Shown: positions 1 to 49,973 of the stretch, piece by piece
How the letters are laid out: each line of letters begins with the position of its first letter
Numbering within the stretch: position 1 is the stretch's first letter
Assembly: GCA_018056425.1 (NCBI GenBank)
Contig: JAGPFR010000016.1
Location: 1-49,973, forward strand
Length of the DNA stretch: 49,973 nt
Source: Lachnospiraceae bacterium
Lineage (GTDB): Bacteria > Bacillota > Clostridia > Lachnospirales > Lachnospiraceae
Direction of reading: 5' to 3'
Position numbers and translations under genes: made by a program
Notes under the pieces: model-generated
What the model was told of the DNA's origin: nothing
Seen by the model: only the letters and a program-made list of their open reading frames with translations
Databases searched by the model: none

Positions 1-1860
1 ATCGTATTCGATATCGACATAGAGGAATTCGAGTACGCATACAGATTTGACGGACCTTACGATCCTCAGAGGGGTCTTATTTTCGATAAGAATAAGGTGA
101 TACTCGACCCTTATGCGAAGGCAGTTACCGGTCAGAGCAAATGGGGAACGTATAATGATTCGATCTACAAGGCAAGGGTTGTTAAGAACAATTTTGACTG
201 GGGCAGACTTACAAGAAAGCATAAGCCCATGGAAGATCTCATTATTTATGAGATGCATGTAAGGGGCTTTACCAAGGACAAATCATCCGGGACCGGAGAT
301 AAGGCAGGCACCTTTGCGGGCATCATGGAAAAACTCCCTTACCTGAAGGAACTCGGTGTAAACGCACTTGAACTTATGCCCATATTTGAGTTCGATGAAA
401 CCCTTGATCACAGGGATTTCTACGGAAGAGAACTGATGGACTACTGGGGATACAATACAGTCTCTTTCTTTTCACCCAATACCAGCTATACATCTGCCGT
501 GGAGTACAACAGGGAAGGCACCGAGTTAAAAGAATTCATAAAGCTCTGTCATGAAAATGACATTGATGTCTTATTGGACGTTGTATTTAACCATACCGCA
601 GAGGGTAATGAGAACGGTCCCGTGTTTTCTTTTAAGGGAATCGATAACAATATCTATTACCTGCTGACACCGGACGGACATTATTACAATTTCTCGGGCT
701 GCGGAAATACGCTGAACTGCAATCATCCGATAGTTCAGAACTTCATTCTGAATTGCCTCAGATACTGGGTTACCACATATCACATCGACGGATTCAGATT
801 CGATCTTGCTTCTATCTTAGGTAGAAATGAGGACGGATCGCCGATGAGTAAGCCGCCTCTTTTGCAGAGTCTTGCGTATGACCCGATCCTTGGAAGTGTA
901 AAACTCATTGCAGAGGCATGGGATGCGGGCGGACTTTACCAGGTCGGAACCTTCCCTTCCTGGAACAGATGGGCGGAGTGGAACGGAAGATACAGGGATG
1001 ATATGAGATCATTCCTGAAAGGAGATGCGGGAAAGGCATGCGATGCTGCCAAGAGAATGTGCGGATCTCCGGATCTGTATATCCCTGAAGTAAGAGGACA
1101 CAATGCCTCGGTCAATTTCCTGACATGTCACGACGGATTCACGCTTCACGATCTGTATACATACAACCAGAAACATAATGAGGAAAACAACTGGGGCAAT
1201 ACGGACGGAGCAGACGATAACCGAAGCTGGAACTGCGGAAGCGAAGGCGAGACGAGCGATAAGGAGATAAATGCCTTAAGACGCAGGATGGTAAGAAATG
1301 CCGCTGCGGTTTTGATGATGAGCCGGGGAACTCCGATGTTTTTCATGGGAGATGAATTCGGTAACTCACAGGGCGGCAACAACAACGCTTACTGCCAGGA
1401 TAATTACATCGCATGGCTCAACTGGAAGGATCTTGAGGCAAACAGGGATCTGTATGATTTCTTCAAGACTCTGATCAGATTCAGGAAAGAGCATGACTGC
1501 ATCAGGAAAAACTGCGGAAATGATGCTTTCGGATTCCCGGGAATGTCGGTTCATGATACGCAGGCCCGGAGAAGTGATTTCTGCGATTATTCGCACTATG
1601 TCGGTATCTGTTTTGCGGGATACCCGGGCAAGTTCAATAAAAGCTATCCTCAGGCGGTGTTCGTAGCAGTCAATACATATTGGGAGGATCTGGATGCGAA
1701 TCTTCCCGCACTTCCCGAAGGATGCGGATATTCATGGGTTCTTGCGGCAGACACCAATCTGGAGAGGCCGTTTGATACGGACAGAGAAAGATGTGGCGGC
1801 TCTTTCAGGATAGGTGCAAGGAGCGTCAGGATCTATGAAACAACCGTTTCTTATGACTGA
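1..1860 (+). CDS. glgX: Glycogen debranching enzyme, GlgX/isoamylase type (GH13), 5'-truncated by window edge
   Basis: Hydrolyses alpha-1,6 branch points in glycogen or limit dextrins in the cytoplasm. The frame is open from base 1, so the gene begins upstream; a GTG at 97 is internal. The visible part covers most of the GH13 catalytic barrel: YEMHVRGFT, DVVFNHTAEG, the nucleophile region DGFRFDLAS, the acid/base region LIAEAWDAGG and the later CHDGFTLHDL and MGDEFG segments, all in the usual order. The N-terminal CBM48-like domain would lie mostly outside the window. It sits directly upstream of pgi, and a glycogen phosphorylase lies 30 kb downstream, which fits a glycogen-storing anaerobe. 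Family assignment is certain; whether it prefers glycogen or other alpha-glucans cannot be told from sequence. Confidence 0.93.
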   Translation: MVFDIDIEEFEYAYRFDGPYDPQRGLIFDKNKVILDPYAKAVTGQSKWGTYNDSIYKARVVKNNFDWGRLTRKHKPMEDLIIYEMHVRGFTKDKSSGTGDKAGTFAGIMEKLPYLKELGVNALELMPIFEFDETLDHRDFYGRELMDYWGYNTVSFFSPNTSYTSAVEYNREGTELKEFIKLCHENDIDVLLDVVFNHTAEGNENGPVFSFKGIDNNIYYLLTPDGHYYNFSGCGNTLNCNHPIVQNFILNCLRYWVTTYHIDGFRFDLASILGRNEDGSPMSKPPLLQSLAYDPILGSVKLIAEAWDAGGLYQVGTFPSWNRWAEWNGRYRDDMRSFLKGDAGKACDAAKRMCGSPDLYIPEVRGHNASVNFLTCHDGFTLHDLYTYNQKHNEENNWGNTDGADDNRSWNCGSEGETSDKEINALRRRMVRNAAAVLMMSRGTPMFFMGDEFGNSQGGNNNAYCQDNYIAWLNWKDLEANRDLYDFFKTLIRFRKEHDCIRKNCGNDAFGFPGMSVHDTQARRSDFCDYSHYVGICFAGYPGKFNKSYPQAVFVAVNTYWEDLDANLPALPEGCGYSWVLAADTNLERPFDTDRERCGGSFRIGARSVRIYETTVSYD

Positions 1861-1870
1861 GGATTATTTT

Positions 1871-1890
1871 GCGGGCGCATGGTCGCCCGC
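1871..1890 (+). terminator. GC-rich hairpin after glgX, weak terminator candidate
   Basis: A 7-bp stem GCGGGCG/CGCCCGC with a 6-nt loop starts 11 bases after the glgX stop. It is flanked by TTTT before and GAAA after, which could extend the stem. No clear T-run follows, so it may be a leaky terminator or a 3'-end stabiliser. Confidence 0.5.
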
Positions 1891-1902
1891 GAAACTGTCT
1901 TA

Positions 1903-1931
1903 TTGAAATTAGTATCTCAAATGTGTAATAT
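1903..1931 (+). promoter_or_regulatory. SigA-type promoter of pgi
   Basis: TTGAAA (1903-1908), exactly 17 bases, then TAATAT (1926-1931), preceded by a TG at 1924-1925. The predicted start near 1938 gives a leader of about 32 bases that ends in the strong AGGAGG site of pgi. Confidence 0.75.
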
Positions 1932-1969
1932 ATTCAGCGGATTAGTAAATAGACCCAGGAGGAGACATT

Positions 1970-3553
1970 ATGGCTATTAAGTGGATAAACTATGACAAAC
2001 TGGATGCATCCGCAAAGCTCGCATCCGATACCCCCGCAGACCTTACCAAGGTTATGGCAGGAGCAGATGGAGCAGAGAGAGTTTCCAAGTATTCAACAAA
2101 GATGGCTGCAGGTATGGCATTTAACTATGCTGCCAAGAACGTTGACGATTCTATTTTGAAGGATCTTCAGAAGCTCGCAGACGAAGCTCAGCTTGCAGAG
2201 AAGTTTGAAGCTCTTTATAACGGCGAAGTTATCAATACCGGTGAGAAGAGACTTGTTCTTCATCACCTTACCAGAGGACAGCTCGGAAATAAGGTTGAGT
2301 GCGAAGGCACCGACAAGAGAGCTTTCTATGTAAAGCAGCAGGAGAGGATCGCTGAGTTTGCAAATAAGGTTCACTCAGGAGAGATTGCAAACGAGAAGGG
2401 CGAGAAGTTCACCACCGCAGTTCAGATAGGAATAGGCGGATCGGACCTCGGCCCCAGAGCAATGTATCTTGCTCTCGAGAACTGGGCAAAGGTTAACGGT
2501 TTCTTCAAGATGCAGGCACAGTTCATCTCCAACGTAGATCCCGATGATGCAGCAGGCGTACTTGCAAATGTCGATGTTGCTCATTCGATCTTTATACTCG
2601 TATCCAAGTCGGGAACTACTCTTGAGACGCTTACCAACGAAGCATTCGTTAAGGACGCTCTTAAGAAGGCAGGTCTTGATCCCACCAAGCATATGATCGC
2701 AGTTACTTCGGAGACTTCACCTCTTGCAGGAAACAGCGATTACCTCGATGCTTTCTTCATGGATGATTACATCGGCGGAAGATATTCATCAACCTCAGCC
2801 GTAGGCGGTGCGGTTCTTTCACTTGCTTTCGGTCCCGATATCTTCGCAAGATTCTTAAACGGTGCCGCTGAGGAAGACAAGCTTGCTACCGGTAAGGACA
2901 TTCTTTCCAATCCCGATCTTCTCGATGCACTCATCGGTGTTTATGAGAGAAACGTACTCGGATACGGATCAACAGCTGTTCTTCCTTATTCACAGGCAAT
3001 GAGCAGATTCCCCGCTCATCTCCAGCAGCTTGATATGGAGTCCAACGGTAAATCTGTTAACCGTTTCGGAGAACCCGTTGATTATGTTACCGGTCCTGTT
3101 ATCTTCGGTGAGCCCGGAACCAACGGACAGCACTCTTTCTATCAGCTCCTTCACCAGGGAACCGATATCATCCCTCTTCAGTTCATTGGATTTAAAGAGA
3201 GCCAGCAGGGCGTTGATGTCGACATCCAGGGTTCAACCAGCCAGAAGAAACTCTGCGCTAACGTAGTTGCTCAGATCATGGCATTTGCATGCGGCAAGTC
3301 CGATGAGAACAGCAACAAGAACTTTGCGGGAAACAGACCTTCAAGCATCATCATCGGTGAGAAGCTTACTCCCGAAGCACTCGGTGCACTCCTTGCTCAC
3401 TTTGAGAACAAGGTAATGTTCCAGGGATTCGTATGGAACTTAAACAGCTTCGATCAGGAAGGTGTTCAGCTCGGAAAGGTTCTTGCAAAGAAGGTTCTCG
3501 CTCATGAGACCGACGGAGCACTCAAGGCATTCAGCGATCTTTTCGAGATCTGA
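1970..3553 (+). CDS. pgi: Glucose-6-phosphate isomerase
   Basis: Interconverts glucose-6-phosphate and fructose-6-phosphate in glycolysis/gluconeogenesis and links glycogen breakdown to glycolysis. The 527-residue protein carries the phosphosugar-binding IGIGGSDLGP segment, the SKSGTTLET phosphate-binding loop, GRYSSTSAVGG, the QLDMESNGKSVN region with the family's catalytic Glu, and GEPGTNGQHSFYQLLHQG with the conserved His. Length is close to the 540-550 usual for the E. coli-type Pgi. The ATG at 1970 follows CAGGAGGAGA at ideal spacing. It has its own promoter and is followed by a strong hairpin, so it is probably monocistronic. Confidence 0.97.
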   Translation: MAIKWINYDKLDASAKLASDTPADLTKVMAGADGAERVSKYSTKMAAGMAFNYAAKNVDDSILKDLQKLADEAQLAEKFEALYNGEVINTGEKRLVLHHLTRGQLGNKVECEGTDKRAFYVKQQERIAEFANKVHSGEIANEKGEKFTTAVQIGIGGSDLGPRAMYLALENWAKVNGFFKMQAQFISNVDPDDAAGVLANVDVAHSIFILVSKSGTTLETLTNEAFVKDALKKAGLDPTKHMIAVTSETSPLAGNSDYLDAFFMDDYIGGRYSSTSAVGGAVLSLAFGPDIFARFLNGAAEEDKLATGKDILSNPDLLDALIGVYERNVLGYGSTAVLPYSQAMSRFPAHLQQLDMESNGKSVNRFGEPVDYVTGPVIFGEPGTNGQHSFYQLLHQGTDIIPLQFIGFKESQQGVDVDIQGSTSQKKLCANVVAQIMAFACGKSDENSNKNFAGNRPSSIIIGEKLTPEALGALLAHFENKVMFQGFVWNLNSFDQEGVQLGKVLAKKVLAHETDGALKAFSDLFEI

Positions 3554-3575
3554 TGATCATACCTGTATAAAGATA

Positions 3576-3604
3576 AAGGCTCCCGCCATATCGGCGGGAG
3601 CCTT
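3576..3604 (+). terminator. Bidirectional Rho-independent terminator between convergent genes
   Basis: A perfect 12-bp stem AAGGCTCCCGCC/GGCGGGAGCCTT with a 5-nt loop, followed by GTTTTG on the plus strand. It lies between the stops of pgi (plus) and the EEP-family gene (minus). The minus-strand side is less T-rich, so it is best for pgi. Confidence 0.9.
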
Positions 3605-3620
3605 GTTTTGCACTTGGGAA

Positions 3621-4700
3621 TTATTTAAGAATCACTTCGATCACTACAGGATTGTGATCGGTATCTCTGAAGAGATTGTCTATGGTTTGTGCGGAAATAA
3701 CTTCGATGTTGTCGGATACTATAAATCCGTCGATAACGTAGTACTGGAATGTATCTCGGTCAGCACCGGCAAGAGGTTTATCGAGGGATCTGCAGGTTGG
3801 TGATGATGCATCCTGCAGGAAAACAAGGTGCTCACCGAATTCGGTTTCATCCAGAAGTCCGCAGTGCCATTTTCCTTCGTATTCGGGATATGCAGAATCA
3901 TCGGTGCTTGAAAAAGTCTGGTTAAAATCGCCGCCCGCTATTACGTAGTTTCCCGCTGCCGCTTCGGTCTGGAGGAAGTCTGCGAGCATTCTTGTCTGGG
4001 CCACTTTACCTTCGCCGTCATCATATGCTTCGAGGTGAAGGTTTACGATCACAAGCTGGCTGTCCGTTCCCTCAATGGGAATCCTGTTTACCGAAAGACA
4101 TCTTTTCAGGTTCACACATCTGACCGGCCATTTGAAGGGACAGGGAAGCTGAATCCTTTCGGCTGAATCGATACCGTAACGTGAAAGGGTCATAAGACCG
4201 CTTTCCACCTTGCCGATAGGAGGGATGGGATATGGAACGAAGTCCACGTTGAAGTTATAGGCAAAGGTGTCATCAAAACCCGGAAAGGCGTTTGATATCA
4301 GTTCTCTTTCATCAGTGTGATAGGATCTTGCCGAGTTGATGTCGGTTTCCTGAAGGAGCATGATGTCGGGACCAATCTCGGTTAAGGAACCAATGATGCC
4401 GTCTATATTGGCGGCGACTCTTTCTTTATCGGCGGTATATACCATCTCGCCGTAATCCATGAAAAAGTCCGCATTGTCTCCGAGCGTTCCGCATCCGACG
4501 TTCCAGGAGATCACTTTAATACGGTCACCGACAAGGAGAACTTCCTCGGGAGAAGCGGATCTGTCAATCTCAAGCTGTTCCCATTCATCGGGTTTGTATT
4601 CTTTTATTGACACTACTGTCAGCAGAATTACAAGTGCCAGGATAAGTATTGCGACTATTGTTATCAATGCTTTCAAAATTACAGAAATCAGTTTTTTCAT
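3621..4700 (-). CDS. Membrane-anchored endonuclease/exonuclease/phosphatase (EEP) family protein
   Basis: A 359-residue protein with a single N-terminal hydrophobic segment (about residues 5-30 after MKK) and then an EEP fold predicted to lie outside the membrane. Family motifs in order are ISWNVGCG, LLQETDINSA (metal-binding Glu), NLHLEAY, GGDFNQTF (the family's active-site D-x-N) and the C-terminal TDHNPV (the catalytic SDH-type Asp-His). Substrates of such secreted EEP enzymes range from nucleic acids to phospholipids and phosphoesters, so the substrate is unknown. I chose the ATG at 4700 because GAGG lies 9 bases upstream; a GTG at 4721 would add 7 residues without a ribosome site. It is divergent from the D-Asp ligase operon. 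Confidence 0.85.
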   Translation of the reverse strand: MKKLISVILKALITIVAILILALVILLTVVSIKEYKPDEWEQLEIDRSASPEEVLLVGDRIKVISWNVGCGTLGDNADFFMDYGEMVYTADKERVAANIDGIIGSLTEIGPDIMLLQETDINSARSYHTDERELISNAFPGFDDTFAYNFNVDFVPYPIPPIGKVESGLMTLSRYGIDSAERIQLPCPFKWPVRCVNLKRCLSVNRIPIEGTDSQLVIVNLHLEAYDDGEGKVAQTRMLADFLQTEAAAGNYVIAGGDFNQTFSSTDDSAYPEYEGKWHCGLLDETEFGEHLVFLQDASSPTCRSLDKPLAGADRDTFQYYVIDGFIVSDNIEVISAQTIDNLFRDTDHNPVVIEVILK

Positions 4701-4755
4701 TAACGGATACCTCAATATCACATTTTACTTCAAATATGGATAATAATCCAGTTTG

Positions 4756-4764
4756 TGATATACT
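4756..4764 (+). promoter_or_regulatory. Extended -10 promoter candidate for the D-Asp operon
   Basis: TG-A-TATACT (TATACT at 4759-4764) has the extended -10 form. No good -35 is seen 17 bases upstream. The implied start near 4771 leaves a 35-base leader ending in GAGAGGA before the ATG at 4807. Confidence 0.45.
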
Positions 4765-4806
4765 TAAGGTTGTTTGAAAATTGGAAATCACTGAGAGGAA
4801 CGATAA

Positions 4807-6027
4807 ATGTCCTTATCATTTACGGAAAGAGAATTCATCCCCGTAATGCTCGGCGGAGACATCAATACATACAGTGTCTCGAGAGCTTTTTACGAGAAAT
4901 ATAATGTTAAATGCTACGTTTTCGGAAAGTTTCCGACAGGTCCCAGCTACGACAGCAGGATAATCGAATATGAAGCCGATCCGCGTATCGAGACCGATGA
5001 TTATTTTGTAGAGAGGATCAACAGATTCGCAGCCGATCATAAGGACAAAACAATTATCCTCGTCGGATGCGGAGATTCATATGTAGCGCTCTGCTCCAAA
5101 CATAAAGCGGAGCTTGCTGAGAATATCATCACTCCCTATATAGATTATGATCTGATGCACTCGCTTCAGATGAAAGAAACCTTCTACGGACTCTGCGACA
5201 AGTGGGGCATCGATTATCCCGGAACAGTCATTTATGACAGATCCATGGGAAAAGAATTCGAGATGAACTTCGAATATCCCGTCATCATGAAGCCTTCAAA
5301 CGGCATTCAGTACTGGGAGCATCCCTTTGATACGCAGAAGAAGGTCTACACCATTCATGACAGGGATGAACTTATAAGAGTTCTTGATGATATCTATGGC
5401 GCCGGATATACCGACAAGATGATCATTCAGGACAGAATTCCCGGAAATGATGAGTACATGAGAGTACTCACTTCCTATTCCGATCATAACGGTAAGGTAA
5501 AGATGATGTGCCTCGGACATGTTCTTCTCGAAGAGCATACTCCCCACGGTCTCGGAAATCATGCACTTATCATTACCGAGCCTAATGAAGAACTGATGGA
5601 GAGGGTTAAGAATCTTCTCGAGTCCATGCACTATGTCGGTTATTCGAATTTCGATATCAAATATGACACGCGTGACGGAAAATTCAAGTTCTTCGAGATA
5701 AATACAAGACAGGGAAGAAGTAACTTCTATGTTACCGGTTCGGGATTTAACGTAGCCGAATATATTACCGAGGATTACTTCTACGGTAAGGAACTTCCCC
5801 TTAAGTATGCCAAGGAAGAGAGACTCTGGACGGTTGTTCCCAAGGGCGTTGCTCTCAGATATGTCAAAGATCCGGAACTTAAGAGCAGGATGAAGAAGCT
5901 CTGGAATGACGGCAAAGTAGTAAATCCCGTATTCTTAAAGGGTGACTCAAATCCCGGCAGAATGTACAGGATGATCAGAACTTACTTCAGCCACTATGTT
6001 AAGTTTAAGAAGTATTACAAGATCTGA
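4807..6027 (+). CDS. ATP-grasp ligase, D-aspartate--L-lysine ligase (Aslfm) type
   Basis: A 406-residue cytoplasmic ATP-grasp protein. The opening EFIPVMLGGDINTYSVSRAF, the central YPVIMKPSNG (ATP-binding Lys) and the metal-binding stretch FKFFEINTRQGRSN resemble the Enterococcus faecium D-aspartate ligase, which adds D-Asp through its beta-carboxyl to the Lys side chain of the peptidoglycan precursor. That role is inferred from resemblance plus context: an aspartate racemase starts 16 bases downstream and a MurE-like ligase follows. Other carboxylate-amine ligases of this fold (carbamoyl-phosphate synthase-like) are possible if the context misleads. Start supported by GAGAGGA 8 bases upstream. 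Confidence 0.78.
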   Translation: MSLSFTEREFIPVMLGGDINTYSVSRAFYEKYNVKCYVFGKFPTGPSYDSRIIEYEADPRIETDDYFVERINRFAADHKDKTIILVGCGDSYVALCSKHKAELAENIITPYIDYDLMHSLQMKETFYGLCDKWGIDYPGTVIYDRSMGKEFEMNFEYPVIMKPSNGIQYWEHPFDTQKKVYTIHDRDELIRVLDDIYGAGYTDKMIIQDRIPGNDEYMRVLTSYSDHNGKVKMMCLGHVLLEEHTPHGLGNHALIITEPNEELMERVKNLLESMHYVGYSNFDIKYDTRDGKFKFFEINTRQGRSNFYVTGSGFNVAEYITEDYFYGKELPLKYAKEERLWTVVPKGVALRYVKDPELKSRMKKLWNDGKVVNPVFLKGDSNPGRMYRMIRTYFSHYVKFKKYYKI

Positions 6028-6042
6028 TATGGAGATATCCGC

Positions 6043-6750
6043 ATGAGAAAGATACTCGGAGTAATAGGCGGAATGGGGCCTGAGGCCACCGCTTACTTTT
6101 ACGAAGAAGTAATTGCACATACCAAAGCGCTTAAGGATCAGGACCATATCGATATGGTCATATTAAGCCATGCATCGATGCCCGACAGAACAGGTGCGAT
6201 CAATTCGGGTGATCATGAAGAGCTTCTTGCCGCGATGAAGGGCGAGATAGAAAAATTGGAAAAGTGCGGTGCCGGGAATATTGCAATCCCCTGCAACACC
6301 TCACATTTCTTCCTTGATAAGATCCAGGCGATGACTGAAATCCCCGTCATCAACATGATCGAAGAAACCGCAAAATACATTGCCGAAGGTGAGATAAAGG
6401 TTAAGAAGGTAGGAATACTTGCAACCGACGGTGCGGTTAAGGCAGGACTTTATCAGAAGGCCTGCGAGAAGTTCGGGCTTCAGTCCGAGATACCCGATCC
6501 CGAGTACCAGCAGAAAGTAATGTCACTTATTTATGATGACATCAAAGCGGGAAAGCTCGGAGATGAAGACAAATTCCATGCTGCGGTCACCAATCTTCAG
6601 GGGAAGGGATGCAATGTGATAATACTTGCCTGCACGGAGCTCAGCGTTTATAAGAAACATCATAAAGTTCCCATGCACTGTGTGGATGCACTTGATGTTC
6701 TCGTAAGAGAATCCATCACAAGAAGCGGTGCCGAGTACGAGGAACTGTAA
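6043..6750 (+). CDS. Aspartate/glutamate racemase family protein, probable aspartate racemase
   Basis: A PLP-independent racemase of 235 residues. It has the N-terminal GVIGGMGPEATAYFY signature and the two catalytic cysteines C84 (IPCNTSHFF) and C197 (LACTEL). The GGMGPEAT opening is typical of aspartate racemases rather than MurI glutamate racemases. It should supply D-aspartate for the ligase encoded just upstream. The ATG at 6043 follows TGGAGATATCCGC, and the short gaps (15 and 9 bases) show co-transcription with both neighbours. Confidence 0.88.
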   Translation: MRKILGVIGGMGPEATAYFYEEVIAHTKALKDQDHIDMVILSHASMPDRTGAINSGDHEELLAAMKGEIEKLEKCGAGNIAIPCNTSHFFLDKIQAMTEIPVINMIEETAKYIAEGEIKVKKVGILATDGAVKAGLYQKACEKFGLQSEIPDPEYQQKVMSLIYDDIKAGKLGDEDKFHAAVTNLQGKGCNVIILACTELSVYKKHHKVPMHCVDALDVLVRESITRSGAEYEEL

Positions 6751-6759
6751 GGAAATATC

Positions 6760-8301
6760 ATGGCTCAGGTTTTAACACTTAAACAGTATAAAGATGCACT
6801 TGATGCTGCAGGTCTTCTGACAGCATGTGTAAACGAAGAAAAATTTGATACAAAGATTTCTTATGTGACCTATGATTCAAGAGAAGTTATGGACGGAACT
6901 CTTTTTGTATGCAAAGGAGCGGCTTTTAAGCCCGAGTATCTGAAATCTTCGATTGCTGACGGAGCATGTGCTTACATCTCCGAAAAAGAATACAAAGAAG
7001 GCGGTGACATTCCCGCTGTCATCGTATCCGATATCAGAAAAGCAATGCCCCTTTTGGGAGATCTTTTCTATGATTATCCCCAGAAGAAGCTTAATCTGAC
7101 GGGCTTTGGAGGAACAAAGGGAAAGTCCACCTCAACCTACTATATGAAGTATGTGGTGGATGAGTATCTTGAAAGCATCGGAAAGCCTGAAAGCGGAGTA
7201 TTATCATCCATCGACAATTATGACGGTGTTATCAGGGAAGAGTCCCATATCACCACCGCAGAGTCACTTGAACTGCATAAGCATTTCTATAATGCCGTAA
7301 ACAGCAAGATCGATTTCATGGAAATGGAAGTTTCGAGTCAGGCTCTTAAATACGACAGGGTTCTCGGGATCAGGTACAAGGTTTCCGTATTCTTAAACAT
7401 TTCCGAGGATCACATCAGCCCCAATGAGCATGCGGATTTCGAAGATTATCTGTCTTCCAAGATGAAAATGTTTGCTCTTACAGAGCATGCGGTTGTATGC
7501 CTTGATTCGGATTGCATAGACAGAGTTCTCGAAGAAGCAAAGGCTGCAGGCGATGTTACGACCGTAAGCTGTAAGAATCCCGATGCTGATTATTACGCAC
7601 ACGATATCCGCAAGGATGGCGAAAGTATATTCTTCAGTGTTACCAAGAAGAAAGCTCCTGCATTTGAAGAAGAGTTTGAACTTACAATGCCCGGACTGTT
7701 CAATGTAGAGAATGCGCTCGGCGTAATCGCTGCGGCAGATATTTACAACATTCCGACAGTCTGCATTAAAGCGGGACTCAGGAAAGCCAAGTCTCCCGGC
7801 AGAATGGAGCTTTTCAAGAGTAAGGACGGACTGGTCAACGCATTCGTTGACTATGCACATAACAAACTCAGCTTTGAAGCACTGTATTCATCCGTCAAGA
7901 AAGAATTCCCCGGATACAGGATCGTCGGAATATTCGGATGCCCCGGAGGAAAAGCATATCAGAGAAGATATGAGCTTCCTCAGGTTGCTGCCAAATACGG
8001 AGACAAGATATATATCTGTGCCGAGGATCCGGGACCGGATCCTGCAGATGAGATTTCCGCGGAAGTTGCAAAGTATGCACGCGAAGCGGGAATCGAATAT
8101 GAGGAAATAGAAGACAGAGGTGCTGCCATCCACAAGGCAATCCTCGAAGTCAGAAAACCTACCGTATTGCTGATCACGGGAAAAGGTGAAGAGACCAGAC
8201 AAAAGTACGGAACCGTCTACGCGCCCTGCAGATCGGATGCGGATTATACCAGGGAGTTCATCAAAGAATATGATGAATCCCCTCATCTGGCAAGAAAGTG
8301 A
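6760..8301 (+). CDS. MurE-like UDP-N-acetylmuramyl tripeptide synthetase (Mur ligase)
   Basis: A 513-residue Mur ligase with all three domains: N-terminal UDP-MurNAc-binding region (TYDSREVMDGTLFV), central ATPase with P-loop GFGGTKGKSTST and EMEVSSQALKYDRV, YLSSKMKMF with the lysine that is carbamylated in the family, and a C-terminal domain with GKGEETRQKYG. At the amino-acid selectivity loop, meso-DAP enzymes have DNPR; here the segment reads CAEDPGPDPADEI, so the DAP-reading Arg is absent. That fits L-Lys or another diamine, which a D-Asp branch would require. It ends exactly where a convergent gene ends. It could be the cell's only MurE or a second, specialised one; the window cannot decide. 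Confidence 0.82.
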   Translation: MAQVLTLKQYKDALDAAGLLTACVNEEKFDTKISYVTYDSREVMDGTLFVCKGAAFKPEYLKSSIADGACAYISEKEYKEGGDIPAVIVSDIRKAMPLLGDLFYDYPQKKLNLTGFGGTKGKSTSTYYMKYVVDEYLESIGKPESGVLSSIDNYDGVIREESHITTAESLELHKHFYNAVNSKIDFMEMEVSSQALKYDRVLGIRYKVSVFLNISEDHISPNEHADFEDYLSSKMKMFALTEHAVVCLDSDCIDRVLEEAKAAGDVTTVSCKNPDADYYAHDIRKDGESIFFSVTKKKAPAFEEEFELTMPGLFNVENALGVIAAADIYNIPTVCIKAGLRKAKSPGRMELFKSKDGLVNAFVDYAHNKLSFEALYSSVKKEFPGYRIVGIFGCPGGKAYQRRYELPQVAAKYGDKIYICAEDPGPDPADEISAEVAKYAREAGIEYEEIEDRGAAIHKAILEVRKPTVLLITGKGEETRQKYGTVYAPCRSDADYTREFIKEYDESPHLARK

Positions 8302-9438
8302 TCAATTGATCCATCCGAGATAGATGGCGATATATTCGCCGATATCGTACAGACCTTTTAACCATATAAGAACAGCACCGAGATAAAGAGGCCACAGCGC
8401 CTCTTTTTTCTTTTCGATGATAAATGCACTGCGGGATATTATCACGGTTATCATAAGGCACATTGTGCCGAATGTTGCTCTGTCGGGATAGTGAGGGGAA
8501 AGGATCATGGCTCCCCACGAAAGAAGAGCGCTCACAAGCAGGATGCACTCGGTTTTCCTGAGCTTAATACCAAGTATGCCGACGCTGGTTATAAGAACGG
8601 CAGCCAGAGTAAGAACCGTCAGCATCTGGAATGAGAAAAGCGCAGTGCATTCGTAATAGCATCTCAGAAACAGGGTCCACAAAATTCCGCGGTTGTCATT
8701 CATTGCATTTACTCTTACGAAATTTCCGGGAGCCGCTATGCAAAGGATGCATCCGATAAAGCAGATGATGCTGCCCTCGATCATCCAGAAGGGGATCTTT
8801 TTCATACTCTTTTTCATAAGGATGATAACGATCACGGAGACGATGAAACAGGTGGGGCCCATATTTTCGTTACTCCAGCCTGCGATAAGTGCAAGGGGAA
8901 TCATCCAGAAGGTGATTCCGGGAAGGGATTTTGCGCCGCCTTCGACTTCTCTTAAATAACAGAATATGAAAAAGAGCAGGAAAGCGGTGATGTAAAGGTA
9001 ATTGGCGGCACCTGCCTGCCAGAACATGCTCATTTTCCAGTTGGCGGCAAGGCCGATGATGAGCGATGCGGTCACGGCAAGCCATGCAAGATTGTTCTTA
9101 ATGCCTGCCGTGGTTGTTTTTGAACAGATAATGATCGTAAAAGAAAGCACGAAGAGCCAGAGGGTGTTTAATATGTCCGCAAAACCTTCGCCCGCCATGA
9201 GTATCATCTGAAGCAGGCCGTGTGCGATGCTTCTTCCGCCCCAGTTATGCCAGTGCCAAACCTGTGCCTGTATGATATCCGAAAATGAGGAGAGGGGCTG
9301 ACTTGATGACAGAATGGTCGAATACCAGATATCATCCATCATGAAGGGAATGATATGGTTTGTATAGAATACAATAACTGCAGTTATCGAAAGCATTAAA
9401 AGTGTGGCGACAGTGAGTTTTTTCTTAGAATTATCCAT
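8302..9438 (-). CDS. Polytopic membrane protein, DUF6056-like
   Basis: A 378-residue protein with about 9-10 hydrophobic segments. After the first segment comes an extracytoplasmic-type loop with MMDDIWYST and HWHNWGGRS, an arrangement (acidic pair early, then an Arg after a Gly-rich turn) that recalls DUF6056 and GT-C-like membrane glycosyltransferases. This is an inference by eye. Its stop codon abuts the stop of the convergent MurE-like gene with no terminator between them. The ATG at 9438 lacks an obvious ribosome site, so an internal start is possible. Function not known; a cell-surface glycan role is plausible. Confidence 0.7.
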   Translation of the reverse strand: MDNSKKKLTVATLLMLSITAVIVFYTNHIIPFMMDDIWYSTILSSSQPLSSFSDIIQAQVWHWHNWGGRSIAHGLLQMILMAGEGFADILNTLWLFVLSFTIIICSKTTTAGIKNNLAWLAVTASLIIGLAANWKMSMFWQAGAANYLYITAFLLFFIFCYLREVEGGAKSLPGITFWMIPLALIAGWSNENMGPTCFIVSVIVIILMKKSMKKIPFWMIEGSIICFIGCILCIAAPGNFVRVNAMNDNRGILWTLFLRCYYECTALFSFQMLTVLTLAAVLITSVGILGIKLRKTECILLVSALLSWGAMILSPHYPDRATFGTMCLMITVIISRSAFIIEKKKEALWPLYLGAVLIWLKGLYDIGEYIAIYLGWIN

Positions 9439-9491
9439 AAAAAAATAATATATCAGCGAGGGTTGCAGGTCAAACGGTAAAGGGGCTTTGA

Positions 9492-9520
9492 TTGAAATAT
9501 CCCCCTTAAAATAGTATTAT
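9492..9520 (+). promoter_or_regulatory. SigA-type promoter of the trkA-trkH-fruK-ptsI-MATE operon
   Basis: TTGAAA (9492-9497), 17 bases, TATTAT (9515-9520). Predicted start near 9527, giving a leader of about 48 bases ending in CCGGAGG, 4 bases before the ATG of trkA. Confidence 0.7.
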
Positions 9521-9574
9521 ACATCATGTAGTGTTTTGCGCTGTAATAAGTGGCATATATGCTCCGGAGGATAT

Positions 9575-10930
9575 ATGAATATAGTCATTGTCGGATGCGG
9601 CAAGGTAGGTATGGTGATTACCAGGCTGCTGTCCAGCGAAGATCATAATATTACACTCGTTGATGAAGACAGCGAAGCTATTGCTGCCGTCACCAATCAT
9701 TATGATGCGATGGGAATTATCGGAAACGGTGTCAGCTATCAGACCTTGGTGGAAGCGGGCATCAAGGAATGCGATCTTTTTATTGCAGTTACCGATTCGG
9801 ACGAGAAGAATCTTCTGGCATGTCTTATAGCGGGCAGGGCAGGAAGATGCAAAACCATAGCCAGAGTCAGAAATCCCATTTATTCACACGAAATCGACTT
9901 TCTCAAAAGAGAATTCAACCTTGCGATGGTAATCAATCCCGAAGATACCGCCGCAATGGAAATATCCAGAGTATTCCTCTTCCCCCAGGTATTTAAGATC
10001 GATACTTTCTCCAGCGGAAGAGTCGAACTGTTCCACTTCCACGTAACCGAGGAAATGTCTGTTTGCGGGCAGTCTCTTTCGGTACTCAGGGAAGATATAT
10101 TAAAGGGAATAATCGTATGTACCATCAGAAGGGGCAAGGAAGTCATCATCCCCAAAGGTAATTTCTCTTTTGCCGCAGATGATGATGTAAGCATTGCAAC
10201 CACCAGAAAGGATGCTCTTGCTTTCTTTAAAAAACTCGGCGTCGTAAAGGGCAGGGTAAGAAATGCCATGATCGTCGGAGGCGGTACGCTGTCTTATTAT
10301 CTGGCTGAAAGACTTATCAGATCGGGAATAGAAACTACCATCGTAGAGATGGATTACAAGAGATGCGAAGAGCTCTCCGAAGGGCTTCCCGCAGCAAGGA
10401 TTATTCACGGGGACGGAACAAACAGGGATCTGCTCGATCAGGAAGACCTGTCATCGTTCCAGGGGTTTGCTGCACTTACCGGACTCGATGAGGAAAACAT
10501 CCTTCTGTCGCTTTATGCCGGAAAGCATTCCAAGGCAAAGGTTGTTACCAAGATTGGAAGACTCAATTTCGGTTCCGTAATAGATGCACTTAATCTTGAT
10601 ACGATCATTAATCCCTCGGCTATCACCGCGGATTATATAGTTAAGTTTGCACGTTCTCTTTCCACCGATCCATCCAATGATGTGGAATCTCTTTACAAGC
10701 TGGAGGACGGCAAGGCCGAGGCAATCGAGTTTAAGATCAAAGAGGAGTCGGCCGTTACCGGAGTTATGCTCAAAGATCTGAAGATAAGAAATGATGCGAT
10801 CGTTTGCAGTATTTTCAGAAACGGTAAGAATATCATTCCCACAGGTCAGGATCAGCTGATGGTGGGAGACAGAGTGATCATAGTCATGAGTGGCGGAAGG
10901 ATCGCCAATATCAGGGAGATTCTCGAGTAA
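9575..10930 (+). CDS. trkA: Trk potassium uptake system regulatory subunit TrkA
   Basis: A cytoplasmic 451-residue protein with two tandem RCK modules. Each has a Rossmann nucleotide-binding half: VIVGCGKVGM near the N-terminus and MIVGGGTLSYYLAE near residue 230. TrkA_C-type halves follow each (ending FAADDDVSIATT and MVGDRVIIVMSGG). It gates the TrkH channel encoded 2 bases downstream in response to NAD(H) or nucleotides. GGAGG at 9566-9570 fixes the ATG at 9575; an in-frame TTG at 9536 would put the promoter-proximal leader into the protein and is rejected. Confidence 0.93.
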   Translation: MNIVIVGCGKVGMVITRLLSSEDHNITLVDEDSEAIAAVTNHYDAMGIIGNGVSYQTLVEAGIKECDLFIAVTDSDEKNLLACLIAGRAGRCKTIARVRNPIYSHEIDFLKREFNLAMVINPEDTAAMEISRVFLFPQVFKIDTFSSGRVELFHFHVTEEMSVCGQSLSVLREDILKGIIVCTIRRGKEVIIPKGNFSFAADDDVSIATTRKDALAFFKKLGVVKGRVRNAMIVGGGTLSYYLAERLIRSGIETTIVEMDYKRCEELSEGLPAARIIHGDGTNRDLLDQEDLSSFQGFAALTGLDEENILLSLYAGKHSKAKVVTKIGRLNFGSVIDALNLDTIINPSAITADYIVKFARSLSTDPSNDVESLYKLEDGKAEAIEFKIKEESAVTGVMLKDLKIRNDAIVCSIFRNGKNIIPTGQDQLMVGDRVIIVMSGGRIANIREILE

Positions 10931-10932
10931 TC

Positions 10933-12372
10933 ATGAAAAAGAATTCGATAATCCTTTATATCGTGGGAATACTCTTGATATTCGAGAGTGCTTTTTTACT
11001 GCTTCCCATGATGATCTCAATAATATATAAAGACGGAAACTGGATGTGGTATCTTCTGACCGTTTTTATATGTCTGATCTTGGGGATTCCCCTTGCGAGG
11101 ATCAAACCGGGCAAAAATCTTTCCCTAAAAGAAGGATACATTATAGTTGCACTTTGCTGGGTTGTTCTCTCAATCTTCGGAGCAGTTCCTCTTACGCTCA
11201 GCGGAGATATTCCCGATTATATCGATGCTCTTTTTGAGACGGTATCGGGATTTACCACTACCGGAGCGAGTATTCTGCCGGATGTGACGGTTCTCAGCAG
11301 ATCCGGAATGTTCTGGAGAAGCTTCATGCACTGGATCGGCGGTATGGGAGTCTTTATGTTCATGATGGCCGTTCTCCCCATGCTCGGAACTTCCGACATG
11401 AACCTTATGAGAGCGGAGTCCACCGGACCGTCCGTCGAGAGGATCGTTCCTCATGTTCGTGACACCGCAAGACTTATGTACAGTATGTATTTCGGGATCA
11501 CCATAGCCGAGATACTTGCGCTACTTATCTCCGGAATGGATCTGTATTCCTCAGCGTTTCTTACATTCGGAACCGTCGGAACCGGAGGCTTCGGAATGGT
11601 TAACGAATCCTGCGGAACATATTCTTCCGTCCAGCAGATGATAATCGCGGTTTTTATGGCAGCGAGCGGTATCAACTATACTTTTTATTTCTTTATAATA
11701 TCCCGCAAGATCAAAGAAGCCTTCCATATCGAGGAAGTAAAATATTACATTGCGATCCTGTTAACATCAACACTTATCATCGCATTAAATATAAGCCATA
11801 TTTATCAGAGTACCGGAGAATCGCTTAAGCAGGCATTTTTCCAGGTTTCTTCCATAATGACCACAACCGGTTTTTCGACCGCTGATTTCGACAAGTGGCC
11901 GGAATTGTCCAGAACGATACTGATCATGCTGATGATGATCGGAGGATGTTCGGGATCCACCGCAGGAGGAGTCAAGGTATACAGGATAGTCCTTCTTATG
12001 AAGCAGTTTGCCAAGGAACTTTCCGTACTCCGTCATCCCAGGGAGGTTAAGCTTCTGAGAATGGACGGAAATACCGTTAAGGAATCGGTTATCCGCTCCA
12101 CCAATGTATTTATCTCGATCTATTTTGTGATATTCTTCATATCACTTCTGTTTATCAGCATCGAAAACTATGACTTTACTACAGGATTTACCGCGGTTGC
12201 CGCTACGATCAATAATATAGGCCCCGGTCTTTCGCTGGTAGGACCTACGTGCAATTACGGATTTTTCTCTGCATATTCGAAGATAATACTGATCTTTGAC
12301 ATGCTTGCGGGAAGACTTGAGCTTTTCCCAATGCTCCTGTTTTTCAGCATGTTGAAACCAAGGAGGAAATAA
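10933..12372 (+). CDS. trkH: Trk-type potassium transporter, membrane subunit TrkH
   Basis: A 479-residue membrane protein of the Trk/Ktr/HKT superfamily with the four pseudo-repeats expected of the family. Selectivity-filter-like sequences are visible, including VSGFTTTGASIL in the first P-loop, FGTVGTGGFGM in the second, MTTTGFSTAD in the third and IGPGLSLVG in the fourth. The MHWIGGMGVFMF segment after the first filter is also characteristic. It pairs with TrkA for K+ uptake. The start codon lies 2 bases after the trkA stop, and the trkA coding end supplies the ribosome site. Confidence 0.94.
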   Translation: MKKNSIILYIVGILLIFESAFLLLPMMISIIYKDGNWMWYLLTVFICLILGIPLARIKPGKNLSLKEGYIIVALCWVVLSIFGAVPLTLSGDIPDYIDALFETVSGFTTTGASILPDVTVLSRSGMFWRSFMHWIGGMGVFMFMMAVLPMLGTSDMNLMRAESTGPSVERIVPHVRDTARLMYSMYFGITIAEILALLISGMDLYSSAFLTFGTVGTGGFGMVNESCGTYSSVQQMIIAVFMAASGINYTFYFFIISRKIKEAFHIEEVKYYIAILLTSTLIIALNISHIYQSTGESLKQAFFQVSSIMTTTGFSTADFDKWPELSRTILIMLMMIGGCSGSTAGGVKVYRIVLLMKQFAKELSVLRHPREVKLLRMDGNTVKESVIRSTNVFISIYFVIFFISLLFISIENYDFTTGFTAVAATINNIGPGLSLVGPTCNYGFFSAYSKIILIFDMLAGRLELFPMLLFFSMLKPRRK

Positions 12373-12373
12373 A

Positions 12374-13309
12374 ATGGTCTACACTGTCACACTCAACCCG
12401 TCCCTTGACTATGTAATGTATCCCAGTGCTTATCTCAAAAAGGGCGGAACAAACAGATCCGACAGAGAAGAACTTCGTGCGGGCGGAAAGGGTATCAATG
12501 TCTCGGTTGTTCTTAAGAATCTTGATGTTCCCACAAGAGCACTCGGATTTATAGCCGGTGCGACCGGGGATGAAATAGAAGGAACCCTGAGAAGCATCGG
12601 TATCCGTACCGGTTTTATCATGCTCCCCTATAAGAACGGCATCAGCCGTATCAATGTTAAGATCAGAACTCCGTTCGAGGGTGAAGCGGAGCGCGGATAT
12701 GAAGAGACTGAGCTTAATGCGGCAGGACCTTTGGTTGAGGATGAGTCGGTTGATGACCTCTGCGAGAAGATTGAGAAGCTTACCGATGAGGATTACCTTG
12801 TTATCGCGGGAAGCATGCCCACCAAAGCTCCCGGGGATACCCTTGAGAGAATCTTAAAAGCAGTTCCCGAAGGCGTTAAGGTCGTGGTTGATATGACGGG
12901 TGACAGACTTAAGAAAGCGCTTAAATTCAAGCCTTTCCTGATCAAACCCAATCTTGAGGAGCTCTGCCAGGCTTCGGGCAAGGAACTTAAGACCGTTGAA
13001 GAAATAACCGAAGCTGCCGAAAAACTTCACAAAGAAGGTGCTGAGAATGTTATAGTATCTATGGGAGCGGACGGAGCCATTCTTCTGGATAAAAACGGAG
13101 ATGTTCATAAGTGCAAGGCACCTTCCGGCAAACCACTCGGTGCTTTTGGCGCAGGTGATTCGATGACTGCCGGATTTATCAAGGGATACCTGGATGAACA
13201 TGATCCGGGATATGCTCTGAAGCTCGGAGTAGCTGCGGGAAGTGCTGCAGTGTTTGAAGGCAAACTACCTGAGTATGAAGAGATAATGAAGGTGTTTGAT
13301 GAAGTATAA
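12374..13309 (+). CDS. fruK: 1-phosphofructokinase-type PfkB sugar kinase
   Basis: Phosphorylates fructose-1-phosphate (or tagatose-6-phosphate in LacC relatives) with ATP. The 311-residue protein has the PfkB N-terminal pattern TVTLNPSLDYV, the glycine-rich ELRAGGKGINVS, KPNLEEL and the anion-hole/catalytic GAFGAGDS with the base D262. TVTLNPSLD is usual in FruK/LacC. Translation is tightly coupled: 1 base after trkH, and its 3' end overlaps ptsI. No fructose PTS permease or HPr gene is adjacent, which is unusual for fruK. Confidence 0.86.
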   Translation: MVYTVTLNPSLDYVMYPSAYLKKGGTNRSDREELRAGGKGINVSVVLKNLDVPTRALGFIAGATGDEIEGTLRSIGIRTGFIMLPYKNGISRINVKIRTPFEGEAERGYEETELNAAGPLVEDESVDDLCEKIEKLTDEDYLVIAGSMPTKAPGDTLERILKAVPEGVKVVVDMTGDRLKKALKFKPFLIKPNLEELCQASGKELKTVEEITEAAEKLHKEGAENVIVSMGADGAILLDKNGDVHKCKAPSGKPLGAFGAGDSMTAGFIKGYLDEHDPGYALKLGVAAGSAAVFEGKLPEYEEIMKVFDEV

Positions 13310-14990
13310 GGGATTACCCATAAATGAAGGAATCGTAATAGGACGTATCCGTGAGAGGTTTGCGTCAGGCTCCGGCAAGACAAAGCGGGAGAAGGCTGAC
13401 GCGGACTTCGAGAGGATGCGTTTTTTTGATGCTCTTTTGGAATATGAAAGCTCCATGAAAGAAGCTGCTTCCGAGAGCTCCAGCAAGGAGGGAAAGGATA
13501 TCATTTCCGCACAGATAGTGATATCCAGAGACCCGGTTCTGTCCGATGAGGTTTTGGAACTGATAGATTCCGGCATGTTTGCGGATGAAGCGCTTGAGAA
13601 GGCATGCGGAAAATATGCGGATATCCTTAATGCATCGGGCGATGAGACCATCATTGCGAGAAATGAAGATCTCGAAGAAGTAAAAAACGGCATCATGGCA
13701 CTCATGGGCGGCGGTGCAGTTCTTTCTCGGGTTAAGGATTCTGCAGATGACGGAGATGTCATTTTTGCCGACAGGCTTTCCGCTGTACAGATAGTAAGCT
13801 GCAAGGCAGAGAATGTAAAGGCAGTTGTAATGCGCGGCGGAAGCGAGACTTCGCACGCTGCTGTCATCTTAAGATCAATGGGTATCGTTGCCGTTTTCGG
13901 AGTGCCTTATACATCTGATGATGTTTCCGATAATAAGGAATGCATCGTTGACGGTAACAGGGGCATTGTAATAATCGCACCGACTCAGGAAGAAAAGGAC
14001 AGATATTCGGGAAAGACTATTCCCGAAAAGCCGGCTGCCTTCGAAGTAAAAGGTATAGCTGCAGAAACCGCAAAGACCAAAGACGGAACGGAAATTGGAG
14101 TTTTGTGCAATATCAGTTCCGGGGATGTTCCTGCGGAGGCGGCGTATTCCGATGGGGCGGGTCTTGTCAGGACAGAGTTTCTCTTTATGAACGGAGGACT
14201 GAATTATCCCGAGAACGAACAGGAAGAGATCTACGCCAGAATAGCGGATTCTTTTGCGGGAAGGGAGACGGTGATCAGGACCATGGATGTCGGAGGGGAC
14301 AAAGGTCCGGATCAGCTTTTTGAAAGTGAGAGGTTTGCGGACAATCCCGCGCTCGGTCTCAGAGGGATCCGGAGAAGCCTTCTCGATCCTGACGGCTTTA
14401 TGATTCAGATAAGAGCGATCCTTAAGGCTTCAAAGGGCAGGAATATAGATATCATGGTGCCGATGGTAACTTCTTTGTCAGAGGTGATAGAAGCCAGACA
14501 TCTTATAGAAGGCTGCAGATATGAACTTGGAAAAAGAGGGATTTCCTATCGTGACGATATAAAACTCGGTTGCATGATGGAGACACCCGCTTCGGTCATG
14601 TGTGCAAGAGAGCTTGCAAGAGAAGTTGATTTCTTTTCGATAGGAACCAATGATCTGTCCCAGTATATTATGTGTGCGGACAGGGGCAATCCTGCCATGG
14701 CGCGCTACGTCAGCATGTATCAGCCTGCGGTTATCAGAGCGGTAAAACAGATCTGTGATGCTGCACTTAATGCGGGCATTCCCGTTACAGTGTGCGGAGA
14801 GGCGGCATCCGATCCGTGCATGCTTCCTGTATTTTTGGGACTCGGTGTAAAGAACTTAAGCGTATCTCCGTATAAGGTCCTCGATATCAAAAAGGCGGTT
14901 CGCGGACTTACGATGTCCAGCTGCAGAAGTCTTGCTTCGCTTGTGGTTGAAGCCGAAACTGTGGAGAAGATAAAAGAAATTCTTAAATGA
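13299..14990 (+). CDS. ptsI: Phosphoenolpyruvate-protein phosphotransferase, PTS Enzyme I
   Basis: Transfers phosphate from PEP to HPr. The 563-residue protein is full length. Residues 1-20 and ~145-230 form the alpha/beta phosphohistidine subdomain with active-site H186 in GSETSHAAVI. Residues ~25-140 are the helical HPr-binding subdomain. The C-terminal PEP-binding barrel has GLVRTEFLF, TMDVGGDKG, CMMETPASVM, SIGTNDLSQY and the catalytic Cys in VCGEAASDP. The ATG at 13299 lies inside the last codons of fruK (11-base overlap), so translation is coupled. HPr is not in the window. A second, shortened Enzyme I-like gene lies 9 kb downstream, so this may be one of several EI paralogues. Confidence 0.9.
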   Translation: MKYKGLPINEGIVIGRIRERFASGSGKTKREKADADFERMRFFDALLEYESSMKEAASESSSKEGKDIISAQIVISRDPVLSDEVLELIDSGMFADEALEKACGKYADILNASGDETIIARNEDLEEVKNGIMALMGGGAVLSRVKDSADDGDVIFADRLSAVQIVSCKAENVKAVVMRGGSETSHAAVILRSMGIVAVFGVPYTSDDVSDNKECIVDGNRGIVIIAPTQEEKDRYSGKTIPEKPAAFEVKGIAAETAKTKDGTEIGVLCNISSGDVPAEAAYSDGAGLVRTEFLFMNGGLNYPENEQEEIYARIADSFAGRETVIRTMDVGGDKGPDQLFESERFADNPALGLRGIRRSLLDPDGFMIQIRAILKASKGRNIDIMVPMVTSLSEVIEARHLIEGCRYELGKRGISYRDDIKLGCMMETPASVMCARELAREVDFFSIGTNDLSQYIMCADRGNPAMARYVSMYQPAVIRAVKQICDAALNAGIPVTVCGEAASDPCMLPVFLGLGVKNLSVSPYKVLDIKKAVRGLTMSSCRSLASLVVEAETVEKIKEILK

Positions 14991-15006
14991 AGGATGGTCC
15001 GAAAGA

Positions 15007-16428
15007 TTGAAAGAGGACGAAGCCAGACAATATAAAAAGATGATCCTTACGCCTCCCGGAAGACTTGTTTTTACGCTGGCTGTGCCGACTGTAATAAGCA
15101 TGCTGATCACAATGGTGTATAACCTTGCCGATGCGTATTTTGTCGGAAAGATCAATACCAGCGCCAGTGCGGCAATCGGAATAGTAATGAGTGTACAAGC
15201 CGTTTTCCAGGCGTTTGGTTTTATGTTCGGACAGGGAAGCGGCTCGAAGATATCAAGGCTTCTTGCCGCGGGTAAGAAAAACGAGGCGGATAAGACTCTG
15301 ACTATCGGATTCAGCGCATCGCTGATCTCGGGTATTATTCTTACGTTGATGGGATTTGTTTTTCTGGATGCACTCATCAATTCAATGGCAACACCTACGA
15401 TATTCCCCTATGCCAAGACATACGCGACATATGTTCTCGTGTCCGGCCCGGCACTTGCCGTGAGCTGCGTCTTGAACAATGTTCTCAGATATGAAGGCAG
15501 GGCTTTTTTTGCGATGTTCGGACTGGTTTCGGGCGGTCTTCTTAACATTTTGCTTGATCCGATACTTATGTTTAATTGCGGACTCGGGATAAAAGGTGCG
15601 GCAATATCCACGATGGTGTCACAGATCGTAAGTCTGGGGATATTACTGTATATGTTCCTGTCACACAGGGCGATCAGCTCGATAAAACTGTCTTATCTTA
15701 AGCTTCCTCCCGAAGAGATAGTTGCCAAAGTATTCGAGATAATAAAAACCGGATTTCCTTCTCTTCTCAGACAGCTGTGCGCAACGTTTTCGACAATGGT
15801 GCTTAATGCCTGCTCCAAACCGTATGGCGATGCGGCGATCGCTGCCATGACCATAGACGGAAGAGTTCTTATGTTTATCGGAAGTACCATGATCGGTATC
15901 GGGCAGGGATTCCAGCCCGTATCGGCATTCAATTACGGATCCGGAAAATACATGAGAGTCAGGGAAGCGTGTCTTGCGACATGGAGAGCCGGAACGGTTT
16001 TGATGACCGTTCTTGCAACTTTCGGTTTTGTTTTTTCCGAGGATATCATCAGAATATTCAGGGATGACGATATGGTTGTTTATTACGGCATACCCGCACT
16101 TCGCTTCATGTGTATTGCCGCTGTTGTTCAGCCGGTATCCGTTGTCGGAAATATGCTCTTTCAGAGCATAGGAGAAGCCAAAAAGGCATCAATACTTTCC
16201 ATGTTAAGATCCGGCCTGTGCTATATTCCGCTTCTGATCATACTTCCTGTTTTTATGGGATTTTTGGGAATACAGTGTTCGCAGATGTGCGCGGATATTC
16301 TGTCCGCACTTATATCAATACCTTTCCTGCTTAAGTTCTTCTCGAAACTTCCCAAAGAAGACAGGCATACGGAGCAGGATGACAAATATGAAGAGTTTGC
16401 CAAAAAGAGTGAAAGCATCGCATTTTAG
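15007..16428 (+). CDS. MATE family efflux transporter
   Basis: A 473-residue membrane protein with 12 predicted hydrophobic segments in two homologous halves. The first half begins with the PGRLVFTLAVPTVISMLITM and YNLADAYFVGK signatures of NorM/DinF-type Na+- or H+-coupled multidrug exporters. The second half has GIGQGFQPVSAFNYG. It is the last gene of the trk-fruK-ptsI operon and is followed by a strong terminator. The start is a TTG with AAGGA about 12 bases upstream, which is long; the ATG of MILTPPG at 15040 is an alternative. Substrate unknown. Confidence 0.9.
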   Translation: MKEDEARQYKKMILTPPGRLVFTLAVPTVISMLITMVYNLADAYFVGKINTSASAAIGIVMSVQAVFQAFGFMFGQGSGSKISRLLAAGKKNEADKTLTIGFSASLISGIILTLMGFVFLDALINSMATPTIFPYAKTYATYVLVSGPALAVSCVLNNVLRYEGRAFFAMFGLVSGGLLNILLDPILMFNCGLGIKGAAISTMVSQIVSLGILLYMFLSHRAISSIKLSYLKLPPEEIVAKVFEIIKTGFPSLLRQLCATFSTMVLNACSKPYGDAAIAAMTIDGRVLMFIGSTMIGIGQGFQPVSAFNYGSGKYMRVREACLATWRAGTVLMTVLATFGFVFSEDIIRIFRDDDMVVYYGIPALRFMCIAAVVQPVSVVGNMLFQSIGEAKKASILSMLRSGLCYIPLLIILPVFMGFLGIQCSQMCADILSALISIPFLLKFFSKLPKEDRHTEQDDKYEEFAKKSESIAF

Positions 16429-16444
16429 AGCACCTGACGCATGC

Positions 16445-16470
16445 GCGGGACCTTATGGTCCCGCTTTTTT
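16445..16470 (+). terminator. Rho-independent terminator of the trk-MATE operon
   Basis: Perfect 8-bp stem GCGGGACC/GGTCCCGC with the tetraloop TTAT followed directly by six T residues, 16 bases after the MATE stop codon. Confidence 0.93.
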
Positions 16471-16484
16471 AAACTTTCCGCGTA

Positions 16485-16493
16485 TGGTATAAT
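16485..16493 (+). promoter_or_regulatory. Extended -10 promoter upstream of the membrane-protein cluster
   Basis: TGG followed by the perfect TATAAT (16488-16493). The -35 is poor because the spacing places it in the T-run of the preceding terminator. Start expected near 16500; the GGAGGT site for the TTG at 16524 follows. Confidence 0.6.
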
Positions 16494-16523
16494 TATTTGA
16501 TGTGTTTTTGGAGGTTTACCTGA

Positions 16524-17765
16524 TTGAAAAAGAAGCCCGGACGTGACCTTAATGTCACCGATTCAACGAAGATCGTTTATGTGATTTTACTGGCGGCATA
16601 CACATGCCTTCTTTTTGTGCTGTTCAGAAATCAGGCATATCATACGGAGTATCTGGTATACGGATCGGATGTCGACGCATATCTTCAGGAGATGCAGGGC
16701 ATAGACAGCGGATTTGATTTCCCGTATCCCATATATTTCATGCTCGGTAAATTCTTTGCTTTGTTCTGTGATGTGAGGATGGGGGCTGCGCTTTCCGCGA
16801 CCATATTAAATTCGGTTTCACCGGCTGCACTTTCGTATTTCATGCTTAAAGCTCTGGCTCCTCTTGTATCCGAGAAGAATAAAGACAGAAGAGCAATTGA
16901 ATGGATCATTCTTCTGGCATCATATTCCGTTTTTTTTGTATCCATGCTTTATCCCCCCGAGGGAATATACCTTCCCGGCATATATCTGAAGAATCTCGGA
17001 GTTTACAGCGCAAACCCTTACTATAATCAGACTTATCTTGCCGCAAGAGGATTTGCCATAGTCGCATTTTTCCTTTTTGCTCACATCCTGACTTATTACG
17101 AGGAAAAGGTTGATGTGAGGGAATACATTACCTTCTCAGTCTTTCTGCTCCTTGCTACGCTCACCAAGCCGAGTTTTACATTTGTGCTTGTAAGTGCCGC
17201 TGCGGTCCATATGATCGTAAGGCTCATTATTTCCAAGGGTAAAAAATTCAGGGCATTTATGTGCCTTCTTGCCACGGCGGTTCCTACGTTCATAACACTT
17301 TTGATCCAGTTTGGCGGAGTTTTCGGCGCGGGTTCTCATGCGGGCTCCGAAGGCGGAATAGGATTCGGCATCGGAAAAGCCTGGGGAGTATATACGGATA
17401 ATATTGTCCTTGCGATAATGCTTGCAAATGCATTTCCGGGCGTGATGATGCTTTTGAACTTCAAGAGATTTAAGGATAATAAAGTCTTCCTGCTTTCATG
17501 GGAAGTGATGATGGCGGGATTTTTGGAATTTCTGCTCCTTTATGAGAAAGGAGACAGATTCCAGCATTGTAATTTTGCCTGGGGATATATATACGGAATC
17601 TTTTTCGTATTTGTATCGGGTCTTATGCTTCTTGTCGAAAATACCGTTAAGAAAAAACAGCCCGTATGGCTTCTTGCATTTGAGTGGGCGGTTTATGTCT
17701 GGCATCTCGGATGCGGACTGGCATTTTTTGTAATGTTATACGGCGGAGGATATTTCTATGTCTGA
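16524..17765 (+). CDS. Polytopic membrane protein, member 1 of a tandem paralogous pair
   Basis: A 413-residue protein with roughly 10-11 hydrophobic segments. I do not recognise a named family. Early in the chain it has an acidic extracytoplasmic-type loop (YGSDVDAYLQ) after the first membrane segment, as in GT-C-type glycosyltransferases. It shares with the next gene the order NQTYLAARG, TKPSFTFVLVSAA, EKGDRFQHCNFAWGY and a C-terminal HLGCGLAFFVMLYGG, so the pair arose by duplication. Start is TTG with GGAGGT 8 bases upstream. The last 8 bases overlap the next gene. A role in surface-glycan or lipid-linked sugar transfer is a guess. Confidence 0.8.
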   Translation: MKKKPGRDLNVTDSTKIVYVILLAAYTCLLFVLFRNQAYHTEYLVYGSDVDAYLQEMQGIDSGFDFPYPIYFMLGKFFALFCDVRMGAALSATILNSVSPAALSYFMLKALAPLVSEKNKDRRAIEWIILLASYSVFFVSMLYPPEGIYLPGIYLKNLGVYSANPYYNQTYLAARGFAIVAFFLFAHILTYYEEKVDVREYITFSVFLLLATLTKPSFTFVLVSAAAVHMIVRLIISKGKKFRAFMCLLATAVPTFITLLIQFGGVFGAGSHAGSEGGIGFGIGKAWGVYTDNIVLAIMLANAFPGVMMLLNFKRFKDNKVFLLSWEVMMAGFLEFLLLYEKGDRFQHCNFAWGYIYGIFFVFVSGLMLLVENTVKKKQPVWLLAFEWAVYVWHLGCGLAFFVMLYGGGYFYV

Positions 17766-18936
17766 TAAGAAATCATCCGCAATATTAAAAATAGCTTCGG
17801 CAGCGCTGCTGATCATTTATTCCGCGCTTTGTATCTTTCTGTACTATAAATTTATGGGCTGGACGGAAGGCTCGGTATACGAATCGGATCTTCCCGCTCA
17901 TATCAGCCTTGCGGTTGATGACGGACTGATCTATTCGCTGATCTCGTTTATAATAATCGGCTTACATAAAAGCGGAACGCTTCTTATACTTCCTGTTTTG
18001 CTGGGACTGTTTGCGGCTTTGTCCGTATTCTTTACTGCAGAGCTTTTACTTGAGATTTCGGATAAAAAACTTGATTCCGATCTTGCCATTATCCTTGCAC
18101 TTCTTTTGAACATTGTTATGCCGTGTTATATAAGCGGTCTGTCTGACGGAAGATACATGGGAATGCATGCTTCGTCCATCTGGCATAATTCGACTTACCT
18201 GATGATGAAGTGGCTTGGATTATGGACGATCCTTGTCTATATGGAGATTGAAAAAAACATCTCCAAAAAACTGACATTTAAGTCATATTTATTCTTTACT
18301 CTTATTCTTACGATTACAACTGCAGCAAAACCGAATTTCTTCCTTGCGGTTACACCTGCAATGTTCATATTTCTGGTAGCGGATCTGATCCGTAAGAAAG
18401 CGCCTTTTGGAAGGCTTGCGATGTTCGGTTCTGCTGTCATTCCTTCTTTCGCGGTCATGCTGCTGCAAAACAGGGCGCTGTTTAAAGCGGGAGCCGGCGG
18501 AAACGGAATAATGATCGCGCCCGGAAGAGCTATGTCAGCACACACGGGATATCTGCTCATCGTCAGCATCCTGTCTATTGCATTTCCTCTTATGGTTCTG
18601 CTGCTGCATATAAAGGACCTGTTCAAAAACAGATATCTGCTTTTTGCATGGCTTTGTGCAGGATTCGGATATATGGAGTATTTCCTCTTCAGTGAAAAAG
18701 GCACCAGGGATATGGATGCTAATTTCAGCTGGGGATATGCTTTTACGATCATACTTATATTTGGCATTTCGCTCATCATGTGGATGGACGATATCAGAAA
18801 TATCAGAAACGATAAGAATATCGTCAAAAAAGGCTACGTGGCTGCGTGCGGTATGGTTCTGGCCTATCACACATATTGCGGATTATTGTTTTTCATAAGA
18901 TTGTGCATGGGCGTCTCGTATATGATGTGGGGTTGA
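17758..18936 (+). CDS. Polytopic membrane protein, member 2 of the tandem paralogous pair
   Basis: A 392-residue protein with about 10 hydrophobic segments, homologous along its length to the preceding gene. Shared signposts are the early acidic YESDLPAHI loop, HNSTYLMMKWLGLW, AKPNFFLAVTPA, EKGTRDMDANFSWGY and the terminal YCGLLFFIRLCMG. The conserved Asp-rich first loop and the conserved EKG-x-R and NF-x-WGY segments suggest shared active-site chemistry rather than pure scaffolding. The ATG at 17758 overlaps the preceding stop by 8 bases, so the two are translationally coupled and may form a heteromeric complex. Function unknown. Confidence 0.8.
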   Translation: MSDKKSSAILKIASAALLIIYSALCIFLYYKFMGWTEGSVYESDLPAHISLAVDDGLIYSLISFIIIGLHKSGTLLILPVLLGLFAALSVFFTAELLLEISDKKLDSDLAIILALLLNIVMPCYISGLSDGRYMGMHASSIWHNSTYLMMKWLGLWTILVYMEIEKNISKKLTFKSYLFFTLILTITTAAKPNFFLAVTPAMFIFLVADLIRKKAPFGRLAMFGSAVIPSFAVMLLQNRALFKAGAGGNGIMIAPGRAMSAHTGYLLIVSILSIAFPLMVLLLHIKDLFKNRYLLFAWLCAGFGYMEYFLFSEKGTRDMDANFSWGYAFTIILIFGISLIMWMDDIRNIRNDKNIVKKGYVAACGMVLAYHTYCGLLFFIRLCMGVSYMMWG

Positions 18937-18940
18937 CGGT

Positions 18941-20773
18941 TTGAAGGAAAATGTTACCGGCAAAAAGAATACGATCCGTGAGAATGCAGTTTTTATCCTG
19001 TCGTCTCTTCTGGCGGGTTTTGCTCTGACATTCCGCTTTACGGAAGGAGACCCCTTTTGGGCATACGGAAAGGTCAGCCTCGACTTTTTCAAAGCAAGGA
19101 TCTTCTCGGGACTCGGCGATTATCAGTTTGATATGATGATCGCATCCGTGATGTGCGGCGCTGCAATTTATTATGTGAAGGATAAATTTGCGGAATATAT
19201 CAGGGGATATGTTCTTCCTTTTATTCTCGGATCCGTAATAGTCCTCGGAAGATCGGCTGCGCAGTTCGGAAATCTGTACCGGGTATTTGGAACGCTTCCG
19301 TTTATTATCCGCACTGTTTTGGCATCCGCAGGTTTCGGGGTTATATTAAGATTGATCTTTGCTCTCTTTGAAGCAGGACTTAAGAAGGTATCCATACCCG
19401 GAAACGGATGGAAGATATTTGAGAAGATTTTCGGCGAGAATATATTCCGCAATGTCTTCCTGATACTTATCGCATTATGGCTTCCCGTTACTATCCTTAA
19501 TTATCCGGGCAATTACAATGCCGACTTTATCGGACAGATGATGCAGACAACGGGGGGAATGCCCTGGTCCGGACACCACCCGATAGTTCTGACCGCACTT
19601 ATCGGAATCTGGTTCAAACTGTTTGGGACAGTGTTTGGAAATTACGATCTCGGACTTTTTGTGTGGATATTGCTTCAGGAGTGCGCACTGGCCTCGGCTC
19701 TTTCCCTGTCATTAAAAGAATTGAAAAAAAGGGGAGCGGGTATTCCGCTTCTTACACTTGTATTTGGAATCTATGTTTTATCCCCGATTTATTCGAATAT
19801 AGTTACCACTGCAATTAAAGATGTTTTCTTCATTTCTGCGGTCATATGGTATCTGCTTCTTGTAACGGATTTTTATGACGATGAAAAGGCATTCCTTGAT
19901 AACAAAAAGAAGATCGTGAAAATCTGTCTTGCGGCATTCCTGGTATGCATGTGCAGGAATAACGGATCGATAATCATATTTGTAAACGGGATCGTCATGA
20001 GCGTTTATGCGATGGGAAAAGCTCGTGGTGCAGGCCTTGTTAAGAAAGCTTTGATCTTCATGATACTTCCTCTCGGAATATACACCGCTTTTTCATCGGG
20101 GATCAAAACCGCGGTAAATGCAGAAAGTGATGGCCTTAAGGAAATGCTGTCGATACCCATGCAGCAGACTGCTCTTTACATGACAAGGTATCAGGACGAA
20201 CTGACATCTGAAGAGATTGACAGTATAAACGCACTTTTCGGAAATTACCTGGATATGATCGAAAGTTATGATCCTACGATATCCGATCCCGTCAAGCAGT
20301 ACTATGACACTTCCGCTGATTCCAAAGTCGTGTCGGGATATCTGCTGACCTGGACCAAAATGTTCTTCAAGCACCCGGGTACATATTTCGAATCATTTTT
20401 CCTAAGCGTATACGGATGGTTTGATCCCGAGACGGATACATCGATCAGATATGAAGGTGACAGCGAGCTGTTTACCAGGACCGGATTGTTCGAGGGAGCG
20501 GATGAAATACTTATATTCGCATACAGATATATAGACAGGATCTCATTTTTCGGAATGCTTCAAAGCCCCGGACTCTGGACCTGGATAATGATCCTTTTGA
20601 TAAGAAGGAGAAAAGGCGGGATGCACATGTATGTGATCCAGCTGATCTCGCTTTTGGTATGTATGGCAGGTCCCTGCTTTATGAAGCATGCAAGGTATGC
20701 TTTTCCCATAATGTTTACGATACCATTCATGATGGGTTATGAGGGATTGATAATACGCGGAGAAAAAGAATGA
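18941..20773 (+). CDS. Large membrane protein, DUF6020-like
   Basis: A 610-residue protein with at least 12 hydrophobic segments and a large soluble loop (about residues 390-500) before the last ones. The region LNYPGNYNADFIGQMMQ and then SGHHPIVLTAL, followed by a long helical bundle, resembles DUF6020 proteins common in Lachnospiraceae, which look like GT-C membrane glycosyltransferases. The start is a TTG 5 bases after the previous stop with GGGG-rich sequence upstream, so it is coupled to the paralogous pair. The last bases overlap the HAD gene by 4. Substrate unknown. Confidence 0.78.
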   Translation: MKENVTGKKNTIRENAVFILSSLLAGFALTFRFTEGDPFWAYGKVSLDFFKARIFSGLGDYQFDMMIASVMCGAAIYYVKDKFAEYIRGYVLPFILGSVIVLGRSAAQFGNLYRVFGTLPFIIRTVLASAGFGVILRLIFALFEAGLKKVSIPGNGWKIFEKIFGENIFRNVFLILIALWLPVTILNYPGNYNADFIGQMMQTTGGMPWSGHHPIVLTALIGIWFKLFGTVFGNYDLGLFVWILLQECALASALSLSLKELKKRGAGIPLLTLVFGIYVLSPIYSNIVTTAIKDVFFISAVIWYLLLVTDFYDDEKAFLDNKKKIVKICLAAFLVCMCRNNGSIIIFVNGIVMSVYAMGKARGAGLVKKALIFMILPLGIYTAFSSGIKTAVNAESDGLKEMLSIPMQQTALYMTRYQDELTSEEIDSINALFGNYLDMIESYDPTISDPVKQYYDTSADSKVVSGYLLTWTKMFFKHPGTYFESFFLSVYGWFDPETDTSIRYEGDSELFTRTGLFEGADEILIFAYRYIDRISFFGMLQSPGLWTWIMILLIRRRKGGMHMYVIQLISLLVCMAGPCFMKHARYAFPIMFTIPFMMGYEGLIIRGEKE

Positions 20774-21552
20774 ATCTGATATTTCTTGATATAGATATGA
20801 CCATCTGGGATGAAATGCTTCGAATCCCGGAAAGCACCAAGGATGCGGTTAGGCTCGCCAAGGTGATGGGAAATAAGGTATTTATCAATACCGGACGCTC
20901 CAGATCCAATACGATGTACCCCGCACTTGATGAACTCGGAGTTGACGGTGTAGTGGCAGCCTGCGGCTGTCATGTCGAGATAGGTGGAGATATCCTCTAT
21001 CAGAAGCTCCTGACATGGGAGCAGGTACAGACATCGCTCAAGGTATTGCATGACGAACATATGCCCCTTGTTTTGGAGGGGAGCAGAAACTGTTTCTTTG
21101 ACCCGGAAGATTTCCCGGATGATCCTTTTGCAAAAACACTTTGGGAATCGCTCGGTGAAAGGGCGAAGAAATTAAATACCGTTACGAGTGAAGATCCCAT
21201 AAATAAGTTCAGTGCGGATATCACGGATGAAACAGATTATGATCTGGTATGTGAAAAGCTCGATGATTTCCTGTATGAGATCAATCACAACAACATTGTT
21301 GTTGAGTTTGTTCCCAAGGGTCATTCCAAGGCGACCGGAATGGAAATGGTAAGGAGGCATTTTGGAGTGCCTGCGGAAAATGTTTATGCCGTAGGCGACG
21401 GAATGAATGATATGGAAATGATCAAGGCGGCAGCACACGGGATCGCCATGGGACAGGGAAATCCCGAACTCCTGATGGCATCCGACTATGTTACCGATTC
21501 GATCTATGAGGACGGAATTTATAAGGCATTTAAGTATTACAAGCTTATCTGA
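20770..21552 (+). CDS. HAD-superfamily (Cof-type) phosphatase
   Basis: A 260-residue cytoplasmic haloacid-dehalogenase-type hydrolase. Motif I FLDIDMT (nucleophile D7, acid D9) opens the protein, motif II is INTGRS, a cap domain fills roughly residues 80-180, the motif III lysine is probably in VPKGHSKATG, and motif IV is VGDGMNDMEM. The C2-type cap and total length fit Cof/YidA enzymes acting on sugar phosphates. Its ATG overlaps the DUF6020 stop (ATGA), tying it to the membrane-protein cluster. It may dephosphorylate a sugar phosphate for that pathway, which is an inference from position. Confidence 0.88.
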   Translation: MNLIFLDIDMTIWDEMLRIPESTKDAVRLAKVMGNKVFINTGRSRSNTMYPALDELGVDGVVAACGCHVEIGGDILYQKLLTWEQVQTSLKVLHDEHMPLVLEGSRNCFFDPEDFPDDPFAKTLWESLGERAKKLNTVTSEDPINKFSADITDETDYDLVCEKLDDFLYEINHNNIVVEFVPKGHSKATGMEMVRRHFGVPAENVYAVGDGMNDMEMIKAAAHGIAMGQGNPELLMASDYVTDSIYEDGIYKAFKYYKLI

Positions 21553-21566
21553 AGTGCCCGCACTTC

Positions 21567-21596
21567 TTGATTTGGCGTTGCAGCGGGTTGTATATT
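21567..21596 (+). promoter_or_regulatory. Promoter of the epimerase-cytidylyltransferase-dehydrogenase operon
   Basis: TTGATT (21567-21572), 18 bases, TATATT (21591-21596). It lies just after a small inverted repeat (GAAGTG/CACTTC, 21551-21566) that overlaps the HAD stop. The start would be near 21603, about 30 bases before the ATG at 21634. Confidence 0.6.
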
Positions 21597-21633
21597 GAAA
21601 TAGACTGACGGTATTACACAAATGGAGGGTTAT

Positions 21634-22296
21634 ATGCGTTTTAATATTCATGCTTCTATGATGTGTGCGGATTTCGGAAATCTGAATGAAGAGGTCAGAA
21701 AACTCGAAGATGCCGGAGTGGATTATTTTCATATTGATATCATGGACGGAAGATATGTTCCGAATTTCGCCATGAGTCTCTATGACATGAAATACATCGC
21801 AAGTGCTACCCAAAAGCCGCTCGATGTACACCTTATGCTCGAACACCCCAATAACAATATTGAGATGTTCCTTTGTTACTTAAGACCCGGGGATATAGTT
21901 TACATACATCCCGAGGCGGAGTATCATCCTTCAACAACTCTTCAGAAAATCATCAATGCAGGCATAACTCCCGGAATTGCGATCAACCCCGGTACCAGTG
22001 TTGAATCGATCCTGGAGCTTCTCAGAATAGTTGATAAAGTTCTGGTAATGTCTGTCAATCCCGGAAATGCGGGACAGATGTTCCTTCCCTATGTCGGTGA
22101 GAAAATAAAATATCTTCTTGAGCTTCAGAAGACGATGCATTTCGATCTTATATGGGACGGTGCATGTACCATGGATAAGATCCGGAAATATGCTCCGATG
22201 GGAATGAGCGGATTTGTGCTCGGAACTTCGGTTCTTTTCGGACATGAACAGTCTTATAAAACAATTATTGACGGTATCAGGGGAATGGAGTTTTGA
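21634..22296 (+). CDS. Ribulose-phosphate 3-epimerase family protein (Rpe/AlsE type)
   Basis: A 220-residue TIM-barrel epimerase of ketose phosphates. Metal ligands H33 and D35 (YFHIDIMDGR), H66 (DVHLML) and the catalytic D175 are present. Some positions differ from standard Rpe: MSVNPGNAGQMF replaces the usual GFGGQ-F phosphate-loop sequence and WDGACT replaces VDGG, so the substrate may be allulose-6-phosphate or another ketose phosphate. The ATG at 21634 is preferred because the GGAGGG ribosome site begins inside the upstream ATG at 21622. It overlaps the cytidylyltransferase start by 1 base. Confidence 0.88.
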   Translation: MRFNIHASMMCADFGNLNEEVRKLEDAGVDYFHIDIMDGRYVPNFAMSLYDMKYIASATQKPLDVHLMLEHPNNNIEMFLCYLRPGDIVYIHPEAEYHPSTTLQKIINAGITPGIAINPGTSVESILELLRIVDKVLVMSVNPGNAGQMFLPYVGEKIKYLLELQKTMHFDLIWDGACTMDKIRKYAPMGMSGFVLGTSVLFGHEQSYKTIIDGIRGMEF

Positions 22297-22976
22297 TGAC
22301 TGCGGCGATAATTTTGTCGGGCGGAACAGGTTCGAGAATGGGAAGCGATATTCCCAAACAGTATCTGGAAGTCTGCGGAAAACCCATAATCGCATATTGT
22401 ATTGATACTTTTGCAAAATCTTCCTCTGTCGATAAAATAGTCATCGTCTGTGCGGATGAATATAAAGATCTGATAAGCGGGATGGTTACGGGCACCGGAA
22501 AGTTTGCGGGTTTTGCATCTCCCGGCGTGACGAGACAGCTGTCCATCCTGTCGGGTATGAGTAAGCTGAAGGACGTTATCGGAAATGACGACTTTGTCAT
22601 AATTCATGATGCTGCAAGACCTCTCGTTTCGGATGATACCATCCGTATGATAGCCGAAAAACTCAAAGAGGCTGATGCGGTACTTCCGGTCCTTCCGATG
22701 AAGGATACGGTATATGAAGTGGAGAACGGAAAGGTTGTGTCCAATCTGGACAGGAGCAGGATAGCGGCAGGACAGGCTCCCGAGGGCTTCAGATTCGCTA
22801 CGTATCTCAAAGCAAACGAAAAGCTCCTTCCCGATAAGATAAAAGAGATAAGCGGTTCCATGCAGCCTGCCGTAATGGCGGGGATGAACATAAAGACAAT
22901 TCCGGGAGACGAGAATAATTTCAAGATTACAACTCCCGCGGATCTGACAAGATTTCAAGAGATTATCGATAAATGA
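22296..22976 (+). CDS. IspD/TarI-family cytidylyltransferase
   Basis: A 226-residue CTP-dependent nucleotidyltransferase. The N-terminal GGTGSRMGSDIPKQYLEV is the CTP-binding loop with the conserved Arg and Lys, followed by IHDAARPLVS (metal Asp), PMKDTVYEV and the C-terminal ENNFKITTPADL. Relatives are IspD (methylerythritol-phosphate, isoprenoids) and TarI (ribitol-5-phosphate, teichoic acid or surface glycans). Position between a pentulose-phosphate epimerase and a polyol-phosphate dehydrogenase favours a TarI-like role making a CDP-polyol, but IspD cannot be excluded. Stop-start overlaps on both sides (TGATG before, ATGA after) show coupling. Confidence 0.83.
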   Translation: MTAAIILSGGTGSRMGSDIPKQYLEVCGKPIIAYCIDTFAKSSSVDKIVIVCADEYKDLISGMVTGTGKFAGFASPGVTRQLSILSGMSKLKDVIGNDDFVIIHDAARPLVSDDTIRMIAEKLKEADAVLPVLPMKDTVYEVENGKVVSNLDRSRIAAGQAPEGFRFATYLKANEKLLPDKIKEISGSMQPAVMAGMNIKTIPGDENNFKITTPADLTRFQEIIDK

Positions 22977-24085
22977 GAGCATATGTTTTAAATGCAGTAG
23001 CAGATATCGGATTGAGGCAGGCCAAGACCCCCGAACATGACGGAAACGGTATCACATCCCGAAACGGACAGGCATTCGTTCCGGAGGATGAGTGTGCGAT
23101 CGTTAAGGTTCATGCTGCGGGAATATGCGGATCGGACATTCCGAGGATATATAAGACCGGAGCATATCATCATCCACTTATACCGGGACATGAGTTCAGC
23201 GGAGAAGTTATTTCCGTAGGAAACAGCAAATGGAACATCCTTGCAGGCAAGAGAGTGGGTATATTTCCGCTGATACCCTGCGGAAAGTGCAGTGCGTGCA
23301 AAAAGAAACTCTATGAGATGTGCAGGAACTATAACTATCTCGGATCGAGAAGCGACGGCGGGTTTGCCGAATATGTCAAAGTCCCTGCAGCGAACCTGAT
23401 AGAACTTTCGGAAAATGTTTCCTATGAACAGGCTGCAATGCTCGAACCCATATCTGTTTCGATGCATTCGATCAGACAGTGCGGTTTATCACTTGCTCCC
23501 GGAGAAGATGAAGCAGGTCTTAATATTGTGATCTCCGGTATGGGAACCATCGGCCTGTTTACGGTCATGCTCTTAAGAGGCATGGGTTATAAGAATATAT
23601 TCTGCCTCGGAAATAAAGAGTGTCAGAAAGAATATGCCGCAATTCTCGGCATCCCCGATTCTGCATATTGCAATGTCAAAAACGACGACCCTGTCAGTTT
23701 TGTAAATATAGTTACGGGCTCTGAGGGCGCGGACATATATTTTGAATGTGTCGGAAAAAATGAGTCGATCGGTCTCGGACTGAATGTTCTTGCGGGCGGC
23801 GGAAGGCTTCAGCTTGTCGGAAATCCCGCATCCGATATGACTTTCCCCAAGGATGAGTATTGGAAGATCTTAAGAAAGCAGCTTAAGGTAACGGGAACGT
23901 GGAATTCTTCCTTTACCGGAGATGAAGACGATGACTGGCATCTTGTCCTGAATGCACTGAAAGCGGGAAAGATCTCGCCGGAAAAACTTATATCTCACAG
24001 GCTGGCTTTTGAAGATCTCACAAAAGGATTTGAAATAATGAGGGATAAGACCGAAGACTATGTCAAGGTTATGACCCTTCTGTAG
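22973..24085 (+). CDS. Zinc-dependent MDR dehydrogenase, GatD (galactitol-1-phosphate 5-dehydrogenase)-like
   Basis: A 370-residue medium-chain dehydrogenase. The catalytic zinc site is in AAGICGSDIPRIYKTG and IPGHEFSGEV. The structural-zinc loop CGKCSACKKKLYEMC has four cysteines. The Rossmann motif is SGMGTIGLFTV. The downstream KILRKQLKVTGTWNSS closely recalls E. coli GatD (KILRKEL-V-GSW). Substrate is probably a polyol phosphate/ketose phosphate pair. With the adjacent cytidylyltransferase it may act like TarJ and reduce a ketose phosphate before CDP activation. Start overlaps the previous stop by 4. Confidence 0.85.
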   Translation: MRAYVLNAVADIGLRQAKTPEHDGNGITSRNGQAFVPEDECAIVKVHAAGICGSDIPRIYKTGAYHHPLIPGHEFSGEVISVGNSKWNILAGKRVGIFPLIPCGKCSACKKKLYEMCRNYNYLGSRSDGGFAEYVKVPAANLIELSENVSYEQAAMLEPISVSMHSIRQCGLSLAPGEDEAGLNIVISGMGTIGLFTVMLLRGMGYKNIFCLGNKECQKEYAAILGIPDSAYCNVKNDDPVSFVNIVTGSEGADIYFECVGKNESIGLGLNVLAGGGRLQLVGNPASDMTFPKDEYWKILRKQLKVTGTWNSSFTGDEDDDWHLVLNALKAGKISPEKLISHRLAFEDLTKGFEIMRDKTEDYVKVMTLL

Positions 24086-24094
24086 GATGATTGT

Positions 24095-25480
24095 ATGTTT
24101 AACGGATCTGAAGTATCAAAAGGAATAGGCATCGGTATCGCGAAAGTTATTGCATCACGGGATGGCTCGGTGATGAGTAACGAAGAATTTATCGAAGCGA
24201 TTTCCGGCATGAAACCCGGAGCAGTTCTTGTCGCATCCCACCTTACTCCTTTTATGGCAGGTGTTCTTAAGGAATACAGCATATCGGGACTTGTATGCGA
24301 AACAGGCGGTATGGCTTCGCATTCTGCACTGGCTGCCAAATCAATGGGCATCCCTGCGGTATATGATGTCATCGGAGCAACAAGCGGAATAAATGACGGA
24401 GATACCGTGATAGTTGACGGGATCAGCGGTTATGTATATGAAAGACCGGATCCTGAAATAGTAGCGGGTTATTCCGTAAAGAGAAAAAAGTATCTTGCGG
24501 ATCTTGAACAGCTCAAAGAATTCCGAAACCGTAAAACTGTTATGGCTGACGGAACGCAGGCCGTTGTCATGTGCAATACGTCGGACATCCTCAGCGTAAT
24601 GCATGCCATTGACGAAGGCGGAGAGGGAATAGGACTTTTCAGAACGGAGAATCTTCTGTCCGGTGAGGGCAGGATTCCCGATGAAGAGGAACAGACAAGG
24701 GTGTATTCAAGAGTCGTTTCCTCCATGAAGGGAAAAGAAGTGATCATAAGGACGCTTGATATAGGCGGCGACAAGAGTATTCCTTTTCTGGAACTGGACA
24801 AAGAAGACAATCCTTTCCTGGGCTACAGAGGAGTCAGATACAGCCTCGGACACAGAGATGTTTTTTCCGTACAGCTGCGTGCAATACTCAGAGCAAGCGC
24901 GGGCGGGAATATCTCAGTAATGATTCCGATGATCACCTGCGTCGAAGAAATGAGAAGCATCAAATCCCTGATACATGAGATCAAATCGGATCTTCGTGAC
25001 GAGGGATATGAGTTTGACGATGATATTAAAGTCGGTGCAACGATAGAAACTCCTTCCGCAGCGATCATCGCGGATATGCTTGCACATGAGTGCGATTTCT
25101 TTTCCATAGGAACGAATGATCTGGTGCAGTATGTGATGAGCGCTGACAGAGGAAACAGCAGGGTTGCGTATCTTCAGTCCGTGACCCAGCCCTCGGTACT
25201 TCGTATGATCAAGCAGACCATCGATGCCGCAAAGTCTGCGGGGATCGATATATCAATGTGCGGTGAAGCGGCTTCCGATCCGGAAGTCATTCCCATCATA
25301 GCAGGCTTTGGCTGCAGGAAATTCAGCGTTAATCCACGTTCTGTTTCGGAGGTCAGAAGAACTCTTTCGGAGTGGACGGTTGCCGATGCGGAAAAGCTTG
25401 CTTCCGATGTTCTTAAGATCCCTGTGGATCAGGAGATCAGGGAATATCTGCATAAAATCTACAAGGACAGAAAGTCATAA
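24095..25480 (+). CDS. Enzyme I-like PEP phosphotransferase lacking the HPr-binding subdomain
   Basis: A 461-residue protein with the phosphohistidine and PEP-binding parts of PTS Enzyme I but about 110 residues shorter. Residues 1-20 match the start of EI (SKGIGIGIAKV). The chain then passes after ~17 residues directly into the alpha/beta phosphohistidine subdomain, with the active-site H76 in GGMASHSALAA, so the helical HPr-binding insert is missing. The C-terminal barrel is complete: GLFRTENLL, TLDIGGDKSI, ETPSAAIIADM, SIGTNDLVQY and the catalytic Cys in MCGEAASDP. All catalytic residues are kept, so it probably autophosphorylates from PEP but needs another acceptor. It lies 9 bases after the GatD-like gene and overlaps the transporter start. 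Confidence 0.85.
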   Translation: MFNGSEVSKGIGIGIAKVIASRDGSVMSNEEFIEAISGMKPGAVLVASHLTPFMAGVLKEYSISGLVCETGGMASHSALAAKSMGIPAVYDVIGATSGINDGDTVIVDGISGYVYERPDPEIVAGYSVKRKKYLADLEQLKEFRNRKTVMADGTQAVVMCNTSDILSVMHAIDEGGEGIGLFRTENLLSGEGRIPDEEEQTRVYSRVVSSMKGKEVIIRTLDIGGDKSIPFLELDKEDNPFLGYRGVRYSLGHRDVFSVQLRAILRASAGGNISVMIPMITCVEEMRSIKSLIHEIKSDLRDEGYEFDDDIKVGATIETPSAAIIADMLAHECDFFSIGTNDLVQYVMSADRGNSRVAYLQSVTQPSVLRMIKQTIDAAKSAGIDISMCGEAASDPEVIPIIAGFGCRKFSVNPRSVSEVRRTLSEWTVADAEKLASDVLKIPVDQEIREYLHKIYKDRKS

Positions 25481-26385
25481 TGAAAAACGCCCGTATATTA
25501 TTTGCTCTGCTCCAGCTTTTCGGAGCACTCATCTGGGGCCTCGCATTTGCTTTCCAGAGTATCGGAATGGAGAAGGTCGGCCCCTTTACTTTTTCGGCAG
25601 TAAGATTTGCAATGGCCACGGTAGTGGTTTTTATGTTTTCTTTTGTACATGACAGATTCGGAAATTCAGGCAAGGCCCCTGAGGCCTGCTCCTGGAAAAA
25701 CGGAAAGCTGTGGAGAGCCGGGATCATCATAGGAGTTCTCTTATCACTTGCTTCTAACCTTCAACAGGTCGGGATCCTGAAAACAGATTCTGTCGGGAAA
25801 GCCGGATTTATAACCGCAATGTATATCGTGATCGTGCCGGTTCTGGGACTTTTCCTGAAAAGAAAGATAGGTGCAAATATCTGGATCGGTATCGTTCTTG
25901 CCGTTGCCGGACTGTATTTTCTGACCATGAGCGGAAGCCTTACGGTAACATCCGGGGATCTGTACTTAATTGCCTGCGCGTTCGTTTTTGCGCTGCAGAT
26001 TCTGGCAATAGATGCTTTTGCGGGAGAATATGACACCGTAAAGCTTGCATGCATAGAGTTTCTTACCGTGACCGTAACGAGCGGCGTTATCATGTTTGCG
26101 TTTGAAGATGTGAAGATGACCTCGATAATGGTGGCCATGATACCTCTTTTGTATGCGGGCGTTTTGTCGGGCGGAATCGCTTATACCATTCAGATCATAT
26201 GCCAGTCGAGGATCGAACCTTATGTCGCTTCGATACTCATGAGCGCCGAAGCTGTTTTTTCCGTCCTCGGGGGATTTCTGATCCTTGGTCAGAAGCTTTC
26301 TTCCAGGGAGATCATAGGCAGTATTTTGATGTTTATCGCGATAATGATCGTACAGATGGTCCCGGATAAGAAGAAAAAAGCATAA
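25480..26385 (+). CDS. EamA/DMT family transporter
   Basis: A 301-residue membrane protein with ten predicted helices in two EamA repeats. The first starts LLQLFGALIWGLAFAFQSIG, and the second ends with SAEAVFSVLGGFLILGQKLS, the typical last-repeat signature. Such drug/metabolite transporters export amino acids, sugars or intermediates; the substrate is unknown. Its ATG overlaps the stop of the EI-like gene (TAATGA), so it is part of that operon and could move the product or precursor. A GC-rich hairpin closes the operon. Confidence 0.88.
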   Translation: MKNARILFALLQLFGALIWGLAFAFQSIGMEKVGPFTFSAVRFAMATVVVFMFSFVHDRFGNSGKAPEACSWKNGKLWRAGIIIGVLLSLASNLQQVGILKTDSVGKAGFITAMYIVIVPVLGLFLKRKIGANIWIGIVLAVAGLYFLTMSGSLTVTSGDLYLIACAFVFALQILAIDAFAGEYDTVKLACIEFLTVTVTSGVIMFAFEDVKMTSIMVAMIPLLYAGVLSGGIAYTIQIICQSRIEPYVASILMSAEAVFSVLGGFLILGQKLSSREIIGSILMFIAIMIVQMVPDKKKKA

Positions 26386-26390
26386 AGTAA

Positions 26391-26413
26391 AGGGCGGGGA
26401 TTTACCCCGCCCT
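26391..26413 (+). terminator. Bidirectional terminator between convergent EamA and GGDEF genes
   Basis: A 9-bp perfect stem AGGGCGGGG/CCCCGCCCT with a 5-nt loop. The plus side is followed by GTTAAGTT; the minus side is followed by TTTACTTTATG, which is a better T-tract. It can end transcripts from both directions. Confidence 0.75.
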
Positions 26414-26530
26414 GTTAAGTTGTCTGAGATCCGGTCCGATATATATTTCAAAGATAAGACCACGGTTTTCCGAAAGCTACGTCCCGCATCACTGAAGGTT
26501 TCGGTGAATGGGGCGGATACGGATCAGGTT

Positions 26531-28123
26531 TTATTTAACGGTTTTGATTCCGAGAATGGCAGTGTCAGTGTACGAATCCTCGGAAAATGTGATAGGTGCG
26601 GAGGGCGTGTCGTTTCCTTCAATTGCCGCTTCTTCATCCGCTTTACCGCTGAGTATGTCTTCAAGTTCTTTGGCCGAGAGGTTTTCGAAATGTCCCGAAC
26701 CGTCCGTTGATAAAGGAGTGTTGTCGGGAGAACCGCCTCCGATGGATCTTAAGAGCTGTTCAAGATCGTTTTCTTCGGAATTTCCGTCGTTTTCCCCGGT
26801 TTCGATCTTACTTACAACCCTGTTTCGTCCACTGTTCTTAGCGTAATAAAGTTTGTCGTCGGCGCTCCTGATAAGATCGTCGACGCTTTCTTTTTTATCC
26901 CATTCGCTGACACCGTAACTCATGGTGACCTTGATCACGTAGTTATCGTATCTGATCTCCGCTGCCCTGATCTTTTCCAGAAGGCCCCACAGGCTGCTTT
27001 CGGCCATCAGAAGGCTTGTTCTGTCAAATACCATGAGAAACTCTTCTCCGCCCCATCTTGAGACGAAGCCGAGGTTTTTCATATGTTCCCTGATGATATC
27101 CGCAACCTTTATCAGAACCTCATCGCCGGCGTCATGGCCGTAGGTGTCATTAACATGCTTGAAAAAGTCGATATCCCCGATACAGATGCAGAAGGATTCG
27201 GGTGAATTCTTGGCCTTTGCAACGATGGGAGCGATTTTTCTGTGAGCGGAGCGCCTGTTGAACAGTCCGGTAAGGGGGTCGGATTCCATCATGGATCTCA
27301 TGGATCTTTGCATCATGAGTACGCTTTCACCGATCTCACCGAGCTCGTCCTGTCTTCTGAGAACGTTCTCATCAAGGGTTACGGTTTCGTTTCCGCCGGA
27401 TGCTTCCTTGACGAAGGCAAAGATACTTTCGATGGATCTTGTCATGGGCCTGGTGATGCTTATGACTATGAATATCATCAGACCGGTAAGTACAAGGGCT
27501 ATTCCCGCAAGTATCAGGATATAGCTCCGGATGGTTTTGTTGACATTGGCCGACGGACGGGCCGCCGCGATGATTCCCTGAACGTTCCCGTGACTGGAGA
27601 CAAGAGGAATGTAGTAGGTGTAGTAAGGGGTTCCGAAAATGACTGTATTGTTATAAAAAGCTTCCTGTCCGTCCTCATATACGGACTTGAATATCTGGGG
27701 TGCTATTCCGGTTCCAACCATTCTGGCTCCGTTTTCATCCGTGAGCGTCGTCAGGATCCTGGTATCCTTGTAGAAAATAGAGATATCAAGGTCCGTCGAC
27801 TCTTTGATGGAGTCTATCACGGAGTAATCCATGGTTATGTCGGTATCGCCTTTGTAAAAATAGAGCGCATCGCTTCCCGTAAGCCTGTAGTCGCCGGCAT
27901 AGGTCGCGTCCATGAGAAGGGAAGTGCTCATGCAGGCGTTTCTGAGTTCTTTTTCCGCCATATCATGCATTACGCCGCTCAGGAACGGGATTCCCGCTAT
28001 TGTGATCACCAGGGCAAAGAGTATTACTGGCAGAATCGCGATCGTATACATTTGTCCGCTGATAGACCCTTTTCTGACCCTTTTATGCTTGTTTTTCGTT
28101 GTCTGAGTTTTCTTTTCAGCCAC
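26531..28123 (-). CDS. Membrane diguanylate cyclase with extracytoplasmic sensor, HAMP and GGDEF domain
   Basis: Makes cyclic di-GMP from GTP. The 530-residue protein has a basic cytoplasmic N-terminus, a hydrophobic segment (~27-50), an extracytoplasmic single-Cache-like sensor (~55-195), a second hydrophobic segment (~200-222) and HAMP (ITRPMTRSIESI). The GGDEF domain (~285-440) has DPLTGLFNRR and active-site WGGEEF near residue 355. The inhibitory RxxD site is absent (KNLG at that place), so feedback inhibition may be lost. A ~85-residue acidic, Ser/Glu-rich tail of unknown role follows. Start is GTG with GAGGA 7 bases upstream. It is divergent from ileS. Confidence 0.92.
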   Translation of the reverse strand: MAEKKTQTTKNKHKRVRKGSISGQMYTIAILPVILFALVITIAGIPFLSGVMHDMAEKELRNACMSTSLLMDATYAGDYRLTGSDALYFYKGDTDITMDYSVIDSIKESTDLDISIFYKDTRILTTLTDENGARMVGTGIAPQIFKSVYEDGQEAFYNNTVIFGTPYYTYYIPLVSSHGNVQGIIAAARPSANVNKTIRSYILILAGIALVLTGLMIFIVISITRPMTRSIESIFAFVKEASGGNETVTLDENVLRRQDELGEIGESVLMMQRSMRSMMESDPLTGLFNRRSAHRKIAPIVAKAKNSPESFCICIGDIDFFKHVNDTYGHDAGDEVLIKVADIIREHMKNLGFVSRWGGEEFLMVFDRTSLLMAESSLWGLLEKIRAAEIRYDNYVIKVTMSYGVSEWDKKESVDDLIRSADDKLYYAKNSGRNRVVSKIETGENDGNSEENDLEQLLRSIGGGSPDNTPLSTDGSGHFENLSAKELEDILSGKADEEAAIEGNDTPSAPITFSEDSYTDTAILGIKTVK

Positions 28124-28202
28124 TTCAGTGTCCTCATAAAATAACTACCCATATATTATATATTTCACGTTATCAAAAAACAATGCAAAACCCGCGATAA
28201 TA

Positions 28203-28231
28203 TTGACAATATCGGCATTTTACACTAAAAT
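28203..28231 (+). promoter_or_regulatory. SigA-type promoter of ileS
   Basis: Consensus TTGACA (28203-28208), exactly 17 bases, TAAAAT (28226-28231). Start expected near 28238, leaving a leader of only about 80 bases. Confidence 0.85.
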
Positions 28232-28270
28232 TGCGTTTGATACATTTTTATAGTAGAGAAAGCAAAGACG

Positions 28271-28300
28271 CCTCGCTTACCAGGGTGAGGTTTGTTTTTT
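28271..28300 (+). terminator. Terminator-like hairpin in the ileS leader (possible attenuator)
   Basis: Stem CCTCGC/GTGAGG (one G-U pair) with an 8-nt loop, followed by TTTGTTTTTT, ending 6 bases before the AGGAGG of ileS. The leader from the promoter at 28203 is too short for a T-box aptamer and lacks the T-box consensus. It may act as a simple attenuator; no sensing element is visible. Confidence 0.55.
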
Positions 28301-28316
28301 ATTACAGGAGGAATTT

Positions 28317-31300
28317 ATGTATAAGCAGGTTAATTCCGATCTCTCTTTTACTCAGAGAGAGGAAGAAGTAGAAAAATTCTGGGCGGAGAATGACATATTC
28401 AGAAAGAGCATTGATTCCCGCAAGGAAGGACCGGTCTATACATTCTATGACGGACCTCCGACCGCAAACGGAAAGCCCCATATCGGTCACGTCGAGACCC
28501 GTACCATCAAGGACATGATCCCCAGATACCGTACCATGAAGGGATATCAGGTTCCCAGAAAGGCCGGATGGGATACTCACGGTCTTCCCGTAGAGCTCGA
28601 AGTCGAGAAGCTCCTTGGCATCAACGGCAAGGAACAGATCGAAGAATACGGACTTGAGCCTTTCATCGGCAAGTGTAAGGAGTCCGTATGGAAATATAAG
28701 GGAATGTGGGAGGATTTCTCCGGCAAGATCGGCTTCTGGGCTGATATGGACAATCCCTACATCACCTATGACGACAACTATATCGAGTCCGAGTGGTGGG
28801 CTCTTAAGACTATCTGGGATAAGGGACTTCTCTACAAGGGTTTCAAGATCGTTCCTTACTGCCCCAGATGCGGAACCCCTCTTTCATCACACGAGGTAGC
28901 TCAGGGATATAAGACCGTTAAGGAGCGTTCCGCGATCGTTCGTTTCAAGGCTAAGGACGGAGATTTCTACTTCCTTGCTTGGACCACAACCCCCTGGACC
29001 CTTCCTTCAAACGTTGCACTCTGCGTTAATCCTTCAGAGAGCTATGTGAAGGTTAAGGCTGCCGACGGATATACCTACATCCTTGCAGAGGCACTTTGCG
29101 ATACCGTTCTCGGCAAGTTTAAGACGGACGATGCTCCCGCATACGAGATCATTGAAAAGTACGTCGGAAGCGACCTTGAGAGAATGGAGTATGAGCCTCT
29201 CTTTGATGGCGCGGCTAAGGCGGCTGACAAGCAGCACAAGAAAGCTCACTTCATCGTTAAAGACGATTATGTAACAATGACCGACGGTACCGGTATCGTA
29301 CACATCGCTCCCGCATTCGGTGAGGACGACTCACGTGTGGGCCGCGAGTATGATCTTCCTTTCGTACAGTTCGTAGACAGCAAGGGTAACATGACCGCCG
29401 ATACTCCTTACGAAGGAAAGTTTGTTAAGGATGCCGATCCCCTTGTTCTCAAAGATCTCGACGCAGACGGAAAGCTCTTCGATGCTCCCAAGTTCGAGCA
29501 CGATTATCCTTTCTGCTGGAGATGCGATACTCCGCTTCTCTACTATGCGCGTGAGTCATGGTACGTTAAGGTCACTGCCGTTAAGGATGACCTTGTAAGA
29601 AACAATAAGACCGTTCACTGGATGCCCGAGTCGATCGGAACCGGAAGATTCGGCAACTGGCTCGAGAACATTCAGGACTGGGCTCTTTCCAGAAACCGTT
29701 ACTGGGGTACTCCGCTCAATATCTGGGAGTGCGAATGCGGCAAGAGAATCTGCATTGGATCCAGAGATGAGCTCTATGCAGCAAGCGGAGACGAAAAGGC
29801 CAAGACCGTCGAGCTCCACAGACCTTATATCGATGAGATAACCTGCAAGTGCCCTGACTGCGGAAAGGCAATGAAGAGAGTTCCCGAAGTTATCGACTGC
29901 TGGTTTGACTCAGGTGCGATGCCCTTCGCTCAGCACCATTATCCTTTTGAAAATAAAGAGCTTTTTGAGCAGCAGTTCCCCGCAGCATTCATTTCCGAAG
30001 CTGTCGACCAGACCAGAGGATGGTTCTACTCCCTCATGGCTGAAGGAACGCTCCTGTTCAACAAGTCCCCTTATGAAAATGTCATCGTTCTCGGTCTTGT
30101 TCAGGATGAGCAGGGCAGAAAGATGAGTAAGCATCTCGGAAACGTGGTAGATCCCATGGAAGCACTCGGCAAGTTCGGTGCGGATGCCATCAGATGGTAT
30201 TTCTATACCAGCGCAGCTCCCTGGCTTCCCAAGAGATTCTCCGAGGCTGCTGTTATCGAAGGACAGAGAAAGTTCCTCGGTACTCTTTGGAACACATATG
30301 CATTCTTCGTACTCTATGCAAACATCGATAATTTCGATGCCGGCAAGTACAGCCTTGAGTACGATAAGCTTCCCGTCATGGACAAGTGGCTTCTTTCCAG
30401 ACTTAACACCTGCGTAAAAGAAGTCGACGGTGACCTTGACCAGTACAAGATCCCCGAGGCAGGCGCTGCACTCGAGAAGTTCGTCGATGAGATGAGTAAC
30501 TGGTATGTACGCCGTAGCCGTGAGAGATTCTGGGCTAAGGGAATGGAGCAGGACAAGATCAATGCGTACATGACCCTTTATACCGCACTTGTTACCATCT
30601 CCAAGGCAGCAGCTCCCATGATCCCCTTCATGACTGAGAGCATCTATCAGAACATCGTAAGAAATTCCGATGCAAACGCCCCCGAGAGTATCCATCTCTG
30701 CGATTATCCCGTAGCTGATGAGAAGCTCATCGATAAGGAACTTGAGGAGAAGATGGAGACCGTTCTTGATGCGGTTGTTCTCGGACGCGCATGCAGAAAT
30801 GAAGGCGCAGTAAAGAACCGTCAGCCCATCTCGAAAATGTATATCAAGAGTGATGAGAAGCTGGATGAGTTCTACATCGATATCATCAGGGAAGAGCTCA
30901 ATGTTAAGGAAGTTCTCTTTGCCGAAGACGTAAGAGAGTTCACCACATATATCTTCAAGCCCCAGCTTAAGACCGTAGGACCCAAGTACGGAAAGCTTCT
31001 CGGAGGAATCCAGAAGTACCTTAAAGAGATCGACGGAAATGCAGCTATGGATGAGCTTGAGTCCAAGGGCGTTCTTGCATTCGACGTAAACGGCGATGCG
31101 GTTGAACTTACCAAGGAAGATCTTCTCATCGAGATGACCAAGAAGGAAGGCTATGAAGCTTCCGAAGATCACGGCATGACTGTAGTACTCGACCTTAACC
31201 TCACTGATGAACTCATCGAAGAGGGATTTGCCGCAGAGCTTGTTTCCAAGGTTCAGACAATGCGTAAGGATTCCGGATTCGAAGTTATGGATCATATCCG

Positions 31301-31469
31301 CATCTCGCTGAACGGAAACGAGAAACTTCTCGGTATTGTTAAAAAGAATGAGGAGCAGATCTCCACTAAGCTTCTCGCAGACGAAATTACATCAGGCAAA
31401 GATTTCGCATTCTCCAAAGAATGGGATATCAACGGCGAAAAAGTTACCATCAGTCTCGAAAAAATCTGA
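28317..31469 (+). CDS. ileS: Isoleucyl-tRNA synthetase, long eukaryote-like (type 2) form
   Basis: Charges tRNA-Ile; cytoplasmic and essential. The 1050-residue protein has the HIGH motif in ANGKPHIGHVETRT (about residues 54-57), the editing domain with WTTTPWTLPSN, the KMSKH form of the KMSKS loop (about residue 602) in DEQGRKMSKHLGN, and an anticodon-binding region. Length near 1050, SRNRYWGTPL and no C-terminal four-Cys zinc ribbon identify the IleS2 type. Family knowledge links this type to reduced mupirocin sensitivity; that is inference here. AGGAGG lies 5 bases before the ATG. glgP follows after 32 bases. Confidence 0.97.
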   Translation: MYKQVNSDLSFTQREEEVEKFWAENDIFRKSIDSRKEGPVYTFYDGPPTANGKPHIGHVETRTIKDMIPRYRTMKGYQVPRKAGWDTHGLPVELEVEKLLGINGKEQIEEYGLEPFIGKCKESVWKYKGMWEDFSGKIGFWADMDNPYITYDDNYIESEWWALKTIWDKGLLYKGFKIVPYCPRCGTPLSSHEVAQGYKTVKERSAIVRFKAKDGDFYFLAWTTTPWTLPSNVALCVNPSESYVKVKAADGYTYILAEALCDTVLGKFKTDDAPAYEIIEKYVGSDLERMEYEPLFDGAAKAADKQHKKAHFIVKDDYVTMTDGTGIVHIAPAFGEDDSRVGREYDLPFVQFVDSKGNMTADTPYEGKFVKDADPLVLKDLDADGKLFDAPKFEHDYPFCWRCDTPLLYYARESWYVKVTAVKDDLVRNNKTVHWMPESIGTGRFGNWLENIQDWALSRNRYWGTPLNIWECECGKRICIGSRDELYAASGDEKAKTVELHRPYIDEITCKCPDCGKAMKRVPEVIDCWFDSGAMPFAQHHYPFENKELFEQQFPAAFISEAVDQTRGWFYSLMAEGTLLFNKSPYENVIVLGLVQDEQGRKMSKHLGNVVDPMEALGKFGADAIRWYFYTSAAPWLPKRFSEAAVIEGQRKFLGTLWNTYAFFVLYANIDNFDAGKYSLEYDKLPVMDKWLLSRLNTCVKEVDGDLDQYKIPEAGAALEKFVDEMSNWYVRRSRERFWAKGMEQDKINAYMTLYTALVTISKAAAPMIPFMTESIYQNIVRNSDANAPESIHLCDYPVADEKLIDKELEEKMETVLDAVVLGRACRNEGAVKNRQPISKMYIKSDEKLDEFYIDIIREELNVKEVLFAEDVREFTTYIFKPQLKTVGPKYGKLLGGIQKYLKEIDGNAAMDELESKGVLAFDVNGDAVELTKEDLLIEMTKKEGYEASEDHGMTVVLDLNLTDELIEEGFAAELVSKVQTMRKDSGFEVMDHIRISLNGNEKLLGIVKKNEEQISTKLLADEITSGKDFAFSKEWDINGEKVTISLEKI

Positions 31470-31501
31470 CAAATCTTATTTCTTTGAAAGGAGATACGAT
31501 A

Positions 31502-34012
31502 TTGAAGAATTCAGGTGCTACCAAGAGAGATAAGTTTGATAAGAAACTTTTTAAGAGAAGTGTCAATTACAATGTAAAGACACTTTTCAGAAAGACGATG
31601 GAGGAGGCAACTCCCCAGCAGATCTTCCAGGCAGTATCATATGCGATCAAGGATCAGATCATGGATATGTGGATCGAGACTCAGGAAGCATATGAAAAAG
31701 AAGATCCCAAGATGGTTTATTACATGTCGATGGAATTCCTTATGGGAAGAGCCCTCGGCAACTGCCTTATTAACATGGAGGCTTACAAGCCCGTCAAAGA
31801 AGCATGTGAGGAAATGGGACTTGACTTGAATGTGGTCGAGGATCAGGAACCCGATGCAGCTCTCGGAAACGGCGGTCTCGGAAGACTTGCCGCTTGTTTC
31901 CTGGATTCACTTGCAACCTTAGGATATCCCGCATACGGATGCGGTATCCGCTATCGTTACGGAATGTTCAAGCAGAAGATCGAGGACGGATATCAGGTTG
32001 AAGTTCCCGATAACTGGCTTGCAAACGGAAATCCTTTCGAACTCCGCCGTCCCGAATATGCCAAGGAGATCAAGTTCGGCGGATATGTTGATTTTCATAC
32101 CGATGAGAAGGGAAGAGGAATCTTCACTCAGAAGGACTATCAGTCTGTAAGAGCAATTCCTTTTGATATCCCTATCGTAGGTTACGGAAACGGAATCGTT
32201 AATATCCTCAGGATCTGGGATGCTGAACCCATAGAGTGCTTCCAGCTCGATGCATTCGATAAGGGTGATTATCAGAGATCCGTTGAGCAGGCTAACCTTG
32301 CCAAGAATATCGTTGAGGTTCTTTATCCCAACGACAACCATTATGCAGGTAAGGAACTCAGACTTAAGCAACAGTACTTCTTTATCTCGGCATCCGTTCA
32401 GGAAGCTGTCGATAAGTACATGCGCTCGCATAAGGATATCAGGAAGTTCCATGAGAAGGTAACCTTCCAGCTTAACGATACACATCCCACCGTAGCAATC
32501 GCAGAACTCATGAGGGTTCTCATGGATGACTACGGACTTACATGGGATGAAGCATGGGATGTCACCACTAAGACATGTGCTTACACCAACCACACCATCA
32601 TGAGCGAAGCTCTCGAGAAGTGGCCCATAGAACTCTTCAGCAGACTTCTTCCCAGAATCTATCAGATCGTGGAAGAGATAAACAGAAGATTCATCGAGCA
32701 GGTTAAAGAGAAGTATTCGAATGTTCCCGGCGTTGATGTTAACGAGAAGATCCGCAAGATGGCAGTCATTTATGACGGACAGGTCAAGATGGCACACATG
32801 GCTATCGTATCCGGATATTCCGTAAACGGAGTTGCCGAACTTCATACCGAGATCCTTAAGAAGCAGGAACTCAGGGACTTCTATGAGATGTTCCCCGAGA
32901 AGTTCAATAACAAGACAAACGGTATCACCCAGAGAAGATTCCTCCTTCACGGAAATCCTCTTCTTGCGGATTGGATCACCGATCATATAGGAAATGAGTG
33001 GATCACCGATCTTCCTCATATTCACGAACTCGCCATTTATGCTGACGATAAGAAAGCACAGAAAGAGTTCATGAATATCAAGTACCGCAACAAGGTGCGT
33101 CTTGCCGAGTATATTGCGGAGCACAACGGAATCGAAGTGGATCCCAGATCCATATTCGATGTTCAGGTAAAGCGTCTCCATGAGTATAAGAGACAGCTCA
33201 TGAATATTCTTCATATTATGTATCTGTACAACGAACTTAAGGATCATCCCGATATGGATTTTACTCCGAGAACATTTATCTTCGGAGCAAAGGCCGCAGC
33301 AGGATACAGAAATGCAAAGCTTACAATTAAGCTTATCAATTCCGTTGCAGATGTCGTAAACAACGATCCCGATGTTAAAGGTCTTATGAAGATCGTATTC
33401 ATCGAGAACTATAACGTATCGAATGCGGAGCTTATCTTCGCGGCATCCGATATTTCCGAGCAGATCTCGACAGCTTCCAAGGAGGCATCCGGAACCGGTA
33501 ACATGAAATTCATGCTCAACGGTGCTCTGACTCTCGGAACCATGGACGGAGCTAACGTAGAGATCGTTAAGGAAGTCGGAGAAGAGAATGCATTCATCTT
33601 CGGTATGAGTTCTGACGAGGTAATCGGATTTGAAACAGGCGGCGGATACGATCCTATGCAGATCTTCAATAACGATCCCGACATCAGACGTGTCCTCATG
33701 CAGCTGATCAACGGAACTTATTCGCCCGACACTGAGCTCTTCAGACCTCTTTATAACAGTCTTCTGAACACTCAGTCCACTTCCAAGGCGGATGCATATT
33801 TCATACTTAAGGATTTCAAGTCCTATGCGGATGCAAGAGCGAAGATCGTAGAGTATTACGAGAATCAGTCGGCATGGGCTAAGAGCGCGATACTCAATGT
33901 AGCATGTTCCGGAAAGTTTACATCCGACAGAACCATTCAGCAGTATGTTGATGAGATCTGGCATCTCGATAAAGTTGTATTAAAGAGAAAAGCATCAAAG
34001 ACAGAGAAGTAA
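31502..34012 (+). CDS. glgP: Glycogen/starch phosphorylase
   Basis: Releases glucose-1-phosphate from alpha-1,4-glucan ends using inorganic phosphate and PLP. The 836-residue length is typical. Signposts are YYMSMEFLMGRALGN, ALGNGGLGRLAACF, FQLNDTHPTVAIAELMR, NGITQRRFL, DVQVKRLHEYKRQ and the PLP-binding SKEASGTGNMKFMLNGA followed by LGTMDGANVEI. I chose the TTG at 31502 because AAAGGAG (31487-31493) is 8 bases upstream; earlier in-frame codons run into ileS. It probably shares transcripts with ileS, although no promoter can be excluded in the 32-base gap. Confidence 0.96.
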   Translation: MKNSGATKRDKFDKKLFKRSVNYNVKTLFRKTMEEATPQQIFQAVSYAIKDQIMDMWIETQEAYEKEDPKMVYYMSMEFLMGRALGNCLINMEAYKPVKEACEEMGLDLNVVEDQEPDAALGNGGLGRLAACFLDSLATLGYPAYGCGIRYRYGMFKQKIEDGYQVEVPDNWLANGNPFELRRPEYAKEIKFGGYVDFHTDEKGRGIFTQKDYQSVRAIPFDIPIVGYGNGIVNILRIWDAEPIECFQLDAFDKGDYQRSVEQANLAKNIVEVLYPNDNHYAGKELRLKQQYFFISASVQEAVDKYMRSHKDIRKFHEKVTFQLNDTHPTVAIAELMRVLMDDYGLTWDEAWDVTTKTCAYTNHTIMSEALEKWPIELFSRLLPRIYQIVEEINRRFIEQVKEKYSNVPGVDVNEKIRKMAVIYDGQVKMAHMAIVSGYSVNGVAELHTEILKKQELRDFYEMFPEKFNNKTNGITQRRFLLHGNPLLADWITDHIGNEWITDLPHIHELAIYADDKKAQKEFMNIKYRNKVRLAEYIAEHNGIEVDPRSIFDVQVKRLHEYKRQLMNILHIMYLYNELKDHPDMDFTPRTFIFGAKAAAGYRNAKLTIKLINSVADVVNNDPDVKGLMKIVFIENYNVSNAELIFAASDISEQISTASKEASGTGNMKFMLNGALTLGTMDGANVEIVKEVGEENAFIFGMSSDEVIGFETGGGYDPMQIFNNDPDIRRVLMQLINGTYSPDTELFRPLYNSLLNTQSTSKADAYFILKDFKSYADARAKIVEYYENQSAWAKSAILNVACSGKFTSDRTIQQYVDEIWHLDKVVLKRKASKTEK

Positions 34013-34019
34013 TTAAAAT

Positions 34020-34043
34020 GTACCGGAGCTCCGGCTCCGGTAC
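34020..34043 (+). other. Strong intercistronic hairpin without T-run
   Basis: A perfect 10-bp stem GTACCGGAGC/GCTCCGGTAC with tetraloop TCCG lies between the glgP stop and the ribosome site of the next gene. No T-run follows (GATTTATGAGG), so it is more likely an mRNA-stabilising or processing hairpin than a terminator. Confidence 0.6.
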
Positions 34044-34063
34044 GATTTATGAGGAGATATATT

Positions 34064-36358
34064 ATGATCAGACTTACAGACGGCGGCGCATATCTTGTAA
34101 ACGGCACTGAGCTTGTTGAGGATAATGCGGAAGCAGGCGCTAAGATCACATCGCTTACGGGAAGTGCTCCCGATAAAGCTGTTGCAAAGCGCTCCACCAT
34201 GGCTTACTCCATTCTGGAGAAGCACAACACCTCCGGAAATATGGAGAACCTTAAGATCAAGTACGACTCACTTGCAAGCCATGATATCACCTTTGTTGGT
34301 ATCATTCAGACAGCAAGAGCTTCGGGACTTGAGAAGTTCCCCATTCCCTATGTTCTGACCAACTGCCACAACTCTCTTTGTGCCGTAGGCGGAACCATCA
34401 ACGAGGACGATCACGTATTCGGACTTTCCGCTGCAAGAAAGTACGGCGGAATCTATGTACCTCCTCATCAGGCAGTCATCCATCAGTTTGAGCGTGAGAT
34501 GATGGCAGGATGCGGAAAGATGATCCTCGGTTCGGACTCTCACACCAGATACGGTGCACTCGGAACCATGGCAATGGGAGAAGGCGGACCCGAGCTTGTT
34601 AAGCAGCTTCTCGGACAGACCTATGATGTTGCCATGCCCGGTATCGTAGCAATCTATCTTACCGGTTCACCCAGAAAGGGAGTAGGACCTCAGGATGTTG
34701 CCATCGCGATAATCGGTGCCGTATTCAAGAACGGATACGTTAAGAATAAGGTAATGGAGTTTGTAGGTCCCGGTGTTGCAAATCTTTCCGAAGATTTCAG
34801 GATCGGTGTCGATGTAATGACCACAGAAACGACATGTCTGTCATCCATCTGGGTTACAGACGACAAGACCAAAGAATTCCTTGAGATTCACGGCAGAGGA
34901 GAGGATTATTACAAGATGGATCCCGGTGCCGTAGCGTATTATGACGGTGCGGTTATCGTAGATCTTTCCGAGATCAAGCCCATGATTGCAATGCCTTTCC
35001 ATCCTTCGAACGCATTTACCATTGATGAGTTCAATGCCAATCCCGAAGATATCATCCATGAGGCTGAGGAGAGAGCAAAAGTTTCATTCGGCGATAAAGT
35101 AGAGTTCGAGCTCATGAGTAAACTCAGGGGCGGTAAGTTCTATGTAGATCAGGGTATTATCGCAGGATGTGCCGGCGGCGGATTTGAAAATATCTGTGCT
35201 GCTGCGGATATCCTCAAGGGTGCTTCCATCGGAGACGGAGAATTTACACTCAGCGTATATCCCGCATCAATGCCCGTATATATGGAGATCATTAAGAACG
35301 GATGCGCTGCAACCATCCTTGAGACCGGCGCGGTTCTTAAGACTGCATTCTGCGGTCCCTGCTTCGGTGCAGGCGACACCCCTTCCAACAACGCATTCTC
35401 GATCCGTCATTCAACCAGAAACTTCCCCAACAGAGAAGGTTCAAAGGTTCAGAACGGACAGGTTGCATCCGTTGCACTTATGGATGCAAGAAGTATTGCT
35501 GCAACTGCAGCAAACGGCGGAGTTCTTACCAGTGCAGAGAACTTCGAAGGAAACTTCAACAAATATACCTATCACTTTGATGCAGGTATTTACCAGAAGA
35601 GAGTATTCAACTCGGGTAATGTTGCAAATCCCGATGAGAAGCTTATCCTCGGACCCAATATCAAGGACTGGCCCAAGATGCCCGCTCTTCAGGATAATCT
35701 CATCCTTAAGGTCGTATCTGAGATCCACGATCCCGTTACCACTACCGATGAGCTGATCCCTTCGGGAGAGACTTCAAGCTACAGATCAAATCCTCTCGGA
35801 CTTGCAGAGTTTGCACTTTCACGTAAGGATCCCGAATATGTGGGACGTGCCAAGGAAGTAAGAGCACAGGAAGTAAAGAGAGAGGAAGGCACTGCATTTG
35901 CGGATATGACCGATGAGATCAAAGCGGTTGTAAATGCGGTTAACAAGACTTTCCCCGATGCAAAGGAAGACAATACCGGTATCGGATCAACCATCTTCGC
36001 AGTAAAGCCCGGCGACGGTTCAGCCAGAGAGCAGGCAGCTTCCTGCCAGAGAGTTCTCGGCGGATGGGCTAATATCGCCAATGAATATGCTACCAAGAGA
36101 TACAGATCAAACCTTATCAACTGGGGTATGCTTCCCTTCATAATCGAAGACGGAGATCTTCCTTTCAAGAATCTGGATTACATTTTCGTACCCGGAATCA
36201 AGCAGGCAGTTATTGATAAGGCAGACAGCATTAAGGCATACATGGTAGATACCGCTTCGGGAGATCTGAAAGAGTTTACCATGACCCTCGGAAGCCTTAC
36301 CGATGAGGAGAGACAGATCATCCTTAAGGGATGCCTCATTAATTTCAACAGGAGATAA
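34064..36358 (+). CDS. Aconitase-family hydratase, YbhJ-like
   Basis: A 764-residue protein of the aconitase/homoaconitase superfamily. Features are the [17 protein letters not shown] substrate/Fe-S region, [15 protein letters not shown] in place of the usual CTN-S/G motif, and the CGPCFGAGD cluster ligands followed by [15 protein letters not shown]. The three cysteines that hold a 4Fe-4S cluster are present, so it is probably a working dehydratase/hydratase. The pattern and size are closer to E. coli YbhJ, of unknown substrate, than to citrate aconitase AcnA/B. GAGGAG (34051-34056) sets the ATG at 34064. It is translationally linked to the SseB-domain gene, 1 base away. Confidence 0.8.
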
Positions 36359-36359
36359 G

Positions 36360-36944
36360 ATGGAATTAAACAAGCAAGTATCAAATCCCATGCTGGTCGG
36401 AGTAATGCAGCTTATAAAGGCTGACGGAAAAAATCCCGACCCCAAGCATCAGGAAATGTTTATGGAAGAACTTGATAAGGCGGAGTTTCTTGCTCCCGCC
36501 GAAGTCAAGGCTGAAGTGGGACCTGATGGCGAAAAGCTCGTTAACGGAAAAGCACAGTTTCGCTTCCCTATTCTGACAGGATCGGACGGCAGAAGATTCT
36601 TTGTTGCATTTACCGATAATGCTACAGTAGAAAAAGCACAGGCTATGGAAGGAGCATCCAGGCTTCCCGAAGAGTTTGTCAAAGAGACCGTTGCCGTCAG
36701 GTTTTCGGATCTGGCAAGGTTTATCCTTACACCCAATCCCGACGGAAGCGAGAATACGACCTACGGGATCGTGATCAATCCTTTTATGGAAAATATCGTA
36801 ATTCCCAGGAATCTTGTTGCTTCCGTGGTTATGAGAAAACAGAAGGAAGCCAGGGACAGGCTTGAAAAAGCAGCCTCAGTTGCCTCGATAATTTCCCCGA
36901 ACGCTGATCCCAAGGTTATACCTTTTCCGGGCAATAAAGACTAA
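36360..36944 (+). CDS. SseB-domain protein
   Basis: A 194-residue soluble protein. The first ~130 residues match the SseB N-terminal domain: FRFPILTGSDGRRFFVAFTD, a helix, LARFILTPNPDGS and GIVINPFMENIVIPRN. The rest is a charged helix (MRKQKEARDRLEKAA) and a short tail. SseB-family proteins have been linked to enzyme or secretion accessory roles but have no general function. The ATG at 36360 uses GGAGA inside the last codons of the hydratase, so the two proteins are made together. It ends the operon before a clear terminator. Confidence 0.82.
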   Translation: MELNKQVSNPMLVGVMQLIKADGKNPDPKHQEMFMEELDKAEFLAPAEVKAEVGPDGEKLVNGKAQFRFPILTGSDGRRFFVAFTDNATVEKAQAMEGASRLPEEFVKETVAVRFSDLARFILTPNPDGSENTTYGIVINPFMENIVIPRNLVASVVMRKQKEARDRLEKAASVASIISPNADPKVIPFPGNKD

Positions 36945-36972
36945 TTTTTTCCGGTAAATAAACCGATATAAA

Positions 36973-37001
36973 GATCGGAGGATAATTTCCTCCGGTCTTT
37001 T
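36973..37001 (+). terminator. Rho-independent terminator after the SseB-domain gene
   Basis: Stem GATCGGAGG/CCTCCGGTC (9 bp, one wobble) with a 7-nt loop, followed by TTTTAATTT. Confidence 0.85.
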
Positions 37002-37012
37002 AATTTATTAAA

Positions 37013-37123
37013 ACCTCATATCAGGGAATGACGAACGCAGAAAGGATTCACAGCCCGCACGGGCAGGAGTTAAACTCCGGAATCCCGGAGGCGTTCTTTT
37101 TGTTGTCTTTTTTCCGATGAGGT
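37013..37123 (+). ncRNA. Structured leader with mutually exclusive hairpins, riboswitch/attenuator candidate
   Basis: Nested pairings: ACCTCAT (37013-37019) with ATGAGGT (37117-37123); GAACGC (37033-37038) with GCGTTC (37091-37096); GGATTC (37044-37049) with GAATCC (37080-37085); GCCC-GCAC-GGGC (37053-37064); and GGAGT-TAA-ACTCC (37066-37078). A competing hairpin CTCCGG-AATC-CCGGAG (37075-37090) uses the same bases as the last two helices and is followed by GCGTTCTTTTT, as in an intrinsic terminator. That is the architecture of a transcription-attenuating riboswitch upstream of the EF-hand gene. It does not match the SAM, c-di-GMP-I, THF, T-box or guanidine consensus as I know them. Confidence 0.55.
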
Positions 37124-37146
37124 AAGTTTAAGAAAGGAGAATATTA

Positions 37147-38295
37147 TTGAGGATTGAAAGTTCGGTCACAGGAATGGAGTCCGAACGCAGCTACAGTGCT
37201 GTCAGTTATTCAGAAAGGAATTTGAAAGTTGCGCAGATAACGGGTTCGGGAATAAGCGGTGAACTCGGATTCGGAGCACGCGGAGGAGGGGCATCATTTA
37301 TGGATACCCTTCTGGGAAAGTACGGGGACAAAGCAGAAAAACTTGAAGCCCCGGAGACTGCGGAAGATGAAAAGGCGGAGGATAAAAAGGCTACGCTTAT
37401 GGATATCATGGGTGACATGAGCGTAAGAGGAATAACTCCCGAAGAAAGTTCCGAAGCGGTAGGACCTGATACTTCTATGTATGTGCGTAAGATGTCCGTT
37501 TTGTATATTTTCTCTCTGCTGTTTGAGGATTACCGGAAGAGGATCGATGAGCTGATGGCGGATCTTCGAAGCGGATATGAAAAATGCGATACCGCTTCGG
37601 TTTCGAAAATGAATCCCGAGTTGTCTGTGGTCATGAAATTCGACATGACCGAAAAGCATTATTTCAAAGAAACCGAAGATACCGGTTTCAGTTCCAAGGG
37701 CAAGGCCGTAACCGCGGACGGAAGGGCTATTGATTTTGATATCAATGTGCACATGAGCAGGGAATTTGAAAAGTATTCGGAAGAGAGAATGCAGTTTGAC
37801 AAAATAAACCGCGTAGATCCACTCGTCATTAATCTGAAACCCGGTGTGACGGAGGTTTCGGATCAGGAGTTCTATTTTGATCTTGATTCCGACGGCAAAG
37901 AAGATAAGATCAAATCTCTTGCACCCGGTAACGGATTTCTGGCACTTGATATCAATTCGGACGGAATAGTTAATGACGGATCCGAGCTCTTCGGAACAAA
38001 AAGCGGCAATGGTTTTGAGGAACTGTCACGGTTTGATTCCGACGGGGACGGATGGATAGATGAAGACGATGATATCTTCGATAAGCTCAGAGTCTGGGTC
38101 AGAGAAGACGGAAACGACAAGCTTCTTTCTTTCAAAGAAGCAGGGATCGGTGCAATCAATCTGATGAATGCCTCAACAGAGTATTCCCTTAAAGATATGA
38201 CCAATAAAACCAATGCCATCATAAGAGCTACCGGAATGTTTCTCTACGAAGACGGAAGAGCCGGTACTCTTCAGCAGGTCGATATGGTCAGCTGA
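37147..38295 (+). CDS. EF-hand-like calcium-binding protein of unknown function
   Basis: A 382-residue protein without signal peptide or membrane segment. The N-terminal third is low-complexity and acidic (~residues 55-110). A helical segment follows (~112-145), then the region ~195-210 (AVTADGRAIDFDINV). The C-terminal third holds three Asp-rich loops of EF-hand/dockerin style: DLDSDGKED (~243), DINSDGIVNDGSELF (~268) and DSDGDGWIDEDDDIF (~296), then FDKLRVWVRED. The same order occurs in large RTX or hemolysin-like proteins, where it is a calcium-loaded domain. I do not recognise the whole protein; a flagellar or secreted role is speculation. TTG start with AAAGGAGA 6 bases upstream. Confidence 0.82.
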   Translation: MRIESSVTGMESERSYSAVSYSERNLKVAQITGSGISGELGFGARGGGASFMDTLLGKYGDKAEKLEAPETAEDEKAEDKKATLMDIMGDMSVRGITPEESSEAVGPDTSMYVRKMSVLYIFSLLFEDYRKRIDELMADLRSGYEKCDTASVSKMNPELSVVMKFDMTEKHYFKETEDTGFSSKGKAVTADGRAIDFDINVHMSREFEKYSEERMQFDKINRVDPLVINLKPGVTEVSDQEFYFDLDSDGKEDKIKSLAPGNGFLALDINSDGIVNDGSELFGTKSGNGFEELSRFDSDGDGWIDEDDDIFDKLRVWVREDGNDKLLSFKEAGIGAINLMNASTEYSLKDMTNKTNAIIRATGMFLYEDGRAGTLQQVDMVS

Positions 38296-38324
38296 TAGAC
38301 CGAAAGGCCATTTGGTGGTAAAAT
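38296..38324 (+). promoter_or_regulatory. Promoter of the lipoprotein gene
   Basis: TAGACC (38296-38301), 17 bases, then TAAAAT (38319-38324) preceded by TGG (extended -10). It begins directly after the stop of the EF-hand gene; the start would be near 38331. Confidence 0.55.
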
Positions 38325-38355
38325 ATCTCCGTGTGTTTTAAATACGGGAGAGAAA

Positions 38356-39618
38356 ATGAGGCGTATGAAAAAACATACAATTTCATACGCTTCATTTTTT
38401 ATGTGCTGCATTCTGGGATTGACCGCCTGCGGTTCCGGGTTAACGGGATCCAGGAGCATGGAACCGGTTGCGGTACTTGATTACGAGGTTCCGACAGGAC
38501 TTCCCAATATCATGACCGATCTGTCCGGTTATTCATCGGCTTCGGAAAAAACTGCGTATTTAAGGCTCTCCCCGGGGCAGGATGAAGTTGTTTATTTCAG
38601 CATCAGAAACCTGGATTCGGACAGGATAGTATTTGAGGGAATGTTTGAAGAGGCCAAAGGGAACGATCAGCTCAGGAAGGCTGATTTTTCATCCCTTACC
38701 ACATCCGGAACATACAGGATCGAATGTGATATATACGGATATTCCGAGAACTTTACCATCAGTCCTGACCACTATTTATCCAAATGGATCCGTATCAATG
38801 CCGAGGTTATGGACAGTCTGAAGGACCTTAGCGCCACACCCGTTACCGTGCTTGATTTTCTGCAGGCTTATGAATGGTACGGAATGACGGAAGACGTAAG
38901 ACCGGATCAGGCTGATATAGTTTCCGGTGCACCCGAACAGCTGGTGTGCGTAAGGGACTGGATCTCGGGAAGTGATTATTCCGAGAGCTCGTATAATGAC
39001 GCCGTTGTATATGCGGCGATACTTGCAAAGTTTTCTTTTCTGTATAAGGAATACGACAGCTCGCTTGCAACCGAGTGCCTTCAGAAAGCTTCATCCATAT
39101 ATTCGCAGAGCGGAAACGTATTAAAGAGTGACTCGGCATCCTTCAGGGCTCTTGCAGAACTCTACAGGGCGTCGGGAGACAGCACGTATGCTGCCGAACT
39201 TCTGAACTATAAGGATTATTTTTCGTCATCCGACGTATATCCCGACGACGGATATATGTACGGGGCGATGACATATATTGTTACCAGGCAAAGCGTCGAC
39301 AAGGAGCTTTGCGACATGCTGGTCAATACGATCCTGTCGAATGCACAGATCGTTAACAACAGGCGCAGGGAGATCACCGATCCTTTATCGTCCCAAACCG
39401 GAAGTCCGGAGGAGATGATCGGATATATGAGACTTCTTATGAGCGCCAATTATATCCTCAGAGGATATGAATATGACAGGACAATGGAGATGATGCTTCA
39501 TTATCTGTCCGGTATGAATGTCGAATCTTCGGTATACACTCCAACCGAAGGGGGAGCGGGAGTGTACTGCCTGATATACGGATGTATGGCTGAGCTGGAA
39601 TCCGAAGGTAAATTGTAA
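38356..39618 (+). CDS. Lipoprotein with GH9-type N-terminal Ig-like domain and degenerate helical domain
   Basis: A 420-residue protein with a lipoprotein signal: basic start, hydrophobic core and lipobox LTAC with C25, so it should be anchored outside the membrane. Residues ~45-135 look like the CelD_N Ig-like domain of GH9 cellulases (AYLRLSPGQDEVVYFSIRNL, VFEGMFEEA, ADFSSLTTSGTYRIECD, SPDHYL). The rest is helical with repeat-like spacing (YNDAVVYAAILAKFSFLYKEY, SFRALAELYRASGDS), as in the alpha/alpha barrel of GH9. The usual catalytic GGWYDAGDY-type Asp pair and the later His and Glu motifs are not seen. It is probably a non-catalytic glycan-binding relative; function unknown. Confidence 0.75.
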   Translation: MRRMKKHTISYASFFMCCILGLTACGSGLTGSRSMEPVAVLDYEVPTGLPNIMTDLSGYSSASEKTAYLRLSPGQDEVVYFSIRNLDSDRIVFEGMFEEAKGNDQLRKADFSSLTTSGTYRIECDIYGYSENFTISPDHYLSKWIRINAEVMDSLKDLSATPVTVLDFLQAYEWYGMTEDVRPDQADIVSGAPEQLVCVRDWISGSDYSESSYNDAVVYAAILAKFSFLYKEYDSSLATECLQKASSIYSQSGNVLKSDSASFRALAELYRASGDSTYAAELLNYKDYFSSSDVYPDDGYMYGAMTYIVTRQSVDKELCDMLVNTILSNAQIVNNRRREITDPLSSQTGSPEEMIGYMRLLMSANYILRGYEYDRTMEMMLHYLSGMNVESSVYTPTEGGAGVYCLIYGCMAELESEGKL

Positions 39619-39654
39619 TTAACAGATAGTCAATAAGTAGAAAAGGGCATTGAA

Positions 39655-40398
39655 ATGATCAGATTGTTTATTACTTTTGTTTATGTGGCGTTGTTTTTGA
39701 TCCTCACGACTCCCCTGATGCTTGTATGCCTCATCATGAGCAAATTCAATCCGGCAGGAGCCGATAAGCTTGCCAATTCCATCGTCATGTGGGGATTCAG
39801 GAGCATATGGACACTCTGCGGTATCAAGGTAGAGGTAAGGGGCAGGGAGAAGGTCCCTCAGGACAAAGCTTTGCTTTATATCGGAAACCACAGAAGTATT
39901 TTTGATATTGTTGTGGCTTATCCTCTCTGCAAATGTCCCACCGGTGTAATTGCTAAAAAGTCAACTGCGATGATCCCGCTTCTCAGCATCTGGATGATGC
40001 TTCTTAAGTGTCAGTTCCTCGACAGGAAAAATAATAAAAAGGGACTTGAGACAATCCTGAGGGCAATCGAGCTTGCCAAGGAAGGCGTTTCGATCCTTAT
40101 TTTCCCGGAGGGAACCAGAAACAGGGATTACGAGACGGATAATCTTCTTCCCATGCATAACGGCAGCTTCAAGATCGCAACCAAGAGCGGCGCTTTGATC
40201 CAGCCCATGACCATGGTCGGAACGGAGAACATCCTTATAAGACATATTCCTTTTATAAAGTCCACCAGGGTAATAGTTGAGTTCGGAGATCCCATCGATC
40301 CCGCGCTTTTGGATAAGGAAGTCAAGAAAAATATCGGCGGATATGTCGGTTCGGTCATGCAGGAGACCTATTCTTCCATAAAGAGGGAACTGAAGTAA
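39655..40398 (+). CDS. plsC: 1-acyl-sn-glycerol-3-phosphate acyltransferase
   Basis: Acylates lysophosphatidic acid to phosphatidic acid in phospholipid synthesis. The 247-residue protein starts with a hydrophobic hairpin (~residues 5-28), typical of membrane-associated PlsC. It has the catalytic H-x4-D box in IGNHRSIFDIV, FLDRKNNKKG, and the glycerol-phosphate-binding FPEGTRNRD, then GALIQPMTMVG. AAAAGGG lies 7 bases before the ATG. No clear promoter lies between it and the lipoprotein gene (36-base gap), so they may be co-transcribed. Confidence 0.93.
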   Translation: MIRLFITFVYVALFLILTTPLMLVCLIMSKFNPAGADKLANSIVMWGFRSIWTLCGIKVEVRGREKVPQDKALLYIGNHRSIFDIVVAYPLCKCPTGVIAKKSTAMIPLLSIWMMLLKCQFLDRKNNKKGLETILRAIELAKEGVSILIFPEGTRNRDYETDNLLPMHNGSFKIATKSGALIQPMTMVGTENILIRHIPFIKSTRVIVEFGDPIDPALLDKEVKKNIGGYVGSVMQETYSSIKRELK

Positions 40399-40550
40399 TA
40401 AGGGGCTCTCAAAAGTGCTTTAAAACAGGCAAAAACACGGAAACCGGAAGTGTGAAAAGGCTTCCACAGAGGGGCTCAGACTGGACATTCGGGGGTTTTT
40501 GTGTTAAAGTCTTTGCGTATTTTAAATCCGTAACTATCAAGGGGCTTTTC

Positions 40551-41843
40551 ATGGAACAGTACCTGATTCACGGCGGTAATTCATTGGTTGGGGAGGTAGA
40601 GATAGGAGGTGCGAAAAACGCAGCTCTTCCTATATTAGCCGCCTCAATTATGACCGATGAGACCGTCCATATAGATAATGTTCCCGACGTTCGTGACACC
40701 AACGTGCTCATGGATGCTATGGGAAGTATAGGCATCATCGTAAATAAAGAAGATCGTCATCGCGTCACCATCAACGCAGCCAATATCGGCAGCACCGTGG
40801 TATGCGACGACAATATCAAGAAGATCAGAGCGTCTTATTATCTGATCGGTGCAATGCTCGGAAAATATAAAACCGCCGAAGTTACACTCCCCGGAGGATG
40901 TGACATCGGTTGCAGAGCTATCGATCAGCATATCAAAGGCTTCAGAGCTCTCGGAGCCGAAGTTATTCTCGAACACGGTATGATCAAAACCAGAGCACAG
41001 CGTCTGACGGGCAGCCATATTTATATGGACGTCGTCAGTGTGGGAGCGACCATTAATGTAATGCTCGCCGCTACCATGGCTGAGGGTAAGACTATCATTG
41101 AGAATGCGGCTAAGGAACCTCACGTCGTAGACGTGGCAAACTTCCTTAACTCCATGGGAGCAAATATCAAGGGAGCGGGTACCGATGTTATCAGGATCAA
41201 AGGAGTACCCAAACTTCACGGAACAGATTACACAATAGTTCCCGATCAGATAGAAGCGGGAACGTTTATGCTGGCAGCTGCAGCTACAAGGGGCGATATA
41301 ACAGTTAAGAATGTTATTCCCAAGCACCTTGAATCCATTACCGCAAAACTTCTCGAAATTGGTTGCGAGGTAATGGAACAGGGAGATCAGGTAAGGGTTG
41401 TATGTTCGAGACCTCTCAGACATACACATATCAAGACTCTTCCTTATCCCGGATTCCCTACCGATATGCAGCCTCAGATCACCGTAGTACTCGGACTTTC
41501 CGAGGGAACCAGTATTGTTACCGAGAGTATTTTCGAGAATCGTTTCAAGTATGTTGACGAACTCATAAGAATGGGTGCCAACATTAAGGTGGAAGGAAAT
41601 ACCGCCATCATCGACGGAGTATCCAAATACACCGGAGCAGGAATCGCAGCTCCCGACTTAAGAGCCGGTGCGGCACTTGTACTTGCGGCACTTGCAGCGG
41701 AGGGAGAGAGCATTGTAGACAATATCCGGTATATCCAGAGAGGATATGAGGATTTCGAGCTCAAGCTAAGGGGCCTCGGTGCAGATGTAAGAGTCGTCAG
41801 AAGAGATAACGACTATCGCAATTTCAAGCTGATGACAAGCTGA
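40551..41843 (+). CDS. murA: UDP-N-acetylglucosamine 1-carboxyvinyltransferase
   Basis: Adds enolpyruvate from PEP to UDP-GlcNAc, the first committed step of peptidoglycan synthesis. The 430-residue protein has K22-N23 in IGGAKNAALPILAAS, the active-site C117 in LPGGCDIGCRAID (the residue fosfomycin attacks, so predicted sensitive), and the C-terminal DLRAGAALVLAALAAEG. AAGGGG at 40539-40544 fixes the ATG at 40551; earlier in-frame starts lack a ribosome site. A weak promoter, TTGTGT (40499) with TTAAAT (40522) at 17 bases, is possible in the 152-base gap after plsC. Confidence 0.97.
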   Translation: MEQYLIHGGNSLVGEVEIGGAKNAALPILAASIMTDETVHIDNVPDVRDTNVLMDAMGSIGIIVNKEDRHRVTINAANIGSTVVCDDNIKKIRASYYLIGAMLGKYKTAEVTLPGGCDIGCRAIDQHIKGFRALGAEVILEHGMIKTRAQRLTGSHIYMDVVSVGATINVMLAATMAEGKTIIENAAKEPHVVDVANFLNSMGANIKGAGTDVIRIKGVPKLHGTDYTIVPDQIEAGTFMLAAAATRGDITVKNVIPKHLESITAKLLEIGCEVMEQGDQVRVVCSRPLRHTHIKTLPYPGFPTDMQPQITVVLGLSEGTSIVTESIFENRFKYVDELIRMGANIKVEGNTAIIDGVSKYTGAGIAAPDLRAGAALVLAALAAEGESIVDNIRYIQRGYEDFELKLRGLGADVRVVRRDNDYRNFKLMTS

Positions 41844-41861
41844 AGATGATATATACGGATA

Positions 41862-41906
41862 TTGACATATATCCTCATATATAGTAGTTTTTATTTAACT
41901 TAATAT
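41862..41906 (+). promoter_or_regulatory. Promoter region of the metK-glf operon (exact elements uncertain)
   Basis: An AT-rich stretch contains TTGACA at 41862-41867 and TAATAT at 41901-41906. They are too far apart to be one promoter. TAATAT would start transcripts near 41912, right at the riboswitch, but with a poor -35; TTGACA has only TAGTTT at 17 bases. I cannot tell which is used. Confidence 0.4.
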
Positions 41907-41915
41907 GTTTTACCC

Positions 41916-42010
41916 CTTATTCAGAGTTGGCAGAGGTACATAGGACCGATGAAGCCACGGCAACCCCTTAACAGGAAGGTGCCCACCTGAGCGATTTTTC
42001 GAACAATAAG
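41916..42010 (+). ncRNA. SAM-I (S-box) riboswitch aptamer
   Basis: Senses S-adenosylmethionine. P1 pairs CTTAT (41916-41920) with ATAAG (42006-42010). The S-box core is clear: CAGAG followed by the AGAGG region, GGACCGATGAAGCCACGGCAACC, then the AAGGTGCC segment with the pseudoknot partner. It sits between murA and metK, with an expression platform immediately downstream, as an OFF switch. Confidence 0.94.
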
Positions 42011-42032
42011 AGGAAGCTTTACATGACTAAAT

Positions 42033-42061
42033 CCGCTTCTTGTTCGAGGAAGCGGTTTTTT
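42033..42061 (+). terminator. Expression-platform terminator of the SAM riboswitch
   Basis: Stem CCGCTTC/GAAGCGG with a 9-nt loop and at least six T residues. The loop TTGTTCG (42040-42046) can instead pair with CGAACAA (42000-42006), which contains part of the P1 3' strand. That gives the antiterminator when SAM is absent. Confidence 0.92.
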
Positions 42062-42097
42062 ATGTGGTAAATGGCCGAAAGGCCGGAAAGGAATTAT

Positions 42098-43288
42098 ATG
42101 GAAAAAATATTATTTACATCCGAATCCGTTACCGAAGGACATCCCGATAAAATCTGCGATGCCATATCGGATGCGATCCTTGATGCGATGATCGAGCAGG
42201 ATCCCATGAGCCGTGTAGCTTGTGAGACCGCAACCTGTACCGGATTCGTTCTTATCACCGGTGAGATCACAACCAAGGCAAATGTTGATATCCAGGACAT
42301 TGCCAGAAAGACCATAATCGATATCGGATACGATTCATCCGATAAGGGATTTGACGGAAAGACCTGTGCCGTTCTCGTAGCACTTGATAAGCAGTCTCCC
42401 GATATTGCAATGGGTGTCGACAAGGCACTTGAAGCAAGAGAGAATCAGATGAGCGATGAGCAGATAGAAGCCATCGGTGCCGGAGACCAGGGTATGATGT
42501 TCGGTTATGCGGTTAACGAGACTCCCGAGCTTATGCCTTATCCCATATCACTTGCTCACAAGCTTACAAGAAAGCTTACCGAAGTAAGAAAGAACGGAAC
42601 TCTTCCTTATCTCAGAGCTGACGGAAAGAGCCAGGTATCTGTTGAGTATGATGAGAACGGAAAGCCCGTAAGACTTGAGGCTGTTGTTTTATCGACACAG
42701 CATGACGATAAGGTAACCCAGGAACAGATCCACGAGGACATCAGGAAGTATGTATTTGATGAGGTGCTTCCCAAAGAGATGATCGATGAGAACACCAAGT
42801 TCTTCATCAATCCTACCGGAAGATTTGTTATCGGCGGACCCAACGGTGATGCCGGACTTACAGGAAGAAAGATCATCGTCGATACCTATGGCGGATATGC
42901 TCGTCACGGCGGCGGAGCATTCTCGGGAAAAGACTGCACCAAGGTTGACAGAAGTGCGGCTTATGCAGCAAGATACGTTGCCAAGAATATCGTCGCTGCG
43001 GGAATCGCAGACAAGTGCGAGATTCAGCTTTCATATGCGATCGGTGTAGCACAGCCCACTTCCGTAATGGTTGATACATTCGGAACCGGTAAGATCTCCG
43101 ATGAGAAGCTTGTTGAGATCGTCAGAGAGAATTTCGATCTTCGTCCCGCAGGAATCATCAAGATGCTTGATCTCAGACGTCCTATCTACAAAGCAACATC
43201 CGCATACGGGCACTTCGGAAGAACCGATGTTGAACTTCCCTGGGAGAAGACCGATAAGGCAGAGCTTTTAAAGGGATATATCAAATGA
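42098..43288 (+). CDS. metK: S-adenosylmethionine synthetase
   Basis: Makes SAM from methionine and ATP. The 396-residue length is normal. Motifs are [19 protein letters not shown] at the start, [12 protein letters not shown] (nucleotide/Mg site) and [19 protein letters not shown] (phosphate loop). AAAGGA lies 5 bases before the ATG at 42098; an ATG at 42071 in frame would span the ribosome site and is rejected. Regulated by the upstream SAM-I riboswitch, giving end-product feedback. Its last 4 bases overlap glf. Confidence 0.98.
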
Positions 43289-44406
43289 GATATGATTATC
43301 TGATAGTTGGTGCAGGACTTTTCGGCAGTGTTTTTGCACAGCGTGCAAAGCAGGCCGGAAAGAGGTGCCTTGTAATAGATAAAAGAGAGCACATTGCCGG
43401 AAACATATATTCCGAGGAAGAACACGGAATTCAGGTTCACAAATACGGTGCACATATTTTCCACACTTCCGATAAAAGAGTATGGGATTATGTCCAGGAA
43501 TTTGCGGAGTTCAACAATTTCGTCAATTCACCGATCGCAAGATACGGCGATGAACTCTACAATCTGCCTTTCAATATGAATACCTTCAGTAAGATGTGGA
43601 ATATTGCCACACCCGAAGAAGCCAGGAAGATCATCGATGAACAGAAGGCGGATTGTTATAAGGAAGAGCCCGCCAATCTGGAAGAACAGGCTCTTAATCT
43701 GGTCGGACGTGATATATACGAAAAGCTTATCAAAGGATATACGCGCAAGCAGTGGGGAAGGGATTGCACAGAGCTTCCCGCATTCATAATAAAGAGGCTT
43801 CCCGTAAGATTCACATACGATAACAATTATTTCAATGACAGATATCAGGGAATTCCCATCGGCGGATATACCGCAATGGTCAGGAAGATGCTGGAAGGAA
43901 CCGAGGTCAGACTTGGAATAACTTACAGTGATTTCCTCGAGAAAAACTGCGCTTCATCCGAACCCGAATCATTTGGCAAAGTGATCTACACCGGACCTGT
44001 TGATGAATACTTCGGATACAAACTCGGTTATCTCGAATACAGATCTCTGAGATTTGAAGAAGAGTATATGGAGGATGTAGATAACTTCCAGGGAAATGCT
44101 GCCGTCAATTACACGTCTGCCGATGTTCCCTATACCAGGATAATAGAGCATAAGCATTTTGAATTCGGAAAAGGTGACGGTACTGTCATAACCAGAGAGT
44201 ATCCTTCAGAATGGAAGCCGGGTGATGAACCGTATTATCCGGTTAACAATGACAGGAATTCCGAACTCTACAACAAATACAAAGAGATGGCAGATGCCGA
44301 GAAGGATGTTATCTTCGGCGGAAGACTCGGAGTATATAAGTATTATGATATGGACAAAGTAATCGCATCGGCACTTGAACTTGCCGATACCGAACTTGTC
44401 AGATGA
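43285..44406 (+). CDS. glf: UDP-galactopyranose mutase
   Basis: FAD enzyme that converts UDP-galactopyranose to UDP-galactofuranose for surface polysaccharide. The 373-residue protein has the FAD-binding [12 protein letters not shown] (residues 7-18), [24 protein letters not shown] (conserved His), [15 protein letters not shown] and the C-terminal [15 protein letters not shown]. Its ATG overlaps the metK stop (ATGA), so it is translated from the SAM-riboswitch-controlled mRNA. A cell-wall enzyme under SAM control is unusual. A terminator follows. Confidence 0.95.
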
Positions 44407-44413
44407 ATGTATA

Positions 44414-44443
44414 AAAGCCCTGCAGATCGCTCTGCAGGGCTTT
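44414..44443 (+). terminator. Bidirectional terminator between glf and the FliD-like gene
   Basis: Perfect 12-bp stem AAAGCCCTGCAG/CTGCAGGGCTTT with a 6-nt loop; A and T runs are built into the stem ends, so it works on both strands. Confidence 0.9.
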
Positions 44444-44458
44444 AACTTTATATTCGTA

Positions 44459-45751
44459 TCAGCAGCTGTAGTTGAACATCATGCCGCTATAGATACTTGA
44501 GGTATAAGGCGATGAAAGGTTGTGTCCGGGGTTCTTATAAGCGACCACCTTGCGGTTTACGTACTGCATGGGATCGAGTGAAACCTGAGAACTCTTTTTC
44601 ATCATTGAGTTCGAGAAGTCTTTGAGAGTGCTGAATGTCTTTCCGATATCTTCGCTTCCCTCTGCTACTTCCCTGAGCTTGTCGGAATCTATCGAAAGTG
44701 ATCCGTTACTTTCTACATTGATACCGAGTGATCCGAGTGCTTCTTTGTATGCGCCGGTGATTCCGCTTAATTCATTATCAAGAAGTCTTGTCTTGATACC
44801 CTGGCCGGTATATGAATTGACGGCCTTGAGGAATTCGTTGAAGCTTCCGATCACCTGACCGACATTTTCTTCGACAGATTCGATATCTGCTTTTATGCTT
44901 ATGGTGGTCGGACTTCCTTCGGGGCTGAGCTGATTCAGCGTAACTTCATACATCTTGCCGATGGTGAAATGGTTGGAAGATGCACTTCTGTCTTCACCGT
45001 TTAATGCAAAGACTGCATTGGTGGGATAGCTGTTTACCTTATCGAGTCCGAAATAATCGACCGATCCGGATGACTTGGAAGTTCTGTCATCGCTTATCGA
45101 GAAGATCGTTTCCTTGCCGGCACTTACACCGCTGGAATCGGATGAGATCCTGATCGCCGAATTGTTTCCTTCGGTTTCAAGTGATGCATTCAAACCGATG
45201 CCGGCGTTATTTACCAGTCTTACAAGTCTTTCCTGAATGCTTCTGTTTGTCTCATCTCCGGAGATGTGGAACTGGAATTCGTAGTTCATTTCTCCGATGC
45301 CGACGTCGAATGAATAATTATCCTCGGGAAGAGATACGGGATTATCGGGAAGAAAATTACCGATGTTTTCCTGAGGTGAAGCAAGCTGCTTTACTTCTAT
45401 GTCGAATGAAGGAACCGATTCGCTATTGTCATCACCGATGTAATCAACAGAAACGGTAGCGGGATTGGTGGATGATGCATGCTTTTTGTTGAATGCACCG
45501 TTTTCATCGAGACCGCCTACCTCTGCAAGAGACGAACGAAGATTACGAGCGGATTCTTTTAATCCGATCGCACCAATCTTAGCTTCCTGATCTTTTACAG
45601 GAAGATACCAGGGAGCATCTTTATTTGCTTTGACGATGGAATTATAAGTACTGCGAAGCTCACTCTTCTTGTGAGTGTCGTACTTGGATATCTTCGGGGC
45701 GCCGAACGCCGTCAGATAGTTGTTGAATATAGTGTTACTAACAGCACTCAT
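44459..45751 (-). CDS. FliD-like (flagellar hook-associated protein 2 family) protein
   Basis: A 430-residue protein without signal peptide or membrane helix. Its middle and C-terminal parts follow the filament-cap protein FliD: FDIEVKQLASPQ, ASLETEGNNSAIRISSDSSG, AVFALNGEDRSASSN, GKMYEVTLNQL and VGQVIGSFNEFLKAVNSYT. It is somewhat short for FliD and the N-terminal ~45 residues are unlike the usual start, so it may be a divergent or specialised cap or adhesin-like secreted protein. No other flagellar gene is in the window. Start at ATG 45751, with AAAGGGGG 7 bases upstream, is better than the GTG at 45757. A long leader precedes it. Confidence 0.78.
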   Translation of the reverse strand: MSAVSNTIFNNYLTAFGAPKISKYDTHKKSELRSTYNSIVKANKDAPWYLPVKDQEAKIGAIGLKESARNLRSSLAEVGGLDENGAFNKKHASSTNPATVSVDYIGDDNSESVPSFDIEVKQLASPQENIGNFLPDNPVSLPEDNYSFDVGIGEMNYEFQFHISGDETNRSIQERLVRLVNNAGIGLNASLETEGNNSAIRISSDSSGVSAGKETIFSISDDRTSKSSGSVDYFGLDKVNSYPTNAVFALNGEDRSASSNHFTIGKMYEVTLNQLSPEGSPTTISIKADIESVEENVGQVIGSFNEFLKAVNSYTGQGIKTRLLDNELSGITGAYKEALGSLGINVESNGSLSIDSDKLREVAEGSEDIGKTFSTLKDFSNSMMKKSSQVSLDPMQYVNRKVVAYKNPGHNLSSPYTSSIYSGMMFNYSC

Positions 45752-45833
45752 CGCCACGCCCCCTTTCTTCCTTGAAATGTGTGACAGCCGGTGCAGGCTT
45801 AACCTGACTAAAGGATCCTTCCTTTTATATAGA

Positions 45834-45864
45834 GTGGTATATATAAATAGACCTAATATACCAC
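45834..45864. repeat. Inverted repeat in the FliD-like leader
   Basis: GTGGTATAT (45834-45842) and ATATACCAC (45856-45864) are perfect reverse complements separated by 13 bases. It may form a hairpin in the 5' leader of the minus-strand gene or be an operator. Confidence 0.6.
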
Positions 45865-45976
45865 CATCAGACTATTAGTTAAGATTAAAGTATCACCCTA
45901 AAGTCAAATTTGCAAGAGCATTTTTTGGCGAAAATAGGGGATTTTTGAGCTTTATTGTCGAAATTCTTTCATTCAG

Positions 45977-45992
45977 GCAAGGCATGCCTTGC
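45977..45992. repeat. 16-bp perfect palindrome in the guaA/FliD-like intergenic region
   Basis: GCAAGGCATGCCTTGC is a gapless palindrome about 120 bases upstream of the guaA -10 and 226 bases upstream of the FliD-like start. It has no loop, so it is more likely a dimeric protein-binding site than an RNA hairpin. The rest of this 379-base gap is AT-rich. Confidence 0.6.
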
Positions 45993-46076
45993 AATATTCT
46001 GTATATTTAATAATTATATCGGAATATTCAGATAATTATATTAGGCTTATATTAAAGAAATAAGACGTCATATCCC

Positions 46077-46105
46077 TATGCAATACCCCCTTTTTAATAT
46101 ATAAT
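46077..46105 (+). promoter_or_regulatory. Promoter of guaA
   Basis: Perfect TATAAT (46100-46105) with a weak TATGCA at 46077-46082, 17 bases upstream. Start near 46112 leaves a leader of about 19 bases with AAAGGAATGGAAAG before the ATG. No guanine riboswitch fits in it. Confidence 0.6.
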
Positions 46106-46130
46106 TTAGTGCATTGAAAGGAATGGAAAG

Positions 46131-47762
46131 ATGGATAAAGAACTGGTATTGGTAATAGATTTTGGCGGTCAGTACAATCAGCTGGTCGCAAGAAGAGTAA
46201 GAGAAAACAATGTATATTGCGAAATCTACTCTTATAAAACTCCTGTGGATCAGATCAAGGCGATGAATCCCAAGGGAATCATTCTTACCGGTGGACCCAA
46301 CAGCGTCTACGAAGAGGGTGCCGCAGCCTGTGACAAAGAACTCTTTAAAATGGGTGTTCCCGTTCTCGGGCTTTGCTACGGTGCGCAGCTCATGAGCTTT
46401 CTTCTCGGAGGTAATGTCGAAAAGGCTCCCGTAAGGGAATACGGACATACTCCTCTTAAGGTTGATACCTCATCTCCCGTTTTTGAAGGTGTAACGGAAA
46501 ACACAACATGCTGGATGAGCCATAATGATTACATATCAAAGATTGCTCCCGGCTTCAAATCTATCGCAACCACAGATAATTGTCCTTACGCAGCGATCGC
46601 CAATGATGCGGAGAATCTTTACGGATTCCAGTATCATCCCGAAGTTCTTCACACTCCCGAAGGAACCAGGATGCTCGGCAATTTCCTCTACAATGTATGT
46701 CATTGCAAGGGCGATTGGAAGATGAGTTCTTTTGCGGAAGAGCAGATTAAGCTTATCAGGGAAAAGGTCGGAGACGGAAAAGTTCTCTGTGCTCTTTCCG
46801 GCGGAGTAGATTCTTCCGTTGCAGCGGTTCTTTTATCCAAGGCTGTTGGAAAGCAGCTTACATGCGTATTCGTAGATCACGGTCTTCTCAGAAAAGACGA
46901 AGGTGACCAGGTTGAAGCAATCTTCGGACCTGAAGGACATTATGATCTTAACTTCATAAGAGTAAATGCCAAAGACAGATTTTACGGAAAGCTTGCAGGC
47001 GTAACCGAGCCTGAGCGCAAGCGTAAGATCATCGGAGAAGAATTTATCAGAGTATTCGAAGAGGAAGCCAAGAAGATCGGAACTGTTGACTTCCTCGTAC
47101 AGGGAACCATTTATCCCGATGTTGTTGAATCCGGACTCGGCGGAGAATCCGCTGTGATCAAGTCCCACCACAATGTCGGAGGACTTCCCGATTATGTGGA
47201 TTTCAAAGAGATCATTGAGCCTCTCAGAAATCTCTTTAAGGACGAAGTCAGAAAGGTCGGACTTGAGCTCGGCATTCCCGATCATCTTGTATTCAGACAG
47301 CCCTTCCCCGGACCGGGACTCGGCATACGTATCATCGGTGATATTACCGCAGAAAAAGTTGCCATCGTTCAGGATGCGGACTTTATCTACAGAGAAGAAG
47401 TTGAAAAGGCTGCCAACGAGTATGCATTTGAAGCAGCAAAGGCAGCAGGCGTTAATATCGACAGAGATCATCCCGACCATGCGCTCCTCAGAAGCTATTG
47501 GCCCGAGTGGATGCCCAATCAGTATTTTGCTGCTCTTACCAATATGAGATCCGTAGGCGTTATGGGTGATGAGAGAACTTACGATCATGCGGTTGCTCTC
47601 CGTGCAGTCAAGACCATTGACTTCATGACCGCAGAGTCCGCTCAGATCCCTTATGAGATCCTAATGCAGGTTATGAACCGCATCATCAACGAGGTAAAGG
47701 GAGTAAACAGAGTACTCTACGACCTTACTTCGAAGCCTCCCGGGACCGTGGAACTGGAGTGA
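46131..47762 (+). CDS. guaA: GMP synthase (glutamine-hydrolysing)
   Basis: Converts XMP to GMP using glutamine. The 543-residue protein has a class-I amidotransferase domain (residues 1-~190) with C82 in LGLCYGAQ and H169/E171 in FQYHPEV. The ATP pyrophosphatase domain has [18 protein letters not shown], and the dimerisation domain ends [17 protein letters not shown]. It is ~20-30 residues longer than E. coli GuaA because of an insert around residues 420-450 (containing [15 protein letters not shown]). It has its own promoter. The stop is followed by an imperfect hairpin (CCTGCTTA/TAAGGCAGG, ~47764-47793) and then the phased repeat region. Confidence 0.97.
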
Positions 47763-47820
47763 CCCTGCTTAGCCATTTGGAGGATAAGGCAGGTTGTCCG
47801 GTGATTCCTTTGCTGTGTCA

Positions 47821-48253
47821 CAAATGCTTTGAAGGCAAAGCATCATTTGCTTTCAAATATAAAATTATGCGTTTTACGATGCCCGAAGCCCATTTGATGG
47901 CGGTTTCGGGCATCGAAATCTTTTGAGAATCTTTCTTTTGATGCTATTCGCTTGTCCATCCCCGGACAAGGCATCAATAATCCTCAGAAGCTAATATTCC
48001 GATGCTTTTTCGAGAGCTTTCGTCCCGGCAAAGCATCAAAAATCCCAACATTTTTAATCTTAGATGCTTTTTATGTCTGCGCAAATCTGCGGAGGCATCG
48101 AAAAACATGGACAGCGCAGAAATTGATGCTTTTTGGGTGTTTGGGCATGCGAAGAAGCACTAAAACCACGCGAATCCACAGAAGTTGATGCTTTTTGGAT
48201 GGCCGGGCAAGCGTAGAAGCATCAAAACCATGCGAATCCTCGGAGATTGATGC
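47821..48253. repeat. Phased array of alternating GATGC/GCATC sites, ~62-bp period, eight units
   Basis: GATGC (first copy AATGC) starts at 47823, 47878, 47940, 48001, 48063, 48125, 48187 and 48249. Its reverse complement GCATC starts at 47840, 47910, 47971, 48033, 48095, 48157 (GCACT) and 48219. From the second unit on, steps are 61-62 bases, with 31-32 and 30 alternating between the two orientations. Intervening sequence varies, but the arms often extend the pairing: GATGCCCGAA/TTCGGGCATC in unit 2, GATGCTTT/AAAGCATC in unit 4, TTGATGCTT/AAGCATCAA in unit 7. Units 6 and 7 are the most alike (about 49 of 62 positions by eye). 62 is not a multiple of 3 and no gene is seen. This fills most of the 570-base gap between guaA and the nuclease-like gene. 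Confidence 0.85.
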
Positions 48254-48332
48254 TTATTCGATTCTTTACCGTCACTGTCCGGAGAACATAGGATCAAGTG
48301 CATCCGTTGATGAAAAAAGAAAGGAAATACAA

Positions 48333-49163
48333 ATGAACAGAAATAATTACTCAGGAATGCTCCATTCATCCGGTTTGTATGAGGAGGCCCAAAGACGCTG
48401 TCTTGAGCTATCTGATTGCAAGATGCGTATTGAGAGCGAACTTCGGAAAGCTCCGGCCGGTATCATACACGTAGTGAATAGCGGAAGCAGAATACAATTT
48501 TATAACCGCAAAAACAAAACTGATACATCCGGAAAATATATCCGCAAATCAGAAAAACAGATCATTCGGGCGCTACTTCAAAAAGCGTACAATGAAAAAG
48601 CTTTGAAATTGCTGAATGAAGAAATTGGAAATCTCAATCTGCTACAGAAGAGATCAAACGGTATTTCGGAGAGGATAAGGAAGCTGTATTCCGATCTTCC
48701 GTCGGAAATAAAGGAATACATAAATCCTATCGATAAATCAGATGAGGATTTCATTGCAGAATGGATGAACATACCTTACGATGGAAAAGAGATTTCCGAG
48801 CAAATGCCTGTATTTGTAACTGAGCGCGGAGAAAGAGTGCGCTCCAAATCTGAGCTGAACATAGCAAACAAACTAGCGGAAAAACATATTCCCTACAAGT
48901 ATGAGTGTCCACTGATATTGTCAAAAGGCACGGTGACATATCCGGACTTCACAATCATGGATGTGAAAAAACGGAAAGAAATCTACTGGGAACACAGAGG
49001 AATGATGGACGACAGAGAGTATGCGCGTCAGGCCGTATTTAAAATGAAATCCATGATGAATGCCGGGATCGTGATCGGGAAAAATCTGATCATAACAGAG
49101 GAAACATCTGCAAATCCTTTGGGAACAAATGAGATAGACAAAATGATAGCCGAATATTTCTGA
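48333..49163 (+). CDS. PD-(D/E)XK-type nuclease-like protein of unknown function
   Basis: A 276-residue protein. Residues ~15-135 are strongly helical and charged (YEEAQRRCLELSDCKMRIES, EKQIIRALLQKAYNEKALKL), possibly coiled coil. The C-terminal ~100 residues resemble a restriction-endonuclease-like fold: E174 in RSKSELNIANKLAEK, D205 in TYPDFTIMD and E220 in EIYWEHRGMMDD, then a helix. The E-PD-WEH layout fits metal-dependent PD-(D/E)XK enzymes with His in place of the final Lys. I do not know a named family. AAAGGAAA lies about 7 bases before the ATG. Codon use is more A-rich than in neighbouring housekeeping genes, suggesting later arrival. It sits right beside the GATGC/GCATC array. Confidence 0.72.
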   Translation: MNRNNYSGMLHSSGLYEEAQRRCLELSDCKMRIESELRKAPAGIIHVVNSGSRIQFYNRKNKTDTSGKYIRKSEKQIIRALLQKAYNEKALKLLNEEIGNLNLLQKRSNGISERIRKLYSDLPSEIKEYINPIDKSDEDFIAEWMNIPYDGKEISEQMPVFVTERGERVRSKSELNIANKLAEKHIPYKYECPLILSKGTVTYPDFTIMDVKKRKEIYWEHRGMMDDREYARQAVFKMKSMMNAGIVIGKNLIITEETSANPLGTNEIDKMIAEYF

Positions 49164-49239
49164 TAAAATGTAGCGAAATCTTGATTGCAGATATACTCGT
49201 TATAAGCATTATACGCAATAAAATGTTAGGAATATTTTT

Positions 49240-49371
49240 ATGACTGACTTTACAACTGTTACAGCCTGCGGAGAGTGCTGCACCGGATGTTCAAAAAAGA
49301 AAGAAGGAATATGCCCGGGATGTATAGAAACTGACGGATGCGTTCCGGAATGGGCAGAATCTGGGAGATGA
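49240..49371 (+). CDS. Small Cys-rich protein (43 aa), DUF3795-like, possibly truncated
   Basis: A 43-residue reading frame with seven cysteines in the pattern C-x2-CC-x2-C-x7-C-x2-C-x5-C (TACGECCTGCSKKKEGICPGC, where the longest run here is a zinc-binding-like layout). AGGAA lies about 9 bases before the ATG. Similar N-terminal patterns occur in DUF3795-type proteins of about 80-100 residues, which continue with more cysteines after a W-x-E-S-G segment. Here the frame stops right after WAESGR, so it may be a cut-off remnant or a genuine small protein. The GNAT gene starts 4 bases later. Confidence 0.55.
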   Translation: MTDFTTVTACGECCTGCSKKKEGICPGCIETDGCVPEWAESGR

Positions 49372-49375
49372 ATAC

Positions 49376-49852
49376 ATGATACAGAATTTTTCGGATAAGT
49401 ATGCGGTACGGGTATTGTCTGAAAATGATATTCCTGCTGTCTTGACACTTTGTGAGAAAAACAAAATTTATTATCAATACTGTCCTCCTTTTGTCAGCGA
49501 AGAAAGTATTCGAGATGATATGAAGGCTCTTCCGCCGGGAAAGGGGAAGCAAGATAAATTCTATATAGGCTTTTATGATAACGAAGATTTGGTAGCAGTA
49601 ATGGATCTGATCAGGGAATTCCCTGATGACAAAACTATATTTATAGGGTTCTTTATGACGGATGTGTCAGTTCAGAATAAAGGTGTTGGATCGGGAATTA
49701 TCACTGAACTATGTGAGAAACTCAGCCAAAGGGGTTATTTATATGTCAAACTCGGATGGGTTAAAGGAAATCCGCAGGCTGAGTGTTTTTGGAAGAAAAA
49801 CGGATTTAACGAAACAGGAGCAGAAAATACGACGAAGGATTACCTGGAATGA
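49376..49852 (+). CDS. GNAT family N-acetyltransferase
   Basis: A 158-residue single-domain GNAT enzyme that would transfer an acetyl group from acetyl-CoA to an unknown amine. It shows FYIGFYDNEDLVAVMDLI (beta-strands), the acetyl-CoA loop VQNKGVGSGIITEL (Q-x-x-G-x-G) and LGWVKGNPQAECFWKKNGF, the usual C-terminal end. GGGAGA lies about 7 bases before the ATG. With the small Cys-rich gene it forms a pair; both are A-rich and may have arrived with the nuclease-like gene. Confidence 0.85.
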   Translation: MIQNFSDKYAVRVLSENDIPAVLTLCEKNKIYYQYCPPFVSEESIRDDMKALPPGKGKQDKFYIGFYDNEDLVAVMDLIREFPDDKTIFIGFFMTDVSVQNKGVGSGIITELCEKLSQRGYLYVKLGWVKGNPQAECFWKKNGFNETGAENTTKDYLE

Positions 49853-49947
49853 AAAACTAAAAACCAACCGAAATATCGCCAAATAACAAATAATTAATTT
49901 TTGAGGCATTTTTGCCCCGATTTTCCTATGTCCCACCAGTCAAAAAG

Positions 49948-49956
49948 TGGTATAAT
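49948..49956 (+). promoter_or_regulatory. Extended -10 promoter pointing out of the window
   Basis: TGG followed by the perfect TATAAT (49951-49956), the same TGG-TATAAT form as at 16485-16493. No clear -35. The driven gene lies beyond the window end. Confidence 0.5.
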
Positions 49957-49973
49957 TCCTGCATCCGGATGTT

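Follow-up and report, generated by a model that had tools for sequence, protein, structure and literature searches.

Iterons, found at plasmid and phage origins, are direct repeats bound by a replication initiator whose gene is adjacent, and they are often helically phased. In eukaryotes, PRDM9 and the CENP-B/satellite pairs are examples in which a DNA reader and its repeated site change together at a fast pace. Among bacterial repeats, REPINs are inverted pairs of a short motif that stand in tandem rows between genes and are dispersed to places without the enzyme gene; their REP units are imperfect palindromes tagged with GTAG, and REP copies are put in the hundreds (PMC8266576, PMC8049555). 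The associated RAYT enzyme is a HUH (Y1) tyrosine transposase; according to the same sources, each RAYT lineage has its own repeat, the gene is often found at a fixed chromosomal place, and repeats without the enzyme occur (PMC8266576, PMC8049555).

A half-site array upstream of a nuclease-like gene

In the window, by which we mean the whole 49,973-nucleotide stretch of DNA analyzed, GATGC and GCATC half-sites alternate strictly between positions 47878 and 48253. Both the array and the nuclease-like gene follow the 3' end of an open reading frame (46131-47762, + strand) that we take, from the initial annotation, to be guaA (GMP synthase). The array has 13 register positions (47878, 47910, 47940, 47971, 48001, 48033, 48063, 48095, 48125, 48157, 48187, 48219, and 48249), 12 of which are exact sites, the tenth (48157) being degenerate; steps are 30-32 bp, with 27-bp and 25-bp linkers alternating, for a period of 62 bp. 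The initial annotation had described fifteen alternating sites at 30-32 bp, forming a unit of 61-62 bp; the alternation, the spacing, and the repeat length hold up, but the count does not. Within the register we define dimer-like units of the form GCATC-N25-GATGC at 47910-47944 (with an A+T-rich dyad centered at 47927), 47971-48005 (center 47988), 48033-48067 (center 48050), 48095-48129 (center 48112), 48157-48191 (where the left half-site is degenerate), and 48219-48253 (center 48236). Another GCATC, at 47840, lies in a terminator-like hairpin just 3' of guaA (47824-47843, + strand), a single match that is about the chance expectation; we excluded it from the register because of this location and because 38 bp separate it from the next site.

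The window contains five pairs of the form GATGC-N24-30-GCATC, compared to a mean of 0.55 in shuffled sequences, and none of 100 shuffles reached five; this is the shuffled-sequence check that the initial annotation had proposed, and the array passes it. Likewise, a motif-blind scan of the window for any alternating 5-mer found this array alone; the controls for the scan, 300 shuffled and 94 other 1-kb tiles of the window, contained at most four sites each. Because the shuffles and the scan controls stay far below what is observed, the array is not a product of chance. Together with the conservation of the half-site cores against drifting linkers (described below), the shuffle controls refute the idea of chance or of an ordinary low-complexity tandem repeat, to which we assign a negligible probability. 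A promoter scan yielded one weak match, as chance predicts.

A search of related Lachnospiraceae, also suggested in the initial annotation, did find periodic GATGC arrays in several genomes. We counted a three-site pattern in 31 genomes of the genus: G000, from which the window comes, G011, and G044 have it in abundance, and G015 and G020 in moderate numbers; in the remaining genomes it is at the level of chance, with 0-3 occurrences per strand and 0-2 for a reversed-pattern control. The close relative G011 carries the array at the same guaA locus, with 19 sites. When one genome per species (84,980 species) was searched with a four-site pattern, 58 stretches were obtained, 57 of them in records titled Lachnospiraceae, Butyrivibrio, Agathobacter, Acetatifactor, Eubacteriales, or Clostridiales; the sole outlier is a Frankiaceae record with four sites. 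Over 692 sites in 73 arrays, 255 of 278 steps of one kind measure 32 bp and 296 of 314 of the other measure 30 bp, in a count for which the search pattern favors 30/32 bp, extension was allowed at 28-36 bp, and some loci were counted twice.

In G011, the region from guaA to a glucosidase-like gene (L216, 2295-9404) holds the array, the nuclease gene, a small-protein gene, and a methyltransferase-like gene, then a second GATGC array that is followed by a TetR-like gene and one further gene. In G015 and G043, guaA directly adjoins the glucosidase-like gene. The names glucosidase-like, methyltransferase-like, and TetR-like are presumed from sequence.

The nuclease-like family and the arrays beside its genes

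The gene downstream of the array (48333-49163, + strand) encodes 276 amino acids from its ATG, comprising an N-terminal part with QYY..YI.K..LAQK.Y (QYY-R---YI-K---LAQK-Y in the family alignment) and a C-terminal PD-(D/E)XK-like domain with RSKSE, PDF, and EH. The PD-(D/E)XK superfamily motif consists of E, PD, and (D/E)xK, and EH instead of ExK is unusual. The C-terminal domain (residues 151-275) matches PDC-S68 of PADLOC with an E value of 2.6e-28. In 22 diverse family members, K172, E174, P204-D205, and E220 are invariant, with EH standing at the ExK place; given that RSKSE, PDF, and EH are all invariant in this set, catalysis is predicted to be kept, and probably is. We propose that residues ~15-140 are the putative motif reader. 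This N-terminal part gave no match to known DNA-binding families and nothing convincing among solved structures. Searches of Pfam and NCBIfam for a family name returned nothing convincing, with scattered weak matches of single members. There are weak matches resembling Holliday junction resolvases, in PHROGs (E 0.0019) and in a T7 endonuclease I region (E 0.8), which we treat as leads only.

The same C-terminal nuclease domain is also found in AAA/RecD-like proteins on plasmids of several bacteria (NZ_CP013539.1, NZ_CP047896.1, and others). One could picture a defense enzyme that attacks foreign DNA, with the arrays acting as sinks on self-DNA that keep it inactive until infection or damage releases it. 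The resemblance of the domain to the PDC-S68 candidates and to these plasmid proteins argues for such a role, as does the invariance of the catalytic-type residues, and it is opposed by the fact that several of the loci are housekeeping neighborhoods. We consider a defense enzyme unlikely; as the purpose of the system, it would be compatible with our preferred reading, that the family protein reads the array.

At E 1e-10, the family is found in 47 of the 295 genomes sampled from the order and in 21 of 130 sampled genera, with up to at least eight matches per genome, making it a multi-paralog family; we gathered 131 family open reading frames, 128 of them distinct. Relatives of the protein are absent from viral contigs, and phage and plasmid records gave partial matches only (3 phage and 8 plasmid). 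Since the four-site pattern, too, is absent from viral contigs, we rejected a viral origin. A short human faecal contig labeled Bacteriophage sp. (L262, MT839528.1) contains a relative of the family (76% covered, 32% identity), and may be bacterial DNA.

The commonest neighbor family of GATGC arrays is the window's nuclease-like protein. In a count from which open reading frames made of array DNA were dropped from the cluster, its gene lies directly downstream of the array at 15 loci, including the window, some of them near-identical. We also scanned up to 1000 bp upstream of family genes, plus 90 bp of the gene itself, for alternating 5-mers of any sequence that recur every 45-85 bp. Sufficient DNA was available for 127 family genes; 77 of them have an upstream array of at least six sites and 8 more have five, compared to at most five sites in 508 shuffles (five only once) and at most four in 128 gene bodies. 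Leaving out the window gene and 13 genes fetched through the GATGC pattern, 64 of 113 genes have an upstream array of at least six sites; when genes are clustered at 60% identity, an upstream array is present in 48 of 84 clusters. In length-matched stretches, arrays of at least six sites occur upstream in 61 of 111 cases versus downstream in 10 of 118. Four genes have arrays on both sides, and in these the motif and the period agree. An upstream array of at least six sites is absent from 50 of the 127 genes: six of these have a downstream array only, and the other 44 have none within the downstream stretch at hand. One GGCTAA/TTAGCC array in the window's genome, with a 74-bp period, lies 3' of a family gene cut by a contig end (L023, G000:C58, 1281-1465), and a family gene of G011 (L015) has a GGCTA array, with a period of 73 bp, 8 bp past its stop codon.

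The motifs at family genes are diverse, and include GATGC, CACGTA, CAGCG, TGGCA, GATAGTAAG, GTCTGC, TTAGC, and GCATG. In G180, all six of the family genes found have arrays, with six different motifs; in G196, six of the seven family genes found were examined, and the five arrays there all have different motifs; in G164, arrays of at least six sites stand at only 2 of 8 family genes. Motifs also change between genomes at fixed chromosomal loci. At 16 guaA loci, the arrays are of the GATGC, CACGTA, CAGCG, or GGTGC type, and L117 is without an array; the initial annotation had named guaA-nuclease synteny in relatives as a check, and 14 of the 15 other loci (G011 included) do have an array of at least six sites, some with other motifs. 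Beside a gene that we presume from its sequence to be lysS-like, the five arrays at six loci have four motifs and periods of 84, 84, 75, 75, and 52 bp, and one locus is arrayless.

Across 63 arrays, motif similarity correlates with the identity of residues 15-140 (r 0.266, partial 0.252, 0/1000 permutations); with the identity of the nuclease domain there is no correlation (partial 0.03, 187/1000 permutations). Against this stands a distant protein (L087, 32% identity) that has GATGC sites as well, though the extended motif of its genome is ATAGGATGCA, versus a T-rich-flanked GATGC in Lachnospiraceae bacterium P6A3. Because upstream arrays accompany this nuclease-like family and because motif similarity follows the N-terminal domain, the family is most likely the reader of the arrays. 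The initial annotation had mentioned the nuclease-like neighbor without linking it to the array.

The geometry of the arrays is quantized. Array periods fall at 52-54, 61-65, 73-77, and 84 bp, corresponding to 5, 6, 7, and 8 helical turns. The best common quantum of the period is 10.6 bp in 65 arrays; with one array per 60%-identity cluster it is 10.7 bp (R 0.859), and none of 2000 uniform sets was as good. When the linker with the more A+T-rich center is taken as the inside of the unit, the median inner gap between half-sites is 28.6, 29.9, and 29.2 bp in arrays of 5, 6, and 7 turns and 32.1 bp in the single 84-bp array, while the outer gap grows with the period class (24, 32, 45, and 52 bp). 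Given that the inner gap is nearly constant at ~29 bp while the outer gap varies, we conclude that a fixed unit is repeated at whole turns. A clear A+T contrast between the two linkers is absent in 17 of 59 arrays, and 5 of the 42 arrays with clear contrast (L025, L116, L126, L139, and L194) fall outside an inner gap of 26-32 bp. A+T content within the short linker peaks at positions 3-4, 12-14, and 22-23, a spacing of roughly one helical turn, and, around the dyad of the unit, more A+T-rich stretches lie at distances of roughly one and two turns. Period class tracks the protein tree, on which it requires 8 changes versus 26.1 in shuffles (0/200 as low); this tree was built quickly and contains near-copies and a few long branches. 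In one 84-bp-period array of G010 (L003, 1110-1189), one outer step is 75 bp versus 54 bp, corresponding to two extra helical turns. Of the two readings offered in the initial annotation, the near-constant spacing of half-sites and the whole-turn spacing of dyads strongly support a phased binding site for a dimeric protein.

The other reading was a chain of RNA hairpins, lying in the guaA 3' region or in the leader of the nuclease gene, and it drew on a claim that the arms of the units conserve their pairing. A long stem (CCCGAA/TTCGGG) in one unit fits this picture, as does the terminator-like hairpin that immediately precedes the array. From related GATGC arrays we took 404 distinct linkers, 195 of 27 bp and 209 of 25 bp, and compared them with shuffled partners. 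Pairing is clearly above the shuffles at the outermost 1-3 positions only, and more weakly so at positions 6-7 of the short linker; the linker middles show none above the shuffles. The claim of conserved arms is therefore not borne out, the CCCGAA/TTCGGG unit being an exception, and the pairing test gives no support to a hairpin chain and largely refutes it. The RNA reading is further disfavored because the helical-turn quantum and the A+T phasing are properties of double-stranded DNA. In addition, some arrays sit between convergent genes, and no Rfam family reaches the gathering score in the array. We judge a chain of RNA hairpins to be very improbable. The sole Rfam match at the gathering score in the window is a SAM riboswitch (RF00162, 63.7 bits) at 41914-42012 on the + strand.

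Array copies away from the family gene

Arrays also occur at places without a family gene. Of 10 genomes tested, only the one with GGTGGCA as its nuclease motif contains pairs of it; they lie beside the nuclease and at three further places, of which two have a single pair. Pairs of GATAGTAAG were found in 2 of 9 tested genomes, both with that nuclease, and also stand elsewhere in the genome. The dispersed copies keep the steps of the nuclease-linked array: 28/24 with a period of 52 bp in G217/G296, 25/29 with a period of 54 bp in G196 (26 in one single pair), and 30/32 with a period of 62 bp for the dispersed GATGC arrays of G000, G011, and G044. G010 has steps of 30/54, for an 84-bp period, at its nuclease as well as after guaA, and no family gene lies within 1.5 kb of the latter array. 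In a profile search of 29 fetched dispersed-array regions, a family gene was found only in two, both of which include the guaA nuclease. By a hand count in which orthologous loci were counted repeatedly, the neighbors of the 15 dispersed arrays flanked by a gene on each side are convergent in 5 cases, tandem in 10, and divergent in none.

The half-sites of these arrays are far more conserved than the DNA between them. At five array loci compared among G000, G011, and G044, one of them the guaA nuclease, substitutions affect 37 of 1021 core positions (3.6%) versus 1707 of 5131 linker positions (33%), with pairs counted in both directions and gapped positions (79 core and 340 linker) dropped; MAFFT may favor alignment of the cores in the most diverged pairs of this comparison. 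An array between glyS and alaS is present in three genomes with the GATGC nuclease and absent in 18 other delimited genomes of the genus, including G043, whose glyS is 99% identical (G007 was not delimited). GACTC sites at this place in G043 were rejected as an array and read as a terminator-like stem. At the same place, G005 and G006 (L261 and L242) share a similar sequence of ~270 bp that is unrelated to the arrays and is possibly another repeat element.

As in REPIN/RAYT, the dispersed intergenic copies are tied to genomes that bear the enzyme, G015 and G020 being the exceptions. Both have GATGC arrays with regular phasing (L293 and L294 in G015; L300 and L301 in G020), and a profile search found no family gene in either assembly (80% and 75% complete). 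In G015, another gene stands directly after guaA, and the guaA of G020 was not found in the 75% complete assembly. These cases indicate that an array can survive its gene or do without one: the arrays are either left over after loss of the gene or have no need of a nuclease.

Arrays that occur away from family genes and persist in G015 and G020 without a detected gene are also what one would expect if another protein, such as a nucleoid, partition, or repressor protein, read them, leaving the nuclease as a passenger or a regulated target; the phased A+T, which suggests a bending architectural protein, points the same way. However, a single nucleoid protein would not recognize motifs that differ from paralog to paralog within one genome, and it is the N-terminal domain of the nuclease that the motif follows and the nuclease tree that the period follows. 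We regard another reader as quite unlikely.

The proposed reader compared with known systems

The best overall explanation, and a probable one, is that the array is the cognate putative binding array of the downstream nuclease-like protein; that this protein is the cognate reader of the array seems very probable. The protein would bind one unit as a dimer, with the half-site, here GATGC, read by its N-terminal domain and the DNA bent at the A+T-rich dyad. Because the dyads lie in helical phase, neighboring dimers on one face may touch, with the array nucleating a cooperative filament; we think such cooperative assembly of dimers on one face fairly likely. Over time, motif and reader change together as the geometry stays fixed. 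We are less sure of what follows. From its anatomy, the array beside the gene may restrain the expression and the activity of the enzyme, and arrays elsewhere in the genome would be copies read in trans. Cutting by the nuclease and subsequent repair would be the likely route by which units are gained, lost, and spread, with copying, again, suggested by anatomy. That the enzyme spreads its arrays in the manner of REPINs is conceivable, though doubtful.

More broadly, we suggest tentatively, with chances that fall a little short of even, that an enzyme in possession of helically phased arrays of its recognition site, which it maintains and spreads, represents a new bacterial class, selfish or domesticated, in which reader and site co-diversify within a fixed dimer geometry and several orthogonal pairs act in trans in one genome. 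With the same reserve, this class might be the bacterial equivalent of drive or satellite systems. This appears to be an entire class of bacterial repeat, so far undescribed, along with the protein presumed to read it. Dozens of natural reader/site pairs sharing one fixed geometry would amount to a specificity code ready to be solved, and spacings of 5, 6, 7, and 8 turns open cooperative assembly on one face to direct testing. If an unrelated enzyme supports a REPIN-like lifestyle, populations of repeats owned by an enzyme would have arisen on more than one occasion. We know of no described family that fits this pairing of array and enzyme; a literature search, with bioRxiv preprints and most subscription papers outside its scope, found no description of such a system, and the pairing in this rumen-type bacterium is apparently undescribed.

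Several known systems share parts of this organization. Like iterons, the arrays are repeated sites in helical phase beside the gene of their presumed binder; unlike iterons, the sites alternate in orientation, the arrays stand at several chromosomal places, and the neighbor is nuclease-like. In CRISPR arrays, direct repeats with acquired spacers stand next to cas genes; here too, short conserved pieces are separated by variable stretches of near-constant length, but the orientation alternates, the motif is 5-10 bp, and the linkers are common to relatives and drift. We rejected both the iteron and the CRISPR readings on the alternating orientation. The PDC-S68 candidates and other large proteins have the same C-terminal nuclease domain; the protein here differs from PDC-S68, whose models span 1202-1273 positions, in having 276 residues, another N-terminal part, and an array. 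With PRDM9 or CENP-B/satellite pairs, the shared feature is the fast co-change of reader and site; those proteins are eukaryotic and unrelated, and the likeness is an analogy only.

The closest likeness is to REPIN/RAYT: inverted pairs in tandem, intergenic position, dispersed copies, one repeat for each enzyme lineage, and a fixed place for the gene to which the arrays are tied. These are the features that would favor an actual REP/BIME array moved by a RAYT-type transposase. However, the enzyme here is PD-(D/E)XK-like and not HUH, and scans of Pfam, NCBIfam, and PHROGs gave no transposase match for the adjacent gene. The arrays also lack the GTAG-tagged hairpin, the conserved part is 5-10 bp with linkers unconserved, and units are spaced by whole helical turns. 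One genome can hold several paralogs, each with another motif, and array copy numbers are far below the hundreds given for REPs. A RAYT gene is single-copy and vertically inherited; family genes occupy the same loci in different genera, though with up to at least eight paralogs in a genome. On the enzyme class and the missing tagged hairpin, a RAYT-driven REP array is extremely improbable. The best reading is of a system like REPIN/RAYT that appears to be built from other parts, a putative PD-(D/E)XK-like reader and its phased half-sites, with binding, cleavage, and role being what we infer from sequence.
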